A stretch of 64,000 bases of DNA, taken from assembly GCA_020851235.1 (NCBI GenBank), contig JADZDD010000011.1, positions 62,001 to 126,000 of the forward strand, given 5' to 3'. Under the pieces are notes generated by a model that saw nothing but the letters and a program-made list of their open reading frames with translations, was not told the DNA's origin and ran no database searches. This DNA is from Burkholderiales bacterium (GTDB lineage Bacteria > Pseudomonadota > Gammaproteobacteria > Burkholderiales > Casimicrobiaceae). Shown piece after piece: positions 1 to 64,000 of this stretch (positions are counted from its first letter, which is position 1; the number at the start of each line of letters is the position of its first letter). The position numbers were made by a program, and so were the translations under genes.

Positions 1-449
1 TTCAACTCCTGCTCGGCGCGGTCGAGCGCCGAGCGGTCGAAGATGCGTCCCTCGGTGATGCCGATCTCCTTCAGCGCCTTCTTGACCGTCTCGGTGTCGA
101 ATTCCTTGTTGCCGACGAAGGTGAGCGAGCTGATCGTGGGCCGCTCCTGCACGCTGATCACGAGGATGTCGCCCTGCGCCTCGATGCGCACGTCACGGAA
201 GAAGCCGGTCGCGTACAGCGCCTTCACCGCCTGCGCGACCTTCTCGTCGTCGACTCGCTCCCCGACCTTGATCGGCAGATACGAGAAGATCGTGCCGGCC
301 TCGGTGCGCTGCACGCCTTCGACGCGAATGTCGCGCACGGTGAACGGATCGAAGGCGTACGCCGGCGTGCCCACCGCCACGGCGAGGAGCGCGGCAATGA
401 GCGAAGGCAGCGAGCGGCGGCGCAGAGGCGCGCTGGAGCGTACGGGCAT
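1..449 (-). CDS. bamA: Outer membrane protein assembly factor BamA, N-terminal part (cut by window edge)
   Basis: BamA is the beta-barrel core of the BAM complex that inserts proteins into the outer membrane. Only about 149 residues are present; the gene runs off the left edge. A basic N-terminus and hydrophobic stretch ending in A-Y-A around residue 32 form a Sec signal peptide. The mature part opens with FTVRDIRVEGVQR, the typical start of POTRA domain 1, and a second POTRA repeat begins near residue 100 (ISSLTFVGNKEFD). The ATG at 449 lacks a strong ribosome-binding site, but it is the only start that gives a sensible signal peptide. It follows rseP by 28 bp and is the last visible gene of the rpsB-to-bamA operon. 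Identification is by recognisable sequence. Confidence 0.93.
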   Translation of the reverse strand, partial: MPVRSSAPLRRRSLPSLIAALLAVAVGTPAYAFDPFTVRDIRVEGVQRTEAGTIFSYLPIKVGERVDDEKVAQAVKALYATGFFRDVRIEAQGDILVISVQERPTISSLTFVGNKEFDTETVKKALKEIGITEGRIFDRSALDRAEQEL

Positions 450-477
450 GGCGTGAAGGCGAGGCGGCGCGGGGCCG

Positions 478-1842
478 TCAGAACAGGCGGGACACGTCAT
501 TGAAAAGAGCCAAGGCCATCAGCACGGCAAGCATCGCCATGCCGATGCGCTGGCCGACCTCGAAGGCGCGGTCGGAGACGGGGCTGCCCTTGAAAATCTC
601 CACCAAATAATACAGCAAATGCCCGCCATCGAGTAACGGCACCGGCAACAGGTTGAGCACGCCGAGGCTGATGCTGATGAGCGCGAGATAGCCGACGAAG
701 ACGGAAAGTCCCGCCTGCGCCGATTGCCCGGCGAAATCGGCCATCGTCAGCGGACCGCTGATGTTCTTGAGCGACGCCTGTCCGATGAAGATGCGGCCGA
801 GCATCTTGAGCGTGAACACCGACAGTTCGTACGTCCGGCGCGCGCCCTGCACGAGCGATTCGACGGGCCCGTAGCGCACGGTCAATGCGAGGCCGGCCGC
901 GACCGCCGGATCGACGGCGAGCTTGATCCCCGCCATGCCCACCTGCCGGCCGTTGTCGTCGGTGGCCTCCGGCGTGATCGTCACGTCCGTCGTGGCGCCG
1001 CCGCGCTCGATGCGAAAGACGGTGGGCACGCCGGGGCGCGCATGCGTGATCGTTGCGACGTCGCCCGGCGAGCGCACCGGCGCGCCATCGATGGCGAGGA
1101 TGCGGTCGCCGGCGACGAGTCCGGCGCGTGCCGCCGGCCGGTGGGCGATGACCTCGGCCACGAGCGGCGGTCCAAGGTCGGTGCGCAGGCCCAATGCCGC
1201 CGGCGCGTTGCCCTCCCAGTCGGCCGTGGTGAGTCGCGAGACGTCGAGGCGGCGGGCCACTGGAGGGTCGCCGGCGTGCGGGCCCGCGCGCTCGACCGCA
1301 AGCGTCACCGCATCGCGACCTTGCGCCTTGACGAGCCGCCAGCGCAGATCCTGCCAGCTGCGCACCGGCTCGCCATCGACGGCGACGACGAGATCGCCCG
1401 CCTCGATCCCGGCGGCGGCGGCGGCGGTGCCGGGTGTGGGTGCGGCAAGGATCGCGCGCTGTCCGGACACGCCGGCCATGTACGTGCCGGCGAAGAGCAG
1501 GACCGCGAGGAGCAGGTTGGCGATGGGTCCGGCGGCGACGATCGCGATGCGCCGCCCCACGCTTTGCCGGTTGAAGGCGCGCGCGAGATCGCGCGGCGCC
1601 ACGTCGCCCTCGCGCTCGTCGAGCATCTTCACGTACCCGCCGAGCGGTATCGCCGACAGCGCCCACTCGGTGTCGTCGCGGCCGAAGCGGCGAACCGCGA
1701 TGACGCGACCGAAGCCGACCGAGAAGCGCAACACCTTCACGCCGACGAGCCGTGCCACGAGATAGTGCCCCAGCTCGTGGAAGACGACGAGCACGCCGAG
1801 CGTGACGAGGAAGGCGAGCGCCTTGTACGCGATCTCGATCAT
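478..1842 (-). CDS. rseP: RseP, site-2 intramembrane zinc metalloprotease
   Basis: RseP is an M50 inner-membrane protease that cleaves anti-sigma factor RseA to release the envelope-stress sigma factor, and clears remnant signal peptides. The 454-residue length matches the family. The zinc-binding HELGH is at residues 22-26 inside the first membrane segment, and the partner LDG motif is at about residue 405 ([10 protein letters not shown]). Two PDZ domains lie between, roughly residues 110-300, and the C-terminus is a membrane segment. Its ATG overlaps the TGA of ispC in an ATGA, indicating translational coupling. The gene order ispC-rseP-bamA is standard in proteobacteria. Confidence 0.97.
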
Positions 1843-3071
1843 GGCGTCACTCTACCTTGAACGAGGCGGGACGCGACGAAGCCTTGCGCGACGCTGCGCG
1901 CCGTGGTGTCGGCGGCGTGGACGTCGTCGAGCGCCGCCACCGCGGCGACGGGAACATGCGCGAGGACGTGCGCGCAGGTCGTCACGATGTCGGTAAAGCG
2001 CAACTTGCCGGCGAGAAACGCTTCGACCGCGATCTCGTTGGCCGCATTGAGGAGCGCCGGCGCGGTGCCGCCGGCGCGCAGCGCCGCGTACGCGAGCGTG
2101 AGGCACGGGAAGCGCTCGAAGTCGCAGGCCTCGAACGAAAGGCTCCCCCGTTGCGCGAGGTCGAGTGCGGGCACCGGCGTTGCGATCCGCTCGGGATAGC
2201 CGAGCGCCTGCGCGATCGGCGTGCGCATGTCGGGGTGTCCGAGCTGCGCGAGCACGGAGCCGTCGACGTACTCGACGAGCGAGTGCACGATGCTTTGCGG
2301 ATGGATGACGACGTCGATCGCCTCCGCCGCGACGCCGAACAGCCAGTGCGCCTCGATGACCTCGAGGCCCTTGTTCATCATCGTCGCCGAGTCGACCGAG
2401 ATCTTGCGACCCATCGACCAGTTGGGGTGCGCACAGGCCTCGTCCGGCGTCACGTCGGCGAGTTCGCCCACCGGTCGCGTGCGAAACGGACCCCCGGACG
2501 CGGTGAGCAGGATGCGCCGCACGCCGACCTCGGTCGGGTCGCGCGCGTACGTCGGCGGGAGGCACTGGAAGATCGCGTTGTGCTCGCTGTCGATCGGCAA
2601 CAGCGTGGCGCCACCGTCGCGCACGGCAGCCATGAACAGGGCGCCGCCCAGGACGAGCGCCTCCTTGTTGGCAAGGAGAATGCGCTTGCCCGCGCGGGCG
2701 GCAGCAAGCGTCGAGGCCAGGCCGGCCGCACCGACGATGGCGGCGAGGACGGTATCGACCTCGGCGAGACTCGCAACGGTGATGAGCCCGGCTTCGCCGG
2801 CAAGGATCGACGTTGGCAGCCGGTCCGCCGCGAGTTCGACCTCGAGCGCGCGCGCCGCCGCGGCGTCGACCAGCACTGCGTAGCGTGGACGGAACCGGCG
2901 GCACAGGGCGGCAAGCCTTGGCACGTTCCGATGCGCGGCGAGTGCCGTCACCTCGAAGCGATCCGGGTGGCAGGCGATCACGTCGAGCGTCGATGCGCCG
3001 ATCGAACCGGTGGCGCCCAGGATGCACACGCGGCGCGGCGCGCCGTGGGCCGTGCCGGTGGTTGTCTGCAT
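1839..3071 (-). CDS. ispC: 1-deoxy-D-xylulose 5-phosphate reductoisomerase
   Basis: IspC (Dxr) catalyses the NADPH-dependent rearrangement and reduction of DXP to MEP, the committed step of the non-mevalonate isoprenoid pathway. The protein is 410 residues. It carries a dinucleotide motif GATGSIG at residues 19-25, the metal-binding [11 protein letters not shown] segment, and the [17 protein letters not shown] substrate loop. The frame stays open upstream to 3806, but that extension is antisense-like sequence inside cdsA. The ATG at 3071 gives the normal N-terminus a few residues before the Rossmann motif. It feeds precursors to uppS in the same operon. Confidence 0.96.
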
Positions 3072-3091
3072 CGGTGCGGGCGGGAAACGCG

Positions 3092-3931
3092 TCACCGCGC
3101 GACCGGGGCGAGAAAGTGCAGCGCGGCGAGTGCTGCGATCGGCATCGCCGCGACAAGCGCATCGATGCGATCGAGGATGCCGCCGTGCCCGGGCAACGCC
3201 GCCCCGCTGTCCTTGACGCCGGCCTGCCGCTTCATGAGCGACTCGAAGAGGTCGCCCACCACCGAGACGCTTGCGAGCACGAGCATGAACAGCACGAAGG
3301 CGGCGATCCGCATCCCATCGACCGGCCCCCGGAACGCAGCGGCCGTGGCGAGCGGCACGAGCGCCACGGCGTAGAGCGCGACCGCCACCCACGCGCCGAA
3401 CACGCCCTCCCAGGTCTTTCCCGGGCTCACCTGCGGCGCGAGCTTGCGCCGCCCGAACGCGCGACCGGAGAAGTACGCCGCGGTGTCGGCGATCCACACC
3501 ACCGCCATCGCCGCGAGCACGAGCCAGGGCGAATGCGCGCGCAACGCGACGAGCGCGGCCCAGGTGGCAACGAGGACGACGAGGCCGATGAGCGCCATCG
3601 GCACGCGCCTTTGCGTCGACCAGCGGCCGCCGACCCAAAGCGGCGCAACGCAGATCCAGAACACGCTCGCGATCACAAGCGTGCCGCGCGCGTACGCCTG
3701 CGCCACACCGGCATCGGGATAGATGAGCAGGGCGAGCGCCACGAGCAGCGTTGCCAGCACGAACGCCGTATGCAGCGGGGGCGCAAACCCCGAAAGCCTC
3801 GCCCACTCGTGCGCTGCCCAGCCGACGACGGCGAGCAGGACGATGGCAAAGGGGAGTGGCGCAAGCAGGAACAGCGCCGCGAGGACCGCGGGTACGAGGA
3901 CGAGCGCCGTCAGGACCCGCGTCTTCAGCAT
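3092..3931 (-). CDS. cdsA: Phosphatidate cytidylyltransferase
   Basis: CdsA makes CDP-diacylglycerol from phosphatidic acid and CTP, the branch point of phospholipid synthesis. The 279-residue protein is almost entirely membrane segments. The family signature is near the C-terminus: [13 protein letters not shown] followed by [11 protein letters not shown], with the conserved KR, KD, HGG and DR-x-D residues intact. It starts 3 bp after uppS ends and ends 20 bp before ispC begins, so it is embedded in the operon. Length and signature leave little doubt. Confidence 0.96.
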
Positions 3932-3934
3932 CCG

Positions 3935-4705
3935 TCAGCCCCGGGCCGCTTGCACCTGATCGGTCGTGCGCCCGAAGCGCCGCTCCCGACTCCGGTACGA
4001 CGCCAGCGCAGCATCGAGCGCGGTGGCGTCGAAATCGGGCCAGAGGAGATCGGTGAAATACAGTTCGGTATAGGCGAGTTGCCAGAGGAGGAAGTTGGAG
4101 ATGCGCTGCTCGCCGCCGGTGCGGATGAAAAGATCCGGCTCCGGCGCGTAGCTCATCGCGAGGCAGGGCGTGAGCTCGTCGGCGCGAAGCGGCGGCGCCC
4201 CCGGCAGCGCCGCCTCCGGGTGCGCCGCGAAGTAGCGCTGCGCGGCGTCGGCGATGTCCTGTCGCCCGCCGTAGTTCGCGGCGATCGTCAGCGTAAGGCG
4301 CGTGTTGTCGGCGGTCAGCGCCTCACCCGTCGCGATCAATTCGCGGATCCGCGGCGCGAAGCGTCCGAGGTCACCCACGATACGCAAGCGGATGCCATTC
4401 GCGTGCAGCTTGGCCACCTCCTGCTCGAGCGCACGCAGGAACAGGTCCATGAGGATCGACACCTCCTCGGCAGGCCGCCGCCAGTTCTCGCTCGAGAAGG
4501 CAAACAGCGTCAGGTACTCGATGCCGACGGCCACCGACGCCTTGATCGCAACGCGCACCGCCTCGACGCCGCGCCGGTGTCCGGCCACGCGCGGCAGGTG
4601 TCGCTGCCGCGCCCAGCGCCCGTTTCCGTCCATGATGATCGCGACGTGCCGCGGGACCTCCGTCGTGACCGGTATGCCGTGCGTCGAACTCGTGAATGCG
4701 CTCAC
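3935..4705 (-). CDS. uppS: Undecaprenyl diphosphate synthase (cis-prenyltransferase)
   Basis: UppS condenses isopentenyl diphosphate units onto farnesyl diphosphate to make the C55 carrier lipid for peptidoglycan and O-antigen. The diagnostic [12 protein letters not shown] box is near the N-terminus; its Asp (about residue 26) binds the diphosphate. The [11 protein letters not shown] segment is near the C-terminus. I chose the GTG at 4705 because a GGGGA lies about 10 nt upstream and the gene then begins after the frr stop. An in-frame TTG at 4732 would overlap frr by 11 bp and add nine residues. With GTG the protein is 256 residues, typical for the family. Confidence 0.94.
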
Positions 4706-4721
4706 CCTGCGATCGTCCCCA

Positions 4722-5279
4722 TCAGATCGCAAGCAGGTCGGCTTCCTTGGCGGCGAGCACCTTGTCGATCTCGGCGATGTAGCGGTCGGTGAGCTTTTGC
4801 AGGTCGGTCAGCGCGTGCCGCTCGTCGTCTTCGGAGACCGCCTTGTCCTTGAGGAGCTTCTTCAGCTGGTCGTTGGCATCGCGCCGCACATTGCGCACGG
4901 CGACGCGGGCCGCCTCGGCCTCCTTGTGCACGACCTTGGTGAGGTCGCGGCGCCGCTCCTCGGTCAGCGGCGGCATCGGGATGCGGATCACGTCGCCCGA
5001 GGTGGCGGGATTGAGCCCCAGGTCCGAATCACGGATCGCCTTCTCGACGATCGGGACCATCTTCTTCTCCCACGGCTGCACGGTGATCGTGCGCGCATCG
5101 GCCAGGGATACCCCGGCGACCTGGTTGAGCGGCATCGACGAGCCGTAGTAGTCGACGTGGATATGGTCGAGCAGGCCCGTGTGTGCGCGCCCCGTCCGGA
5201 TCTTGCCGAGATCGACCTTGAGCGCCTCGACCGATTTCACCATCTTCTGCTCGGCCGCCTTCTTCACGTCGTTGATCAT
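4722..5279 (-). CDS. frr: Ribosome recycling factor
   Basis: RRF acts with EF-G to split post-termination ribosomes. The 185-residue length is exactly standard. The N-terminus ([21 protein letters not shown]) and the central TVQPWEKK segment are textbook RRF. A strong ribosome-binding site, GGAGGAGG, sits immediately upstream of the ATG at 5279. It lies between pyrH and uppS, the common arrangement in beta- and gammaproteobacteria. Confidence 0.98.
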
Positions 5280-5295
5280 GCCTCCTCCTGCAGTG

Positions 5296-6096
5296 TCAGC
5301 AATGGACGAGCGTGCCCTCGTCCTCGCCCATCACCACGCGCTTCAACGCTCCCGGGACGAAGATCGAGAACACCTTGAGCAGCATGTTCTGGTCGCGGCA
5401 CAGCGCGAGCGCGGTCGCATCCATCACCTTGAGGTTCTTGACGATCGCCTCGTCGAACGTGAGCTGCGGATAGCGACGCGCGGTACGGTCCTGCATCGGG
5501 TCGGCGGTGTACACGCCGTCGACCTTCGTCGCCTTGAGGACGATGTCGACACCCATCTCGCGCCCGCGCAACGCCGCGGCGGTGTCGGTGGTGAAGAACG
5601 GATTGCCGGTCCCGGCCGCGAAGATCACGACCTTCCCTTCGTCGAGGTGGCGCAGCGCGCGGCCGCGGATGTACGGTTCGGCGACCTGGTCGATGCGTAG
5701 CGCCGATTGCACGCGCGACTCGACGCCGGCACGGCGCAGCGCATCCTGCAGCGCCAGGGCGTTCATGAGCGTGGCGAGCATCCCCATGTAGTCAGCCGTC
5801 GCGCGATCCATGCCCGCGGCGCCGGGAGCCACCCCGCGAAAGATGTTGCCACCCCCGATGACGATGGCGATCCGGACCCCGGCGCGCAGCACCTCGGCGA
5901 TCTCGGCGACGATACGATCGATCGTCTCGCGCTCGATGCCGTAATTCGCCTCACCCATCAGCGCTTCGCCGGAGAGCTTGAGGAGGATGCGCCGGTACGC
6001 CGGCCCGGAGGCGGACGCCATGGGGACGGCCGGCGTGACGGGCGCCGCGACCGCGGCGGCGATGGCCTCGATCGGTACGGCGGTCGGCGAATTCAT
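5296..6096 (-). CDS. pyrH: UMP kinase with Ala/Pro-rich N-terminal extension
   Basis: PyrH phosphorylates UMP to UDP in pyrimidine nucleotide synthesis. Family motifs are intact: [20 protein letters not shown] and [17 protein letters not shown]. The ATG at 6096 has a clear AAGGAG about 6 nt upstream and gives 266 residues. This includes an N-terminal extension of roughly 25 residues rich in Ala, Pro and Val before the usual start of the fold. An internal ATG at 6024 would give a standard 242-residue enzyme but has no comparable ribosome-binding site. The extension is unusual, and its translation is inferred from the ribosome-binding site. Confidence 0.95.
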
Positions 6097-6210
6097 GAAC
6101 GCTCCTTGAATGCTTCGCTCACCGGTGGGCCGAGCCGGCAACCCCCTCACTGGCCCCCGCGCGGGCGACGGTCACCCACGCGGTCCACGACCACGGCTTG
6201 CGCGTGACGC

Positions 6211-6232
6211 CGCGACCGGGCCGTCGGTCGCG
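6211..6232 (-). other. Hairpin between tsf and pyrH
   Basis: A perfect 8-bp stem (CGCGACCG / CGGTCGCG) with a 6-nt loop lies in the 151-nt gap between the tsf stop and the pyrH start. There is no T-run after it on the minus strand, so it is not a classical terminator. It could be an mRNA-stability or processing element that sets different levels of EF-Ts and UMP kinase. That role is inference. Confidence 0.4.
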
Positions 6233-6247
6233 GGCGCCCCTTCCGCG

Positions 6248-7144
<897 letters not shown>

Positions 7145-7249
7145 CGTTCTACCTCGTCGTTCGTTGCCACCGCGACCCGCTGCCGGGCCGCCGTAAGGAT
7201 CCAGGAAGGCCTGTCGCCGTCGCGCGTGGCGCGACCCGCGCAGGAAGGG

Positions 7250-7993
7250 CTACGCCGTGGTCTCGTCGTGCACCTCGACGAATTCGTCGCCGGCCGCCAC
7301 GATCTCGTGCACCGCGGTGCTCTTGCCCTCGAGCACCGAATCGGCGACCCCGCGCGCGTACAGGCGAATGGCGCGGCTCGAGTCGTCGTTGCCGGGGATC
7401 ACGTAGGCGATGCCTTCCGGGGAATGATTGGTGTCGACGACGCCGACGATCGGGATGCCGAGCTTCTTCGCCTCGGTGACCGCGATCTTGTGGTAGCCGA
7501 CGTCCACGACGAACATCGCGTCCGGCAACGCCGCCATGTCCTTGATGCCGCCCAGGCTCTTGACGAGCTTGTCGAGCTCGCGCTGGTGCGACAGCGCCTC
7601 GCGCTTGGTCATGCGCTCGAAGGTGCCGTCGGTCGCCATCTGCTCCAGGTCCTTGAGCCGCTTGATCGACGCCTTCACCGTCTTGAAATTGGTGAGCATC
7701 CCGCCCAGCCAGCGGTTGTCGACGTACGGCATGCCGGCGCGCTGCGCCTCTTCAGCGACGATCTCGCGCGCTTGCCGCTTGGTGCCGACGAAGAGGATGG
7801 TTCCGCGATTGCCGGCGAGTTGCCGAACGTACTTCATCGCATCCTGGTACATCTGCATCGTCTTCTCGAGGTTGACGATGTGGATCTTGTTGCGCTGGCC
7901 GAAGATGTAGTCGGCCATCTTCGGATTCCAGTACCGGGTCTGGTGGCCGAAGTGCACTCCGGCCTCCAGCATTTGACGCATCGTGACTGACAT
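7250..7993 (-). CDS. rpsB: 30S ribosomal protein S2
   Basis: S2 is a small-subunit protein needed for binding S1 and for start-codon selection. The 247-residue product opens with [25 protein letters not shown] and contains VGTKRQA and [14 protein letters not shown], both invariant in S2. The ATG at 7993 has a GGAG 8 nt upstream. An open frame further upstream belongs to the 5' leader and is not coding. This is the first gene of the minus-strand operon that reaches bamA. Confidence 0.98.
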
Positions 7994-8307
7994 TGCGACT
8001 GCTCCTTGAGGTTGGCCTCCATCCGCGCCGTGATCCCCGGCGCGCTCGCCTCGGGGACACCTCAATGACCGCGGATGTGCGGATTGCCGATCGTCCGGAC
8101 GGTCGCGACGCGGCATGCGCCGCGGCCACCTCGGATCTTGCCGCCCGGCCGGAAGTCTTCCGGCGGTGTCGACGTCGCGGGCGCGATCGGGTTAACTCGG
8201 CATTCTAGCAGGTTCCGGCTCCCGGCCGCGCGGGTCTCCATGCTTGTCAGAGGCGACGCCCGGCCTCACTGTATGTACGATCGATCGCTCCCGTATTCGG
8301 CATTCCG
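7994..8307. promoter_or_regulatory. Divergent intergenic region with rpsB promoter and long rpsB leader
   Basis: No gene is seen in these 314 bp between rpsB (minus) and ygfZ (plus). On the minus strand a TAGAAT -10 element is at 8207-8202, within TAGAATGC, a form repeated before other genes in this window. No convincing -35 was found. Transcription would start near 8195, giving a leader of about 200 nt before rpsB. Long structured rpsB leaders that respond to S2 are known in other proteobacteria. Whether this leader folds that way was not tested. The ygfZ promoter was not identified. Confidence 0.5.
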
Positions 8308-9279
8308 ATGACTCCCGACCCTGCACCTTTCGCCCCGCCCGCCTTCGTCGCGCCGCTCGATTCGCTCGCCGCCATCGGCTTCGACGGCGCGGACGCCGCG
8401 ACGTTCCTGCACGGGCAGCTTTCGACCGACGTCGTCGCGATGCCGGTGGGCGCGGCGGCACCCACCACCTACAACTCGGCCAAGGGACGCGTGCTCGCGA
8501 CGATGCTGCTGCATCGGCGCGGCCCCGACGCCTTCGTCGGGGTCGTCGCCGCGGACCTCGCGGCGGCGCTGCGCAAGCGGCTTGCCATGTTCGTGCTGCG
8601 CGCCAAGGTCACGGTGCGCGACGCCGCCGCGGGGATGCAACTCCTCGGCCTCGGCGGCGACGGCGCCGCCGCCGCGCTCACGACGGCGCTTGGCGTGGCG
8701 CCCGCGCCGGGCACGGGGGCAGTCACCGCCGACGCCGAAGTGCTCGGCTTCCCCGACGGCCGCACGCTCGTCATCGCGGCCGCGAACGCAGTCGAGGCCC
8801 TGCGTGCGCGGCTCGCGCTGCCGGCCGTACCCCCGGCCACGTTCGACCGACTCGGCATTCGCGCTGGCGTGCCGCAGGTCACGCTGGCCACGCAGGATCG
8901 CTTCGTCGTGCAGGCGCTCAACGGCGACCTCCTGGGGTGCGTCAGCTTTCGCAAGGGCTGCTACCCGGGCCAGGAGATCGTGGCCCGCATGCAATACCTC
9001 GGCCGCATGAAGGAGCGGCTGTTCGCCTTTGCCACCGCCGCTGCGGCGCCGGCCGCGGGGACTCCGCTCCTGTCGACCGCGGCGCCCGAAGCCGCGGCGG
9101 GCACCGTGGTGAACGCGGTGGCCGTCGACGGCGGCAGCGAGTTCGTCGCGGTCGCCCTCTACGACGCAGCCATGCGCGGCGACCTGCGTCTGGGAAGCGT
9201 CAGCGGCGCGGCCGCGGTCATGCTGCCCCTGCCCTACGCGATTCCGGCGCCGACGGCGGCCCCGCGCGTGCGGCTTTGA
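8308..9279 (+). CDS. ygfZ: YgfZ-family folate-binding protein (tRNA modification / Fe-S repair)
   Basis: YgfZ proteins bind tetrahydrofolate and support the activity or repair of Fe-S enzymes such as MiaB. The protein is 323 residues, in the normal range. The invariant KGCYPGQE signature with its reactive Cys lies at about residues 214-221, followed by RMQYLGRMKERL. The N-terminal GcvT-like domain includes the FLHGQLSTDV segment. The downstream NRDE protein starts 12 bp after it, so the two are probably co-transcribed. Confidence 0.92.
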   Translation: MTPDPAPFAPPAFVAPLDSLAAIGFDGADAATFLHGQLSTDVVAMPVGAAAPTTYNSAKGRVLATMLLHRRGPDAFVGVVAADLAAALRKRLAMFVLRAKVTVRDAAAGMQLLGLGGDGAAAALTTALGVAPAPGTGAVTADAEVLGFPDGRTLVIAAANAVEALRARLALPAVPPATFDRLGIRAGVPQVTLATQDRFVVQALNGDLLGCVSFRKGCYPGQEIVARMQYLGRMKERLFAFATAAAAPAAGTPLLSTAAPEAAAGTVVNAVAVDGGSEFVAVALYDAAMRGDLRLGSVSGAAAVMLPLPYAIPAPTAAPRVRL

Positions 9280-9291
9280 GGGCGCGAACGC

Positions 9292-10068
9292 ATGTGCCTT
9301 GCGGTCATCGCACTCGCCACGCACCCGCACTACACGCTCGTCCTCGCGACCAACCGCGACGAGTTCCACGCCCGTCCGGCAGCACCCGCGGCCTGGGGCA
9401 GCGACGAGGCCTTCGCCGGCATCCTCGCCGGGCGCGACCGCGAGGCGGGCGGCACGTGGCTCGGCGTGCAGCGCAACGGCCGCATCGCCTTCGTCACCAA
9501 CGTGCGGCAGGGCACCGGGCGTGACCCAGCCGCCCGCTCGCGCGGCGAACTCGTCCCGCGCGTGCTGCACGCGCGCACCGGGCTCGCCGCCGCGCTCACC
9601 GCGATCGCCCACGACGGCGCCGCGTACAACGGCTTCAATCTCCTCGCCGCGGACGCTGCCGGGGCCTGGTGGACGTCGAATCGGGCCGCAGGGGTGCACG
9701 CCGTCGAGCCCGGGGTGCACGGCCTGTCCAACGCCGCCCTCGACACGCCGTGGCCGAAGCTCGTGCGCACGCGTGCGGCACTCGCCGCCTGGTGCGCGCG
9801 CGGCGTCGACGATCCGGAGCCGCTGTTTGCCGCGCTGGCCGATCGAACGGGAGCACCGGATGCGGATCTGCCGGCCACGGGCGTATCGCTCGAATGGGAG
9901 CGCGTGCTCGCCGCCCCGTTCATCGTCGGCGACGGCTACGGCACGCGCTGCTCGACCGTGGTGACGATCGATCGCGGCGGCATCGTGCGTTTCGAGGAGC
10001 GCTCGTTCGGCCCCGGTGGCGTGCCTGCGGGCACGCGGCTCGAAACCTTCCGCGCGGCGCCCGGCTGA
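9292..10068 (+). CDS. NRDE/TANGO2-family protein
   Basis: This 258-residue protein belongs to the NRDE family (human TANGO2). It begins with Met-Cys, and the name-giving N-R-D-E motif is at residues 21-24 in a stretch reading LATNRDEFHARP. The early GGTWLGVQRNGRIAFVTN segment is also typical. Family members have been linked to heme trafficking and lipid metabolism in eukaryotes; the bacterial role is not settled. The fold resembles N-terminal nucleophile hydrolases, with Cys2 a candidate functional residue (inference). It follows ygfZ closely and ends 153 bp before the TAXI-TRAP genes. Confidence 0.88.
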   Translation: MCLAVIALATHPHYTLVLATNRDEFHARPAAPAAWGSDEAFAGILAGRDREAGGTWLGVQRNGRIAFVTNVRQGTGRDPAARSRGELVPRVLHARTGLAAALTAIAHDGAAYNGFNLLAADAAGAWWTSNRAAGVHAVEPGVHGLSNAALDTPWPKLVRTRAALAAWCARGVDDPEPLFAALADRTGAPDADLPATGVSLEWERVLAAPFIVGDGYGTRCSTVVTIDRGGIVRFEERSFGPGGVPAGTRLETFRAAPG

Positions 10069-10113
10069 CCCGACGGGCGACAGCCGCGCCCGATCGGCCC
10101 GATGCGTAGCCTC

Positions 10114-10119
10114 TATAAT
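10114..10119 (+). promoter_or_regulatory. TATAAT -10 box before the TAXI-TRAP operon
   Basis: A perfect TATAAT lies 103 bp upstream of the TAXI binding-protein start, in the only sizeable gap before it. No clear -35 is present at 16-18 bp. The predicted leader is about 96 nt and ends in a GAGGAGG ribosome-binding site at 10204-10210. Confidence 0.5.
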
Positions 10120-10221
10120 CGCGACGGCACCGTCCGGGACCCGCACGGCCTCTCCTTGCGCCGCGCGCCACGACACTGGACACTGCCGGCACATTCGAAT
10201 CCCGAGGAGGCACAGAAGCCC

Positions 10222-11181
10222 ATGAAGATCAGCATTCCGTCGCTGCGCGCGCTCACCGTCGTCGCGTCGCTCGCGCTTGCCACGCCGGCGCTTGCCGCCG
10301 AGCAATTCATCACCGTGCTCACCGGCGGCACGAGCGGCGTGTACTACCCTCTGGGGGTCGCGCTCGCCAACGTCATCGGCAAGACGATTCCCGCGGCCAA
10401 GGTGTCGGCGCAGGCGACCAAGGCATCGGTCGAGAACCTCAATCTCCTGCAGGCCGGGCGCGGCGAGATCGCGTTCACGCTTGGCGATTCGCTGTCCGAC
10501 GCCTGGCGCGGCAATCCCGAGGCAGGCTTCAACGCGCCGCTCAAGAAGCTGCGCGGCGTGGCCGCCATCTATCCCAATTACATCCAGATCGTTGCCAGCA
10601 AGGATTCGGGCATCCGCACGCTCGCCGACCTGAAAGGCAAGCGCGTCTCGGTCGGTGCGCCGAAGTCGGGGACCGAGCTCAACGCGCGCGCGATCTTCAA
10701 GGCCGCCGGCATCGAGTACAAGGACCTCGCCAAGGTCGAATACCTGCCGTTCGGCGAATCGGTCGAGCTCATGAAGAATCGCCAGCTCGACGCGACGCTG
10801 CAGTCCGCAGGCCTTGGCGTGTCGTCGCTGCGCGATCTCGCGTTGTCGGTGCCGATCGTCGTCGTCGCCATCCCGCCCGAGATCGTCAAGAAGACGGGCG
10901 ACCCCGCGTACCTGCCGGCGACCGTGCCGGCCAACACGTACCAGGGGCAGACCGAGGAGGTGCCCACCGCCGCCGTGCAGAATTTCCTCGTCACGCACGA
11001 AGGCGTCTCCAACGAGACGGCGTATCTCATGACGAAGGCGCTGTGGACGAACCTCGACCAGCTCGTCGCCGCGCACGCCGCAGCGAAGGCGATCAACCTC
11101 AAGAAGGCGCTCGAAGGCATGCCGGTGCCCGTGCATCCGGGAGCCGAGCGCTACTACAAGGAAGTCGGGCTCGTGAAGTGA
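10222..11181 (+). CDS. TAXI-family TRAP transporter substrate-binding protein
   Basis: This is the periplasmic receptor of a TRAP transporter of the TAXI type, which deliver organic acids or related solutes. The 319-residue product has a Sec signal peptide (hydrophobic core, cleavage near A-L-A-A at residue 22). Family hallmarks include VLTGGTSGVYYPLG, the segment that gives TAXI proteins their NMT1-like fold, and KSGTELNARAIFKAAG. An in-frame start at 10102 exists, but the ATG at 10222 follows GAGGAGG and begins the signal peptide directly. The fused permease follows 40 bp downstream. Substrate cannot be read from sequence. Confidence 0.93.
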   Translation: MKISIPSLRALTVVASLALATPALAAEQFITVLTGGTSGVYYPLGVALANVIGKTIPAAKVSAQATKASVENLNLLQAGRGEIAFTLGDSLSDAWRGNPEAGFNAPLKKLRGVAAIYPNYIQIVASKDSGIRTLADLKGKRVSVGAPKSGTELNARAIFKAAGIEYKDLAKVEYLPFGESVELMKNRQLDATLQSAGLGVSSLRDLALSVPIVVVAIPPEIVKKTGDPAYLPATVPANTYQGQTEEVPTAAVQNFLVTHEGVSNETAYLMTKALWTNLDQLVAAHAAAKAINLKKALEGMPVPVHPGAERYYKEVGLVK

Positions 11182-11221
11182 CGCGCCCGCGCGGCCGCGA
11201 CGTCGAGCGGACGGGTCCGAC

Positions 11222-13324
11222 GTGAACGCCACGGCGCCGCCTCCGGACACCCCGGAGGACAGCGCGGGCAGTTTCGACGAGACCGGCGTCCGCCGCGAGC
11301 TCACGGGGATCGCCGCCAGGACGGTGGCGGCGGTCGCCCTCGCGTTTTCGACCTACCAGCTCGTCATCGCGGCCTTCGCGCCGTTGTCGAGCCTGCCGAC
11401 GCGCTCGCTGCACGTCGGCTTCCTGCTCACGCTCGCCTTCATGATCAATGCGGCCGGGAAATGGGCCGCGCGCACCCGCATCCCCTGGTACGACGCGATC
11501 CTCGCCGTCACCGCCTTCGTGCTGTCGACCTACCACCTCATCTTCGAGGCGGAGCTCGTGCAGCGCTCCGGAGATCCCAGCATCGCCGACCTCGTCGTCG
11601 GCATCGTCTTCGTCGTCCTGCTCTTCGAAGGATCGCGCCGCGTCCTCGGGCTCGCGCTGCCGATCATTTGCGGCGCGTTCCTGGCCTACGGCCTTTTCGG
11701 GCAGTACCTTCCCACCGACCTCGCGCATCGCGGCTACGGCTTCGACCAGATCGTCGGCCAGCTCTTCCTCGGGACCGAAGGCATCTTCGGCATTCCGACC
11801 CTCGTGTCCGCGACCTACATCTTTCTGTTCATCCTCTTCGGGAGCTTTCTCGAACACGCCGGGATGATCGGCCTTTTCAACGACATCGCCCTCGGCTTCG
11901 TCGGCGGCGCGCGCGGTGGTCCGGCGAAGGTCGCCGTGGTGTCCTCGGGGATGATGGGCACGATCTCGGGATCGGGGGTTGCCAACGTCCTCACCGTCGG
12001 CCAGTTCACGATCCCGCTCATGCGTCGCTTCGGCTACTCGCCGGTGTTCGCGGGCGCGGTCGAGGCAACGTCGAGCATGGGCGGCCAGATCATGCCGCCG
12101 GTGATGGGCGCGGTCGCCTTCATCATGGCCGAGACGCTCAACATCCCGTACATCGCCGTGGTGAAGGCCGCGGTGATCCCGGCGCTCCTCTACTACGCGA
12201 CGGCGTTCTGGATGGTCCATCTCGAGGCCGGGCGGGCGAAGCTCGAGGGACTGCCCGCGGACCAGTTGCCGAATCCGTGGCGCGCGATCAAGGCGAAGTG
12301 GTATCTCATGCTGCCGCTCGCCGTGCTCGTGTTCATGCTCTTCGACGGCTTCACGCCGATGTTCGCCGGGATCATCGGACTCGCGCTGACCGCGATGCTC
12401 ATTCTCGGCGTCGGCATCGCGCAGGGTTTCGCGAGCATGGCGTTTCGCATCGTGTTCTGGATCGCGCTCGGGCTCGTGGTCGCCTCGTTCTTCAAGGTGG
12501 GCGTGTGGCCGATCGTGATCACGATCGGGATCCTCGTTGCGATCAATCTCGTGATCAAGGGCGGTTACGCCACACTCGCACTCATGCGCGACAGCCTCAT
12601 CGCCGGCGCCACGCAAGCGGTCCCGGTCGGCATCGCCTGCGCGATCGTCGGCGTCATCATCGGCGTGCTGACGCTCACGGGTGCCGCGTCGAGCTTTGCC
12701 GAGTTCGTCCTGACGGTCGGCAGCAAGAGCCTGTTCCTGTCGCTCCTGCTCACGATGGTCGTGTGCCTCATTCTCGGCATGGGCATCCCGACGATTCCGA
12801 ACTACATCATCACGAGCGCGATCGCGGCACCGGCGCTGCTCAAGCTCGGCGTGCCGCTGCTCGTGTCGCACATGTTCGTGTTCTATTTCGGGATCATGGC
12901 CGACCTCACGCCGCCCGTCGCACTGGCGGCATTCGCGGCAGCGTCGATCGCCAAGGCGTCGCCGATGCGCATCGGCTGGAAGGCGACGCACATCGCGATC
13001 GCGGGCTTCGTCATTCCGTACATGGCGGTCTACGATCCGGCGCTCATGCTGCAAACCCCGGTGGGCGGATCGCTGTCACCGGTGGCGGTGGTCTACGTCG
13101 TCGGCAAGGCGCTGCTGGCGATCGGCCTCTGGGGTGGCGCCGCCATCGGCTTCCTGAAAGCGCCGCTGTCCTGGTTCGAGCGCATCTACGTGTTCGTCGC
13201 CGCCGGCTTCCTCGTGGCCGCGGCGCCGTGGACCGACAACATCGGCTTCGCGCTGTCCGCGGCCTTCATCGCATGGCACCTGTGGCGGGCGCGGCGGGCG
13301 GCGACCGTGACCGCCGCCGGTTAG
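11222..13324 (+). CDS. TRAP transporter permease, fused small and large subunits (4TM/12TM)
   Basis: The 700-residue membrane protein combines the DctQ-like four-helix domain (about residues 30-200) and the DctM-like twelve-helix domain (about 230-640) in one chain, the form usual for TAXI systems. DctM features are visible: GMMGTISGSGVANVLTVGQF, FAGAVEATSSMGGQIMPPVMGA, and GMGIPTIPNYII in the second half. The protein couples uptake to an ion gradient. It begins with GTG, starts 40 bp after the binding protein and ends 8 bp before the DUF1850 gene, so the three form an operon. Confidence 0.94.
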   Translation: MNATAPPPDTPEDSAGSFDETGVRRELTGIAARTVAAVALAFSTYQLVIAAFAPLSSLPTRSLHVGFLLTLAFMINAAGKWAARTRIPWYDAILAVTAFVLSTYHLIFEAELVQRSGDPSIADLVVGIVFVVLLFEGSRRVLGLALPIICGAFLAYGLFGQYLPTDLAHRGYGFDQIVGQLFLGTEGIFGIPTLVSATYIFLFILFGSFLEHAGMIGLFNDIALGFVGGARGGPAKVAVVSSGMMGTISGSGVANVLTVGQFTIPLMRRFGYSPVFAGAVEATSSMGGQIMPPVMGAVAFIMAETLNIPYIAVVKAAVIPALLYYATAFWMVHLEAGRAKLEGLPADQLPNPWRAIKAKWYLMLPLAVLVFMLFDGFTPMFAGIIGLALTAMLILGVGIAQGFASMAFRIVFWIALGLVVASFFKVGVWPIVITIGILVAINLVIKGGYATLALMRDSLIAGATQAVPVGIACAIVGVIIGVLTLTGAASSFAEFVLTVGSKSLFLSLLLTMVVCLILGMGIPTIPNYIITSAIAAPALLKLGVPLLVSHMFVFYFGIMADLTPPVALAAFAAASIAKASPMRIGWKATHIAIAGFVIPYMAVYDPALMLQTPVGGSLSPVAVVYVVGKALLAIGLWGGAAIGFLKAPLSWFERIYVFVAAGFLVAAAPWTDNIGFALSAAFIAWHLWRARRAATVTAAG

Positions 13325-13332
13325 GCCGGCGC

Positions 13333-13788
13333 ATGCTCGCGGCCTGCCTGCTCGTTGCCGGCACGCTGCACGCGACGTTTCCTGCAGCGCACTTCACCGT
13401 CGAGTGGCGCCATTCGATCGAGCACACGCGCTGGCGCGAAAGCTACGCGGTCCAAGGGGATCGCATCGTGCTCACCGAAGCCTGGATCGAAGGCTCGGGT
13501 GCCGGCATGGATGCCGGGCCCGACGCGCGCTTCGACGGCCACGGCTGGCGCTGGACGCCCGCGCTTGCGCCGCTGCGCGAGATCGTCCTCACGCTCTCGC
13601 CGTACACCGCCGATTACGAGCTGTGCGCGGCCGGGCAGTGCCGGATGCTCCACGCCTGGGCCGGGCTGCCGCGCAACGACACCGCACGCGTGACGATCCG
13701 TCCCTGCGCCCCGGACTCTCCCCAGGTCGACGCGCCGCGCGCGTCGTCCGTGCGAGGAGCACGTGGACACGCCGCGGCCGGCAAGTGA
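13333..13788 (+). CDS. DUF1850 protein linked to the TAXI-TRAP transporter
   Basis: This 151-residue protein has an N-terminal hydrophobic signal (MLAACLLVAGTLHATF), suggesting export. It carries the features I recognise from DUF1850: FTVEWRHSIEHTRWRE, then ILTEAWIEGSGAGMDAGPDA-type sequence and GHGWRWTP. DUF1850 genes recur next to fused TAXI-TRAP permeases. Their role is not established; an accessory periplasmic part of the transporter is the obvious guess. The frame is open far upstream, but the ATG at 13333 is the first start after the permease stop. The C-terminal 25 residues are low-complexity and basic. Confidence 0.8.
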   Translation: MLAACLLVAGTLHATFPAAHFTVEWRHSIEHTRWRESYAVQGDRIVLTEAWIEGSGAGMDAGPDARFDGHGWRWTPALAPLREIVLTLSPYTADYELCAAGQCRMLHAWAGLPRNDTARVTIRPCAPDSPQVDAPRASSVRGARGHAAAGK

Positions 13789-13871
13789 ACGCGCGATGCA
13801 CGGTGCTGCCTAACGTTCCACCGGTGCACGCCGCCGTCGCGGTCGCGACCGAAGCAGCGAAAGGAACGAAC

Positions 13872-14720
13872 ATGGACGCAAGGGTTTCGCTACCTGGTGT
13901 CACCCCCAAGAGCGCGGGCATCAAGGCGCGGCAGCAGGCGACGTGGGCCAGCGGTGATTTTGCGGTGATCGGTCCGACCCTCGACATCGTGGGCGAGATG
14001 CTCGCCGAAGCGGTCGACGTGCGCGCCGGCGAGCGGGTGCTCGACGTGGCCGCAGGCAACGGCAACGCGACGCTCGCCGCAGCGCATCGACTGGCCGAAG
14101 TGACGTCGACGGACTACGTCCCTGCGCTCCTCGACAGCGGCCGTGCGCGCGCCAGCGCCGAGGGCCTCGCCCAGGCGATCGTCTTCGAGGTCGCCGACGT
14201 CGAGGCGTTACCCTTTGCCGATGCGAGCTTCGACGTCGTGCTGTCGACCTACGGTGCGATGTTCGCCCCCGATCACGAAACGACCGCGCGCGAGATGCTG
14301 CGCGTCGTGCGCCCGGGCGGGCGCATCGGCCTTGCGAACTGGACACCGGAAGGATTCGTCGGCGAGTTGCTGCGCCTCGTGGGCCGCTACCTCCCACCGC
14401 CGGAGGGTCTGCCGTCGCCGCTGCTGTGGGGCACGACGCCACACCTCGCCGCGCTGTTCGATCACGGCGCGGCGACGGTCCACAGCGAGCGGCGCAACTT
14501 CATCTTCCGATACCGCTCACCCGCGCACTTCGTGCAGGTCTTCCGCGACTACTACGGACCGACGCACATGGCCTTTGCGGCGCTCGACGCGGGCAAGGCG
14601 GGTGAACTTGAGCGCGACCTCCTCGCGCTGCTCGCCGCGCGCGATCGCAGCGGCGGAGGCTCGCTCGTGGTGCCGGGCGAATACCTCGAAGTGGTGGTGA
14701 CCCGACGCGAAGGGCACTGA
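13872..14720 (+). CDS. Class I SAM-dependent methyltransferase
   Basis: A 282-residue protein with a Rossmann methyltransferase fold. Motif I, VLDVAAGNGNATLAAA, is at residues 56-71. It is followed by TSTDYVPALLD (motif II), EVADVEALPFADASFDVVLSTYGAMFAPDH (motifs III-IV) and a post-motif LRVVRPGGRIGLANWTPEG segment. This layout resembles UbiE/COQ5-like small-molecule methyltransferases. An AAGGAA lies just before the ATG at 13872. The substrate is unknown. It stands alone, 83 bp after the DUF1850 gene and convergent with the NUDIX gene. Confidence 0.88.
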   Translation: MDARVSLPGVTPKSAGIKARQQATWASGDFAVIGPTLDIVGEMLAEAVDVRAGERVLDVAAGNGNATLAAAHRLAEVTSTDYVPALLDSGRARASAEGLAQAIVFEVADVEALPFADASFDVVLSTYGAMFAPDHETTAREMLRVVRPGGRIGLANWTPEGFVGELLRLVGRYLPPPEGLPSPLLWGTTPHLAALFDHGAATVHSERRNFIFRYRSPAHFVQVFRDYYGPTHMAFAALDAGKAGELERDLLALLAARDRSGGGSLVVPGEYLEVVVTRREGH

Positions 14721-14769
14721 CGACGCCCGCGCGACGCCGCGGCGTCAAGCGTGGGTGCAGCGCGTTCGT

Positions 14770-15387
14770 CTACGCGGCGCCACGCAGGTCCGGCGGCAGC
14801 GGCGGACGCCGATCGATCGACGAGATGTGCGGACCTCGGGTCCCGCGCTTGCGATCGAGGAAGAAGTTGCGCAGCGTGCGCACGATCGTGCGAAAGGCAA
14901 GCGCATCCCAGGGAACGTCGGCCTCATCGAACAGGCGCACGTCGAGGCTTTCGGGCCCGGGGCGGAAGTCGAGGTCGAGGAGCCGCGCGCTAAACATCAT
15001 GTAGACCTGATGGATCGGCGGCAGGCTGATCATCGTGTGCAGATCCTGCACGGCCACCCGCGCGCCCGCCTCCTCCCACGTCTCGCGCAGCGCACCGTCG
15101 ATCACGCTCTCGCCGTTCTCGAGAAAGCCCGCGGGCAGCGTCCAAAGCCCCAGGCGTGGCTCGATCGCGCGCTTGCACAGCAGCACCTGGTCACCCCATA
15201 CCGGGAGGCAGCCGACGACGACCTTGGGATTCTGGTAGTGGATCGAGCCGCAGCCGGCGCAGACATAGCGTGCCAGCGTGTCGCCTTCGGGCACACGGAA
15301 GTCGAGGCGATCGGATCCGCAGTGGCTGCAGTAGCGCAGTGTGAGGGGTGCCGGCAGCCCGGCGCGCGGCAAGGGTGCTCCGCTCAC
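14770..15387 (-). CDS. NUDIX hydrolase with N-terminal zinc ribbon
   Basis: A 205-residue NUDIX enzyme with a zinc ribbon (Cys20, Cys23, Cys43, Cys46) in front, as in NudC-type pyrophosphatases. The NUDIX box is complete at residues 87-109: Gly87, Glu93, Arg101-Glu102, Glu105-Glu106, Gly108. It probably hydrolyses a nucleoside diphosphate derivative such as an NAD- or ADP-ribose-like compound; the exact substrate is not readable. The GTG at 15387 overlaps the orn stop in a GTGA, so I take it as the start. The long open frame upstream of it, running through orn, is an artefact. Confidence 0.9.
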
Positions 15388-15929
15388 GGCAGCAGGAAGT
15401 GTTCGCGGTAGTACCGCAGTTCGAGGATCGACTCGCGCACGTCGGCCAACGCCTCGTGCTTCCCCTCCTTGGGGATCCCCTTGGCGAGGTCGGGCTTCCA
15501 GCGGCGCACGAGTTCCTTCAAGGTCGACACGTCGAGGTTGCGATAGTGGAACCAGTCTTCGAAGCGCGGCATCCAGCGGGCGAGGAAGCGGCGATCCTGG
15601 CAGATCGAGTTGCCGCACATCGGCGAGGCTTTCGCCGGCACGTGCTGGGCGAGGAATGCGAGGGCCTGCGCCTCGACGTCGGCCTCCGAGGCGGGCGACG
15701 CCCGAACCTTGTCGGTCAAGCCGCTGCGCGCGTGCGTCGCGGTGTTCCACGCGTCCATACCCGCCAGCACCGCGTCGTCCTGATGGACGACCCACACCGG
15801 CGCCTCGGCCACCGTCGTGAGATCGTTGTCGGTGATGATGAGCGCCACTTCGATGATGCGATCGCGCTCGGGGCTCAGGCCCGTCATTTCCATGTCGATC
15901 CAGATGAGGTGATTGGCGTCTTGCGGCAT
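15384..15929 (-). CDS. orn: Oligoribonuclease
   Basis: Orn degrades 2- to 5-nt RNA fragments, including pGpG from c-di-GMP turnover. The 181-residue length equals that of E. coli Orn. DEDD exonuclease residues are visible: Asp12 and Glu14 in [10 protein letters not shown], the [10 protein letters not shown] segment, and [11 protein letters not shown] near the end. The ATG at 15929 starts directly before the fold; a longer in-frame extension upstream is not credible. It is divergent from the M48 protease and translationally coupled to the NUDIX gene. Orn matters for any c-di-GMP signalling linked to the DSF system further along. Confidence 0.97.
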
Positions 15930-15939
15930 GACCGTGGCG

Positions 15940-15945
15940 TAGAAT
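15940..15945 (+). promoter_or_regulatory. TAGAAT -10 box for the M48 protease gene
   Basis: A TAGAAT within GTAGAATGCG lies 64 bp upstream of the ATG at 16009. The same GTAGAATGCG string recurs before the tRNA gene. Its position argues that the protease starts at 16009 and not at the GTG at 15949, which would lie upstream of or at the transcription start. No good -35 is visible. Confidence 0.45.
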
Positions 15946-16008
15946 GCGGTGGCGCATTCTCGCACGTCGTCTTCGGCGCCCGTCGTGCCCGCACTTTCCC
16001 CCTTTTCG

Positions 16009-17283
16009 ATGGCATTCCTCGCGGCGATCGCGGCGTCGCTTGGCGTGCGCCTCTGGCTCGCGGCACGCCAGATCGGCCATGTGCGTGCGCATCGCTCGTC
16101 GGTGCCGGCGGCCTTCGCGCCGCGCGTCGACCTCGCCGCACACCGCAAGGCGGCCGACTACACGGTGGCGCGCCAGCGCGTGGCGATCGTCCACGCGATC
16201 GTCGATGCGGCGCTCCTCGTCGCGCTGACGCTGGGCGGCGGGCTCGCCGCGATGGTCGTCGCGACCGGGTCGCTGCCGGGAGGGCCGATCGTTCGCGATC
16301 TCGCGCTGTTCGGACTCCTCGGCGCCACCTTGGGCGCGGCGAGCCTTCCCTTCACGTGGTGGCACACGTTCCGCGTCGAGGAGCGCTTCGGCTTCAACCG
16401 CATCACGATGCGATTGTGGCTCACCGACCTCGCCAAGGCGATCGGCGTCGCGCTGGTGCTGGGCGTGCCGCTGCTCGCCGTGCTGCTGTGGACCATGCAC
16501 GGCACGGGTGCGTGGTGGTGGCTCGCGGCGTGGTTCGCATGGATCGGCTTCCAGCTCCTCGTTCTCGTCCTCTACCCCACGGTCATCGCGCCGGTGTTCA
16601 ACCGCTTCACCCCGATGGCGGACACGCCGCTGCGTGATCGCGTCGAAGCGCTCCTCGCGCGCTGCGGCTTTCGCAGCGCGGGACTCTTCGTCATGGACGG
16701 CTCGCGGCGCTCCGGACACGGCAACGCCTACTTCACGGGGTTGGGCCGCGCCAAGCGCATCGTCTTCTTCGACACGCTGCTCGCGCGCCTCGACGCCGAC
16801 GAGATCGAGGCCGTGCTCGCGCACGAACTCGGTCACTTCACGCTCCGGCACGTGACCAAGCGCATCGCGTGGTCGGCCGCGCTCGCGCTCGCCTTCCTCG
16901 TGCTTCTCGCGTGGCTCGCGCAGGCGCCGTGGTTTCACGTTGGGTTGGGCATCCCACCCGCCCTCGTGCCCGCGGCTCTCGCGCGCCCGGGTGTTGCGCT
17001 CGCGCTCTTCCTCCTCGCCCTGCCCCCGTTCACTTTCCTGCTCGAGCCGGTGGTCGCTGCCTACTCGCGGCGCCACGAGTTCGAAGCCGATGCCTTCGCG
17101 CTGCGCCACACCGGGGCCGAGGCGCTTGCCACCGCGCTCGTCAAGCTCTACGAGGACAACGCGGCAACGCTCACCCCCGACCCCGTGCATTCGGCGTTCT
17201 ACGACTCGCACCCACCCGCGATCGAGCGCATCGAGCGCCTGCGCACGCTTGCGGCAGATGCGGCGACGCCGCTCGCGGCGTGA
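16009..17283 (+). CDS. M48-family (Ste24/CAAX-type) membrane zinc protease
   Basis: A 424-residue integral membrane metalloprotease. The zinc site HELGH is at residues 272-276, and the third ligand is the Glu in [12 protein letters not shown] at about residue 359. The N-terminal helices, a FNRFTPM region and several C-terminal helices match Ste24-type proteases, which act in membrane-protein quality control in bacteria. I chose the ATG at 16009 because of the promoter position and because it begins the first hydrophobic helix. It heads a plus-strand group with phhB and rsgA. Confidence 0.92.
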
Positions 17284-17333
17284 CGGCGCGCCTGCCTCAC
17301 GCGACGTCGAAACCCAACGATGAGGATCGCCCC

Positions 17334-17669
17334 ATGAACCTGTCCACGTCCACGCTCGCCCTCGCGGCCATGCATTGCCGCCTCGGAGCGCCGCGTCTCG
17401 GCCACGACGAGCTCGTCGCGCACATGGCGCACCTGTCGGGTTGGCAGGTTGCCGGGGCCGCGATCGCCCGGACGTTCGCCTTCGACAACTACCCCGCGAC
17501 CATCGCGTTCGTGAATGCGGTCGCCTTCATCGCGCAGCGCGAGGATCATCATCCGGAACTGCGCGTGGGCTACGCCGAGTGCACGGTGACGTACGGCACG
17601 CACAGTGCCGGTGGCATCACGCTCAACGACGTGATCTGCGCGGCGAAGGTCGAGCGTCTGTTCGCCTGA
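17334..17669 (+). CDS. phhB: 4a-hydroxytetrahydrobiopterin dehydratase (pterin-4a-carbinolamine dehydratase)
   Basis: A 111-residue PCD/DCoH protein. It dehydrates 4a-hydroxytetrahydropterin during recycling of the cofactor for aromatic amino-acid hydroxylases. The active-site motif EDHHPELRVGY with paired histidines is at about residues 68-78, preceded by FDNYPATIAFVNAVAFIAQ and followed by VTYGTHSAGGITLNDV. A GAGGAT ribosome-binding site precedes the ATG. No phenylalanine hydroxylase gene is in the window. It ends 2 bp before rsgA. Confidence 0.93.
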   Translation: MNLSTSTLALAAMHCRLGAPRLGHDELVAHMAHLSGWQVAGAAIARTFAFDNYPATIAFVNAVAFIAQREDHHPELRVGYAECTVTYGTHSAGGITLNDVICAAKVERLFA

Positions 17670-17671
17670 TC

Positions 17672-18568
17672 GTGGCACTGTTGCGCGCCCGGGTCGTTGC
17701 CGCGCATCGGCGCTCGGTCGCCGTCGCCTTGCCGGACGGCACCTGCGCCAGCGCCATCGTGAAGGGCCGGTCGCTGCGCATCGCGGTCGGCGACGAAGTC
17801 GACGTCGAGCGCGCACACGGCGCGCTCGTCGTCGTCGCCGTCGCGCCGCGGAGCAACCTCGTCTATCGCTCCGATGCATTCAACGAGAAGCTCCTCGCCG
17901 CCAATCTCACGCAGGTCGCGGCGGTCGTCGCCCCCGACGTCGGCGTCGACCAGGAGCTCATCGAGCGCTGGTCGATCGCCGCCGAAGCCGCGCATTGCCG
18001 CTTCATCATCCTTGCCAACAAGGCGGACCTCCCCAGCTTCGCCGCGCTGCGCGAGCGCCTTGCGCCGTTCGCGACGCGCGGCATCGTGGTCGTCGACTTG
18101 AGCGCGCAGCACGACGCGGCGCCCGCACGGGCGTGGCTCGAAGGACAGCGCACGCTCCTAGTCGGCCAGTCGGGAATGGGCAAGTCCACGCTCGTGAACT
18201 CGCTCGTCCCCGATGCCGGCGCCCGCACCGCCCAGGTGTCCGCGGCGTTGCGTAGCGGCCGCCACACGACGACCGCGACCACGCTGCACGTCCTGCCGGG
18301 AACCGACGGTGCGAGCTGGCTCGTCGACTCTCCCGGCGTCAAGGTCTTCGGCCTTGCGCACCTCGATCCCGCCGTCCTCGCGCAGGCGTTCGTCGAGATG
18401 CGCCCGTACCTCGGTCGCTGCCGGTTCCGCGACTGCCGGCATGACGCCGAACCGGACTGTGCGCTCGTCGCTGCCGTTGCTGCGGGCGCGATCGCCCCGC
18501 ATCGCCTTGCGCTGCTGCATGCGCTGCGCCGCGAGGGTGAGCTCGCCCGACGTCGCACGTCGGCATAG
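17672..18568 (+). CDS. rsgA: Ribosome small-subunit biogenesis GTPase RsgA
   Basis: RsgA is a circularly permuted GTPase that checks late 30S assembly. The 298-residue protein shows the permuted motif order: NKAD (G4) first, then GQSGMGKST (G1) at residues 165-173, then DSPG (G3). An OB-fold precedes the GTPase and a zinc-binding Cys/His cluster (CRFRDCRHDAEPDC) follows. The start is a GTG at 17672, two bases after the phhB stop, suggesting co-translation. The N-terminus is shorter than in E. coli, as in other betaproteobacteria. Confidence 0.95.
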   Translation: MALLRARVVAAHRRSVAVALPDGTCASAIVKGRSLRIAVGDEVDVERAHGALVVVAVAPRSNLVYRSDAFNEKLLAANLTQVAAVVAPDVGVDQELIERWSIAAEAAHCRFIILANKADLPSFAALRERLAPFATRGIVVVDLSAQHDAAPARAWLEGQRTLLVGQSGMGKSTLVNSLVPDAGARTAQVSAALRSGRHTTTATTLHVLPGTDGASWLVDSPGVKVFGLAHLDPAVLAQAFVEMRPYLGRCRFRDCRHDAEPDCALVAAVAAGAIAPHRLALLHALRREGELARRRTSA

Positions 18569-18591
18569 GTGCCGATCGGCGCGGCGCGCGC

Positions 18592-19554
18592 TCAAGGCGC
18601 GAGGTTGGCGAGGATGAGCAGCAGGATGAGGAGCAACCAGACGATGAGTGCGCGCCAGACCAGCGCCACCGCCGACGGCAACGTGTCGGGCTCGACCGGG
18701 TCGCCGACGCCGAGATCCGGGCGCACGTCCGGATCACCGGACAGGGTCGGCAGCATCCCGCCGAGTTGCACGCCGAGCGCGCCGCCACCCGCAGAGAGAA
18801 GGATTCCCATCGCGCGTCCGCCTTCCTGCGCGACCCAGCGCGTGGCCTGCGTGCGCCAGCACGCCACCGCGTCCTCGAAGTCACCCACCACCGCAAACGA
18901 CAGCGCGGTGACGCGCACTGGCACCCAATCGAGGACCGCGAGGAGCATGCGCGCCGGCTCGCCAAAGAGTGCGCGCGCCTGCACCACCGGCGTGGGCTCG
19001 ACGCCGGGGACCGGACCGCGCCATTGCTCGGCGAGGAGCACCGCAGCGCGATAGAGGACCGCGCCGATCGGGCCGGGCAGCACGATGAACCAGAAGAGCA
19101 CGCCGAAGACGCTGCGATACGCATCGACGAGCCCGCGCTCGATGGCAAGACGCGCAATCTCGCTGCTACCCAGGTCGCCCGTCGATCCGCCGCGCCAGGC
19201 CGCGAGCGTGCGGCGTGCCGTCGCAAGGTCCCCCGCCTGCAGCGCGACCGCGAGCGTCGAAACCGCGTGGCTGAAGCGGCGAAAGCCCATCAGGAAATAG
19301 AGCACCACGATGTTGACGACGAGACCCGCGAGCGGGTGCGCTGCCGCCGCGAGTCCGTAGACGACGCCGACGGCGAGCAACGGCGGCACGATCGCGATGA
19401 CGAGGGCGATGCCGCCGTGCTGGCGGGTCCCGCCATTGAGCTTGCGCTCGAGCATGTGGGCATAGCGCACGAAGCCGCGCTCGACCGAGGCGCGCCACTC
19501 GAACGCCCGCCACTGCTCGAGGCCGAGCGCGACGAGGATGGCAATGAGCGTCAC
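18592..19554 (-). CDS. CobD/CbiB-family membrane protein
   Basis: A 320-residue membrane protein of the CobD/CbiB/AmpE superfamily, recognised from the arrangement GLEQWRAF...YAHMLERKLNGG...PLLAVGVVYG and several helices including one at the C-terminus. In cobalamin makers CobD/CbiB attaches the aminopropanol arm, but no cobalamin gene is nearby. Betaproteobacteria commonly carry this version beside rsgA and orn, so it may have another role, perhaps AmpE-like. The start is a GTG. It lies 21 bp downstream of the acetoacetyl-CoA synthetase stop and convergent with rsgA. Function is unproven. Confidence 0.75.
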   Translation of the reverse strand: MTLIAILVALGLEQWRAFEWRASVERGFVRYAHMLERKLNGGTRQHGGIALVIAIVPPLLAVGVVYGLAAAAHPLAGLVVNIVVLYFLMGFRRFSHAVSTLAVALQAGDLATARRTLAAWRGGSTGDLGSSEIARLAIERGLVDAYRSVFGVLFWFIVLPGPIGAVLYRAAVLLAEQWRGPVPGVEPTPVVQARALFGEPARMLLAVLDWVPVRVTALSFAVVGDFEDAVACWRTQATRWVAQEGGRAMGILLSAGGGALGVQLGGMLPTLSGDPDVRPDLGVGDPVEPDTLPSAVALVWRALIVWLLLILLLILANLAP

Positions 19555-19575
19555 GTACGCGCCCGCGCAGCCACG

Positions 19576-21558
19576 TCAGCTCTTGAGCTCGATGCGATCG
19601 CGGTACTGCTCGAGCGCTTCGGGATTGGCGAGCGCCTCGACGTTCCTCACGTCGCGCCCGTGCACCACGTTGCGCACCGCGAGCTCGACGATCTTCCCGC
19701 TCTTGGTGCGCGGAATGTCGTCGACCTGCACGACCCTGGCCGGAACGTGGCGTGGCGTCGTGTTGGCGCGGATGTGCTGGCGGATGCGCTCGATCAACGC
19801 GTCGTCGAGCGCAAGCCCGTCCTGCAGCTTGACGAAGAGCACGACGCGAACGTCACCGACCTCACCCGGCGGCCAGTCCTGCCCGATGACGAGGCTCTCG
19901 ACGACCTCGGGCAGCTGCTCCACCTGGCGGTAGATCTCCGCCGTGCCGATGCGCACGCCGCCCGGATTGAGCGTCGCATCGGAGCGGCCGCTGATGATGA
20001 CGCCATCGTGCGCGGTGAGCTCGACCCAGTCGCCGTGACACCACACGTTGGGATAGCGCTCGAAGTACGCCGCCCGGTACGTGCTGCCGTCCGGATCGTT
20101 CCAGAAGCGCACCGGCATCGACGGGAATGGCGACTTGCACACGAGTTCGCCTTGCGCCTGCACGAGCGAGTGACCGGCCTCGTCGAACACGTCGACGTCC
20201 ATCGCGAGGCCGCGGCACTGCAACTCGCCGCGATACACGGCGCGCGTCGGGACGCCCAGCGCGAAACACGAGACGATGTCCGTGCCGCCCGCGATCGAGG
20301 CGAGCTGCACGTCGGCCTTCACGCACTGGTAGATGTAATCGAAGCTCTCCGGTGCGAGCGGGCTGCCGGTCGAAAGGATCGTGCGCACCGTCGAAAGATC
20401 GAAGTCCTTGCGCGGGACGAGACCGATCTTCTTCTGCGCATCGATGTATTTCGCCGACGTGCCGAAGTGGGTCATCTTCTCCGCGTCGGCGTACTCCCAT
20501 AGCACGCGACCGCGATCGGCAAAGGGCGATCCGTCGTACAGGAGGAGCGTCGCCTGCGCGGCGAGCGCCGAGACGAGCCAGTTCCACATCATCCAGCCGC
20601 AGGTCGTGAAGTAGAACACGCGGTCGCCCGGCTTCACGTCGCCGTGCAGCAGGTGCTCCTTCAGATGCTGGACGAGCGTGCCGCCCGCGCCGTGCACGAT
20701 GCACTTCGGCACCCCGGTCGTGCCCGACGAGTAGAGGATGTACAGCGGATGGTCGAAGGGAAGCTCGACGTAGTCAATCGGCCCGGGGAGGAACGGTGCG
20801 AGCCACGTCGACCAGTCGAGCGCACCGCGCACCGCCGTGAGGTCGGCCTTGCCCTCGCCGCCGTGCTCGAGGTACGGCACGACCACCACCTTCTCGATCG
20901 ACGGCACGCGGCGCGCGATCTCGGCCACCTTGTCCAGGATCCGTACCACCTTGCCGTTGTAGTAATAGCCATCGACGGTGACGAGGATGCGGGGCTCGAT
21001 CTGCCCGAAGCGGTCGACGACGCCCTGCACCCCGAAATCCGGGGAGCACGACGAGAAGATCGCGCCGCGCGCCGCGGCGCCCAGCATCGTCATGATCGTC
21101 TCGGGCAGGTTGGGCACGTACGCCGCGACGCGATCGCCCGCAACGATCCCGTGCGCCGTGAGCGCCGCGGCAACGCGCGCGGCACTCGCGTGCAGATCGG
21201 CATGCGACACGCGGCGCTTGACCCGGTCCTCTCCCCAGAAGACGAGTGCGTCGACCGTATCGTCGGCACGACGCCGTTCGAGGAGGTTGCGCGCGAAGTT
21301 GAGGCGCGCGTCGGGAAACCAGGTGGCACCCGGCATCCGATCGCCGTTTTCGAGGACGCGCGCACCGGGCGTGCCGAGCACGCCGGCGGCGTCCCAGAGC
21401 TCGCGCCAGAAGCGCTCCTTGTGGTCGACCGACCAGCGCCACAGTGCCGCGTAATCGTCGACGGCAACCCCATGCTGCGCAGCCACGCGGCGCGCAAATG
21501 CGGTCACATTGGCCTGCGCGATGCGCTCGGCGGAGGGCTGCCACAAGGCGTTCGTCAC
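19576..21558 (-). CDS. aacS: Acetoacetyl-CoA synthetase
   Basis: A 660-residue ANL-superfamily ligase that activates acetoacetate with ATP and CoA. The P-loop-like YILYSSGTTGVPKCIVHG, the FFTTCGWMMWNW segment, GRSDATLNPGGVRIGTAEIY and the catalytic Lys in RTKSGKIVELA are all present. The N-terminal WQPSAERIAQANVTAFAR and overall length match acetoacetyl-CoA rather than acetyl-CoA synthetases. The GTG at 21558 overlaps the thioesterase TGA (GTGA) and has an upstream GGAG. Acetoacetate use fits a PHB-metabolising organism, in line with the PhaM-like gene further on. Confidence 0.93.
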   Translation of the reverse strand: MTNALWQPSAERIAQANVTAFARRVAAQHGVAVDDYAALWRWSVDHKERFWRELWDAAGVLGTPGARVLENGDRMPGATWFPDARLNFARNLLERRRADDTVDALVFWGEDRVKRRVSHADLHASAARVAAALTAHGIVAGDRVAAYVPNLPETIMTMLGAAARGAIFSSCSPDFGVQGVVDRFGQIEPRILVTVDGYYYNGKVVRILDKVAEIARRVPSIEKVVVVPYLEHGGEGKADLTAVRGALDWSTWLAPFLPGPIDYVELPFDHPLYILYSSGTTGVPKCIVHGAGGTLVQHLKEHLLHGDVKPGDRVFYFTTCGWMMWNWLVSALAAQATLLLYDGSPFADRGRVLWEYADAEKMTHFGTSAKYIDAQKKIGLVPRKDFDLSTVRTILSTGSPLAPESFDYIYQCVKADVQLASIAGGTDIVSCFALGVPTRAVYRGELQCRGLAMDVDVFDEAGHSLVQAQGELVCKSPFPSMPVRFWNDPDGSTYRAAYFERYPNVWCHGDWVELTAHDGVIISGRSDATLNPGGVRIGTAEIYRQVEQLPEVVESLVIGQDWPPGEVGDVRVVLFVKLQDGLALDDALIERIRQHIRANTTPRHVPARVVQVDDIPRTKSGKIVELAVRNVVHGRDVRNVEALANPEALEQYRDRIELKS

Positions 21559-21977
21559 GATGGCTCCTCGAGGTAGGCGCGCAGCGGCTCGACCACGGTG
21601 GCCGGCAGCGGCTGGGGGCGCCCGGTCGCGACGTCGATCCACACGATCGTCGACTCGCCATCGGCGTAGGTCGTCCCGCCGGCGACGATGTCGTAATAGC
21701 TCGCCACACTCGTCGTCCCCGGCGCGCCCAGGTACATGCGCACTTCGATCGGTGCCGGATAGACGAGGGGACGTCGGAAATTGCACAGCGCATTGGCGAT
21801 GACCGGCCCCTGCCCGGCCGTGTAACCACCCGCGCCGACGAGGGTGTAGAGCCACTCGAGGCGCGCCTGCTCCATGTAGCGGAAGTAAACCGTGTTGTTC
21901 ACGTGCCCGAGCGCGTCCATGTCACCCCAGCGCACGGCCTGGTGCGACGTGTGGACGAGGAGGCGCTTGGACGACAT
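21555..21977 (-). CDS. Hot-dog acyl-CoA thioesterase (YbgC/FcbC type)
   Basis: A 140-residue single hot-dog domain. The N-terminal RWGDMDALGHVNNTVYFRYMEQAR motif, with its catalytic Asp and the HVNN turn, is the YbgC/4-hydroxybenzoyl-CoA thioesterase signature. It would hydrolyse acyl-CoA thioesters; chain-length preference cannot be told. The ATG at 21977 is preferred over an in-frame start ten residues upstream because it gives the usual short N-terminus. It is coupled to aacS and divergent from ETF-QO. Confidence 0.9.
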   Translation of the reverse strand: MSSKRLLVHTSHQAVRWGDMDALGHVNNTVYFRYMEQARLEWLYTLVGAGGYTAGQGPVIANALCNFRRPLVYPAPIEVRMYLGAPGTTSVASYYDIVAGGTTYADGESTIVWIDVATGRPQPLPATVVEPLRAYLEEPS

Positions 21978-22029
21978 GGCACGACGACGCAAGGGAGGGA
22001 CGAGCACCGAATGACGCGCGACCCCGAAT

Positions 22030-22035
22030 TATAAT
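22030..22035 (+). promoter_or_regulatory. TATAAT -10 box before ETF-QO gene
   Basis: A perfect TATAAT lies 45 bp upstream of the GTG start of the electron-transfer flavoprotein dehydrogenase, in the short divergent gap with the thioesterase gene. No strong -35 was recognised. The predicted leader is about 40 nt and contains GGGAG before the start. Confidence 0.5.
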
Positions 22036-22079
22036 GACCATGCGAGCGGCAAGACCGCTGCGACGACCCCGGGAGAATC

Positions 22080-23735
22080 GTGACGCGCGAAGCGATGGAA
22101 TACGACGTGGTGATCGTCGGCGGCGGCCCCGCGGGGCTCGCGGCAGCGATTCGCCTGAAGCAGCTTGCCGCGCAGGCGAGCCGTGAGGTGTCGGTATGCA
22201 TCCTCGAGAAGGGCTCCGAGATCGGCGCCCACATCCTGTCGGGGGCGGTCATCGACCCCAAGGCGCTCACCGAGCTCTTGCCCGACTGGAAGACGCAGGA
22301 TGCCCCGGTGACGACCGCGGTGACCGACGACCAGTTCCTGATTCTCAGCGCCGAGCGCGCCTATCACATCCCGCACTGGATGCTGCCGCCGCTCATGAGC
22401 AACGCCGGCAACTACGTCGTGAGCCTGGGCAACGTCTGCCGCTGGCTCGCACAACAGGCGGAAGCACTCGGCGTCGAGATCTACCCGGGCTTCCCGGCGG
22501 CCGAAGTTCTCTACGACGACAAGGGTGCCGTGCGCGGTGTGGCCACCGGCGATCTCGGCGTCGCGCGCGACGGGACACACAAGGCCGACTACCAACCGGG
22601 GATGGAGCTCCACGCGAAATACACGCTGTTCGCCGAGGGTTGCCGCGGCTCGCTGTCGCAGGACCTCATGCAGCGCTTCAACCTGCGCGACGGCGTCGAT
22701 CCCCAGAAATACGGCATCGGCATCAAGGAGCTGTGGGAGGTCGCGCCCGACCGCCACCATCCGGGCCGGGTCGTGCACAGCCAGGGTTGGCCGCTCGACA
22801 CGCGCACCGGCGGTGGCAGCTTCCTCTACCACTTCGGCGAGCGCCTCGTCGCGGTCGGCTTCGTCGTCCATCTCAACTACGAGAACCCGTACCTGTCGCC
22901 GTACGACGAGTTCCAGCGCTTCAAGACGCACCCGGCGATCCGCCCGACGTTCGAAGGCGGCAAGCGCGTCGGCTACGGCGCGCGCGCGATCAACGAAGGG
23001 GGCCTGCAATCGGTCCCCAAGCTGGCCTTCCCCGGTGGCGCGCTCGTCGGCTGCGCCGCGGGCTTCGTCAACCTGCCCCGGATCAAGGGCAGCCACAACG
23101 CGATGAAGACCGGCATGCTCGCGGCGGAGTCGGTGTTTGCCGCGCTCGGCGCCGGCCGCGCGCACGACGAGGTCACCGACCTCGACGCGGCCTGGCGCAA
23201 GTCGTGGGTCTACGCCGACCTGTACAAGGTGCGCAACGTGAAGCCCGGCTTGAAGTGGGGCATGTGGGCGGGCACCGCGCACGGCGGCATGCACATGTGG
23301 TTGAACGACCTCGGCCTGGGCGTCCTCGTGCCGTGGACGCTGCGGCACGACAAGCCGGACCACGCGTCGCTGCGTCCGGCCCGCGAGATGACCCCCATCG
23401 CCTATCCCAAGTACGACGGCGTGGTCACCTTCGACAAGCTCTCGTCGGTCTTCCTGTCGAATACCAATCACGAGGAGGACCAGCCGATCCACCTCAGGCT
23501 GCGCGATCCGTCGATCCCGGTGAAGGTCAATCTCGCGGAATACGCCGGACCCGAGGCGCGCTACTGCCCGGCGGGCGTGTACGAATTCGTCGACGCCGAG
23601 GCGGACGGCAAGCGGTTGCAGATCAATGCGCAGAACTGCGTCCACTGCAAGACCTGCGACATCAAGGACCCGCGTCAGAACATCAAGTGGGTCACGCCAG
23701 AGGGTGGCGGGGGCCCGAACTACACGTCGATGTAG
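22080..23735 (+). CDS. Electron transfer flavoprotein-ubiquinone oxidoreductase
   Basis: ETF-QO passes electrons from reduced ETF to ubiquinone in the inner membrane, linking acyl-CoA dehydrogenases to respiration. The 551-residue protein has an FAD motif (VIVGGGPAGLAAAIRLKQ) at the N-terminus. The C-terminal 4Fe-4S ferredoxin domain reads QNCVHCKTCDIKDPRQNI, with the earlier ligand in YCPAGVYEFV. It ends with the characteristic GGGGPNYTSM. The GTG at 22080 has GGGAG upstream; an ATG 15 bp later is also possible. It serves the acyl-CoA dehydrogenase/etfAB operon about 4 kb away. Confidence 0.97.
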   Translation: MTREAMEYDVVIVGGGPAGLAAAIRLKQLAAQASREVSVCILEKGSEIGAHILSGAVIDPKALTELLPDWKTQDAPVTTAVTDDQFLILSAERAYHIPHWMLPPLMSNAGNYVVSLGNVCRWLAQQAEALGVEIYPGFPAAEVLYDDKGAVRGVATGDLGVARDGTHKADYQPGMELHAKYTLFAEGCRGSLSQDLMQRFNLRDGVDPQKYGIGIKELWEVAPDRHHPGRVVHSQGWPLDTRTGGGSFLYHFGERLVAVGFVVHLNYENPYLSPYDEFQRFKTHPAIRPTFEGGKRVGYGARAINEGGLQSVPKLAFPGGALVGCAAGFVNLPRIKGSHNAMKTGMLAAESVFAALGAGRAHDEVTDLDAAWRKSWVYADLYKVRNVKPGLKWGMWAGTAHGGMHMWLNDLGLGVLVPWTLRHDKPDHASLRPAREMTPIAYPKYDGVVTFDKLSSVFLSNTNHEEDQPIHLRLRDPSIPVKVNLAEYAGPEARYCPAGVYEFVDAEADGKRLQINAQNCVHCKTCDIKDPRQNIKWVTPEGGGGPNYTSM

Positions 23736-23741
23736 CCTGCG

Positions 23742-24671
23742 TCACGCAGGCCACAGCCGCGCCGCGCCGAGCACGCCGCTCGAATCGCCGTGCACGTTGC
23801 GCACGAGGCGGGTGGCCACGTGATCGGCGAAGATCCACGCCCCCCACAAGGCGGGAACCCGCTCGTACAGCGAAGCGACGTTGGACATGCCCCCACCGAG
23901 CACGATCACGTCCGGATCGAGGATATTGATCACGTGGGCAAGTGCGCGCGCGAGCCGCTCCTCGTAACGCACGAGCGCGGCACCGGCGTACGGGTCGCCC
24001 CCCGCCGCCTGGGCGACGATCTGCGCCGCGCCGATCGCGCGAGCACCCGCCGCCTGGCGATGATCGGACTCGAGCGCGGGTCCGGACAACCACGTCTCGA
24101 TGCAGCCCGCCCGACCGCAGTAACAGGCGCGCCCCGGGCGCTCGTCGTCGCGGGGCCACGGCAGGGGATTGTGGCCCCATTCGCCGGCGATCCCGTTGCA
24201 GCCCCCGAGCACCGCACCATGCACCACGATGCCTGCCCCGACACCGGTGCCCAGGATCACCGCGAAGACCACGGCACACCCCGCGCCGGCGCCGTCCGCC
24301 GCCTCCGACATCGCAAAGCAGTTGGCGTCGTTGCCGATGCGCACGGGACGTCCGAGCAGCGCGGTGAGGTCGTCTTCGATCGGCTCGCCGTTGAGGCACA
24401 CCGAGTTCGAGTTGCGCAGGCGCCGTGTCCGTGGCGACAGCGACCCCGGCGTGCCGATGCCCACGCTGCACGTGCCGGGTGCCACGCCGAGCGCGGCCTC
24501 GGCCCCGGTCACGAGCCCGGCGAGCGCCTGCAGCGTTCCGGGGTAATCCCCCCGTGGCGTCGCCACCCGCCGCCGCAGCGCGCAGCGCCCGTCGCTGTCG
24601 AGCGCGGCGATCTCGATCTTGGTGCCCCCCAAATCCACTCCGAGCCGATAGCGCTTGCACTCCCGCGGCAT
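23742..24671 (-). CDS. ROK-family sugar kinase (fructokinase/glucokinase-like)
   Basis: A 309-residue ROK kinase. The N-terminal phosphate motif LGVDLGGTKIE, the GNDANCFA segment, GTGVGAGIVV and the zinc-binding CYCGRAGCIETW signature are all intact. The family phosphorylates hexoses or amino sugars with ATP. The substrate (fructose, glucose or N-acetylglucosamine) is not decidable here. The ATG at 24671 gives the normal N-terminus; the open frame upstream runs into the divergent intergenic region. It is divergent from the iron permease and convergent with ETF-QO, with no other sugar genes nearby. Confidence 0.9.
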   Translation of the reverse strand: MPRECKRYRLGVDLGGTKIEIAALDSDGRCALRRRVATPRGDYPGTLQALAGLVTGAEAALGVAPGTCSVGIGTPGSLSPRTRRLRNSNSVCLNGEPIEDDLTALLGRPVRIGNDANCFAMSEAADGAGAGCAVVFAVILGTGVGAGIVVHGAVLGGCNGIAGEWGHNPLPWPRDDERPGRACYCGRAGCIETWLSGPALESDHRQAAGARAIGAAQIVAQAAGGDPYAGAALVRYEERLARALAHVINILDPDVIVLGGGMSNVASLYERVPALWGAWIFADHVATRLVRNVHGDSSGVLGAARLWPA

Positions 24672-24784
24672 GTCCCTCGTCTCCGATCGATCGTCTGGCG
24701 GCAATCTCCGGATAGTACAAAGGTCGCACGCCGGCGCGATGCCAACCCGACGCGCCGTGCCGTTGCCGACCCTGGGACGTTGCA

Positions 24785-27004
24785 GTGACCCCGTCCGCAC
24801 GCGCCGACACCCTCCGCTGGCGTGGCGCGCACGCACGCACGCGCGCGGCGCTGCACGCGCGGCAGCGCTTCCTCCTCGCTGCGCTCGCCGTTGGCGTGCT
24901 CGGCTTCACGGTCGTTCCCTGGCACGTCGCCTCAGGGTCCGCCGCAGCGCTTTCCTGGCTTGCCGATCCGACCGCACGCGAGCACGCCCCGGCGTTGCTG
25001 CAAATCACCCGGTACGGACAGACGTGGCTCGTCTGGGGGGCGCTCCTCCTTGCCGCGTGTGCGCTCGCCTCGCGTCCCGGCGGGGCGCGGCTGCAGCCAG
25101 GCCCCGGTGCCGGCGCGCAGGCCAACGCGCTCGTCGTGGGCGGCGCGCTGGGGCTCGTCTGGCTCTTCGCGCAGGGCTACGGGATGGAGGCGCCACCCGG
25201 CTTGGGGCTCGGCGCCTGCCTCGCCGGGACGAGCTTTGCCGCATTCCTCGCGGCGGGGCTGGCCGCTCGTGGCAGCTTCCACGGCGATCTTTTCGTCGCC
25301 GGCAGCCTCGTGACGGTGACGGGGCTCGTCGCGCTGTTCACGCTCTTTCCGCTCGCCGTCGTGTCGATGACGGCGCTCGCCGACCACGACGGGCTCTTCG
25401 CGCCAAGTGCCTTCATCGAGCGTCTGGGCACCGGCAGGGTGTGGGGCTTGGGCTGCCTCGGTGGCAGCACGCGCTGCGGGGTGGCGTGGAACACGCTCGC
25501 GTTGGCGCTCCTCGCGGCCACGGCGTGCACCGTCCTCGCGCTCGCTTTCTCGCTCGTGGTCGCGCGCACGGCGCTACCGGGCAAGCGCGCGCTGCGGGCG
25601 CTGGCGACACTGCCTCTCGTCGCCCCGCCGTTCGTGATCGGCCTCGCGCTCATCCTGGTCTTCGGCCGCTCGGGGCTCGTCAACCAGTTTCTCGCCTGGG
25701 CCTTCGACGTGGAGCCCGCGCGCTGGATCTACGGCATGCAAGGCATCCTCGTCGCACAGATCTTCGCCTTCACGCCGATCGCCTTTCTCATCCTCGTCGG
25801 TGTGGTCGACGCCATGGCGCCCACGCTCGAAGAAGCCGCGCAGACGCTGCGCGCCGATCGCTGGCGCACGTTCCGCGACGTCTCGCTCCCGCTCATGGTG
25901 CCGGGCCTTGCCAACGCGTTCCTGGTGAGCTTCATCGAGTCGATCGCCGACTTCGGCAATCCGATCCTCCTCGGCGGTGACTTCGGCGTGCTCGCCACCG
26001 AGATCTACTTCTCCGTCGTCGGTGCGCAACTCGACGCCGGGCGTGCCGCTGCACTCGGCGTCGTGCTCCTGGGCTTCGCGCTCGTCGCGTTCGTCGTCCA
26101 GCGCGTCGTGGTGGGTGGCAAGGTCTACAGCACGCTCACCGGCCGCAGCGACGCCGGCCGGCCGGTGCCGCTGCCCACCGGCGTGCGCCGGGCGTGCCAC
26201 GCACTCGTCTGGCCGTGGGCGATCGTCACGGTCCTCCTCTACGCGATGGTGCTGGGTGGAGGCTTCGCCGAGACCTGGGGCCGCGACTACACGCCGACGC
26301 TGCGCCACTACGCGCGCGCGTTCGGCATCGAATGGGGGCCGCACGGCATCCTGTGGGCCGGTGCGGCGTGGAGCTCGCTGGCGACGACGGTGTCGCTGTC
26401 CGCACTTGGCGCGCCGCTCACCGCGCTGCTCGGCATCGTGACCGCCTACCTCCTGACCCGGCAGCGCTTCGTCGGACGCGCCGCCTTCGAGTTCGCGACC
26501 CTGCTGTCGTTCGCCATTCCCGGCACCGTCGTCGGCGTGGCGTACATCCTCGCCTTCAACACCCCGCCCCTGGAACTCACCGGCACGGCGCTCATCCTCG
26601 TTGCCTGCAACGTCTTTCGCAGCATGCCGGTGAGCGTGCGTGCCGGCATGGCCGCGATGAGCCAGATCGACCGCGGCCTGGACGAGGCGTCGGCGACCCT
26701 CGGCGCGCGCACTGCCACGACCTTGCGCCGCGTGCTCGTGCCGCTGCTGCGGCCGGCGATCGTCGCTTCCCTCGTCTACGGCTTCGTGCGCTCGATGACC
26801 ACGCTGTCGGCGGTGATCTTCCTCGTCTCCGCCGAGCATCCTTGGGCGACGACCTACATCATCGATCGCGTCGCCAACGGCGATTACGGCGTCGCGATCG
26901 CGTACAGTTCCGTGCTGATCGTCCTCACCGCAGCCGTCATCGCGACGATCCGTGCCGGTATCGGCCAGTCGCGGCTTGCCGCCTTGCGTCGTCCAATCCG
27001 ATGA
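24785..27004 (+). CDS. Iron(III)-type ABC transporter permease, duplicated domains
   Basis: A 739-residue membrane protein with two ABC-permease halves, as in FbpB/SfuB/FutB ferric-iron permeases. Each half carries an EAA loop for ATPase docking: EEAAQTLRADRWRTF in the first and DEASATLGARTATTL in the second. The first 230 residues hold extra membrane segments, longer than in classical FbpB. The start is GTG at 24785. No binding protein or ATPase gene is adjacent, so the partners must be elsewhere. Its TGA overlaps the next gene's ATG (ATGA). Iron is inferred from the family and was not shown directly. Confidence 0.88.
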   Translation: MTPSARADTLRWRGAHARTRAALHARQRFLLAALAVGVLGFTVVPWHVASGSAAALSWLADPTAREHAPALLQITRYGQTWLVWGALLLAACALASRPGGARLQPGPGAGAQANALVVGGALGLVWLFAQGYGMEAPPGLGLGACLAGTSFAAFLAAGLAARGSFHGDLFVAGSLVTVTGLVALFTLFPLAVVSMTALADHDGLFAPSAFIERLGTGRVWGLGCLGGSTRCGVAWNTLALALLAATACTVLALAFSLVVARTALPGKRALRALATLPLVAPPFVIGLALILVFGRSGLVNQFLAWAFDVEPARWIYGMQGILVAQIFAFTPIAFLILVGVVDAMAPTLEEAAQTLRADRWRTFRDVSLPLMVPGLANAFLVSFIESIADFGNPILLGGDFGVLATEIYFSVVGAQLDAGRAAALGVVLLGFALVAFVVQRVVVGGKVYSTLTGRSDAGRPVPLPTGVRRACHALVWPWAIVTVLLYAMVLGGGFAETWGRDYTPTLRHYARAFGIEWGPHGILWAGAAWSSLATTVSLSALGAPLTALLGIVTAYLLTRQRFVGRAAFEFATLLSFAIPGTVVGVAYILAFNTPPLELTGTALILVACNVFRSMPVSVRAGMAAMSQIDRGLDEASATLGARTATTLRRVLVPLLRPAIVASLVYGFVRSMTTLSAVIFLVSAEHPWATTYIIDRVANGDYGVAIAYSSVLIVLTAAVIATIRAGIGQSRLAALRRPIR

Positions 27005-27603
27005 ATCGCTTTCTCGTCGTCGTCGTCGTCGTGTCGCTGTGGGGTGCGTGGAACTGGTGGCACAACGACCGCGAGGAGCGCGTGCCGCCGGGTGTCGTCG
27101 CCGCGGCGGCGCCGGTGCAGGCGAACCTCGACACGCCACCGCGATTCGAGGTCGACGGTTACACGCTCTTCGGGCGAGCGCGCTACGAGATCGAGGCGCG
27201 CATCCTGCGCAAGGCGATCTATCGGCTCGACGACGGTGCCGCGCTCGCGCCGGTCGACCTCGGCGTGGGTTGGGGGCCGATGTCGGATACGGCGGTCGTG
27301 GACCAGCTCGAATTCAGCCAGATGGGACGCTTCTTCTATTGGCGCCCGCGCGACTGGCGGAGCTTTCCCCTGTCCCCGGCCGAGACGGCGACGCACGCGG
27401 CGCAGATCCATGCGATCCCGGCCAGCGCCGACATCGACGCACGCCTGCGCCGGTTGCGTCCCGGGCAGGTCGTGCACCTCGCAGGCTACCTCGTCGACGT
27501 GCGCGGCAGCGATGGCTTCGTCTGGAACACGTCGTTGCGCCGTGACGATACGGGCGACGGCGCCTGCGAGATCATGTGGATCGAGGCGATCACCGTGCAG
27601 TAG
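27001..27603 (+). CDS. Conserved hypothetical membrane-anchored or exported protein
   Basis: I do not recognise a named family. The 200-residue protein starts with a hydrophobic anchor (FLVVVVVVSLWGAWNWW) encoded by a run of GTC repeats. It then has a soluble domain with DGYTLFGRARYEIEA, GVGWGPMSD and GRFFYWRPRDW. Near the C-terminus GQVVHLAGYLVDV and GDGACEIMWIE resemble uncharacterised proteins I recall from gammaproteobacteria. A Trp-rich periplasmic domain is likely. It overlaps the iron permease stop by 4 bp, so the two are co-translated. Function unknown. Confidence 0.75.
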   Translation: MNRFLVVVVVVSLWGAWNWWHNDREERVPPGVVAAAAPVQANLDTPPRFEVDGYTLFGRARYEIEARILRKAIYRLDDGAALAPVDLGVGWGPMSDTAVVDQLEFSQMGRFFYWRPRDWRSFPLSPAETATHAAQIHAIPASADIDARLRRLRPGQVVHLAGYLVDVRGSDGFVWNTSLRRDDTGDGACEIMWIEAITVQ

Positions 27604-27642
27604 CGCGGCGGCAATCCCCACCGCGGCCGATGCGCCGTCCCG

Positions 27643-29445
27643 CTAGAACGCCTCGTCGGCGAGCGCGAGCGCGCTTGGCGCCCCGTGCTGCACCGAGTGG
27701 GCGAAAGCAAGCGCCTGCGGCAAGAGCGATTCGGCGTAGAAGGTCGCGGTCACGATCTTCGCGCGCTGGAATGCCGCGTCGCCCGTGCCGGCAGCAAGCG
27801 ATTTCGCGACCGCGAGCGCGGCGCGCCCCATCTGCCAGCCGCCCACCGCCAAACCCCACATCTTGAGATACGCCACCGCACCCGCGTGCGCTTGCCTCGT
27901 GTCCGAGCCGTAGGTGCGCACCATCCACTCGACCGACGCCTTGACCGCGGTCATCGTGGCGGCCAGCTGCGCGCCGATCGATTGCAGTTCCGGCTCGCTG
28001 CGCGCGGCAAGCGCGCTTGCCACCTTGTCGATCTCGGCGATGATCGCGCGGGCCACCGTCCCACCGTCGCGCGCCGTCTTGCGACCGATGAGGTCGTTGG
28101 CCTGGATCCCGGTCGTGCCCTCGTAGATCGTGGTGATCCGGGCATCGCGCAGGTGCTGCGCCGCGCCCGTCTCCTCGATGAAGCCCATGCCGCCGTGGAC
28201 CTGGACGCCGAGCGAGGCGACCTCCTGCCCGGTCTCCGTCGACCAGCCCTTGACGATCGGAATCATGAAATCGGCGAAGGCCTGCGCCTTCGCGCGGGCG
28301 GACGCGTCCGCGTTGACCCGGGCATTGTCGAGCGCGGCCGCGGTGACGTAGGCGACGGCGCGCATCGCCTCGGTCGACGCGCGCATCGTCATGAGCATGC
28401 GCCGCACGTCCGGGTGCGCGATGATGGTGTTCGGTGCATCCTGCGGACCCATGCCCACGGCGCGACCCTGCACGCGCTCGCGCGCGTAGGCGACCGCGCG
28501 CTGGTACGCGCGCTCGGCGATGCCGACGCCCTCGAGGCCGACCGAGAAGCGCGCGAGGTTCATCATGATGAACATGTACTCGAGGCCGCGATTCTCCTCA
28601 CCGACGAGATATCCGGTGGCGCCGCCGTGGTCGCCGTACGCGAGCACGCAGGTGGGGCTCGCGTGGATGCCGAGCTTGTGCTCGACCGATACGCAGCGCA
28701 CGTCGTTGCGTTCGCCGAGCGAGCCATCGGCGTTGACGAGGACCTTCGGCACCACGAAGAGCGAGATCCCCTTCACCCCTTCCGGCGCGTCGGGCGTGCG
28801 CGCGAGGACGAGGTGGATGATGTTCTCGGTGTAGTCGTGCTCGCCGAACGTGATGAAGATCTTCTGGCCGAAGAGCCGGTACGTGCCGTCGCCATGCGGC
28901 ACCGCACGCGTGCGCACGGCGGCCAGGTCGGACCCCGCCTGCGGCTCGGTGAGATTCATCGTCCCGGTCCACGTGCCGGCGACCATGTTGGGCAGATACG
29001 TGTCCTTCAACGTCTGCGAGCCGCGCAAGCCGATCGCCTCGATCGCACCCTGCGTGAGCAGGGGACACAAATCGAAGGCGAGGTTTGCCGAGTGCCACAT
29101 TTCCTCGACCGGGCAGGCCACGAGCTGCGGCAGACCCTGGCCACCGTAGTGCGGATCCTTGGTGAGACCGTTCCAGCCATTGGCGCAGAACTGCTCGTAG
29201 GCCGCCTTGAAACCGGCAGGGGTCCGGACGCGGTCGCCTTCGAGCCAGACGGAGCCCTCATGATCTCCGACCACGTTGAGGGGATCGAGGACGTCGGTGG
29301 CGAACTTCGCCGCCTCGTCCAGGATCGCCGCCACCGTATCCGGAGTCGCATCGCCGAAGCCGGGGAGGCTTGCGACCTGCGACAGCCCCGCGAGCTCGTT
29401 CAGGACGAACCGCATGTCAGCCAAGGGCGCGCGATACGTGCTCAT
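27643..29445 (-). CDS. Acyl-CoA dehydrogenase, long DmdC-like form
   Basis: A 600-residue FAD acyl-CoA dehydrogenase. The N-terminus (YRAPLADMRFVLNEL) and length match the long family that includes 3-methylmercaptopropionyl-CoA dehydrogenase DmdC. Flavin and substrate segments include LTEPQAGSDLAAVRTRA, KIFITFGEHD and the C-terminal GVQVHGGMGFIEE. It introduces a trans double bond in acyl-CoA and passes electrons to ETF. Whether it acts on DMSP-derived or ordinary fatty acyl-CoA cannot be told; no other dmd gene is present. It lies downstream of etfA on the same strand, 78 bp away. Confidence 0.9.
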   Translation of the reverse strand: MSTYRAPLADMRFVLNELAGLSQVASLPGFGDATPDTVAAILDEAAKFATDVLDPLNVVGDHEGSVWLEGDRVRTPAGFKAAYEQFCANGWNGLTKDPHYGGQGLPQLVACPVEEMWHSANLAFDLCPLLTQGAIEAIGLRGSQTLKDTYLPNMVAGTWTGTMNLTEPQAGSDLAAVRTRAVPHGDGTYRLFGQKIFITFGEHDYTENIIHLVLARTPDAPEGVKGISLFVVPKVLVNADGSLGERNDVRCVSVEHKLGIHASPTCVLAYGDHGGATGYLVGEENRGLEYMFIMMNLARFSVGLEGVGIAERAYQRAVAYARERVQGRAVGMGPQDAPNTIIAHPDVRRMLMTMRASTEAMRAVAYVTAAALDNARVNADASARAKAQAFADFMIPIVKGWSTETGQEVASLGVQVHGGMGFIEETGAAQHLRDARITTIYEGTTGIQANDLIGRKTARDGGTVARAIIAEIDKVASALAARSEPELQSIGAQLAATMTAVKASVEWMVRTYGSDTRQAHAGAVAYLKMWGLAVGGWQMGRAALAVAKSLAAGTGDAAFQRAKIVTATFYAESLLPQALAFAHSVQHGAPSALALADEAF

Positions 29446-29523
29446 GCCGCAATCTCCTGCAGGTAAGGTCAGACGCCTAGGGTAACGCGTCGCGCGTAGA
29501 GCACGCGCTCTAATGCGCGCCGG

Positions 29524-30456
29524 CTAGCCGAGTTCGGCAGTGAGTTGCGGCACGATCTGGAACAGGTCGCCGACCAGACCATAGTCGGCGATCGCAAAGA
29601 TCGGCGCTTCCGGGTCCTTGTTGATCGCGACGATCACCTTGCTGTCCTTCATCCCGGCAAGGTGCTGGATCGCGCCCGAGATCCCGACGGCGACGTACAG
29701 ATCGGGAGCGACGATCTTGCCGGTCTGGCCGACCTGGTAGTCGTTGGGCACGTACCCCGCGTCGACCGCCGCGCGCGATGCGCCGAGCGCCGCATTGAGC
29801 TTGTCGGCAAGCGCTTCGAGTAGCTTGAAGTTCTCGCCGCTGCCCATCCCGCGCCCGCCCGAGACGACGACGCGCGCACTGGTGAGCTCGGGCCGCTCCG
29901 ACTTCGTGAGCTCCTGTCCCGTGACCTTCGACCGACCGGCGTCGGGGGCGGCGGCAACCGTCTCGACCGGCGCGCTGCCGCCGGCAGCCGCGGCATCGAA
30001 TGCGGTCGTGCGCACCGTGACGACCTTGACCGCGTCCTTCGACTGCACGGTGGCAAAGGCGTTACCGGCGTAGATCGGCCGCACGAAGGTGTCCGGCGTC
30101 TCGATTGCCGTGATGTCGCTCACCTGCGCGACGTCGAGCTTGGCCGCGATCCGCGGGGCGACGCTCTTGCCGAAACCGGTCGCTGCCGCGACGACGTGCG
30201 TGTAGCCGCCGGGAAGGAGCGTCAAGGCCGTCGCCGCGACGCTCTCTGCCGTGGGCGAGGCAAGATGCGGCGCATCGGCGAGGAGAACCTTCGCCACGCC
30301 GGCGAGCGCCGCCGCCTGCGCCGCGGCGGCCTGCGCCGCGCTGCCCGCCACCAGCACGTGCACGTCGCCTCCGAGCCTTGCCGCGGCGCCGACCGCGTGC
30401 GCGGTCGCCGACTTCAACGCGGCGTTGTCGTGCTCTGCAATCACGAGAATCGTCAT
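29524..30456 (-). CDS. etfA: Electron transfer flavoprotein alpha subunit
   Basis: A 310-residue ETF alpha subunit. The C-terminal FAD domain is typical: [14 protein letters not shown], then [35 protein letters not shown], and [19 protein letters not shown]. With EtfB it shuttles electrons from acyl-CoA dehydrogenases to ETF-QO. It starts 9 bp after etfB ends, in the order etfB-etfA-acyl-CoA dehydrogenase. Confidence 0.97.
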
Positions 30457-30465
30457 GGGGTGCTC

Positions 30466-31218
30466 CTAGGCGATGACCTTGGCTTCGGTGCGCAGCTTGG
30501 CGACCAGCTCCTTCACGTCGGCCACCTTGCCGCCGCCCTGGCGCTTGGGCGGCTCGACGACCTTGAGCGTCGCGAGCCTGGGTGCGACGTCCACACCCAG
30601 CACAGCGGGCGTGGTCGTCGCGAGCGGCTTCTTCTTCGCCTTCATGATGTTCGGCAGCGTGGCATAGCGCGGCTCGTTCAGTCTGAGGTCGGTCGTGATG
30701 ATCGCCGGCAGCGTCACCTCGACGGTCTCGAGCCCGCCGTCGACCTCGCGCTTGACCGTCGCCTTCCCCTCACCGATGTCGACCTTCGAGGCAAACGTCG
30801 CCTGCGGCCAGTCGAGGAGTGCGGCGAGCATCTGCCCCGTCTGGTTCGCATCGTCATCGATCGCCTGCTTGCCCAGGATGACGAGTCCGGGTGACTCCTG
30901 GGCCACGATCGCCTGCAGGAGCTTCGCGACCGCGAGCGGCTGCAAGTCGACGTCGGTATCCACCAGGATCGCGCGGTCCGCCCCCAGGGCGAGCGCGGTG
31001 CGCAATGTCTCCTGGCAGGCTGCCACGCCGCAGGAAACTGCGACAATCTCGGTGGCGTGGCCCTTCTCCTTGAGCCGTACCGCCTCCTCGACCGCAATTT
31101 CGTCGAAGGGATTCATCGACATCTTGACGTTGGCGGTATCCACGCCACTGCCATCGGGCTTGACGCGAACCTTGACGTTGTAATCGACGACACGCTTGAC
31201 GGGAACGAGTATCTTCAT
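30466..31218 (-). CDS. etfB: Electron transfer flavoprotein beta subunit
   Basis: A 250-residue ETF beta subunit. It opens with [17 protein letters not shown] and contains [16 protein letters not shown] and [24 protein letters not shown], the AMP-binding signature. The ATG at 31218 is the classical start. The same frame is open far upstream through the divergent fabZ-like gene, which is an artefact. It heads the etfBA-acyl-CoA dehydrogenase operon, with a -10 element about 30 bp upstream. Confidence 0.97.
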
Positions 31219-31246
31219 GCGGAAATGGCCCTCGAATCGACACCCG

Positions 31247-31252
31247 ATTATA
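31247..31252 (-). promoter_or_regulatory. Overlapping divergent -10 elements between etfB and the FabZ-like gene
   Basis: The string ATTATAAG reads as a perfect TATAAT on the minus strand at 31252-31247, 29 bp from the etfB start, and as TATAAG on the plus strand at 31249-31254, 67 bp before the FabZ-like gene. One site may therefore serve both directions, making initiation mutually exclusive. No good -35 is present for either. Confidence 0.4.
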
Positions 31253-31320
31253 AGCATCCCGGTCCGGGCGCGACCGGCGCGCGGCAAGTTCGGGCCAACG
31301 CGCGGAAGGCCGGGAGCACG

Positions 31321-31806
31321 ATGAACGATCGAGATCAAGCCATGCGTGAGACGACCGGCGCTCTGGCGGCGCAGGACATCAGCGAGATCCTGCGCCACAT
31401 TCCGCACCGCTACCCTTTCCTCCTCATCGACCGCATGGAAGCGTGCGAGCCCAACCGATGGGTGCGCGTGACCAAGAACATCACCGCGGGCGAGTGGTTC
31501 TTCAACGACGATCGCGGCCATCGCGTGATGCCGCAACTGCTCGTGGTCGAGGCCCTCGCGCAGGCGGCGGGAGTGTTGTGCCATCACTCGGGGCTCATGA
31601 GCGAGTCCGGGGCCTCGCTCGTGCTGCTCGCCGGCATCGACGATTTCGAGGTGCTGGGCGACGCCGGACCGGGCGACGTCCTCACGCTCGAATGCACGCT
31701 CCTGCGCACGCTGCGCGGCGTGGCCAAGCTCGAGGGGCGGGCCTGCGTCGCCGAGCGGCCGATTGCGCGGGCGACGCTGATCGCGAGCATGCCGGGCGGC
31801 GCCTGA
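31321..31806 (+). CDS. FabZ-like 3-hydroxyacyl-ACP dehydratase (hot-dog)
   Basis: A 161-residue hot-dog protein resembling FabZ. The catalytic His lies in [18 protein letters not shown] and the catalytic Glu in [16 protein letters not shown]. Both are retained, but the usual Pro-Gly before the helix is Pro-Gln and the surrounding loop is changed. It would dehydrate 3-hydroxyacyl-ACP or a related thioester. The housekeeping fabZ normally lies with lpxD-lpxA after bamA, so this looks like a second, specialised copy. An alpha/beta hydrolase follows after 21 bp, and the DSF-synthase operon comes next on the same strand. An in-frame ATG at 31342 is an alternative start. Confidence 0.82.
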
Positions 31807-31827
31807 CGGGGCGGTCACGCGTCGCCC

Positions 31828-32706
31828 GTGGCCGAGGCCCCTGCACGCGAGGCCGCCGCCCGCTTCCGTGGCCTCGACGGCACCGAACTGGGGGCGCTTT
31901 GGTCTCTGCCCGCGGCCGGGCATCCCGCCGACCGCGTCGTCGTCATCGCCGGCGGTGCCGGGATCGCGGCGGCGTACTACCGCAACCTTGCGGCAGCGCT
32001 GGCGCGGCACGGCCTGCCCGTGCTGACGTTCGACTATCGGGGTGTGGGCCGCTCGCGGACCGCGGGACCCGACGCGCTGAGCGCCGGCGTGTTCACCTGG
32101 GGTCACGACGACTTGGGCGGCGCGCTGGCGCACGCCCGGGCGCGCCATCCCGACGCCGAACTGACCGTCGTGACGCACAGCTTCGCCGCCGCGATCCTCG
32201 GTGCCGCCCCGGATGCCGAGCGCATCACGCGTGCGGTGTTCCTGGCCCCGCACACCGGCTACTGGGGGGATTACGCGAAACGCTGGCGGGTTCCGCTCTA
32301 CCTCGCGTGGCACGTCGTGATGCCGCTCGTCACGCGTGGCGTCGGGCACTTTCCCGGACGGCGGCTCGGCCTTGGCATCGACCTGCCGCGGGGCGTGGCG
32401 CTCGAATGGGCCGGCCGGCGCCAGCGCGCGCTGCCGGCCGGGGCGCGCTACCGCGCCTGGCAGGACGCGCTCACGCGCTACGATCGTGTCGCGGCCGAGA
32501 CGCTCGTCATGGCGGTGACCGACGATGCCTTCGCGCCGCCTGCGGCGGCGCGTCACCTCGTCGCGCTCTATCCCAACCTGCGCGCGCGCTTCAGCGATGT
32601 GACGCCATCGGCCGTGGGCGCCCGGCGCGTCGGACACATCGGCTTTCTGCGCCGAAGCACCGGGCCCTACTTCTGGCGTCGCATCGCCGCGTGGATCACC
32701 CGCTAA
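31828..32706 (+). CDS. Alpha/beta hydrolase with atypical nucleophile elbow
   Basis: A 292-residue protein resembling the predicted hydrolases of COG4757. Features are an oxyanion-type AGGAG segment near residue 41, [10 protein letters not shown] at 69-77, and [15 protein letters not shown]. The elbow reads T-H-S-F-A around Ser118 instead of Gly-His-Ser-x-Gly, which is unusual for the fold. A candidate acid lies in VTDDAFAPP and a candidate His in VGHIGF. It may be a thioesterase or esterase with altered geometry, or be catalytically weak. The start is a GTG at 31828, 21 bp after the FabZ-like gene. Confidence 0.8.
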
Positions 32707-32807
32707 CCACCGCCGGCCGCCACGTCCGGCGCGCGCGATCGCCGCCCGCGTGGCGTGGCGCGACCGCGACGCCCGTCACACCGGGGCGGGGTGAGCGGCG
32801 CCGTCAT

Positions 32808-32837
32808 TTGCCTCCGATTCGATCGCGCCGGTAAAGT
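32808..32837 (+). promoter_or_regulatory. Predicted sigma-70 promoter of the rpfF operon
   Basis: TTGCCT at 32808-32813 and TAAAGT at 32832-32837 are separated by 18 bp. Transcription would begin near 32844, giving a leader of about 80 nt before the rpfF ATG at 32924. The 217-bp gap after the hydrolase gene is the only sizeable break on this strand, so rpfF-ketosynthase-ACP probably has its own promoter. No binding site for a known regulator was recognised. Confidence 0.5.
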
Positions 32838-32923
32838 ATCCGTGTCGTGTGCACTACAAACCGGATGATGCCTCCCCGACGAGGCGTCACCTCACCCTTC
32901 CATCGTCGATAGTGGATTCCGCC

Positions 32924-33895
32924 ATGACGCATCTCGTCGCCGTAAGCACTGCCAACCGAAACGACACTGCCGCGAGCATCCTTGCGCGCCCCGGCGGTGC
33001 GATCGACTTCACGTTCTCGGGTGAGCTCGAGGGCCACTACCATCCGGCCGATCAGGTCCTGTGGACGCGCAGCACCCCCCGCGGCATTCCCTGCTTCTCG
33101 CTCGACCTGCTGCGTGCGATGACGCAATCGAGTCGGGTCATTGAGGATTGCTTCCGCGACCCGTTGCAGCGGCCACTGCGCTACATCATCCTGCGTTCCG
33201 GCGTGCCGGGCGTGTTCTCGGTGGGTGGGGACCTGGGCTACTTCCACAAGCTCATCGTCGCGCAGGATCGCACACGGCTCACCGAATATGCGCACGCGGC
33301 CGTCGAGGCGATCCACCGCAACTACGTCGGGCACGGCGTGCCCGGAGCCACGACGATCGCGTTGCTCGAAGGCGACGCGCTCGGCGGCGGCTTCGAGCAG
33401 GCACTGTCGTGCGACATCGTCATCGCGGAGCGACACGTGAAGGCCGCATTCCCCGAGGTCCTCTTCGACATGTTCCCGGGCATGGGCGGGCTGTCGTTCC
33501 TCGCCCGACGCACGAATCGCCGGATCGCCAACGAGCTCACCCGCAGCGGCCGCGCGTACACCGCGCTCGAACTCTTCGACCTGGGCGTCGTCGATGCGGT
33601 CGTCGACACCGGCGCGGGCGTCGGCGCAGCGCAGGCGATCGTACGGCAGCGCACGCACCAGCCGCAGGCACATCGGGCGATGGACGCGGTCGATCGCATG
33701 CTGCGCCCGGTGACGCTCGCCGAGTTGCACGACGTCGTCGCGCTGTGGGTCGATGCCGCGCTGCGGCTTTCCGAGCGCGGCCGGCAATGGATGCGACGCC
33801 TGCACGCGCAGCAGCTGGCCCAGTTCGTTACGCCCGCGAGCCACACCGTCGCCGTTGCGCCGCGCGCGGTGTCGAGCCGGCAAAACCGGGCATGA
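32924..33895 (+). CDS. rpfF: RpfF-type DSF synthase (crotonase family)
   Basis: A 323-residue crotonase-fold enzyme closely resembling RpfF, which converts 3-hydroxyacyl-ACP to free cis-2-unsaturated fatty acid signals (DSF/BDSF) by dehydration plus thioester hydrolysis. Diagnostic stretches are GVPGVFSVGGDL (95-104), EGDALGGGFEQALS (149-162) and FPEVLFDMFPGMGGLSF (176-192). Glu158 and Glu178 are 20 residues apart, matching the two catalytic glutamates (141 and 161) of Xanthomonas RpfF. The ATG at 32924 is preferred to an upstream GTG at 32849, which begins almost at the predicted transcription start. Its stop overlaps the ketosynthase ATG. It is convergent with an rpfC-like gene two genes on. 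An enoyl-CoA hydratase of other function is the alternative, but the RpfF-specific segments argue against it. Confidence 0.88.
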   Translation: MTHLVAVSTANRNDTAASILARPGGAIDFTFSGELEGHYHPADQVLWTRSTPRGIPCFSLDLLRAMTQSSRVIEDCFRDPLQRPLRYIILRSGVPGVFSVGGDLGYFHKLIVAQDRTRLTEYAHAAVEAIHRNYVGHGVPGATTIALLEGDALGGGFEQALSCDIVIAERHVKAAFPEVLFDMFPGMGGLSFLARRTNRRIANELTRSGRAYTALELFDLGVVDAVVDTGAGVGAAQAIVRQRTHQPQAHRAMDAVDRMLRPVTLAELHDVVALWVDAALRLSERGRQWMRRLHAQQLAQFVTPASHTVAVAPRAVSSRQNRA

Positions 33896-35151
33896 GCAGC
33901 GCACCGCCAGCGCGACGCCGCGTCGCGATCACGGGGCTTGGCGCCATCTGTCCCTTGGGCGCCACCCCCGATGCCGTCTGGTCCGAACTCGTCGCCGGTC
34001 GCTCCGCCGTCGACGCGGTCGCATTTACCAATCCCGCCACCGACGTCCCGCTGGTGATCCCCGCGGCCGCCATTCCCGAGACGTGGCACAAGCCGCTCGA
34101 CCGGGACGCGAGCTTCATGACCGACAAGTTCACGCGCCTCGCCCTCATGGCCAGCGAGGACGCGATCGCCGACGCGGGCCTCGACTTCACCCGCGAGGAT
34201 CGCGGGCGCTGTGGGACGAGCACGGCGAGCTGCATGAGCGGGATCACCGAAACCGACGTGGCATTCCGCGCGCTCTACGTCGACAAGCGCCCCAAGGTGC
34301 ATCCGTACACGCTCCTGCGCACCATGGCGAACGCGCCCGCTTTCTTCCTGTCGATGCGCCACGAGCTCACCGGGCCCTCGCTGTCGACCGAGGCCGCATG
34401 CTCGTCGTCGTCGGTGGCCATTGGCGAGGCGGCACGGCAGATCCAGCACGGCTACGCCGACGTGATGATCGCGGGCGGTGCCGAAACGCTGCTCACATAC
34501 GCGGCGGTCAACTGCTGGAAGTCGGCGCAACTGCTGGCGGCGCTGCACGCGAATCCGGCGAAGAGCTGCCGCCCGTTCGACGCCACGCGAGCCGGGACCG
34601 CGCTCGGCGAGGGCGCGATCTACGTCGTCCTCGAGGAGTGGGAGCGCGCCCGCGCCCGCGGCGCGCGCATCCACGCCGAGCTCGTGGGCTACGCGTGCAC
34701 CACCGATTGCTTTCACCCGACGCAGCCGTCGGTGGAAGGACAGCGCCTGCCGATGAGTCGCGCGCTGCATGACGCCGGCCTGCCCCCTTCTTCTGTAGGC
34801 TACATTCATGCGCACGGTACCGGGACGCGCGCCAACGACACGGTCGAGACGCAGGCGATCAAGGCGGTCCTGGGCGACCACGCGAGGCGCGTTGCGATCT
34901 CGTCGTCGAAGGGCGCGATCGGTCATCTGGCGGGCGCGGCCGGCGCGTTCGGGTTCCTCGTGTGCGTCAAGGCGCTGCAAACGGCGACCGTGCCGCCGAC
35001 GGCCAACCTCGACACGCCCGACCCGGAATGCGATCTCGACTACGTGCCCAACGTCGGGCGCGAAGCACGTGGTCTTGGCGTTGCCATGAGCAACGCCTTC
35101 GGTTTTGGCGGCACGGCGGCGTCCTTGATCGTCGCGGTGCCGCAGGCATGA
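33892..35151 (+). CDS. FabF-like beta-ketoacyl-ACP synthase in the DSF locus
   Basis: A 419-residue thiolase-fold condensing enzyme. The Cys-His-His triad is complete: Cys170 in STEAACSSSSVA, His308 in HAHGTGTRAND and His345 in SSKGAIGHLAGAAG. The C-terminus AMSNAFGFGGTAAS is typical of FabF-type KAS II enzymes. It would elongate acyl-ACP with malonyl-ACP. It overlaps rpfF by ATGA and its own stop overlaps the ACP gene by ATGA, so the three are co-translated. This is clearly not the housekeeping fabF, which normally sits in a fabHDG-acpP-fabF cluster. No chain-length-factor partner is present. Confidence 0.92.
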   Translation: MSSAPPARRRVAITGLGAICPLGATPDAVWSELVAGRSAVDAVAFTNPATDVPLVIPAAAIPETWHKPLDRDASFMTDKFTRLALMASEDAIADAGLDFTREDRGRCGTSTASCMSGITETDVAFRALYVDKRPKVHPYTLLRTMANAPAFFLSMRHELTGPSLSTEAACSSSSVAIGEAARQIQHGYADVMIAGGAETLLTYAAVNCWKSAQLLAALHANPAKSCRPFDATRAGTALGEGAIYVVLEEWERARARGARIHAELVGYACTTDCFHPTQPSVEGQRLPMSRALHDAGLPPSSVGYIHAHGTGTRANDTVETQAIKAVLGDHARRVAISSSKGAIGHLAGAAGAFGFLVCVKALQTATVPPTANLDTPDPECDLDYVPNVGREARGLGVAMSNAFGFGGTAASLIVAVPQA

Positions 35152-35438
35152 CTCAACTTTCAACCAGGACGATGGCCATGGCACTGCGGGAACGAGACAT
35201 CTACGAGGTCGTGCGGGAATTCATGCGGGACCACGGCCGCGATCCGGCGACGATCACCCCCGAGGCGAACCTGCGCGATGTCGGCATCGACTCGCTCGGT
35301 GCGGTCGAACTCGCGTTTCGCTTCGAGGATCGCTTCGGCGTCAGCATCCCCATGGAGGCGTTCCCGCTGACGACGATCGGCGACGCCGTCCGCTTCGTGA
35401 CGACGCTCGCGGACCTGCCCGGCGCACCGGCCGACTAG
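35148..35438 (+). CDS. Acyl carrier protein in the DSF locus
   Basis: A 96-residue carrier protein. The phosphopantetheine Ser49 is in the canonical GIDSLGAVELAFRFEDRFGVSI, followed by an acidic helix as in type II ACPs. The ATG at 35148 overlaps the ketosynthase stop; an internal ATG at 35172, preceded by AGGA, would trim eight residues. It sits immediately downstream of its likely partner ketosynthase and RpfF, whose known substrates are acyl-ACPs. The gene ends 52 bp before the convergent rpfC-like gene, and no terminator hairpin was found in that gap. Confidence 0.92.
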   Translation: MTQLSTRTMAMALRERDIYEVVREFMRDHGRDPATITPEANLRDVGIDSLGAVELAFRFEDRFGVSIPMEAFPLTTIGDAVRFVTTLADLPGAPAD

Positions 35439-35490
35439 CCGCGGGCGGCACGGAGCGCGCCGGTCGCCGAATCGACGCGCCGAGGGTCGG

Positions 35491-38046
35491 TCAGCGCGAC
35501 CCGCTCGGCGTCACGTGCGACGTCTGCGCGCGTACCGCCGACTTCGTGAGCGTGTACGTCGAGGTCAGTTCGGCAAGCGCGGTGGCCGCCTCGGCTGCGG
35601 GCCACGGGGTGGCGTGCTGGCGCATGTGGCGCACGCTCTCACAGAGCGCACTCGCGCCGATCGACGCCGCGGTGCCCTCGATCTTGTGCAGCGCTTCGCG
35701 CACGGCGCGGCCGTCGTCGCGCTCGATCGCGCCACGCAGGTCGGCCATGGCCGCTTCGAGGTCGTCGAATGCCGCCTGCAGGTACTGGTCGAGGAAGCGG
35801 CGGTCGTGGCGCGACAGGCGCGCCAGCGCGTCGAGCCGCTCGCCGTCGACCAGGCTGACACCGGCCGCGCCGGGGGCCGCGCCATCGTCGCCCCTGCGCG
35901 GTGCGGAGATCGGGGCCCGCGTCTCGGATGCCGTCGCCCGGGCGTCGTCCGCCTCGCGCGCCGCGCCCGCCCAGCGATCGATCATGCCGAGCAGCGCTGC
36001 CGCCGTCACGGGCTTGGTGAGGAAGTCGTTGGCGCCGGCCGCGAGGCTCTCCTCGCGCGCGGCCGCGGTCGCGTCCGCCGAAAAGACGATGATCGGCAGC
36101 TTGTGCGCGCCGCCCACCTCGCCGGCCCGGTACAGCTTGATCACGTCGGTACCCGTCATGTCCGGCATGTTGAGGTCGACGATCGCGAGGTCGATGTCGC
36201 CGTCGCTCATGCGATCGAAGGCCTCGTCACCCCGCGCGACCATGCTGACGGTATGCCCGGCATCCTGCAGGATCCGGGCGAGCAGCAGCCGGTTGCTGCG
36301 GTTGTCGTCCGCGAGCAGCACGTGCAACGCCCGCGTCACGGGCGGGATCGCGCCCTCGGATTGCGCACTCGACAGGTCGATGCGGTTGCCGAGGGCGGCG
36401 AGGTGGTGTTCCCACTCGCCGACACGCAGCGTGGGCGCGAAGACGCCCGCGGCGCCGGCATTGAGCAGCGCCGATTCCTGCTGCGCGCTGCACGTCCCGC
36501 TCACGACGAACCACGGGCAGGTGGTGCCAAGACCCTCGGGCGACATCGCCTGCGCGCAGAGCGCGGCGTCGGCAGCAGGCATCACGAGCAGCGCGGCGTA
36601 AAAGCCGCCGGGATCGAATCCCGGTTGCGCGGTGGGCAGCAGGGCATGGCGTCGCACGCCCATGCCCAGCGCCGTGAGGTGCGCGCCGACGACGGCGACG
36701 TCCGGACTGTCCGGTCCGACCAGGAGAACCTCGCGCTCGCGCAACGGCGGCAGCGTGGCGTCGGCATGATCGGCAAGCGGCAACTCGACCCAGAAGGTCG
36801 AGCCGCGCTCGGGTGCGCTGTGAACGCCGATGCTTCCCCCCATGAGGCGCACGAGATCGGCTGCGATCGAGGCGCCCAGCCCGGTGCCGCCGTACTTGCG
36901 CGTGGCCGAGCTGTCCACCTGGGCGAAGCGGTCGAACAACGTCTCCTGCGCGGCCAGTGGAATGCCGATGCCGGTGTCGACGACCTCGAAGCGCACGCCG
37001 GCTGGCACATTGGCCACGCGCAGCGACACGCTGCCCCGCGGCGTGAACTTGAGCGCGTTGTTGATGAGGTTGCCGAGCACGTGCTGCAGATGCTCCCAAT
37101 CGCCGTACACCGTGCCCGGCACCGCGCGATCGATCTCGAGACGCCACGCGAGTTTCTTCGCGGTCGCCTGCGGCCGCACCAGCAGCGAAACCTGCCATAG
37201 GAAGTAGCGGAGGTTGAACAGCCGCGGATGGCTGCGTTCGGCGCCGGCCTCGAGCTTGCTCGACCGCAGCACGGCGTCGACCGACGACTTGAGCGTCGCG
37301 ATTGCGCTGCCGAGCGATGCCACGAGCTCGCTCTCGTCGGGGGTGAGGCGCCGGCGGCGCAGCAACTCGTAGACCGCGAAAACGCCGGTGAGCGGCGTGC
37401 GCAGTTCGTGCGAGACATTGGCCACGAAGCGTGTCTTGACGCGCAGCAGTTCGAGCGCCGCGTCCTTCTGCGCGGTCAGCCGCGACAGCAGGAGGAGGAC
37501 GTACAGGGGGATGCACGCGAGCACCAGCAGATAGCCGATGCCGATCGCACGGTGCTCCTGCCAGTACGGCACGAGCAGCAGCAGCAGGCCAAAGCACGCG
37601 AGCGACAGCGTGTAGGCGACGAGCAGGTAGCGCGGACCGTAGCGAAAGCCGTTGCCCACCGTCACCCAAAGATAGATGCCGACCAGCGGAACGCCGAGCT
37701 CGCCGGCGCCCCAAAGTCCGATGGTCATCGGCAGGAGATCCGCCGCGATGCCGAAGTAGCGCATGTGCGCGGGGCGCTCGCTGTGGTGCCGGAACCACCA
37801 CATCATCCACAGGCCCGCCAGCACCACGAGGCTCGTGGCGACGACCGCCAGCCGCAGCCCGGCCGTGAACCCGGTCTCGTGCATCGCGCCGGCGTAGAGC
37901 GCGTAGGCGAGCACGCCACCGCCCAATGCGGTACGCAGGAAAGCCTGCTCGAAGGCGACGTCACGCGTGGCGGCTTCGTGAAATCCGAGCCGCTTGCGCG
38001 CCGCGGCGGCAATGCGGCGCATCCGGGTGTGCACGCGGTCGAACAC
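35491..38046 (-). CDS. rpfC: RpfC-type hybrid sensor histidine kinase (DSF receptor candidate)
   Basis: An 851-residue hybrid kinase. After a short cytoplasmic N-terminus come about five or six membrane segments (38-188). These include YLWVTVGNGFRYGPRYL at 125-141, which closely resembles the RpfC sensor of Xanthomonas. Then follow HisKA with His213 (NVSHELRTPL), HATPase (313-424, NLINNALKF and GTGLGAS), a receiver-like domain without the acceptor Asp (437-552), a true receiver with Asp624 (574-690) and a C-terminal HPt with His787. RpfC senses DSF and in Xanthomonas signals to the HD-GYP protein RpfG. The start is GTG with GGAG 5 nt upstream. It faces the rpfF operon tail to tail. Confidence 0.88.
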   Translation of the reverse strand: MFDRVHTRMRRIAAAARKRLGFHEAATRDVAFEQAFLRTALGGGVLAYALYAGAMHETGFTAGLRLAVVATSLVVLAGLWMMWWFRHHSERPAHMRYFGIAADLLPMTIGLWGAGELGVPLVGIYLWVTVGNGFRYGPRYLLVAYTLSLACFGLLLLLVPYWQEHRAIGIGYLLVLACIPLYVLLLLSRLTAQKDAALELLRVKTRFVANVSHELRTPLTGVFAVYELLRRRRLTPDESELVASLGSAIATLKSSVDAVLRSSKLEAGAERSHPRLFNLRYFLWQVSLLVRPQATAKKLAWRLEIDRAVPGTVYGDWEHLQHVLGNLINNALKFTPRGSVSLRVANVPAGVRFEVVDTGIGIPLAAQETLFDRFAQVDSSATRKYGGTGLGASIAADLVRLMGGSIGVHSAPERGSTFWVELPLADHADATLPPLREREVLLVGPDSPDVAVVGAHLTALGMGVRRHALLPTAQPGFDPGGFYAALLVMPAADAALCAQAMSPEGLGTTCPWFVVSGTCSAQQESALLNAGAAGVFAPTLRVGEWEHHLAALGNRIDLSSAQSEGAIPPVTRALHVLLADDNRSNRLLLARILQDAGHTVSMVARGDEAFDRMSDGDIDLAIVDLNMPDMTGTDVIKLYRAGEVGGAHKLPIIVFSADATAAAREESLAAGANDFLTKPVTAAALLGMIDRWAGAAREADDARATASETRAPISAPRRGDDGAAPGAAGVSLVDGERLDALARLSRHDRRFLDQYLQAAFDDLEAAMADLRGAIERDDGRAVREALHKIEGTAASIGASALCESVRHMRQHATPWPAAEAATALAELTSTYTLTKSAVRAQTSHVTPSGSR

Positions 38047-38192
38047 GCAATCTCCTTGCAGGTGGGTGACGACGCCAGGCGGGATGCGACGGGTGCACCG
38101 CGGCGGCGGCGCACGGCGGCGGGCGCCGTGTCCCGTCGTCTATCGCACGAACCGTGCCATGGCGCGCATGCCCGCGGCCTGCGGAACGCCGC

Positions 38193-38912
38193 CTACAGTT
38201 GCACCCACTGTCCCCCGCGCAGTCCTTCCACCGGCCGGAACGACGCCTTGTACGCCATCTTGCGGCTCTCGGCAATCCAGTAGCCGAGGTACAGATAGGA
38301 CAGGCCCAGCTCGCGGCAGCGGGCGATCTGCCAGAGGATGTTGTAGGTGCCGAGACTCGCGCCCGGGACGTCGGGCTCGAAGAACGTGTAGACCGACGAG
38401 AGCCCGTCGACCAGACGATCGACGAGGCTCACCATGCGCAGCTCGTGCCCTTCGCGGAATTCGAACAGGTCGGTGTCGACGTTGCTGTGCAGGAGGAAGT
38501 GCTGGTATTGCTCGCGGCTGTCGTGGTCCATGCCGCCGCCCGGATGCCGCTCGCGCTGGTAGCGCAGGTACAGCGCGTAATGCTCGGCATCGTAGGCGAG
38601 CTCGCGCCGCGTCACGCGCAGGCCCGCGCCCCGGCGCGCAACCTTGCGCTGCGTCCGGTTCGCCTCGAAGGCGGCCACCGGGATGCGCACCGGCACGCAC
38701 GCGCGGCAATGATCGCAGTACGGCCGATAGGTGAACGCGCCGCTGCGCCGGAAGCCCAAGCGGACGAGTTCGCTGTACACCCGCGTGTCGATGACGTGAC
38801 TGGGGGTCGCGACCTGCGAGCGCGCTGCCCGATCGGGGAGGTAGCTGCAGGGATAAGGCGCGGTCGCGTAGAACTGCAGCGACGCGAGCGGGAGATCGTT
38901 GAGCTTGCTCAC
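38193..38912 (-). CDS. bpt: Aspartate/glutamate leucyltransferase (Bpt, ATE family)
   Basis: Bpt transfers Leu from leucyl-tRNA to proteins starting with acidic residues, marking them for ClpS-ClpAP in the bacterial N-degron pathway. The 239-residue protein shows the N-terminal Cys cluster (YPCSYLPDR and [14 protein letters not shown]) and the C-terminal core with [27 protein letters not shown] and FRPVEGL. The start GTG overlaps the aat stop (GTGA), so the two transferases are co-translated, the usual arrangement. The rpfC-like gene follows 146 bp downstream with its own ribosome-binding site. Confidence 0.95.
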
Positions 38913-39640
38913 GCGGTCGATGGAAGGGCCCGCCCCTTGCCGCGCATGTCCAAACGCCAGCCGGGCGGGGGATCGATGCAGTGTACCAACTCGGCGAGAA
39001 GGCCCGCAAACCGCGCACGCGGAATCGGTCGCGCGCCGAGCGAGGTCAGGTGGGCGGTTTCCTGCTGGCAGTCGACGACGCTCACGCCGAGGCGCGTGAG
39101 GTGTGCGACGAGCGCGACGAGCGCGACCTTCGACGCGTCGGTCTCATCGGCGAACATCGACTCGCCGAAGAACACCCGGTCCAGCGCGAGACCGTACAGG
39201 CCGCCGACGAGCCTGCCGTCGCGCCAGCTCTCGACGCTGTGCGCGTAGCCCAAGCGATGCAGGCGGTCGTACGCCTCGATCATGTCCGCCGTGATCCATG
39301 TCCCCGACTGTCCGCCACGCGGCGCCCGCGCGCACGCCGTGACGACCGCGCGAAAGGCGGTATCGATGCGCACCTCGAAAACGCCGCTGCGCACGCGACG
39401 TCGCAGCGAGCGCGACACGCGCAGTTCGTCGACGAAGAGGACCATGCGGGGGTCGGGGCTCCACCAGAGGATCGGCTGCCCCTGGGAATACCACGGGAAG
39501 ATGCCCTGCCGGTAGGCATCGATGAGGCGTAGCGGCGACAGGTCGCCGCCGACGGCAAGGAGCCCGTTCGGTGCGACGAGTGCCGCGGATACCGGGGGAA
39601 ACGGCGTGCGCGGATGCAGCCACGCGATCATGGGCCGCAT
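38909..39640 (-). CDS. aat: Leucyl/phenylalanyl-tRNA-protein transferase
   Basis: Aat adds Leu or Phe to proteins with N-terminal Arg or Lys, creating primary N-degrons. The 243-residue product contains [25 protein letters not shown], the [13 protein letters not shown] motif, [19 protein letters not shown] and FFGESMF, all near-invariant. ATGs at 39640 and 39631 are both possible and neither has a strong ribosome-binding site. The frame upstream of 39640 is not credible. It is divergent from the tRNA-Arg gene. Confidence 0.96.
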
Positions 39641-39691
39641 CGTAGCGCGGTGCAGGTCCCGCCGACGGCAGGCCGCACACCCGCCATCCGG

Positions 39692-39697
39692 TAGAAT
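39692..39697 (+). promoter_or_regulatory. TAGAAT -10 box upstream of tRNA-Arg
   Basis: TAGAAT in the context GTAGAATGCG lies about 105 bp before the tRNA and matches the string before the M48 protease gene. It would give a transcript start near 39704 and a tRNA leader of about 98 nt. No clear -35 was found, so confidence is modest. Confidence 0.4.
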
Positions 39698-39801
39698 GCG
39701 CTCACCCCGCGCCCTGACGCCGCGCCGGTGCGTTGCCCACGGGGTGCGGCACCCTCCCCCGCCGCGGTGCACCGCCGCCGACGTCGCGGCGCGCGCCACG
39801 G

Positions 39802-39877
39802 GCCCCGGTAGCTCAGTGGATAGAGCAGCCCCCTCCTAAGGGGCAGGTCACACGTTCGATTCGTGTTCGGGGCGCCA
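39802..39877 (+). tRNA. tRNA-Arg (anticodon CCT)
   Basis: A 76-nt cloverleaf with a 7-bp acceptor stem (GCCCCGG pairing with TCGGGGC, with a closing G-T), a D-arm containing TAGCTCAGTGGATAGAGCA, and an anticodon arm GCCCC-CTCCTAA-GGGGC with CCT at 39835-39837. A T-arm with GTTCGATTC follows, then discriminator G and an encoded CCA. It reads the rare AGG arginine codon. It lies between aat and the M61 aminopeptidase. tRNA genes are common integration sites, but no duplicated 3' end or integrase was seen here. Confidence 0.97.
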
Positions 39878-39897
39878 CTTCCTTCGCGAGGTCCCGC

Positions 39898-41721
39898 GTG
39901 CCGTCCCGTTCGCCCATCCGCTATCGCATCGCCGCGCTCGATCCCGGCGCGCACGTCTTCGAGGTCAGCGTCACGGTCGACGACCCTGATCCGTCGGGCC
40001 AGGTCTTCACGCTGCCGGTGTGGATCCCCGGCAGCTATCTCGTGCGCGAGTTCGCCCGCCATTTCGTGACCGTCACCGCGCATGACGCAGCGGGCCCGCT
40101 CGCGATCGCCAAGACGGCGAAGGACACGTGGCTCGCCGCGCCGGCAAGCGGCACCCTCACGGTGACGGCGCAGGTCTACGCCTACGACCTGTCGGTGCGC
40201 ACCGCGTACCTCGACGTGACGCGCGCCTACTTCAACGGTCCGGCGGTGTTCCTGTGCCCGCAGGGCCGTGCCGATCACCCCTGCACCGTGGATATCGTCG
40301 CACCCGCGTTTCCGGCGGCGCGCACCTGGCGGGTCGCCACCACACTCACCCGCATCGACGCGCCGCCCCACGGCTTTGGCCGGTACGGCGCCGCGAACTA
40401 TGACGACCTCATCGATCATCCGGTCGAGGCGAGCGCTTTCGCGCGCACCGAGTTCAGCGCCGGCGGGCGGCCGCACGAGATCGCGATCAGCGGACGCCAC
40501 GCCACCGACCTCGATCGCATCGGTCGTGACCTCGCCCGGATCTGCCAGTGGCAGATCGACCTCTTCGGCGAAGTCCCGTTCGATCGCTACCTGTTCCAGG
40601 TCACCGCGGTCGGTGACGGCTACGGCGGCCTCGAGCACCGGTCGAGCACGAGCCTGCTGTGCCGGCGTGACCAGTTGCCGCCTCGCGGCGAGGCAGCGAT
40701 CGACGACGACTACCTGGGCTTTCTCGGTCTTGCAAGCCACGAGTACTTCCACGCCTGGAACGTGAAGCGGATCAAGCCTGCCGCGTTCCTGCCCTACGAC
40801 CTCACGCGCGAGGCGTACACGCGGCAACTCTGGGCGTTCGAGGGATTCACGTCGTACTACGACGATCTCGCGCTCGTGCGCTCCGGCGTCGTGGCGCCGG
40901 AGCGTTACCTCGAACTCGTCGGGCGCACGATCACGAACGTCCTGCGTGGTGCGGGCCGCAGCGTGCAAAGCGTCGCCGATTCGAGCTTCGATGCGTGGAT
41001 CAAGTTCTACCGCCCGGACGAGAACTCGCCCAACGCGGTGGTGAGCTACTACGCCAAGGGCGCGCTCGTCGGACTCGCGCTCGATCTCACGCTGCGGCGC
41101 ACCGGACGCGCCTCGCTCGACGACCTCATGCGGGCCCTGTGGGTGCGCTATGGCCGCCCCGGCATCGGGGTGCCCGAGACGGCGATTGCCGCGCTCGCGA
41201 GCGAATTGGCCGGTGTCGACCTCGCCGACTTCTTCGCCCGCCACGTCGACGGCACCGACGACCTGCCACTCGCCGACCTTCTCGCCTCGTTCGGCGTCCG
41301 CTTCGCGCTGCGTGCTTCCAGCGGACCCCAGGATCGCGGCGGGAAGCCCGCGACGGCGGCGCCGCCGCGCTGCACGCTCGGTGCGCGCGTGGGGCCCGAC
41401 CAGAAACTCGCCGCCGTCGCGCCCGACGGCCCGGCAGCGCGCGCGGGACTCTCGGCCAACGACGTCCTCGTCGCTGCCGCCGGCGTCAAGGCGACCCCCG
41501 AGCGCCTTTCCACCCTCCTCACCCGGCACGCACCCGGCGAGACGATTCCGGTCGTCGCCTTCCGCCGCGACGAACTCATGACCTTCGAGGTGACGCTGGG
41601 TGCGGCACCCGCCGACACGTGCTGGCTCGCCATCGATCGCGAGGCCGATGCGCTGGCCGTTGCCCGCCGCAGCGCATGGCTCGGCGGCGCGGAAGGTGAC
41701 GCCGGTCCTCCGGCCGCGTGA
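39898..41721 (+). CDS. M61-family glycyl aminopeptidase with PDZ domain
   Basis: A 607-residue M61 peptidase. After an N-terminal beta-sandwich (WIPGSYLVREFARHF) the zinc site HEYFH is at residues 281-285 in the extended HEYFHAWNVKRIKP motif. A gluzincin Glu lies downstream in WAFEGFTSYYDDL. A PDZ domain occupies roughly residues 495-580. Family members cut N-terminal Gly or Ala residues. The GTG at 39898 has GAGG 7 nt upstream. The frame is open back through the tRNA gene, which cannot be coding. No signal peptide is evident, so it is probably cytoplasmic. Confidence 0.92.
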   Translation: MPSRSPIRYRIAALDPGAHVFEVSVTVDDPDPSGQVFTLPVWIPGSYLVREFARHFVTVTAHDAAGPLAIAKTAKDTWLAAPASGTLTVTAQVYAYDLSVRTAYLDVTRAYFNGPAVFLCPQGRADHPCTVDIVAPAFPAARTWRVATTLTRIDAPPHGFGRYGAANYDDLIDHPVEASAFARTEFSAGGRPHEIAISGRHATDLDRIGRDLARICQWQIDLFGEVPFDRYLFQVTAVGDGYGGLEHRSSTSLLCRRDQLPPRGEAAIDDDYLGFLGLASHEYFHAWNVKRIKPAAFLPYDLTREAYTRQLWAFEGFTSYYDDLALVRSGVVAPERYLELVGRTITNVLRGAGRSVQSVADSSFDAWIKFYRPDENSPNAVVSYYAKGALVGLALDLTLRRTGRASLDDLMRALWVRYGRPGIGVPETAIAALASELAGVDLADFFARHVDGTDDLPLADLLASFGVRFALRASSGPQDRGGKPATAAPPRCTLGARVGPDQKLAAVAPDGPAARAGLSANDVLVAAAGVKATPERLSTLLTRHAPGETIPVVAFRRDELMTFEVTLGAAPADTCWLAIDREADALAVARRSAWLGGAEGDAGPPAA

Positions 41722-41776
41722 GTGGCGACCCCCGCCGCAGATCCGGGTTGCGCCGAGGCGTGCGGGCCGCCGCGTC

Positions 41777-42412
41777 TTACAGGCGCACCGCCGGATTGAG
41801 GGTATAGCGACCGGTGACCGACGCCTGCGCGAGGATGTGACCTTGCATCGCCGCGACCGCCTCCGCACCCGTGAAGCGGTCACCGACGGCGAGTGTGGCC
41901 ACGTCGAGCGCGTACAGCGTGAACACGTAGCGATGCGGCAGCGCATCGTTCCACGGTGGGCAGGGTCCGTCGTAGCCGTAGTAGTCGCCTCGCATGTCGG
42001 CATCACCGGCAAACCACGCCGTGTAGTCGTTGATGCCGTGGCGCCCGCCGTGCGGCGCGCGCGGCCCGGGCTTGCCGCGTGGCGTCACGCCCTCCGCATG
42101 CGCCCCGCGCGCGATCTCGCGGCAGGACACGTCGAGATCGACGAGGACCCAGTGGCAGAACGTCACCCGTGGCAACGACGCGACCACGACGCGACCTTCC
42201 TGGTTCACGTCGTCGCCCCGCGATGGCACGTCCGGATCGTGGCAGACGATCGCGAGCGAGCGCGTGCCGGCGGGGGGCGCGTCCCAGGCGAAGTCCGGAT
42301 TGCGATTGGTCGACAGGCGCACATGCGTGGCCGGGTCGATCACGGCAAAGGCGAACTCGCCCGGGATGACGCCGTGGTCGGCAAACGCGGTCGTGGTGAG
42401 CTTCATCGGCAT
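41777..42412 (-). CDS. YbhB/YbcL-family Raf-kinase-inhibitor-like protein
   Basis: A 211-residue PEBP-fold protein. Features are NPDFAWDAPPAGTRSLAIVCHDPDVP, then HWVLVDLD and YYGYDGPCPPWNDALPHRYVFTLYALD, with the conserved Asp-Pro-Asp and Pro-Cys-Pro-Pro of the anion-binding site. It is longer than YbhB because of an inserted loop. The bacterial function is unknown. ATGs at 42412 and 42406 are alternatives; the first has GAGG 5 nt upstream. It follows the PhaM-like gene by 109 bp. Confidence 0.88.
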   Translation of the reverse strand: MPMKLTTTAFADHGVIPGEFAFAVIDPATHVRLSTNRNPDFAWDAPPAGTRSLAIVCHDPDVPSRGDDVNQEGRVVVASLPRVTFCHWVLVDLDVSCREIARGAHAEGVTPRGKPGPRAPHGGRHGINDYTAWFAGDADMRGDYYGYDGPCPPWNDALPHRYVFTLYALDVATLAVGDRFTGAEAVAAMQGHILAQASVTGRYTLNPAVRL

Positions 42413-42521
42413 GCCTCGTGCAGTGGGGAGGGGCGGGATCGTGACGGCGCGATGGGAAGCGGCGGCATCCGCGTGACGGGCGTGCCCAGGGCGGCGGTCG
42501 GCACCACGCCCCGCGTGCGGG

Positions 42522-42911
42522 TCATCGCGGCGCTCCGGCGGCACGCATCGCCTCGAGCGATGCCTTTTGCAACTCCATCGTCTTGATGCTCATCTGCATC
42601 ATCGACAGGCTCATCGCGAGCCAGTTCTCGACGACGCGCAGTTCGGCGATCTTGCGGTCGAGCTCGGCCGGATCGAGCGCCGGGAACATCGCCGCAGGAT
42701 TGGGAAACGGCAATCCGGGCGCCGTAGGCGGCACGCCCGCCGGCCCGGCCATGGCCCCCGGTGCCGGAGCCGTCGCCGGAAAGCCGGGCATCGGCAGACC
42801 CAGCGGATTCCACATGCGCTGCATGAACTCCAGCGCCTCCTGTGGGGAGAACGGATAAGGCTGGGCGGGCTTGTCATCACCGGGCTTCGCGCCCTTGGCT
42901 GCCTGGGTCAT
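42522..42911 (-). CDS. PhaM-like polyhydroxyalkanoate granule protein
   Basis: A 129-residue protein of the PhaM type. The N-terminal part (QEALEFMQRMWNPLGLPMPG) precedes a Pro/Ala-rich linker. The C-terminal part (DPAELDRKIAELRVVENWLAMSLSMMQMSIKTMELQKASLEAM) is a coiled-coil segment matching PhaM, which in Cupriavidus binds PHB synthase and DNA and sets granule number. The positively charged DNA-binding tail of Cupriavidus PhaM is absent: the protein ends in GAPR. A GAGGAGG lies 8 nt before the ATG at 42911. No phaC lies in the window. Confidence 0.78.
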   Translation of the reverse strand: MTQAAKGAKPGDDKPAQPYPFSPQEALEFMQRMWNPLGLPMPGFPATAPAPGAMAGPAGVPPTAPGLPFPNPAAMFPALDPAELDRKIAELRVVENWLAMSLSMMQMSIKTMELQKASLEAMRAAGAPR

Positions 42912-42964
42912 CGTCGAAACCTCCTCGTCATCCCGCCGCCGCCGGGAACGCGGAGCCGGTTTGC

Positions 42965-42970
42965 TACTAT
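42965..42970 (+). promoter_or_regulatory. TACTAT -10 box immediately before the FAD-linked oxidase gene
   Basis: TACTAT ends 8 nt before the ATG at 42979, so transcription would begin at or next to the start codon and give a leaderless or nearly leaderless mRNA. There is no ribosome-binding site between. The -35 region is not convincing. Confidence 0.35.
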
Positions 42971-42978
42971 CGTCCCCT

Positions 42979-44394
42979 ATGGCGCAACCTTGCGCAACAC
43001 TCCTCGCGCGCCTGACGAGCGCGGTCGGAGCGACGCATGTCATCACTTCACCGTCGGCGATGGCCCCTTTCGTCACCGACTGGCGAGGACGCTTTCACGG
43101 CAGCGCGCAAGCGGTCGTCATGCCGCAGACCACCGCCGAAGTGTCGGCCGTCGTTCGCGCCTGCGCCGAAGCCAACGTCGGCATCGTGCCGCAAGGCGGC
43201 AATACGGGGCTTTGCGGCGGCTCGGTTCCCGTCGACCGCAGCGAAGCGATCGTCGTGTGTCTCACGCGCATGAGTCGTGTGCGCGACATCGACGTCGCGA
43301 ACATGACCATCACCGCGGAGGCAGGCGTCACTCTGGCCGCAGTGCAAGCCGCGGCGGCCGCCGCCGGTCTCCTCTTCCCGCTGTCGCTCGCCTCCGAAGG
43401 CAGTTGCACGCTCGGCGGCAACCTGTCGACCAACGCCGGCGGGACCGCGGTGCTGCGCTACGGCAACACGCGCGACCTCACGCTCGGCGTGGAAGCGGTG
43501 CTCGCCGACGGCAGCGTCTACGGCGCGCTGCGCGGCCTGCGCAAGGACAACACCGGATACGACCTCAAGCATCTTTTCATCGGCGCCGAAGGCACGCTGG
43601 GCATCGTGACCGCCGCCGTCATGAAACTCTTTCCCGCGCCGCGCACGCAGGTCACCGCGCTCGTTGCGCTGCCAGGTGTCGCTGCTGCCATCGCGCTGCT
43701 GGGGCGCCTGAAGGCAGCCCTTTCCGATCGCCTCGTGGGATTCGAACTCATGAGCGCGCTGGCCGTCGACCTGTCGCGCGCGTATCACCCCGGAACGGGC
43801 CCCGCACCCGCCACGGCGCCGTGGTACGTCCTGGTCCAGGTCGACGATGCCATGGCGCAGGCACCGCTTCCGGCGCTCGTCGAAACCGCCTTGGGCGCCG
43901 CGATCGACGCGGGTGAAGCGCTCGACGCGACCATCGCGCAATCGATCGGGCAGGCGCAGCAACTGTGGGCGCTGCGCGAGAACATCAGCGAGGCACAACG
44001 CCATGCCGGACCCAACATCAAGAACGACATCTCGCTGCCGATATCACAGATGACGCACTTTCTCGCCAGCGCCGAGCAGGCACTCGCGCAGGCACTGCCC
44101 GGGGCGCGACTCGTCGTCTTCGGTCACCTGGGCGACGGCAATCTGCACTACAACATCGCCGCACCCGTCGGCGTCGCGGCCGAAGCCTTCATGGCGCAGG
44201 CGCCGTTGGCAACACGCGTGGTCAACGACCTCGTCGCGGCGCACGGAGGCAGCTTCAGCGCCGAGCACGGGATCGGCCAACTGAAGCGCGATGCGCTCGT
44301 CCGCTACAAGAGCGGTGTCGAGATCGCGCTGATGCGCAGCGTCAAGCACGCGCTCGACCCGCACGGCCGCATGAATCCGGGCAAGGTCCTGTAA
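42979..44394 (+). CDS. FAD-linked 2-hydroxyacid oxidase (GlcD/D-lactate dehydrogenase-like)
   Basis: A 471-residue flavoprotein of the PCMH/vanillyl-alcohol oxidase fold. The FAD segment is IVPQGGNTGLCGGSVP, followed by LGGNLSTNAGGTAVLRYGNTRDL and TGYDLKHLFIGAEGTLGIV. The C-terminal FGHLGDGNLHYNIA and SFSAEHGIGQLKRDAL are typical of GlcD, D-lactate and D-2-hydroxyglutarate dehydrogenases. Substrate is unresolved. The frame is open upstream to 42871, but the ATG at 42979 gives the family N-terminus. Its TAA overlaps the next gene's ATG. Confidence 0.92.
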   Translation: MAQPCATLLARLTSAVGATHVITSPSAMAPFVTDWRGRFHGSAQAVVMPQTTAEVSAVVRACAEANVGIVPQGGNTGLCGGSVPVDRSEAIVVCLTRMSRVRDIDVANMTITAEAGVTLAAVQAAAAAAGLLFPLSLASEGSCTLGGNLSTNAGGTAVLRYGNTRDLTLGVEAVLADGSVYGALRGLRKDNTGYDLKHLFIGAEGTLGIVTAAVMKLFPAPRTQVTALVALPGVAAAIALLGRLKAALSDRLVGFELMSALAVDLSRAYHPGTGPAPATAPWYVLVQVDDAMAQAPLPALVETALGAAIDAGEALDATIAQSIGQAQQLWALRENISEAQRHAGPNIKNDISLPISQMTHFLASAEQALAQALPGARLVVFGHLGDGNLHYNIAAPVGVAAEAFMAQAPLATRVVNDLVAAHGGSFSAEHGIGQLKRDALVRYKSGVEIALMRSVKHALDPHGRMNPGKVL

Positions 44395-44636
44395 TGGGCA
44401 AGATCGTCGTCTGGCTCATCGTCGTTTTCGTGGCGCTCTTCGCGTTGCGTCTGGCCAACGTCGCCAAGCTGCGCGCGCGGCGCGCGCGCGAACCGCGCGC
44501 ACCGAAGGCGGTCGAGGCGATGGTCCGCTGCGGGCATTGCGGCGTGTTCCTGCCGCGCAGCGAGGCGAAGCCGGAGCGCGATGGCTATCGCTGCGCCGAT
44601 CCGCGCTGCGCCGGCGATCACCGCGCGCCCACGTAG
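44394..44636 (+). CDS. PP0621-family small membrane protein with Cys motif
   Basis: An 80-residue protein with one N-terminal membrane helix (VWLIVVFVALFALRL), a basic linker, then MVRCGHCGVFLPRSEA and a second Cys pair (YRCADPRCAGDH), probably a zinc ribbon. It matches the PP0621 family found in beta- and gammaproteobacteria, often beside pilS-pilR as here. Function is unknown. Its ATG overlaps the oxidase stop by one base, and pilS follows 12 bp later, so it is probably co-transcribed with both. Confidence 0.85.
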   Translation: MGKIVVWLIVVFVALFALRLANVAKLRARRAREPRAPKAVEAMVRCGHCGVFLPRSEAKPERDGYRCADPRCAGDHRAPT

Positions 44637-44648
44637 CGCGTGCCACCG

Positions 44649-46298
44649 ATGTCGACCACGCCACCCGACATCCACCCCTCCGCGCCGCGCCTGGCGCCGC
44701 CCCTGCCGCTGCCGATGGGCGACTCGGGACGCCGCATCCTGTGGATCGTCGGCCTGTATCGGGCCATTTGCGCGGTGACGCTGCTCGGCGCTGCGCTCCT
44801 CGTCGACCCGCGCACGCTCAACATCGGTGCTCCGAACGCATTCATGACGGGCACCGGACTGTACTTCCTCTTCGGCGTCGCGTCGTTCTGGTGGGTCCAG
44901 CAGGATCGCTTGCCGCTGCCGCTGCCGGCCACGCTCTTCTCGCTCCTTGCCGGAGACGTCTTCTTCCTCTCGCTCGTCATGTTCGCCGGGGGCACCTTCG
45001 GCGCGCCGCTGCCGATCCTGCTCTTTCCGCAACTCGCCGCCGCCGGCTGGATCCTGCGCACGCAAACGGCATTCTTCCACGCGGCCTTTGCCGCGATCTG
45101 CCTCCTGGGACTCGATGCCTACCGGGCCATCGAGGGCATGGTCAGCGCCGCGCAGGTGTTCCAGACCGGCATCCTCGGCTTCGGCTACTTCGCCACCGTC
45201 GGCATCGCCGTGGCGCTCGGCCGCTACACCAAGCAGTCGGAGGACCTCGCCGCGCAGCGCGGCATCGACGTCGCCAACCTCGAGCAGGTCAACCGGCTCA
45301 TCATCCAGGACATGCAGGACGGCGTGCTCGTCGTCGACCTGAACGGCGTGATGCGGGGGCACAACGCGCAGGTCACGCGCCTGCTCGGCGGCTTCGGCCG
45401 CATGCGCGGCGGCATGCGGCTCGCCGAGTTCTCGAGCACGTTGCACGATTACTGGCGCCGCTGGCAGGAAGACTTCACCGAGATGCTCCCGCCGTTCAAG
45501 GTCGACGCCACGCAGCGGCTGTTGCGCGTGCGACTCGTGCGCATCGGGACCGGCCTCAACGGCGGCACGCTCATCTACCTCGAGGATCTCGGCCGCGCCC
45601 AGGCCGAGGCGCAGCAGATGAAGCTCGCGGCGATGGGACGTCTCACCGCATCGATCGCGCACGAGGTTCGCAATCCGCTGTCGGCGATCAACCAGGCGGC
45701 GCAACTGCTCGAGGAGGATGGCGCGGTTGCACCCGAGGGCGCGCGCCTGCTCGGCATGATTCGCAACAACGCGAAGCGCATCGACCGCATCGTCGGCGAG
45801 GTACTCCAGCTCAACCGGCGCGATCGCAGGCAACCGGAGACGCTCGCGTTCGCGGAGTTCATCCGCGGCATCGTCGACGAGATCGTGCAGGCCGAGAACA
45901 TCCCGCCCGGCGGCGTGGTACGGCAGATTCCCGAGGACCTGCTCATCATCTTCGACCGCGGGCACTTGAGCCAGATCATGTGGAATCTCGTGCGCAATGC
46001 GTGGCAGCACTGCCAGAAGAAGGACGGCAGCATCCGGATCGTCGCGCGCGCCGGCTACATGGGCGATGCGGTAATCTGCGAGCTCACGGACGACGGACCC
46101 GGCATTCCGGCGGAGTTGCGGCCGCAGATCTTCGAGCCGTTCTTCACCACGCGACCCGGCGGCACGGGGCTTGGCCTGTACATCGCGCGCGAACTCGCCG
46201 ACGCCAACGGTGCAACGCTCGAGCTCCTGCCACGCGGCCCGGGCGCGCACTTTCGCATGACGATACGACGCGCCTCGGCGCCTGGACCAGGCGCGTAA
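44649..46298 (+). CDS. pilS: Sensor histidine kinase PilS
   Basis: A 549-residue kinase with about six N-terminal membrane helices (residues 30-185), a PAS-like region near IIQDMQDGVLVVDLNG, HisKA with AMGRLTASIAHEVRNPLSAIN, and HATPase with WNLVRNAWQH and GTGLGLYIA. The six-helix sensor next to a sigma-54 activator is the PilS-PilR arrangement, which controls type IV pilin in Pseudomonas and other genes elsewhere. ATG at 44649 is chosen over a GTG three codons upstream. No pilA is in the window, so the targets are unknown. Confidence 0.9.
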   Translation: MSTTPPDIHPSAPRLAPPLPLPMGDSGRRILWIVGLYRAICAVTLLGAALLVDPRTLNIGAPNAFMTGTGLYFLFGVASFWWVQQDRLPLPLPATLFSLLAGDVFFLSLVMFAGGTFGAPLPILLFPQLAAAGWILRTQTAFFHAAFAAICLLGLDAYRAIEGMVSAAQVFQTGILGFGYFATVGIAVALGRYTKQSEDLAAQRGIDVANLEQVNRLIIQDMQDGVLVVDLNGVMRGHNAQVTRLLGGFGRMRGGMRLAEFSSTLHDYWRRWQEDFTEMLPPFKVDATQRLLRVRLVRIGTGLNGGTLIYLEDLGRAQAEAQQMKLAAMGRLTASIAHEVRNPLSAINQAAQLLEEDGAVAPEGARLLGMIRNNAKRIDRIVGEVLQLNRRDRRQPETLAFAEFIRGIVDEIVQAENIPPGGVVRQIPEDLLIIFDRGHLSQIMWNLVRNAWQHCQKKDGSIRIVARAGYMGDAVICELTDDGPGIPAELRPQIFEPFFTTRPGGTGLGLYIARELADANGATLELLPRGPGAHFRMTIRRASAPGPGA

Positions 46299-46339
46299 CG
46301 CGCCCGCGGGTACACGTTCCATCTCGGGAGGAGGACATC

Positions 46340-47677
46340 TTGACCAGAAGGATCCGCGGCCAACCCAAAGTGCTCGTCGTCGACGACGAGCCGGACCTGC
46401 TCGAACTGCTCGAGCTCACGCTGTCCCGCATGGGGCTCGACACGTCGCGTGCCGGAAACGTCGCCGATGCGATCGCGCTGCTCGATCGGGAAGCGTTCGA
46501 CCTGTGCCTGACCGACATGCGCCTGCCCGACGGCGAAGGCCTGCGCGTGGTCGAGCACATCACGCAAAAGGCGATGGATGTCCCGGTCGCGGTCATCACC
46601 GCCTTCGGCAGCGCCGAGAATGCGGTCGCGGCGCTGAAGGCGGGCGCATTCGACTACCTTGCCAAGCCGGTCGCGCTCGAGCAATTGCGCGCGCTCGTCA
46701 AGCAGGCGCTGAAGGTGCCCGAGAAGGCGCGCCCGGCAAGCAGCTACCAACTCCTGGGCGAGTCGCCCGCGATGCAGCAGGTGCGCCAGCTCATCGATCG
46801 CCTCGCCAAGAGCCAGGCCCCGGTCTTCGTCAGCGGTGAGTCGGGCAGCGGCAAGGAACTCGCGGCGCGCATGATCCATCACCTCGGACCGCGCGGCGAG
46901 CAGCCCTTCGTCGCGGTCAACTGCGGCGCGATTCCCGAAAATCTCATGGAAAGCGAGTTCTTCGGCTATCGCAAGGGTGCGTTCACCGGGGCCGATGCGG
47001 ATCGCGACGGCTTCTTCCAGGCCGCGAACGGCGGCACGCTCTTCCTGGACGAAGTGGCAGACCTTCCGCTCGCGATGCAGGTCAAGCTCCTGCGCGCGAT
47101 CCAGGAGAAGAAGGTGCGCAAGGTCGGGGCGACGCAGGAGGAGCCGGTCGATGTGCGCATCATCAGTGCGACCCACAAGAAGCTCGCGGCGCTCGTCGAA
47201 TCCGGCAACTTCCGGCAAGACCTCTTCTACCGCCTGCACGTGATCGAACTGCCGATGCCAAGCCTGCGCGAGATGCGCGAGGACATCCCGTCGATCGCGC
47301 AGGCGATCCTCGCGCGCCTCAATCGCGGCGGCAACGCGAGCCTCGAACCCGAGGCCGTCGCTGCGCTCGAGCAGTACCCGTTTCCCGGCAACGTCCGCGA
47401 GCTCGAGAACATCCTCGAACGGGGACTGTCCCTTGCCGCCGACCCGCAGCGCATCACGGCGGAGGACCTGCACCTCAATCCGATGCGCGACGAGGCCGAA
47501 GGCGCCGCGCCAACCGGCGACAAGTGGCCGTTGCAGGATTACCTCGACCGCGTCGAGCGCACCGCGATCAACGAGGCACTCGAGAAGACACGCTTCAACC
47601 GTACCGCCGCCGCCAAGCTCCTGGGCATCACCTTCCGGGCGATGCGCTATCGGATGGAGCGGTTGGGGATCAAGTAG
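46340..47677 (+). CDS. pilR: Sigma-54-dependent response regulator PilR
   Basis: A 445-residue NtrC-type activator. The receiver has DDEPD at the N-terminus and acceptor Asp in CLTDMRLPDGEG. The AAA+ domain has Walker A GESGSGKE, the sigma-54 contact GAFTGA and GGTLFLDEVADLP. A Fis-type helix-turn-helix ends the protein (TAAAKLLGITFRAMRYRMERLG). The frame is open from far upstream inside pilS. The chosen start is TTG at 46340, right after GGGAGGAGGA, giving the usual N-terminus. It follows pilS by 41 bp. Confidence 0.92.
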   Translation: MTRRIRGQPKVLVVDDEPDLLELLELTLSRMGLDTSRAGNVADAIALLDREAFDLCLTDMRLPDGEGLRVVEHITQKAMDVPVAVITAFGSAENAVAALKAGAFDYLAKPVALEQLRALVKQALKVPEKARPASSYQLLGESPAMQQVRQLIDRLAKSQAPVFVSGESGSGKELAARMIHHLGPRGEQPFVAVNCGAIPENLMESEFFGYRKGAFTGADADRDGFFQAANGGTLFLDEVADLPLAMQVKLLRAIQEKKVRKVGATQEEPVDVRIISATHKKLAALVESGNFRQDLFYRLHVIELPMPSLREMREDIPSIAQAILARLNRGGNASLEPEAVAALEQYPFPGNVRELENILERGLSLAADPQRITAEDLHLNPMRDEAEGAAPTGDKWPLQDYLDRVERTAINEALEKTRFNRTAAAKLLGITFRAMRYRMERLGIK

Positions 47678-47715
47678 GCCCGCACGATGATCGCGTGCCG
47701 CGATCGGCGCCTCGG

Positions 47716-48336
47716 GTGAGGCACGCCGGCACCGTCGTGCGTGGCATCGATGCCGCCGGGTACGCACGCGGCGCACACCAGGTCGCCTCGCCCAACTGCG
47801 ACGCCCGCCCACGGGGCGTCGACGTCTGCCTCGCCGTCATCCACAACATCTCGCTGCCGCCCGGCCGCTTCGGCGGCGACGACGTCCGGCGGCTGTTCAC
47901 CAACACGCTCGACACCGCGGCGCATCCGTTCTTCGTGTCCCTCGCAGGCGTGCGTGTCTCCGCGCATTTTTTCGTCCGCCGCGACGGGAGCCTCGTCCAG
48001 TTCGTCTCCTGCAACGCGCGCGCCTGGCATGCCGGCGTGTCGGCGTGGCATGGGCGGGCGCGCTGCAACGACTATTCGATCGGCATCGAGGTCGAGGGCA
48101 CCGATACGGAGGCGTACGAGGCGGCGCAGTACCGTACCCTGGCGGACCTGTTGCGGGCGCTGCACCGGCGCTATCCGCTCGCCGCGGCCGTCGGGCACAG
48201 CGACGTGGCTCCCGGGCGCAAGACCGACCCGGGCGCGGCATTCGATTGGGGGCGCCTCGCCCGCCTCCTCGGCACGCGGCTCCTGCCCCGCGACGGCGAG
48301 GGGCGCCTCGCGGGATCGCCTTCGTCCGTGCTATAG
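47716..48336 (+). CDS. ampD: 1,6-anhydro-N-acetylmuramyl-L-alanine amidase AmpD
   Basis: AmpD cleaves anhydromuropeptides in cytoplasmic peptidoglycan recycling and indirectly controls AmpR-type regulation. The product of about 206 residues contains the zinc ligands in VIHNISLPPG, RAWHAGVSAW and the final GHSDVAPGRKTDPG. It matches E. coli AmpD across its length. The start is uncertain: GTGs at 47698 and 47716 are in frame and neither has a good ribosome-binding site; I take 47716. It follows pilR by 38 bp. Confidence 0.93.
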   Translation: MRHAGTVVRGIDAAGYARGAHQVASPNCDARPRGVDVCLAVIHNISLPPGRFGGDDVRRLFTNTLDTAAHPFFVSLAGVRVSAHFFVRRDGSLVQFVSCNARAWHAGVSAWHGRARCNDYSIGIEVEGTDTEAYEAAQYRTLADLLRALHRRYPLAAAVGHSDVAPGRKTDPGAAFDWGRLARLLGTRLLPRDGEGRLAGSPSSVL

Positions 48337-48477
48337 TTACGGGTTGGTCGGCTCGCGGTCCCGTCGTCGCCAAGAACCGGCGGCAGCGTAGCGTCGCCTC
48401 GGGATCCTGGCGCCACCACGCCCGCCTAAGACGCCCTTAAGCCGGGACGGCGATGCTGTCGCCGACCATGCCTACCG

Positions 48478-49014
48478 ATGCAGATCGTCGCGGATTACTT
48501 TCCGCTCATCCTCTTCTTCCTCGCCTTCAAATGGCAGGGAATCATGGTCGCCACCGCGGTGGCGATCGCCGCGTCCGTCGCCCAAATCGTCTGGTTCAAG
48601 TGGCGCAAGGGCAAGGTGTCGGTCGTCCACTGGCTGTCGTTCGCGATCATCGCGATCTTCGGCGGCGCGACCCTGCTCCTGCAAGACGAGGTCTTCATCA
48701 AGTGGAAGCCGACGGTCCTGTACGGGGCGTTCTGCGCGGTGCTCATCGGTGGCCGACTCTTTTTCGACAAGGATCTGCTCGCCTACGTCCTGCGCGACGT
48801 GACGCTGCCCGCTCCGGTGTGGGCTCGCGTGACGTGGTCGTGGGCGACGTTCTTCGCGGTGATGGGGGCGCTCAACTGGTACGTCGCCTTCCATTACCCG
48901 ACCGACACGTGGGTGAATTTCAAGGTCTGGGGCGGGATCGGACTCTTCCTGCTCTTTGCGGTCGCGCAGGGGCTCTTCCTCGCGCGGCACCTGACCGAGC
49001 CGGGCAAGCCGTGA
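48478..49014 (+). CDS. yciB: Intracellular septation protein A family (YciB/IspZ)
   Basis: A 178-residue inner-membrane protein with about five helices. The N-terminus VADYFPLILFFLAFKWQGI, the central PTVLYGAFCAVLIGGRLFF and ALNWYVAFHYPTDTWVNFKVWGGIGL are characteristic of YciB. The family supports cell-envelope integrity and division; the mechanism is unclear. Its stop overlaps the GTG of the BolA gene. The 141-bp gap before it holds no visible gene. Confidence 0.94.
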   Translation: MQIVADYFPLILFFLAFKWQGIMVATAVAIAASVAQIVWFKWRKGKVSVVHWLSFAIIAIFGGATLLLQDEVFIKWKPTVLYGAFCAVLIGGRLFFDKDLLAYVLRDVTLPAPVWARVTWSWATFFAVMGALNWYVAFHYPTDTWVNFKVWGGIGLFLLFAVAQGLFLARHLTEPGKP

Positions 49015-49304
49015 CGTCCCAAACCACAACGGCCCCGTCGGTGGCGCACCTCTTGCGCGAGCGCCTGGCGCCTCTGGCTCCCCTCGTGTTCGACCTGGCC
49101 GACGACAGCGCCGAGCACGTCGGTCATGCCGGCGCGGCCCGCGGCGGCGGGCACTTTTCGCTGCTGATCGTGTCCGAGCAGTTCGCCGGTCTCACCCGGA
49201 TCGCCCGTCATCGTACGGTGCTCGCTCGGGTCGGCGATCTCATTCCCCATCCCGTCCACGCGCTCGCCATACGCGCCTACGCACCGGACGAGTTTCCCTC
49301 CTGA
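49011..49304 (+). CDS. BolA-family protein
   Basis: A 97-residue BolA-fold protein. It has the N-terminal VAHLLRERLAPLAPLVFDLADDSAEHVGHAG region and the conserved GGHFSLLIVSEQFAGLTRIARHRTVLARVGDL core, ending near PVHALAIRAYAPDEF. BolA proteins pair with monothiol glutaredoxins in Fe-S trafficking or act as regulators. The GTG start overlaps the yciB stop (GTGA), and the parvulin gene follows 17 bp downstream; yciB-bolA-ppi is a common betaproteobacterial order. Confidence 0.92.
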   Translation: MTSQTTTAPSVAHLLRERLAPLAPLVFDLADDSAEHVGHAGAARGGGHFSLLIVSEQFAGLTRIARHRTVLARVGDLIPHPVHALAIRAYAPDEFPS

Positions 49305-49321
49305 CGAAAGGACGCAACGCA

Positions 49322-50140
49322 ATGATCCGAACCCGATCCACTCTCGCCTTGCTGGCCGCACTCGCCGTCGCCGGTACCGTGCAGGCGCAGCCTGCCGCAC
49401 CGAAGGCGGCGGCACCGGCGGCCGCACCTGCCGCGGCCGCGCCGGCCGGCAAGGCGCTGTACCCGCAGGCGCAGTTCGACTTCATGCTGAAGGAGCGCCT
49501 CGCCCAGGGCGCCCCCGACACGCCCGAGTTGCGCAACGCGATCCGTGAGGAGCTCAATACCCGCGAACTCCTCGTGCGCGAGGCGAAGAAGGCGAACCTC
49601 GACAAGAACGCCGACGTCAAGAACCAGATGGATCTCGCGGGCCAGACCGTGCTCGTGCGCGCCTACGTCACCGACTGGCTGAAGAAGAATCCGATTCCGG
49701 AGAGCGAACTGCGCAAGGAATACGAAGCGATCAAGGCGCAGATGGGCGACAAGGAATACAAGGTGAAGCACATCCTCGTCGACAAGGAAGACGAGGCGAA
49801 GGACATCATCGCGCAACTGCAAAAGGGCGCGAAGTTCGACGAGCTCGCCAAGGCGCGGTCGAAGGATCCGGGCAGCAAGGATCGCGGCGGCGATCTCGAC
49901 TGGAACGCGCCGGGCGGCTTCGTCAAGCCTTTCAGCGATGCGATGGTCGCGACGCCGAAGGGCAAGTTCACCGCGCAGCCGGTGCAAACGCAGTTTGGCT
50001 ATCACGTGATCCTCGTCGAGGACATTCGTGACGCGAAGGTGCCGCCGTTCGACGAGGTGAAGCCGCAGCTCGCGCAACGCGCGCAAGCGGCGTATCTCGA
50101 CAAGTACTTCAAGGAGCTGCGCGCCAAGGGCGGCGTGTAG
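49322..50140 (+). CDS. Periplasmic parvulin-type peptidyl-prolyl isomerase
   Basis: A 272-residue exported PPIase. It has a Sec signal (cleavage near V-Q-A-Q at about residue 22), an Ala/Pro-rich linker to about residue 43, a SurA/PrsA-like helical region, and a parvulin domain from about residue 141 (YKVKHILVDKEDEAKDII ... FGYHVILVEDIRD). It probably assists outer-membrane or periplasmic folding. AGGA precedes the ATG. A strong terminator follows the stop codon, so this ends the transcription unit that begins with yciB. Confidence 0.93.
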   Translation: MIRTRSTLALLAALAVAGTVQAQPAAPKAAAPAAAPAAAAPAGKALYPQAQFDFMLKERLAQGAPDTPELRNAIREELNTRELLVREAKKANLDKNADVKNQMDLAGQTVLVRAYVTDWLKKNPIPESELRKEYEAIKAQMGDKEYKVKHILVDKEDEAKDIIAQLQKGAKFDELAKARSKDPGSKDRGGDLDWNAPGGFVKPFSDAMVATPKGKFTAQPVQTQFGYHVILVEDIRDAKVPPFDEVKPQLAQRAQAAYLDKYFKELRAKGGV

Positions 50141-50163
50141 TCCCCATCCTGGTCGCAAGAAGG

Positions 50164-50196
50164 GGCAGGTCGCAGGCGCGACCTGCCTTTTCTTTT
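50164..50196 (+). terminator. Rho-independent terminator after the parvulin gene
   Basis: A perfect 10-bp stem (GGCAGGTCGC / GCGACCTGCC) with a 4-nt AGGC loop is followed by TTTTCTTTT. It starts 24 bp after the parvulin stop and is the clearest terminator in the window. Confidence 0.93.
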
Positions 50197-50489
50197 GGGG
50201 GACGCTCGACACGCGACCGATGACGCCGATGCGGGCCACCGGCGGCTGGCGCGTGGCGCGCAAGCAAGATCGCTGCCTGCATGCACGACGTCTCCGCGGC
50301 GCAACGGGGAAAACCCTAGCCATGGTTTCGATATGGAGGTAAACCCTCGAATCAGGCTGGACATCTTGCGGATAACCCAATAGCCTCCCAGTTCGCTCGC
50401 CCTTCGCCGGGCGAGTTTTCGGTTCGAAGTCGACAACGAAAGAGGCCCCGGATGCGCTGCGGCGCATCCGGGTCGGACGGAGGAGTTGG
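50197..50489 (+). promoter_or_regulatory. tctBA leader region with two hairpins
   Basis: No gene is seen in these 293 bp. Near the 3' end a 6-bp stem CTCGCC/GGCGAG (50397-50415) is followed by TTTT, resembling a weak terminator or attenuator. At 50447-50472 a perfect 11-bp stem (CCCGGATGCGC / GCGCATCCGGG, loop TGCG) ends 6 bp before the GGAGGAG ribosome-binding site of tctB. Short repeats of AAACCC/GGTTT lie at 50313-50346. The arrangement suggests control of the transporter by transcript structure; the ligand or factor is unknown, and I found no clear -35/-10. Confidence 0.5.
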
Positions 50490-50945
50490 ATGCATTTCAT
50501 CAAGAATCCCAAGGATTTCTGGGCAGGGATCCTCTACATCGCCTTTGGCATCGCAGCGATCGGCATCGCTTACAACTATCCCGTCGGCTCCGCCGGGCGC
50601 ATGGGGCCCGGGTACTTCCCACGCGCACTCGGCATCATCCTCATCGGACTCGGACTGATCCTGTCGCTGCGCGCGCTTCGCCTGCGTGGCGAACCGCTGA
50701 GCTTCCCCACGTTCAAGCCGATCGTCATCATCATCGGGGCGACGGTCCTTTTCGGTCTCGCCGCGCCGAAGCTCGGACTCGTCGTCGCGACGATCATCCT
50801 CGTCATCGTTTCCAGTACCGCCAGCGAGGAGTTCAACTGGAAGGAAGCGGTCATCGCGTCCGTCGGGCTCGCAGTCTTCGCGTGGATCGCCTTCGCCCGG
50901 GGGCTCAATCTGCAGCTTCCCGTCTGGCCCTGGTTCATGGGATAG
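50490..50945 (+). CDS. tctB: Tripartite tricarboxylate transporter small subunit TctB
   Basis: A 151-residue protein with four predicted membrane helices. The N-terminal KNPKDFWAGILYIAFGIAAI and GRMGPGYFPRALG segments are diagnostic of TctB. With TctA it forms the membrane part of a sodium-coupled carboxylate carrier. A GGAGGAG ribosome-binding site is 5 nt before the ATG. TctA follows 9 bp later. Confidence 0.94.
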   Translation: MHFIKNPKDFWAGILYIAFGIAAIGIAYNYPVGSAGRMGPGYFPRALGIILIGLGLILSLRALRLRGEPLSFPTFKPIVIIIGATVLFGLAAPKLGLVVATIILVIVSSTASEEFNWKEAVIASVGLAVFAWIAFARGLNLQLPVWPWFMG

Positions 50946-50954
50946 GAGACGCAC

Positions 50955-52454
50955 ATGGAAATCCTCTCCCACCTCGCGCTCGGCTTCAGCGTCGCCGTCA
51001 CGCTCCAGAACGTTCTCTACGCTTTCGTCGGCGTGCTCCTGGGCACGCTCATCGGCGTGTTGCCCGGGATCGGCCCGGTCCCGACGATCGCGATGCTGCT
51101 GCCGATCACGTATGCGCTGCCGCCGGTTGCCGCGCTCATCATGCTCGCCGGCATCTACTACGGCGCGCAGTACGGCGGGTCGACGACGGCGATTCTCGTC
51201 AACCTGCCGGGCGAGTCTTCCGCCGTCGTCACCTGCATCGACGGCTATCAGATGGCGCGCCAGGGGCGCGCCGGCAAGGCGCTCGCGGTCGCCGCCATCG
51301 GTTCGTTCATCGCAGGAACGTTTGCGACGATGCTCATTGCCGGCTTCGCGCCGCCGCTGGCCGACGTGGCGCTCAAGTTCGGACCCGCCGAGTATTTCTC
51401 GCTCATGGTGCTCGGCCTCATCGCGGCGGTGGTGCTCGCGAGCGGCTCGCTCGTCAAGGCGATCGGCATGATCGTGCTGGGACTCCTTCTCGGGATCGCC
51501 GGGACCGACGTCAACTCGGGGCTGCAGCGTTACACGTTCGGCATCGCCGAACTGTCCGACGGCATCGGCTTCGTGACCGTGGCGATGGGCCTGTTCGGTT
51601 TCGCCGAGATCATCGTCAACCTCGAGCACCGGGGCAAACGCGAGATCTTCACCAAGGGCGTGTCGGACCTGATGCTCAAGTGGCACGAGTTCAAGGAAGC
51701 CCTGCCCGCGATCCTGCGCGGGACGGGGATCGGCTCGGTGCTCGGCATCCTCCCCGGAGGCGGAGCCATGCTCTCGGCCTTCGCCTCGTACATGGTCGAG
51801 AAGAAGCTCGCCAAGGATCCGTCGCGCTTCGGCAAGGGCGCGATCGAAGGCGTCGCGGGTCCGGAGAGCGCCAACAATGCGGGATCGCAAGCGAGCTTCA
51901 TCCCGATGCTCACGCTCGGCATCCCGCCCAACGCCGTGATGGCGCTCATGGTCGGCGCGATGACGATCCACTCGATCCAGCCCGGACCGCAGGTGATGAC
52001 GTCGAACCCCGATCTCTTCTGGGGTCTCATCGCCTCGATGTGGATCGGCAACCTGATGCTCGTCGTCTTGAACCTGCCGCTGATCGGCATCTGGGTGAAG
52101 CTCCTGCAGGTGCCGTATCGCCTGCTCTATCCCGCGATCCTCCTCTTCTGCTGCATCGGGGTGTACAGCATCAACAACAACGTCTTCGACGTCTTCATCA
52201 CGGCGGTCTTCGGCATCCTCGGCTGGATCTTCGTCAAGCTCGAATGCGAGCCGGCGCCGCTCCTCCTGGGTTTCATCCTGGGGCCGATGATGGAGGAGAA
52301 CCTGCGACGGGCGCTCCTGCTCTCGCGCGGCGACGCGACGGTGTTCGTCACACGTCCGATCTCGGCGGTGATGCTGGGCATGGCGGTCGTCATGTTGCTC
52401 ATCATCGTGGCGCCGTCGATCCGCAAGAAGCGCGACGAGGCGTTCCACGAATAG
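50955..52454 (+). CDS. tctA: Tripartite tricarboxylate transporter large subunit TctA
   Basis: A 499-residue protein with about twelve helices. Paired signature loops are LPGIGPVPTIAMLLP near residue 37 and ILPGGGAMLSAFASYMVEKK in the second half, with the GPESANNAGSQASFIPMLTLGIP segment between the halves. This is the transport core. No periplasmic TctC receptor is encoded next to it; betaproteobacteria usually have many orphan receptors elsewhere. AGGAG precedes the ATG. Confidence 0.95.
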   Translation: MEILSHLALGFSVAVTLQNVLYAFVGVLLGTLIGVLPGIGPVPTIAMLLPITYALPPVAALIMLAGIYYGAQYGGSTTAILVNLPGESSAVVTCIDGYQMARQGRAGKALAVAAIGSFIAGTFATMLIAGFAPPLADVALKFGPAEYFSLMVLGLIAAVVLASGSLVKAIGMIVLGLLLGIAGTDVNSGLQRYTFGIAELSDGIGFVTVAMGLFGFAEIIVNLEHRGKREIFTKGVSDLMLKWHEFKEALPAILRGTGIGSVLGILPGGGAMLSAFASYMVEKKLAKDPSRFGKGAIEGVAGPESANNAGSQASFIPMLTLGIPPNAVMALMVGAMTIHSIQPGPQVMTSNPDLFWGLIASMWIGNLMLVVLNLPLIGIWVKLLQVPYRLLYPAILLFCCIGVYSINNNVFDVFITAVFGILGWIFVKLECEPAPLLLGFILGPMMEENLRRALLLSRGDATVFVTRPISAVMLGMAVVMLLIIVAPSIRKKRDEAFHE

Positions 52455-52493
52455 CGCGGGACGCCGTGCGCATGCGCTAAACTGGTGCGCATC

Positions 52494-54107
52494 ATGCCCG
52501 ACGACCTCGCCCCCGCCTCCCTCGCCTTCGACTGGTCGCTCCCCTACGCGGCGCGGCGCCAGCCGATCTTTGCGCGCAACGTCGTTGCGACGTCGCAGCC
52601 GCTCGCAACGCAGGCCGGGGTGGCGATGCTCACGCGAGGCGGCAACGCGGTCGACGCCGCGCTCGCGACCGCGATCACGCTCGCGGTCGTCGAGCCGTGC
52701 AGCAACGGTGTCGGCTCCGACCTCTTCGCGATCCTGTGGACCGGCAGCGAGCTCGTGGGCCTCAACGCGTCGGGGCGGGCACCGGCGGCGTGGAATCCGG
52801 CCCGCCACGCCGGCCGGCAGACGCTGCCCGAGCGCGGCTGGGACACGGTGACGATTCCCGGCGCGGTCTCGGGATGGCGCGCGCTGTCGCAGCGGTACGG
52901 GAAACTTCCCTTCGGCGACCTCTTCGAGCCGGCGATTCGCTACGCGCGCGACGGCTTTGCGGTTTCGCCCGTGGTCGCGCAGAAGTGGCACCTCGCGATC
53001 CCGCACATGCCACGCGACCTGGGCTGGTTCGAGCACTTCCTGCCCTCCGGCCGCGCGCCGCAACCGGGTGAGCGCTTCGCAAGCGCGGACCTCGCGCGCA
53101 CGCTCGAGGCCATCGCGCGCACCGAAGGAGAGACGTTCTATCGCGGTGAACTCGCGCAGGCGATGGTCGACCACTCGCGCAGCGCCGGGGGCGCGCACAG
53201 CGCCGACGACTTCGCGACGCACACCGTCGATTGGGTGACACCGCTCGCGCTCACCTACCGCGGCATCACGGTCCACGAGATCCCGCCCAACGGCCAGGGC
53301 ATCGCCGCGCTGATCGCGCTGGGCATTCTCGAGCGCTTCGACGTCGCGCAGGCGCCGGCGGACAGCCCGGACACGCAACATCTCCTCATCGAGGCGATGA
53401 AGCTCGGCTTCGCCGATGCGTATCGCTACGTCGGCGACGCCGGCAGCATGGACGTCGACCCCGCGGCGTTGCTCGATCGCAACTATCTCGCCGAACGCGC
53501 ACGCGGCATCGATCCCGCGCGGGCACGCGACTTCGGGCCCGGTTCGCCACCGCGCGGCGGCACGGTCTACCTTTGCGCCGGGGACGCGCAGGGCATGCTG
53601 GTGTCGCTCATCCAGTCGAATTACATGGGCTTCGGCTCCGGCGTCGTCGTCCCCGGCACCGGCATCAGCCTGCAAAACCGCGGTGCCGGATTCAATCTCA
53701 AGGCCGGACACCCCAACGAGGTCGGCGGCGGCAAGCGGCCGTACCACACGATCATTCCCGGTTTTCTCACCCGCAACGGCGCACCGCTCGCCGCGTTCGG
53801 CGTCATGGGTGGCCCCATCCAGCCGCCTGGTCACGTGCAAACGCTCGTGCGGCTTCTCGACTACCGGATGAATCCGCAGGCTGCGCTCGATGCGCCGCGC
53901 TGGAAGCTCGCACCCAACGGCGCGGTCGATCTCGAAGCGTCCGCAGGACCCGCACTCGCCGAGGCCCTGGCAGCGATGGGACACTCGATCCAGGCGCACC
54001 ACGACTCGTACATGGACTTTGGCGCGGGACAGTTCATCGTCCGCGACGGCGACGGGTACGTCGCGGGATCCGATCCGCGACGCGACGGGCAAGCCGCCGG
54101 ATTCTAG
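52494..54107 (+). CDS. ggt: Gamma-glutamyltransferase (Ntn-hydrolase)
   Basis: A 537-residue GGT-family protein that would cleave glutathione or transfer its gamma-glutamyl group. The precursor would self-process before Thr357 in GGTVYLCAGDAQG, giving large and small subunits. Downstream SLIQSNYMGFGSGVVVPGTGISLQNRG is the family active-site region, although the usual THFSVVD around the Thr is altered. No signal peptide is visible, so it may be cytoplasmic or a specialised acylase-like relative. A TAAACT element at 52478-52483 would start transcription about 5 nt before the ATG, which argues against the in-frame GTG at 52485. Confidence 0.86.
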   Translation: MPDDLAPASLAFDWSLPYAARRQPIFARNVVATSQPLATQAGVAMLTRGGNAVDAALATAITLAVVEPCSNGVGSDLFAILWTGSELVGLNASGRAPAAWNPARHAGRQTLPERGWDTVTIPGAVSGWRALSQRYGKLPFGDLFEPAIRYARDGFAVSPVVAQKWHLAIPHMPRDLGWFEHFLPSGRAPQPGERFASADLARTLEAIARTEGETFYRGELAQAMVDHSRSAGGAHSADDFATHTVDWVTPLALTYRGITVHEIPPNGQGIAALIALGILERFDVAQAPADSPDTQHLLIEAMKLGFADAYRYVGDAGSMDVDPAALLDRNYLAERARGIDPARARDFGPGSPPRGGTVYLCAGDAQGMLVSLIQSNYMGFGSGVVVPGTGISLQNRGAGFNLKAGHPNEVGGGKRPYHTIIPGFLTRNGAPLAAFGVMGGPIQPPGHVQTLVRLLDYRMNPQAALDAPRWKLAPNGAVDLEASAGPALAEALAAMGHSIQAHHDSYMDFGAGQFIVRDGDGYVAGSDPRRDGQAAGF

Positions 54108-54174
54108 CCCGCGATCGGCGCCGCCGCGACATCCGCGCGCGGGGTGCGCTGGCGTTGCGCGTCGTGCGCGCCGC

Positions 54175-54789
54175 TCACTTCGGCGTCGCCTTGAGCGTGG
54201 ACAGCGGCGTGAGATCCGGAACCGGAATGCGCTTGCGATCGGCGGGCATTGCGGTCAGCGGCGCCACCGCGCGCATCGTCGCCCGACTGCGCCGGGTGAG
54301 TTCCTGATAGCTTTGCGTCCCCTCGACCTTCCACGCGAGTTCCTGCGCGGTCAACGTGCGCACGATCCGACCCGGCACGCCCGCGACCAGCGTTCGCGGT
54401 GGCGCGACGAAGCCCGCCTTGATGAACGCCATCGCCGCCACGAACGCCGATTCGCCGATGACCGCGTTGTCGTTGACCACGGCATTCATGCCCACGAGCG
54501 CATTGCGCTGGATGAGACAACCGTGCAGGATCGCGCCGTGGCCGATGTGGCCGTCTTCCTCGACGATCGTGTCGGTGCCCGGATAGCCGTGCATCACGCA
54601 GCAATCCTGCACGTTGGCACCGGCCCGCACCTCGAGGCGGCCGAAGTCGCCGCGCAACGCGGCGCACGGACCGACGTACGCGCCGGGTCCCACGAGCACG
54701 TCACCGATGAGCACCGCCGACGGATGCACGAAGGCGCTGGGGTCGACGACGGGCACGATCCCGTCGATCTCGTAGACGGTCAGTTGCAT
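54175..54789 (-). CDS. PaaY/CaiE-like gamma-carbonic-anhydrase-fold protein
   Basis: A 204-residue left-handed beta-helix protein. Hexapeptide repeats run through LIGDVLVGPGAYVGPCAALRGDFGRLEV. Three zinc-ligand histidines are in VQDCCVMHGYP and GHIGHGAILHG. The C-terminal LTAQELAWKVEGTQSYQEL closely matches PaaY, a thioesterase of phenylacetate degradation, and CaiE of carnitine metabolism. No paa or cai genes are nearby, so the pathway is unclear. It lies 24 bp after purL's upstream-facing end, downstream of neither pathway. Confidence 0.85.
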   Translation of the reverse strand: MQLTVYEIDGIVPVVDPSAFVHPSAVLIGDVLVGPGAYVGPCAALRGDFGRLEVRAGANVQDCCVMHGYPGTDTIVEEDGHIGHGAILHGCLIQRNALVGMNAVVNDNAVIGESAFVAAMAFIKAGFVAPPRTLVAGVPGRIVRTLTAQELAWKVEGTQSYQELTRRSRATMRAVAPLTAMPADRKRIPVPDLTPLSTLKATPK

Positions 54790-54813
54790 CGATGGCTCCT
54801 CGGCGCGCCGCGC

Positions 54814-57800
54814 TCAGCCCACCCACGCGCGCGCATTGCGAAACATCCGCAGCCACGGCGAGGCCTCCGGCCAGGATGCGGGATGCCACGACATCTGCAC
54901 GGTACGCCACACGCGCTCGGGGTGCGGCATGAGGATCGTGTAGCGGCCGTCCGCCGTCGTGAGCCCCGTGATGCCCTCGGGTGAGCCGTTGACGTTGTGC
55001 GGATACGCCGTGGTCGGCGCGCCGCGGGAATCGACGTAGCGCAGTGCGACGAGCGGGCGAGCGGCAGCAAGCGCGGGCGCGTCGCGAAACTCGGCAAAGC
55101 CTTCCCCGTGCGCCGTCGCCACGGGAATGATGCTACCGGCCATGCCGGTGAAGAAGAGCGACGGCGAGGAGGTCACCTCCACCTGGACGAAGCGGGCCTC
55201 GAACTGTTCGGAGCGATTGCGCACGAAGCGCGGCCAGTGCGCGGCTCCCGGAATGAGATCGCGCAGGCTCGCCATCATCTGGCAGCCATTGCACACGCCG
55301 AGCGCGAAGACGTCGCCGCGGGCGAAGAAGGCGGCGAACGCGTCGCGCAGCGCCGGACTGAAACGAATCGTCTTGGCCCAGCCCTCCCCGGCACCGAGCA
55401 CGTCGCCGTACGAGAACCCGCCGCAACCGACGATGCCGACGAAATCTGCCAGCGAATGCCGACGCTGCGCGAGGTCGGTCATGTGCACGTCGTAGGCGTC
55501 GAAACCCGCGCGATCGAACGCCGCGGCCATCTCGACCTGCCCGTTGACGCCCTGCTCGCGCAGGACCGCGACGCGCGGCCGCACGCCGCGCGCGATCCAC
55601 GGTGCGGCGATGTCCTCGGCCGGATCGAAGGCAAGCCGCGGGGCAAGACCCGGATCGGCGGTGTCGCCCAGGCGCGCGTACTCCTGGTCCACCGTTTCCG
55701 GATCGTCACGCAAGCGCTGCAGCGCGTGCGTCGTCGCCGACCAGGCACGGTGCAAGTCGACGCGCGACTCGTCGATGAGCGTCTGCCCGTCTTGCATCAC
55801 GCGAATGCGCTCGCCCGTCGTGGGGGCGCCGAGCGTCGACGCCGCGAGGCCGCGCGCCCGGGCAGCGGCGAGCACCGCCGTGCGCCGCGCCGACGGGACC
55901 GCAATCACCGCGCCCAGTTCCTCGGCAAAGAGCGCGGGCAGCGCGGGAACACCGGCCGGCAGCGTGACGTCGAGCCCACAGCGCGAGGCGAATGCCATCT
56001 CGACCAGCGCGACGATGAGGCCGCCATCGGCGAGGTCATGGTAGGCGACGAGCGATCCTTCTGCCCGCAAGGCGGCGACGAAGGCGAAGAAGGTCGCAAG
56101 GCGCTGCGGATCATCGAGATCGGGCGCATCGTTGCCGAGTTGGTCGTGGACCTGCGCCAACGCGGAGCCGCCGAGCCGCCGGCGCCCGTCGGCGACGTCG
56201 AGATGCAGGAGTGCGAGTTCACCCGCGGCCCGTGGCAGAAACGGGGTCGCCGTGCGCCGCACGTCGCGCACCGGGGCAAACGCCGACACGATGAGCGACA
56301 CCGGCGCCGTGACCGCGTGATCCCCCGCCGCATCGCGCCACGTGGTGCGCATCGACAGCGAGTCCTTCCCCACCGGGATCGAGACGCCCAGGGCGATGCA
56401 GGTGTCGAGCGCGACGGCGCGGACGGTGTCGTAGAGCGCCGCATCCTCCCCGGGATGTCCGGCGCTCGCCATCCAGTTGGCCGACAGCTTGACGGCGTCG
56501 ATCGCGGTGACATCGGCGGCAGCGATGTTGGTGATCGCCTCGCCGACCGCCATGCGCCCCGACGCCGGTGCATCGATGAGCGCGATCGGCGTGCGCTCGC
56601 CCATCGCCATCGCCTCACCTGCATGGCCGTCGAAGTCGCGCAGCGTGACCGCAACGTCGGCCACCGGCACCTGCCAGGGCCCCACCATCGGGTCACGCGC
56701 GCACAGGCCGCCGACGGTGCGATCGCCGATGGTGACGAGGAACGTCTTGTCGGCCACCGCCGGCAGGTGCAAGACGCGGTACAGCGCCTCGCGCACGTCG
56801 ATCGTCTCGAGATCGAGCGGTGGCAGCGCGCGGGCGACGCGGCGAACGTCGCGCGTCATCTTCGGAGCCTTGCCCAGGATCACTTCGAGCGGGACGTCGA
56901 CCGGCGTGTCACCGAAGTGCGCGTCGGTGACGACGAGGCGCCCGGCATCGTTGGCGGTGCCCACCACCGCGAACGGGCAGCGCTCGCGCGCGCAGATCGC
57001 AGCAAAGCGCGACAGCGATGCCGGTGCGAGTGCGAGCACGTAGCGCTCCTGCGCCTCGTTGCACCAGATCTCGCGCGGCGACATGCCCGGCTCCTCCGAC
57101 GGCACGTCGCGCAGCTCGAACGTCCCGCCGACGCCGCCGCCGTGGACGAGTTCGGGCAGCGCGTTCGACAGGCCGCCGGCACCGACGTCGTGGATCGAGA
57201 GGATCGGGTTGTCGGCGCCGAGCTGCCAGCAGCGATCGATCACCTCCTGCGCCCGCCGCTCGATCTCGGCGTTGCCGCGCTGCACCGAGTCGTAGTCCAG
57301 ATCGGCCGTGTTGGCACCGGTTGCCATCGACGATGCAGCGCCACCCCCGAGGCCGATGAGCATGCCGGGCCCCCCGAGCTGGACGAGCAGCGTGCCGGCG
57401 GCGAGCGGCGCCTTGTGCGTGAGGTCGGCGCGGATGCTGCCGATGCCGCCGGCGATCATGATCGGCTTGTGGTAGCCGCGCACCTCGCCGGCGACGCGCT
57501 GCTCGAAGGTTCGGAAGTAGCCGGTGAGGTTCGGACGACCAAACTCGTTGTTGAACGACGCCGCGCCGATCGGACCATCGAGCATGATCGACAAGGCGGA
57601 GGCGATGCGCGCGGGCTTTCCGTGATCGGCCTCCCACGGCTGCGTGAGTCCGGGAATGCGCAAGTGCGACACCGTGTAGCCAACGAGGCCCGCCTTCGGC
57701 TTCGCGCCGCGCCCGGTCGCGCCCTCGTCGCGCAGCTCGCCGCCGGCCCCGGTGGCCGCGCCCGGGAACGGCGCGATCGCGGTGGGGTGGTTGTGCGTCT

Positions 57801-58701
57801 CCACCTTCATCAGCGTGTGCGTGAGCTCGTGGCGCGCGCCGTAGCGCCCGCCCTCGCGCGGGTGGAAGCGCGCAACGCTCTCGCCCTCCATCACCGCGGC
57901 GTTGTCCTCGTAGGCAACGATGGTGCCCTCGGGGTGCGCGGCGTGCGTCGCGCGGATCATCGCGAAGAGACTCTGCTCTTTCGCTTCGCCATCGATGATC
58001 CAGCGAGCGTTGAAGATCTTGTGCCGGCAATGCTCCGAATTCGCCTGCGCGAACATCATGAGCTCGACGTCGGTGGGATCGCGGCCCAGGCGCCGGAAGC
58101 TCGTCTCGAGATAGTCGATCTCGTCGGGCGCAAGAGCGAGACCGAGTTCGGCGTCGGCGCGCACGAGCGCGGCGCGCCCCTGCGTCACGAGCGGCACCGT
58201 CGTGAGCGGTCGCGGTGCGACACGGGCGAACAACGCCGCCACCGCGTCGTTGCCCGCCCACACCGACTCGGTCATCCGATCGTGGATGAGCGGCAGCAAG
58301 GCGTCGCGATCGGATTGCGACCATCCCGCGTCACGCGTGACGACGCGATACGCGACACCGCGCTCGATGCGGGCGACCGCGTCGAGTCCGCAGTTGTGGG
58401 CGATGTCGGTCGCGCGCGAGGACCAGGGTGAGATGGTCCCGGCGCGCGGCGCGACGACGAGCTCCACGCCTGCGGCGCCTGCATCATCGGATGTCGGTTC
58501 GGGGCCGTAGGTGAGCAAGGCGTCGAGTGTGGCCCGCTCGGCGGCGGTGAGTGCACGCGTGAGCGCGACGAAGTGCAGGAACACGGCGTCGATGCGCTCG
58601 ACACGATGCCCGGGCTGCGCCTCGCGCAGCGCGTCCAGCAGCTTGGCGAGCCGAAACGGCGAGAGCGCCGGGCGGCCGGCGAGGGTCAGGATGTCGGCCA
58701 T
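54814..58701 (-). CDS. purL: Phosphoribosylformylglycinamidine synthase, single-chain
   Basis: PurL converts FGAR to FGAM with ATP and glutamine in de novo purine synthesis. At 1295 residues it equals the E. coli enzyme. The N-terminal domain, the large synthetase region (SGHCRHK-like [13 protein letters not shown] and [24 protein letters not shown]) and the C-terminal glutaminase domain are all present. The glutaminase carries catalytic Cys in [11 protein letters not shown] and the late PVATAHGEG His. The ATG at 58701 is chosen over a start six codons upstream because a TAGAAT -10 lies 25 bp before it. Confidence 0.97.
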
Positions 58702-58725
58702 CGGGCGAGGAGCGCGCAAAAGCGA

Positions 58726-58731
58726 ATTCTA
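58726..58731 (-). promoter_or_regulatory. TAGAAT -10 box for purL
   Basis: TAGAAT on the minus strand ends 24 nt before the purL ATG, giving a leader of about 18 nt. There is no evident -35 or Shine-Dalgarno. I did not recognise a PurR-type operator. Confidence 0.45.
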
Positions 58732-58838
58732 CTTCGGTGCACCGACGCCCCGTCGGCTCGCGCACGCGCCGCGCGCGGCCTGCAGCCCTGCCGGCGGCAG
58801 GCACCCCGCCGGTGGCAGGATGCAGTCGCGGGGATGGC

Positions 58839-59567
58839 TCAGTGCTGCAGGATCTTGGCGAGGAAGTGCTGGGCCCGCTCCGAGCGCGGCGTGCCGAAGA
58901 AATCGTCCTTGGTCGCGTCCTCGACGATCTTTCCGGCATCCATGAAGATCACGCGATGGCTCACCTTGCGCGCGAAGCCCATCTCGTGCGTGACGCACAT
59001 CATCGTCATGCCCTCGTTGGCGAGTTGCACCATGACGTCGAGGACCTCGCCGACCATCTCGGGGTCGAGTGCGGACGTCGGCTCGTCGAAGAGCATGACG
59101 ATGGGGTCCATCGACAACGCGCGCGCGATCGCCACGCGCTGCTGCTGGCCCCCCGAGAGCTGGCCGGGAAACTTGTCCTTGTGCGCGAGCAGGCCCACGC
59201 GATCGAGCATCTTCAGGCCGCGCTTGGCCGCATCGTCCTTGCTGCGACCCAGCACCTTCACCTGCGCGAGCGTCAGGTTCGCCATGACCGAAAGGTGCGG
59301 AAAGAGCTCGAAGTGCTGGAACACCATGCCGACGCGGGAGCGCAGCTTGGGCAGATTGGTCTTGGGATCGGCGATCGAGGTGCCGTCGACGACGATGTCG
59401 CCCTTCTGGAACGGCTCCAGCGCGTTGACCGTCTTGATGAGCGTCGACTTGCCTGAACCCGAGGGGCCGCACACCACGACCACCTCGCCCTTCTTCACGC
59501 TCGTCGTGCAATCGTCGAGCACCTGGAAGGCTCCGTACCACTTGCTGACATGCTTGATCTCGATCAT
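58839..59567 (-). CDS. gltL: Glutamate/aspartate ABC transporter ATP-binding protein
   Basis: A 242-residue ABC ATPase nearly identical in layout to GltL. Walker A is GPSGSGKST, the Q-loop lies in [14 protein letters not shown], the signature is [15 protein letters not shown] and Walker B is [12 protein letters not shown], followed by the switch His in [11 protein letters not shown]. It energises the GltJK permease. The ATG at 59567 aligns with the family start; an ATG at 59579, overlapping the gltK stop in TGATG, would add four residues and is also plausible. Confidence 0.95.
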
Positions 59568-59578
59568 GACGTCTCGCA

Positions 59579-60244
59579 TCAACGGATGATGGCGATCTTC
59601 TTCTGGAGCTGGCGCACCAGCATCGACAGGCAGAAGCAGATCACGAAATAGGTCGCCGCCGCGAGCAGGTACATCTCGACGGGTCGATTGAAATTCTTGC
59701 CAGCCACCTCGAACCCCTTCAGGAGATCGTAGGCGCCGATGGCGTACACGAGGGAGGTGTCCTGGAACAGGATGATCGTCTGCGTCAACAGCACCGGCAG
59801 CATGTTGCGGAAGGCCTGCGGCAGCACGATGAGCTGCATGCACTGCCGGTACGTCATGCCGACCGCGTAGCCGGCGGCGACCTGCCCGCGCGGCACCGAC
59901 TGGATGCCGGCGCGCATGATCTCCGAGTAGTACGCCGCCTCGAACACCGTGAAGGTGATGATCGCCGAGACCTCCGCGCCGAGCGGGCGCCCGATGAACA
60001 GCGGGATGAGGAGGAAGAACCACAGGATGACCATCACGAGCGGGATCGAGCGCAGCGTGTTGACGTACGCCGCGGCCGGAATCTCGAGCCACTTCCGGCC
60101 GGACAGCCGCATGAGCGCGAGGACCGTGCCGATGGCGATGCCGCCGACCATCGCCACCAGCGTGAGCTGGATCGAGAAGACGAAGCCCTTGAGGATGAAG
60201 CTCTGGACGAGCGCCCAGTCGAAGAATGCGAACGAGAGGTTCAT
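59579..60244 (-). CDS. gltK: Glutamate/aspartate ABC transporter permease GltK
   Basis: A 221-residue permease with about five helices. It has the family N-terminus ([18 protein letters not shown]), [18 protein letters not shown], and the EAA-like loop [23 protein letters not shown]. It pairs with GltJ in the polar amino-acid uptake system. Its ATG overlaps the gltJ stop in ATGA. The frame is open upstream through gltJ, which is an artefact. Confidence 0.94.
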
Positions 60245-60945
60245 TTCGCGCTCCCGATCATTCCGGGCACGCGCATGCGCCGCTCGATGAATGCGGCAAC
60301 GCGGTTGACCGCGAGTGCCGAGATGAAATAGAGGAACGTCACCGCGAGGTAGATCTCGATCCCGCGGGAGGTCTCCTCCTGCGCCTGCATCGCAAAGAAC
60401 GTGAGCTCGGTGATGCTCACCGCGAAGGCCACCGACGAGTTCTTGATGATGTTCATCGACTCGCTGGTGAGCGGTGGAATGACGATGCGCAGCGCCATGG
60501 GCAGGAGGACGTAGCGGTACGTCTGCGGGAGCGTGAGCCCCACGGCGAGCCCGGCGTAACGCTGGCCGCGCGGCAACGCCTGGATGCCTGCCTTGATCTG
60601 CTCGGAGATGCGAGCCGAGGTGAAAAGACCGAGGCCCACCACCGCCGCCACGAAATCCGGGACCTCCTGCAGGGTCGGAAACAACTGCGGGACCACGTGA
60701 TACCAGAGGAACAACTGCACGATGAGCGGGATGTTGCGGAAGAGCTCGGTCCACGCGTTGCCGATCCACACGAAGGCGCGGACCTGCGTCGTGCGTGCAA
60801 TGCCCATCACCGTGCCGGTGGCAAGCGCCAAGGCGAGCGCGCAGCCGGACAGCGCCAGCGTCCACCCCCACGCGGACATCATCCAGTGGAAGTACGTCTC
60901 GCCACCCCCGGTGTCCTGGAGGAAGAACTGCCAGTCCCAACTCAT
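60241..60945 (-). CDS. gltJ: Glutamate/aspartate ABC transporter permease GltJ
   Basis: A 234-residue permease. It starts with [31 protein letters not shown], typical of GltJ, and contains [21 protein letters not shown] and the ATPase-contacting loop [23 protein letters not shown]. It is the first gene after the binding protein and is separated from it by a terminator-like hairpin, so it is probably made at a lower level than GltI. Confidence 0.95.
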
Positions 60946-60979
60946 GCGCGAGTGCCCTCCCTGGCCCTCGGATGCAACG

Positions 60980-61018
60980 AAAAAAGGCGCCCCGCGGTCA
61001 GGATAACCGCGGTGCGCC
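60980..61018 (-). terminator. Terminator-like hairpin between gltI and gltJ
   Basis: On the minus strand GGCGC-A-CCGCGGT pairs with ACCGCGG-G-GCGCC across a 7-nt loop, with a single mismatch, and is followed by six T residues (60985-60980). It lies in the 119-bp gap after gltI. Partial termination here would give excess binding protein over permease, a known pattern in ABC operons. Confidence 0.85.
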
Positions 61019-61064
61019 CTGGTGCCCGATTACGCAATGGCCTGCCGGAATCGAACCTGCCCGG

Positions 61065-61976
61065 TCAGGGCAGCGTGTACTCTTCCATCGGCTTGTTGTT
61101 CGGATGCGCCCACGCCTGCTTGGTCGCCTCCGACAGCGGCAATCCCACCTTCGCGTTGGCCGGCGGGATCGGCTGCATGAACCACTTGTCGTACATCTTG
61201 GCGAGCTCGCCGCTCTTGATCATCGCCTTGATGCTGTCGTCGACCACCTTCAGGAACGCCGGGTCGTCCTTGCGCAGCATGCACGCGAGCGGCTCGACCG
61301 AGAGCACCTCGCCGACGATCTTGAAATCAGCGGGATTCTTCGCCTTCGACGCGAGGCCCGCCAGGATCTGGCCGTCCATCACGAAAGCATCGGCCCGGCC
61401 CGATTCGAGCAGGAGGAAGCTGTCGGCGTGGTCCTTGCCGAACACCTCCTTGAAGTCCATCCCCTGCGCACGGCGGTTCTTGCGCAGCGTCTGCACCGAC
61501 GTCGTGCCCGTCGTCGTGGCGACGGTCTTGCCGTTCAAGTCGGCGATGCCCTTGATGCCCGAGTTCGCCTTGGTGAGGATGCGGACTTCCTCGACGTAGG
61601 TCGTGACCGCGAAGGCGACGTCCTTCTGGCGCGCGAGGTTGTTCGTCGTCGAGCCGCACTCGAGATCGACCGTGCCGTTCTGCACGAGTGGAATGCGGTT
61701 TTGCGAGGTGACTGGCTGGAACTTGATCGCCAGCTGGCTCATGCCGAGCGCCTTCTTGATGTCCGCGGCGATCTTCTCGCCCATCTCGGTGTGAAAGCCG
61801 ACGTACTTGCCGTCGCCCAGCGTATACGCGAGCGCGCCGGACGACTCGCGCGTCCCGAGCGTGATCGACCCGCTGTCCTTGATCTTCTTGAGTGTTCCGG
61901 TGAGATCCTGCGCGGACACCGACAGCGCGAACAGCGCGGTGACCAGCACGAATCCGGTCTTGGGGAGCAACTTCAT
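61065..61976 (-). CDS. gltI: Glutamate/aspartate ABC transporter substrate-binding protein
   Basis: A 303-residue periplasmic receptor. The Sec signal ends near V-S-A-Q (residue 23). The mature part opens DLTGTLKKIKDSGSITLGTRESSGALAYT and contains VDLECGSTTNNLARQKDVAFAVTTY, close to GltI of the glutamate/aspartate system. GGAG lies 8 nt before the ATG at 61976. It is first in the gltIJKL order, driven by a good promoter about 105 bp upstream. Confidence 0.95.
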   Translation of the reverse strand: MKLLPKTGFVLVTALFALSVSAQDLTGTLKKIKDSGSITLGTRESSGALAYTLGDGKYVGFHTEMGEKIAADIKKALGMSQLAIKFQPVTSQNRIPLVQNGTVDLECGSTTNNLARQKDVAFAVTTYVEEVRILTKANSGIKGIADLNGKTVATTTGTTSVQTLRKNRRAQGMDFKEVFGKDHADSFLLLESGRADAFVMDGQILAGLASKAKNPADFKIVGEVLSVEPLACMLRKDDPAFLKVVDDSIKAMIKSGELAKMYDKWFMQPIPPANAKVGLPLSEATKQAWAHPNNKPMEEYTLP

Positions 61977-62050
61977 GCCATTCTCCAGGTTGAGTGCCAC
62001 CCGTCGCGAGCCGCGACGAAGCGGTTGGAGGCGAACGGGGGGCGGACAAG

Positions 62051-62115
62051 AAAAAAGCCGCCGGGAAGCCCGTCGGCGCGGCGCCAGTGTAGCGGTGCGA
62101 TCTCGTTCTTGTCCA
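62051..62115 (-). promoter_or_regulatory. gltI promoter with hairpin and T-run at the transcript 5' end
   Basis: On the minus strand TGGACA (62115-62110), an 18-bp spacer and TACACT (62091-62086) form a good sigma-70 promoter, with the start predicted near 62079. Immediately downstream, GCCG-A-CGGG pairs with CCCG-G-CGGC (62077-62057) over a 3-nt loop and is followed by six Ts. The hairpin thus occupies the very 5' end of the gltI message. It may be an attenuator, a stabilising 5' stem, or a block to antisense read-through from the right. Confidence 0.6.
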
Positions 62116-62202
62116 TGCAAGGCCGCGTTCCACGCCGGGTAGATCCCGCCACGGCCCGGCCGCGCGCCTTGCGACCGCCCCTGCCCGTCCGGGTGCGGCC
62201 CC

Positions 62203-62208
62203 TATAAT
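62203..62208 (+). promoter_or_regulatory. TATAAT -10 box immediately before nnr
   Basis: A perfect TATAAT ends 6 nt before the nnr ATG at 62215, so the transcript would begin at or beside the start codon. No Shine-Dalgarno fits between. This predicts a leaderless mRNA. Confidence 0.5.
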
Positions 62209-62214
62209 CGAACC

Positions 62215-63696
62215 ATGACCGCGCCGCTCGCGCCCATTGTCGACCTGCCGACGCTGCGCGCACTCGAGGCGCAACACGCCGATGCCGGGCTCATGGAGCG
62301 GGCGGGCGCCGCCGCGGCCGCGGTGGCGCAGCGGCTCACCGGCAATCGCGGTCGTCCGATCGTCGTCCTGGCGGGCCCGGGCAACAACGGCGGCGATGCC
62401 TTCGTCGTGGCGCGCCTGCTGCGGACCGGCTGGTTCGACGTGCAGGTGCTCTTCGCCGGAACGCCCGAGCGCCTGCCTGCCGACGCGGCACACGCCTACC
62501 GGGCCTTCACCGCCGCCGGAGGGCGCACGACCGACGTGCTCCCCCGCGGCGCCGGGCTCGTCGTCGACGGCCTCCTCGGGATCGGCCTCGGCCGCGCGCC
62601 GGAGGGACGGATCGCCGAACTCGTGCGCTGGGCGAACGAGCAGGCCGCGCCGATCCTCGCCCTCGACGTGCCGAGTGGCCTCGACGCGGCCACGGGGGCA
62701 GCGTACCTCCCCGTCGTGCGCGCCACGCACACCGCGACGTTCCTCGCCCTCAAACCGGGGCTCGTGACCCTCGATGGCCCCGACCACTGCGGTGAGGTCT
62801 CGGTCCACGACCTCGGCGTGGCGGCCCCCCCCGACGCCGGCCAGCGTCTCACCTGGGACGCGCTCGCCGGCGCCTTGCCAGCGGCCTTGACCCGCCGCGT
62901 GGGTAACGTCAACAAGGGGACGTTCGGCACGCTCGGCATCGTCGGCGGCGCCCGCGGCATGGCGGGTGCGCTCGTTCTCGCCGGTCGCGCGGCGATGCGC
63001 ACGGGGGCGGGCAAGGTCTGGCTCGGCTTCCTCATGGCCGAACCGCCGCCGTTCGACGCGCTCCTGCCCGAGCTCATGCTGCGTCAGTCGAGCGCCGTGC
63101 TCACCGCGAATCCCGATGCGCTCGTCGTCGGACCCGGGCTTGGCACGGGCGAGGCCGCCCTCGCGGTCGTGCTGCGCGCGCTCGCCGCCGCGGTGCCGCT
63201 CGTGCTCGACGCCGACGCGCTCAACCTCATCGCCGCCGATGCAGCGCTGCGCGAGAGGGTATCGACCCGCGCCGCGCCCACGCTCGCCACCCCGCACCCC
63301 GGCGAAGCGGCGCGCCTTCTCGCCACGAGCGTCGCTGCCGTGCAGCGCGACCGCCTGGCCGCGGCCCGTGCCCTGTCGCGAACGCTCGGTGCGACTGTGG
63401 TGCTCAAAGGCGCGGGCAGCATCCTCGCGTATCCCGACGACCGCTTCGACGTCAACGCGACCGGCGGACCGGCACTGGCGAGCGCGGGCAGCGGTGACGT
63501 GCTGTCCGGGATCGTCGGCGCGCTCCTCGCGCAAGGTCTCGATGCGCGTGCGGCGCTGCGATATGCGGTGTGCCTGCACGGCGCCGCCGCGGATCACCTC
63601 GTCGCCGCAGGCACGGGCCCCTTGGGCGTGACGGCGTCGGAACTGCCCGATGCCGCGCGCACGCTCGTCAATCGCGCCGGCCGCATCGCCGCATGA
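62215..63696 (+). CDS. nnr: Bifunctional NAD(P)H-hydrate epimerase / ADP-dependent dehydratase
   Basis: A 493-residue metabolite-repair enzyme. The N-terminal YjeF domain (about 1-210) has VLAGPGNNGGDAFVVARLL and DVPSGLDAATG and interconverts NADHX epimers. The C-terminal kinase-fold domain (about 220-490) has NKGTFGTLGIVGG, LATPHPGEAARLL and the nucleotide site NATGGPALASAGSGDVLSGIVGALLAQG, and dehydrates NAD(P)HX with ADP. The two-domain length is standard. It is divergent from gltI and convergent with the next gene. Confidence 0.96.
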   Translation: MTAPLAPIVDLPTLRALEAQHADAGLMERAGAAAAAVAQRLTGNRGRPIVVLAGPGNNGGDAFVVARLLRTGWFDVQVLFAGTPERLPADAAHAYRAFTAAGGRTTDVLPRGAGLVVDGLLGIGLGRAPEGRIAELVRWANEQAAPILALDVPSGLDAATGAAYLPVVRATHTATFLALKPGLVTLDGPDHCGEVSVHDLGVAAPPDAGQRLTWDALAGALPAALTRRVGNVNKGTFGTLGIVGGARGMAGALVLAGRAAMRTGAGKVWLGFLMAEPPPFDALLPELMLRQSSAVLTANPDALVVGPGLGTGEAALAVVLRALAAAVPLVLDADALNLIAADAALRERVSTRAAPTLATPHPGEAARLLATSVAAVQRDRLAAARALSRTLGATVVLKGAGSILAYPDDRFDVNATGGPALASAGSGDVLSGIVGALLAQGLDARAALRYAVCLHGAAADHLVAAGTGPLGVTASELPDAARTLVNRAGRIAA

Positions 63697-63734
63697 CGGG
63701 CGGTGCGCGGCGGCACGCGCTGCGCGCCGCCGCC

Positions 63735-64000
63735 TTACGGAATGAGCACGGTCGCCCCGGTCGTTGCCCGTGACTCCAGCGCGCGATGCGCCGCCGCCGC
63801 GTCGCGCAACGCGAAGCGCTGCCGCGGCTCGGAGCGGATCTTCCTCGCGCGGATGAGCGCGAAGAGCTCGTCGGCCATCGCCACGAGGCTCGCGCGCGCG
63901 GCGGCGTAGGTGAACAGTGTCGGCCGCGTCACGTACAGCGACCCCTTCTGCGCGAGGAGTCCCAGGTTGAATGCGGCGATCGGGCCCGACGACGAGCCGA
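63735..64000 (-). CDS. Quinone oxidoreductase / zinc-type alcohol dehydrogenase-like protein, C-terminal part
   Basis: The C-terminal 88 residues of an MDR-superfamily oxidoreductase; the rest lies beyond the right edge. The visible sequence includes GPIAAFNLGLLAQKGSLYVTRPTL, followed by ELFALIRARKIRSEP and the end FALRDAAAAHRALESRATTGATVLIP. This matches NADPH:quinone reductase (Qor) proteins, which reduce quinones or act on similar carbonyls. Only the C-terminus is seen, so the subfamily is approximate. Confidence 0.85.
   Translation of the reverse strand, partial: GSSSGPIAAFNLGLLAQKGSLYVTRPTLFTYAAARASLVAMADELFALIRARKIRSEPRQRFALRDAAAAHRALESRATTGATVLIP

Follow-up and report, generated by a model that had tools for sequence, protein, structure and literature searches.

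A locus for DSF-type signalling that carries its own ketosynthase and acyl carrier protein, found in a Burkholderiales bacterium and elsewhere, may make an unusual signal

In two papers (PMC13220807 and PMC5941067), DSF synthesis is described as the general fatty-acid cycle followed by RpfF. What role, then, could a ketosynthase (KS) and an acyl carrier protein (ACP) play when they are encoded directly behind an rpfF-like gene? The question is raised by a locus in a 64,000-nucleotide stretch of DNA from a Burkholderiales bacterium, the whole of which is referred to here as the window. An RpfF-like synthase accompanied by an RpfC-type kinase is a system of a known kind, and the added KS and ACP make this locus a variant of it. 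We found no description of rpfF loci with their own KS and ACP in the open literature, as judged by titles and abstract openings, with subscription papers mostly outside the scope of the search. The arrangement, which is also present in other bacteria, may mean that an unusual signal is made. We somewhat favour the reading that the locus serves DSF-type signalling and includes a module of its own for building acyl chains, in which the KS and ACP produce the chain that the RpfF-like enzyme converts to a non-standard DSF-family signal.

Reading frames and Pfam domains confirm the gene content reported in an earlier note on this DNA, with an RpfF-like crotonase, a FabF-like KS, and an ACP in series and an RpfC-type kinase convergent on them (Table 1). 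The expected catalytic residues are likewise present: the Glu pair of the crotonase, the KS residues aligning with the catalytic Cys-His-His of FabF, and the serine of the ACP GIDSL motif. The note also placed an ATGA at each junction. Both overlaps are found in the sequence (33892-33895 between rpfF and KS, 35148-35151 between KS and ACP), the first standing as described. The ACP may instead start at 35172, just downstream of an AGGA, and the second ATGA is therefore a plausible, unproven start. For the crotonase, the ATG at 32924 is probably the start rather than the GTG at 32849, because G009 and G015, two related genomes, carry Met at the same column. The GTG start of the kinase at 38046 is preceded by AAGGAG.

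Two further genes, a dehydratase and a hydrolase, lie within the span covered by the earlier note, whose text omits them. Both are recurrent neighbors of rpfF in the genus, with dehydratase homologs near rpfF at loci L037, L038, L041, L047, and L056 and hydrolase homologs at L015, L038, L041, L042, and L047 (of which L038 and L041 were scanned). The locus is flanked in several genus genomes by etfA and the gene upstream of it, which we take to be etfB, and reading of the open reading frames places an acyl-CoA dehydrogenase gene next door. There is no sign of recent foreign origin in the composition of the locus, its GC and GC3 being in line with those of its neighbors.

Table 1. Features of the locus and its flanks, in window positions.
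Feature	Position	Strand	Evidence
etfA and gene upstream of etfA (flanking marker, outside the system)	29524..31218	-	EtfA models, synteny, reading frames
FabZ/FabA-like 3-hydroxyacyl-ACP dehydratase	31321..31806	+	Pfam FabA, 54.8 bits
Alpha/beta hydrolase, HSF motif	31828..32706	+	Pfam Hydrolase_4
RpfF-like crotonase, presumed cis-2-enoyl fatty acid synthase	32924..33895 (alternative longer start GTG 32849)	+	PRK08788, RpfF model, 3m6m, trees
FabF-like KS, secondary, not housekeeping FabF	33892..35151	+	Pfam ketoacyl-synt N and C; fabF model; KS clade
ACP	35148..35438 (alternative start 35172)	+	PP-binding, 50.9 bits; GIDSL motif
RpfC-type hybrid kinase, changed DSF-binding motif	35491..38046	-	Membrane input region, HisKA, HATPase_c, REC, Hpt; motif alignment
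Arginyl-tRNA-protein transferase family gene (flanking marker of the locus in the genus)	38193..38912	-	Pfam ATE_N, ATE_C; synteny

The crotonase carries the Pfam domain ECH_1, matches the structure 3m6m at an E value of 5e-48, and scores 289.6 bits against the wider model PRK08788, above its threshold of 177. Against the curated RpfF equivalog model NF053515, it reaches 194.9 bits, below the 550-bit cut-off, which counts against the reading that we favor. Its residues E158 and E178 (numbered from ATG 32924) are invariant in 17 of 17 aligned rows, the window included, and align with 3m6m chain positions 157 and 177. We take these to be the catalytic pair E141/E161, allowing for a tag offset. 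In a rooted quick tree, with eight other crotonases of the same genome as the outgroup and seven long or odd sequences left out (L293, L211, L298, L297, L254, L135, and L144), a 61-row ingroup containing the crotonase and the RpfF fragments of Xcc and B. cenocepacia splits from the outgroup at 100. The RpfF-type identity claimed earlier thus stands at the level of the family, in which the crotonase sits with Xanthomonas and Burkholderia RpfF, and falls short at the level of the equivalog model. The better fit to PRK08788, together with the adjoining etfA and, by reading, acyl-CoA dehydrogenase genes, would suit a thioester-metabolizing enoyl-CoA hydratase/isomerase beside a kinase acting as a general lipid sensor. 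Given the split in the tree, the two Glu residues, and the presence, in 148 of the 206 loci with enough flank, of a window-kinase homolog no more than 4.5 kb from rpfF, we regard this alternative as very improbable.

The position of the crotonase inside the ingroup is left unsure by the rooted quick tree. A more careful RpfF tree was built from 3 references and 65 loci hand-picked from 249, these being what is left, after removal of repeats, of 299 loci with matches of at least 150 bits and at least 180 residues. In it, the window clade lies on a long stem (1.07 changes per site) beside a Burkholderiales RpfF-like clade (support 100/98), all 38 loci of which have a GGDEF-EAL homolog within 3 kb. 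This neighboring position recalls the BDSF system of Burkholderia, RpfF/RpfR (PAS-GGDEF-EAL), with the placement insecure: a tree joining the window RpfF to one of the genus clades withstands the AU test (p 0.113), and firm descent from the GGDEF-EAL-linked clade was not retained. The rpfF genes of the window clade, unlike those of the BDSF system, have no GGDEF-EAL gene nearby and a kinase instead, and B. cenocepacia RpfF itself falls elsewhere in the careful tree. One scan of viral contigs confirmed no relative of the crotonase.

A separate acpP-fabF is present elsewhere in the genome (G000:C6); the KS and ACP of the locus are therefore a second set, as the earlier description of them as dedicated had implied. 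The window KS scores 398 bits against the fabF model versus 643.5 for the G000:C6 copy, to which it is 39% identical, and belongs to another clade. Helix II of the ACP has three acidic and two basic residues, compared with six and none in the genome's own AcpP. A stand-alone FabF-like KS with an ACP is also a feature of aryl-polyene and other secondary type II clusters. Aryl-polyene-type clusters hold paired KSs, whereas contig C11 has no KS besides that of the window at E ≤ 1e-30, and no ketoreductase or exporter is seen among the open reading frames beside this KS; the missing ketoreductase counts against our reading as well. In a KS tree from which 12 duplicates were dropped and in which two cut-off KSs were replaced by full copies, 22 of the 23 rpfF-linked KSs among the sampled rows fall into two clades apart from housekeeping FabF, one of 16 rows with 15 linked to rpfF (support 99/97) and one of 7 rows, all linked (100/100).

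The kinase has the domain order of RpfC (HisKA-HATPase_c-REC-Hpt behind a membrane input region), as noted before, and its input region aligns with those of other rpfF-linked kinases. As in the Xanthomonas RpfF/RpfC/RpfG system, it is convergent with an RpfF-like synthase that has both Glu residues, and an RpfG-like REC-HD-GYP gene (51%) is present in the genome. Unlike in Xanthomonas, this gene lies on another contig (G000:C10:63403-64431), the synthase belongs to another branch of the tree, the locus has its own KS and ACP, and the kinase is altered at R15, S18, and E19. According to PMC5391125, the substitutions R15A, D17A, S18A, E19A, and Q22A in Xanthomonas RpfC each lowered DSF-dependent traits. 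The window kinase has T, D, V, A, and Q at these positions, keeping D17 and Q22 and thus lacking the full DSF-binding set, and the G009 kinase has D, N, A, D, and Q. Motif positions were anchored by spacing and by L302 rather than by the Xcc protein itself, with the window residue taken by hand; L229, L297, and L167 were excluded from the alignment and L048, L175, and L050 from the profile.

Part of this change is not tied to the KS. Genus kinases at loci without one (L041, L042, L047, L049, and L051) likewise lack the D17-S18 pair, which counts against the favored reading, and elsewhere Thr or another residue often takes the place of S18. Only position 19 tracks the KS and ACP: where these two genes are not both present, 103 of 104 loci have E there, and where they are, 5 of 13 depart from it. 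This association is not significant once relatedness is allowed for (three usable pairs), and we do not take it as proof of a ligand change: the Fisher p of 4e-5 ignores relatedness, and the pairs test is powerless. The kinase, too, is on a long stem, with 1.72 changes per site; the long stems and the lost residues hint at a changed ligand. They thereby speak against a role of the KS and ACP limited to raising or insulating the supply of the ordinary DSF/BDSF precursor for a standard signal. This alternative would fit the intact Cys-His-His positions of the FabF-like KS and the origin of Xanthomonas DSF precursors in C12-13 3-hydroxyacyl-ACPs of general synthesis (PMC5941067), and we rate it as improbable.

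Within the family, an rpfF with a KS is found in 3 of 64 genomes, one of them without an ACP; within the genus, it is found in 3 of 22 genomes, with another 3 of these 22 yielding no match to rpfF. In most of the relatives examined, rpfF is accompanied only by the kinase. G009 and G015 share the rpfF-KS overlap of the window, which is thus present in three genomes. Two features of these genomes count against our reading: the ACP of G009 is on the opposite strand, and G015 has no ACP or kinase beside its rpfF-KS and carries an ordinary rpfF elsewhere. Beyond the family, the combination recurs in other lineages: 22 of the 249 distinct loci, the window included, have a KS and ACP no more than 5 kb from rpfF, and the RpfF tree shows at least six changes in this linkage. 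Among the loci of the order and class, 9 of 134 have both genes beside rpfF (8 if L215 is left out), where the density of KS genes would predict 0.93. L215 is weakened as a clean case because its KS and ACP open a large aryl-polyene-like cluster, as read from open reading frames without a domain scan; the KS-only matches at L041 and L042 are part of a different, KS-KS cluster some 5 kb away. The synteny that the earlier note suggested checking is accordingly conserved in the sense that the gene set recurs across lineages, and not in the sense of a fixed gene order or of wide occurrence in the genus.

This uneven distribution bears on another explanation, in which the KS and ACP form a separate small lipid pathway whose output is controlled by the signal and which does not feed RpfF. 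Similar KSs with an ACP are found away from rpfF, which favors this explanation and led us to reject a KS clade exclusive to rpfF; eight KSs in 369 genomes of the class have scores above 545 bits, and only three of them, including the window KS, are near rpfF, which also counts against the favored reading. The L215 cluster, the varying orientation and distance of the genes among loci, and G015 without an ACP would agree with such an output pathway. The shared rpfF-KS overlap and the two KS clades, nearly all of whose sampled members are rpfF-linked, are harder to reconcile with it, as is the surrounding gene content: in the loci whose open reading frames were read (mostly without a domain scan), and with L215 excepted, neither an exporter nor a second KS that would point to a larger pathway is seen beside the KS and ACP. 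On balance, we consider a separate pathway unlikely.

The reading in which the KS and ACP supply RpfF draws on the second KS/ACP set, the overlaps, the recurrence, the rpfF-linked KS clades, the changed kinase motif, and the RpfG-like gene. In such a scheme, the KS would lengthen an acyl chain carried by the dedicated ACP, with reduction borrowed from the cell's FabG and the linked dehydratase possibly helping in elongation. The crotonase would then take the 3-hydroxyacyl thioester, dehydrate it to a cis-2-enoyl chain, and release the free acid, a DSF-family signal with a chain unlike the standard one. The facing kinase, its sensor changed too, would detect this signal and pass phosphate to the RpfG-type regulator encoded elsewhere, whereupon cyclic-di-GMP would fall. 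More broadly, and as a tentative proposal that we would place somewhat short of an even bet, dedicated KS and ACP genes may have become associated with DSF-type synthases on several occasions within Proteobacteria, giving chemically distinct signals (to which, in some Gammaproteobacteria, a linked CMAS-type enzyme would add a methyl group or a cyclopropane ring) and kinases whose DSF-binding motif changed to match, in effect private, custom fatty-acid languages.

A condensing enzyme and carrier of their own would let these bacteria choose the chain of their signal and keep signal and membrane lipids separate. Such loci would also provide synthase, KS, ACP, and sensor together as a set in which to test how DSF-type kinases distinguish signals.

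The window (G000:C11:62001-126000, from a 3.93-Mb genome in 41 contigs) contains a six-gene locus flanked by etfA and what is presumably etfB on one side and an ATE gene on the other, with GC and GC3 in line with the neighbourhood. The gene content and ATGA overlaps described in the earlier note are confirmed in the sequence. No ketoreductase was seen within the locus; hence, FabG would be shared with general synthesis.

Genes of the DSF-type locus, in window coordinates (KS, FabF-like ketosynthase; ACP, acyl carrier protein)
Gene	Position	Strand	Remark
FabZ/FabA-like dehydratase	31321-31806	+	
Alpha/beta hydrolase	31828-32706	+	
RpfF-like crotonase	ATG 32924 or GTG 32849 to 33895	+	
KS	33892-35151	+	
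ACP	35148-35438	+	
Hybrid kinase	38046-35491	-	convergent with crotonase-KS-ACP

The crotonase exceeds the cut-off of the PRK08788 model (289.6 bits; cut-off 177) and falls below that of the RpfF equivalog model (194.9 bits; cut-off 550). Its closest solved structures are 7zq7 and Xanthomonas RpfF (3m6m/3m6n), followed by 5fus and 6dgn, at 170 to 145 bits, with the next crotonase at 57 bits, and it retains two glutamates aligning with those of 3m6m. An rpfF-like gene is present at E ≤ 1e-20 in 23 of 64 family genomes. Crotonase scores are 773.6 bits in the window's own genome (G000), 359.4 and 335.4 in two genus relatives (G009 and G015), and at most 207.4 in all others.

These three crotonases form a clade (100/100 in a careful 68-row tree) that groups at 100/98 with a Burkholderiales clade represented by 16 rows. 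In a 38-member version of the latter, which includes L043:9486-11453 and L044:6786-8759, a GGDEF-EAL homologue lies no more than 3 kb from the RpfF-like gene in each case; 37 of these homologues align through the MerR part, and a domain scan of two reads MerR-PAS-GGDEF-EAL, a predicted RpfR-like receptor with a DNA-binding domain. The placement of the window clade beside this clade is not secure: a tree constrained to unite it with one genus clade is worse by 26.6 log units and is not rejected (AU p 0.113), and the node collapses with distant outgroups.

Among 29 genus-search loci with short flanks (L009-L037), the window KS is matched only in the same three genomes; the others mostly comprise ATE, rpfF, and a kinase homologue, and several with longer flanks also contain etf, dehydratase, or hydrolase genes. 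G009 (contig taken as JADYZP010000009.1, a Burkholderiales MAG) has the window's six genes in altered orientations: rpfF and KS overlap, the ACP is convergent with the KS, and kinase, hydrolase, and dehydratase follow. In G015 (BOKS01000022.1), rpfF-KS adjoins etf genes with neither ACP nor kinase adjacent, and an additional ordinary rpfF lies elsewhere (L037). As G000 and G009 have one rpfF match each, the window-type rpfF apparently took the place of the ordinary gene in two genomes and was an addition in the third (assemblies of G009 and G015 are 93% and 85% complete). One ordinary genome of the genus also has a KS-KS-FabA-like cluster, together with an ACP-like gene, that begins about 3.4 kb from rpfF (L041:12418-17999); it encodes a 413-aa protein in which 4'-phosphopantetheinyl transferase and lipid A acyltransferase domains are fused.

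Beyond the genus, searches with the crotonase gave a match in 72 of 399 order genomes and 67 of 369 class genomes, and a search with alignment A1 in 63 of 398 phylum genomes, the own genome being counted in each. Of 64 places from the phylum search, 30 were taken as loci with flanks of about 1.5 kb and four more were added; from a named GTDB contig scan, the best 80 of 136 confirmed matches were used. Outside the genus, none of the matches obtained with the crotonase itself exceeds 240 bits. Neighbour checks nevertheless place KS and ACP beside further rpfF genes outside the genus. The earlier note asked whether the rpfF-KS-ACP arrangement is conserved; the pair recurs in other lineages (both genes within 5 kb in 22 of 249 distinct rpfF loci, the window included, KS alone in 4, ACP alone in 3), but order and orientation vary and G015 has no ACP. 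ACP-KS is divergent from rpfF in L107, L115, L175, L293, and L297-L299, codirectional with it in L253, and on the far side of the kinase in L291 and L294. The pair occurs in 2/68 order loci (62 of them with 1.3 kb on both sides), 7/66 class loci (5/54 with such flanks), 0/26 phylum loci (0/19), and 2/21 genus, family, and own loci; three loci of the phylum draw are counted under class. The 11/68 (8/56) in the named scan is not a rate, because the peptide patterns used there were derived from the window clade. On a 252-row RpfF tree, KS+ACP requires 11 changes, gains or losses, at least six forced by starred branches.

For a chance expectation, KS density was taken from the nine order and class genomes that have the pair, which limits the estimate: at E ≤ 1e-30 they hold 30 KSs in about 33.1 Mb, 21 of them not rpfF-linked. 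This threshold is stricter than that of the locus scan, and all nine linked KSs pass it. The density predicts 0.93 KS neighbours in 134 order and class loci, against nine observed (Poisson P 6e-7), or eight (6e-6) without L215, whose pair adjoins a large cluster reading like aryl-polyene type. The absence of a KS from 20 arbitrary 20-kb regions of 20 rpfF-bearing genomes is a weak control, as only about 0.25 would be expected. In genome G377, a large cluster that likewise reads like aryl-polyene type (L359:4740-17000) begins about 2.2 kb away from a locus of rpfF and kinase.

The window KS and ACP are a second set, not the housekeeping one. The genome's acpP-fabF lies separately at C6:49472-51046; its FabF scores 643.5 bits against the fabF model versus 398 for the window KS, which is 39% identical to it, alignable across the Cys-His-His positions, and in a different clade. 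ACP helix II has three acidic and two basic residues, versus six and none in AcpP. In a 47-KS tree (23 rpfF-linked, 13 housekeeping FabF, 11 others from 13 genomes), housekeeping FabF is a single clade (100/99), the window KS sits among 15 rpfF-linked rows and one other (99/97), a second clade of seven is entirely rpfF-linked (100/100), and the L229 KS is separate from all three. When 369 class genomes were searched with alignment A3, which includes the window and G783 KSs, scoring up to four candidates per genome, eight KSs exceeded 545 bits. Those of the window, G506, and G783 are near rpfF; that of G674 adjoins a GGDEF-EAL gene, away from its rpfF with adjacent ACP, and those of G454 (short contig), G599, G753, and G517 accompany an ACP without rpfF alongside. 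We therefore rejected the idea that this KS clade is specific to rpfF.

The kinases of the window and G009 form one clade (100; stem 1.72) among genus kinases in a quick tree (set support 94, unstarred). In Xanthomonas, an N-terminal RpfC stretch binds DSF, with R15, D17, S18, E19, and Q22 essential (PMC5391125). The pattern R-x-D-S-E-x-x-Q is common in related kinases directly before the first membrane helix, with exact Xanthomonas spacing (e.g., RPDSEHGQ in L302). The window kinase reads T-R-D-V-A-F-E-Q, without R15, S18, and E19. Its reading as a KS-linked change is weakened because several ordinary KS-free genus kinases also miss D17-S18 (e.g., L041, ADRPELEQ) and only some of the other kinases carry S or T at position 18. 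Position 19 is the sole motif position tracking KS+ACP: among 117 readable loci (116 from a profile, the window by hand), it is not E in 5/13 with the pair versus 1/104 without (Fisher 4e-5, kinship ignored); the five represent about three lineages, and a relatedness-aware test has no power. Separately, Met occupies the Gln22 site in 26/104 kinases from loci with neither KS nor ACP (two unreadable; e.g., L106, L114, L117, and L098), and four alphaproteobacterial kinases with this Met keep the other motif residues in alignment. An RpfG-like protein is encoded at C10:63403-64431 (51% identity to the REC-HD-GYP protein of L361).

Nine loci, several from Gammaproteobacterial MAGs, combine rpfF, ACP, and KS with a 347-370-aa gene (L107, L112, L115, L125, L135, L145, L169, L360, and L361). 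In some Gammaproteobacterial loci, domain scans identify a CMAS-type methyltransferase by the KS (L112, L115, L360, and L361), which suggests modified chains; methylated or cyclopropane DSF-like signals are possible products. The scans also find a PlsC-like acyltransferase (L112, L115) and a GGDEF-EAL protein (L115, L169). Next to its ACP-KS-rpfF set, L253 encodes a radical SAM protein of 508 aa (domain-scanned; L253:6751-8277), possibly a tailoring enzyme, and by eye the start of the protein at L171:1583-3112 resembles it.

The strongest doubts about KS and ACP feeding RpfF, as the earlier note had proposed, are the missing ACP in G015 and the related KSs that do not neighbour rpfF. This putative flux is plausible, and better supported than from the window sequence alone. 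RpfF precursors described so far are C12-13 3-hydroxyacyl-ACPs out of general synthesis (PMC5941067); a private KS and ACP would likely alter which chain reaches RpfF, and the window locus is a new variant of the DSF system.
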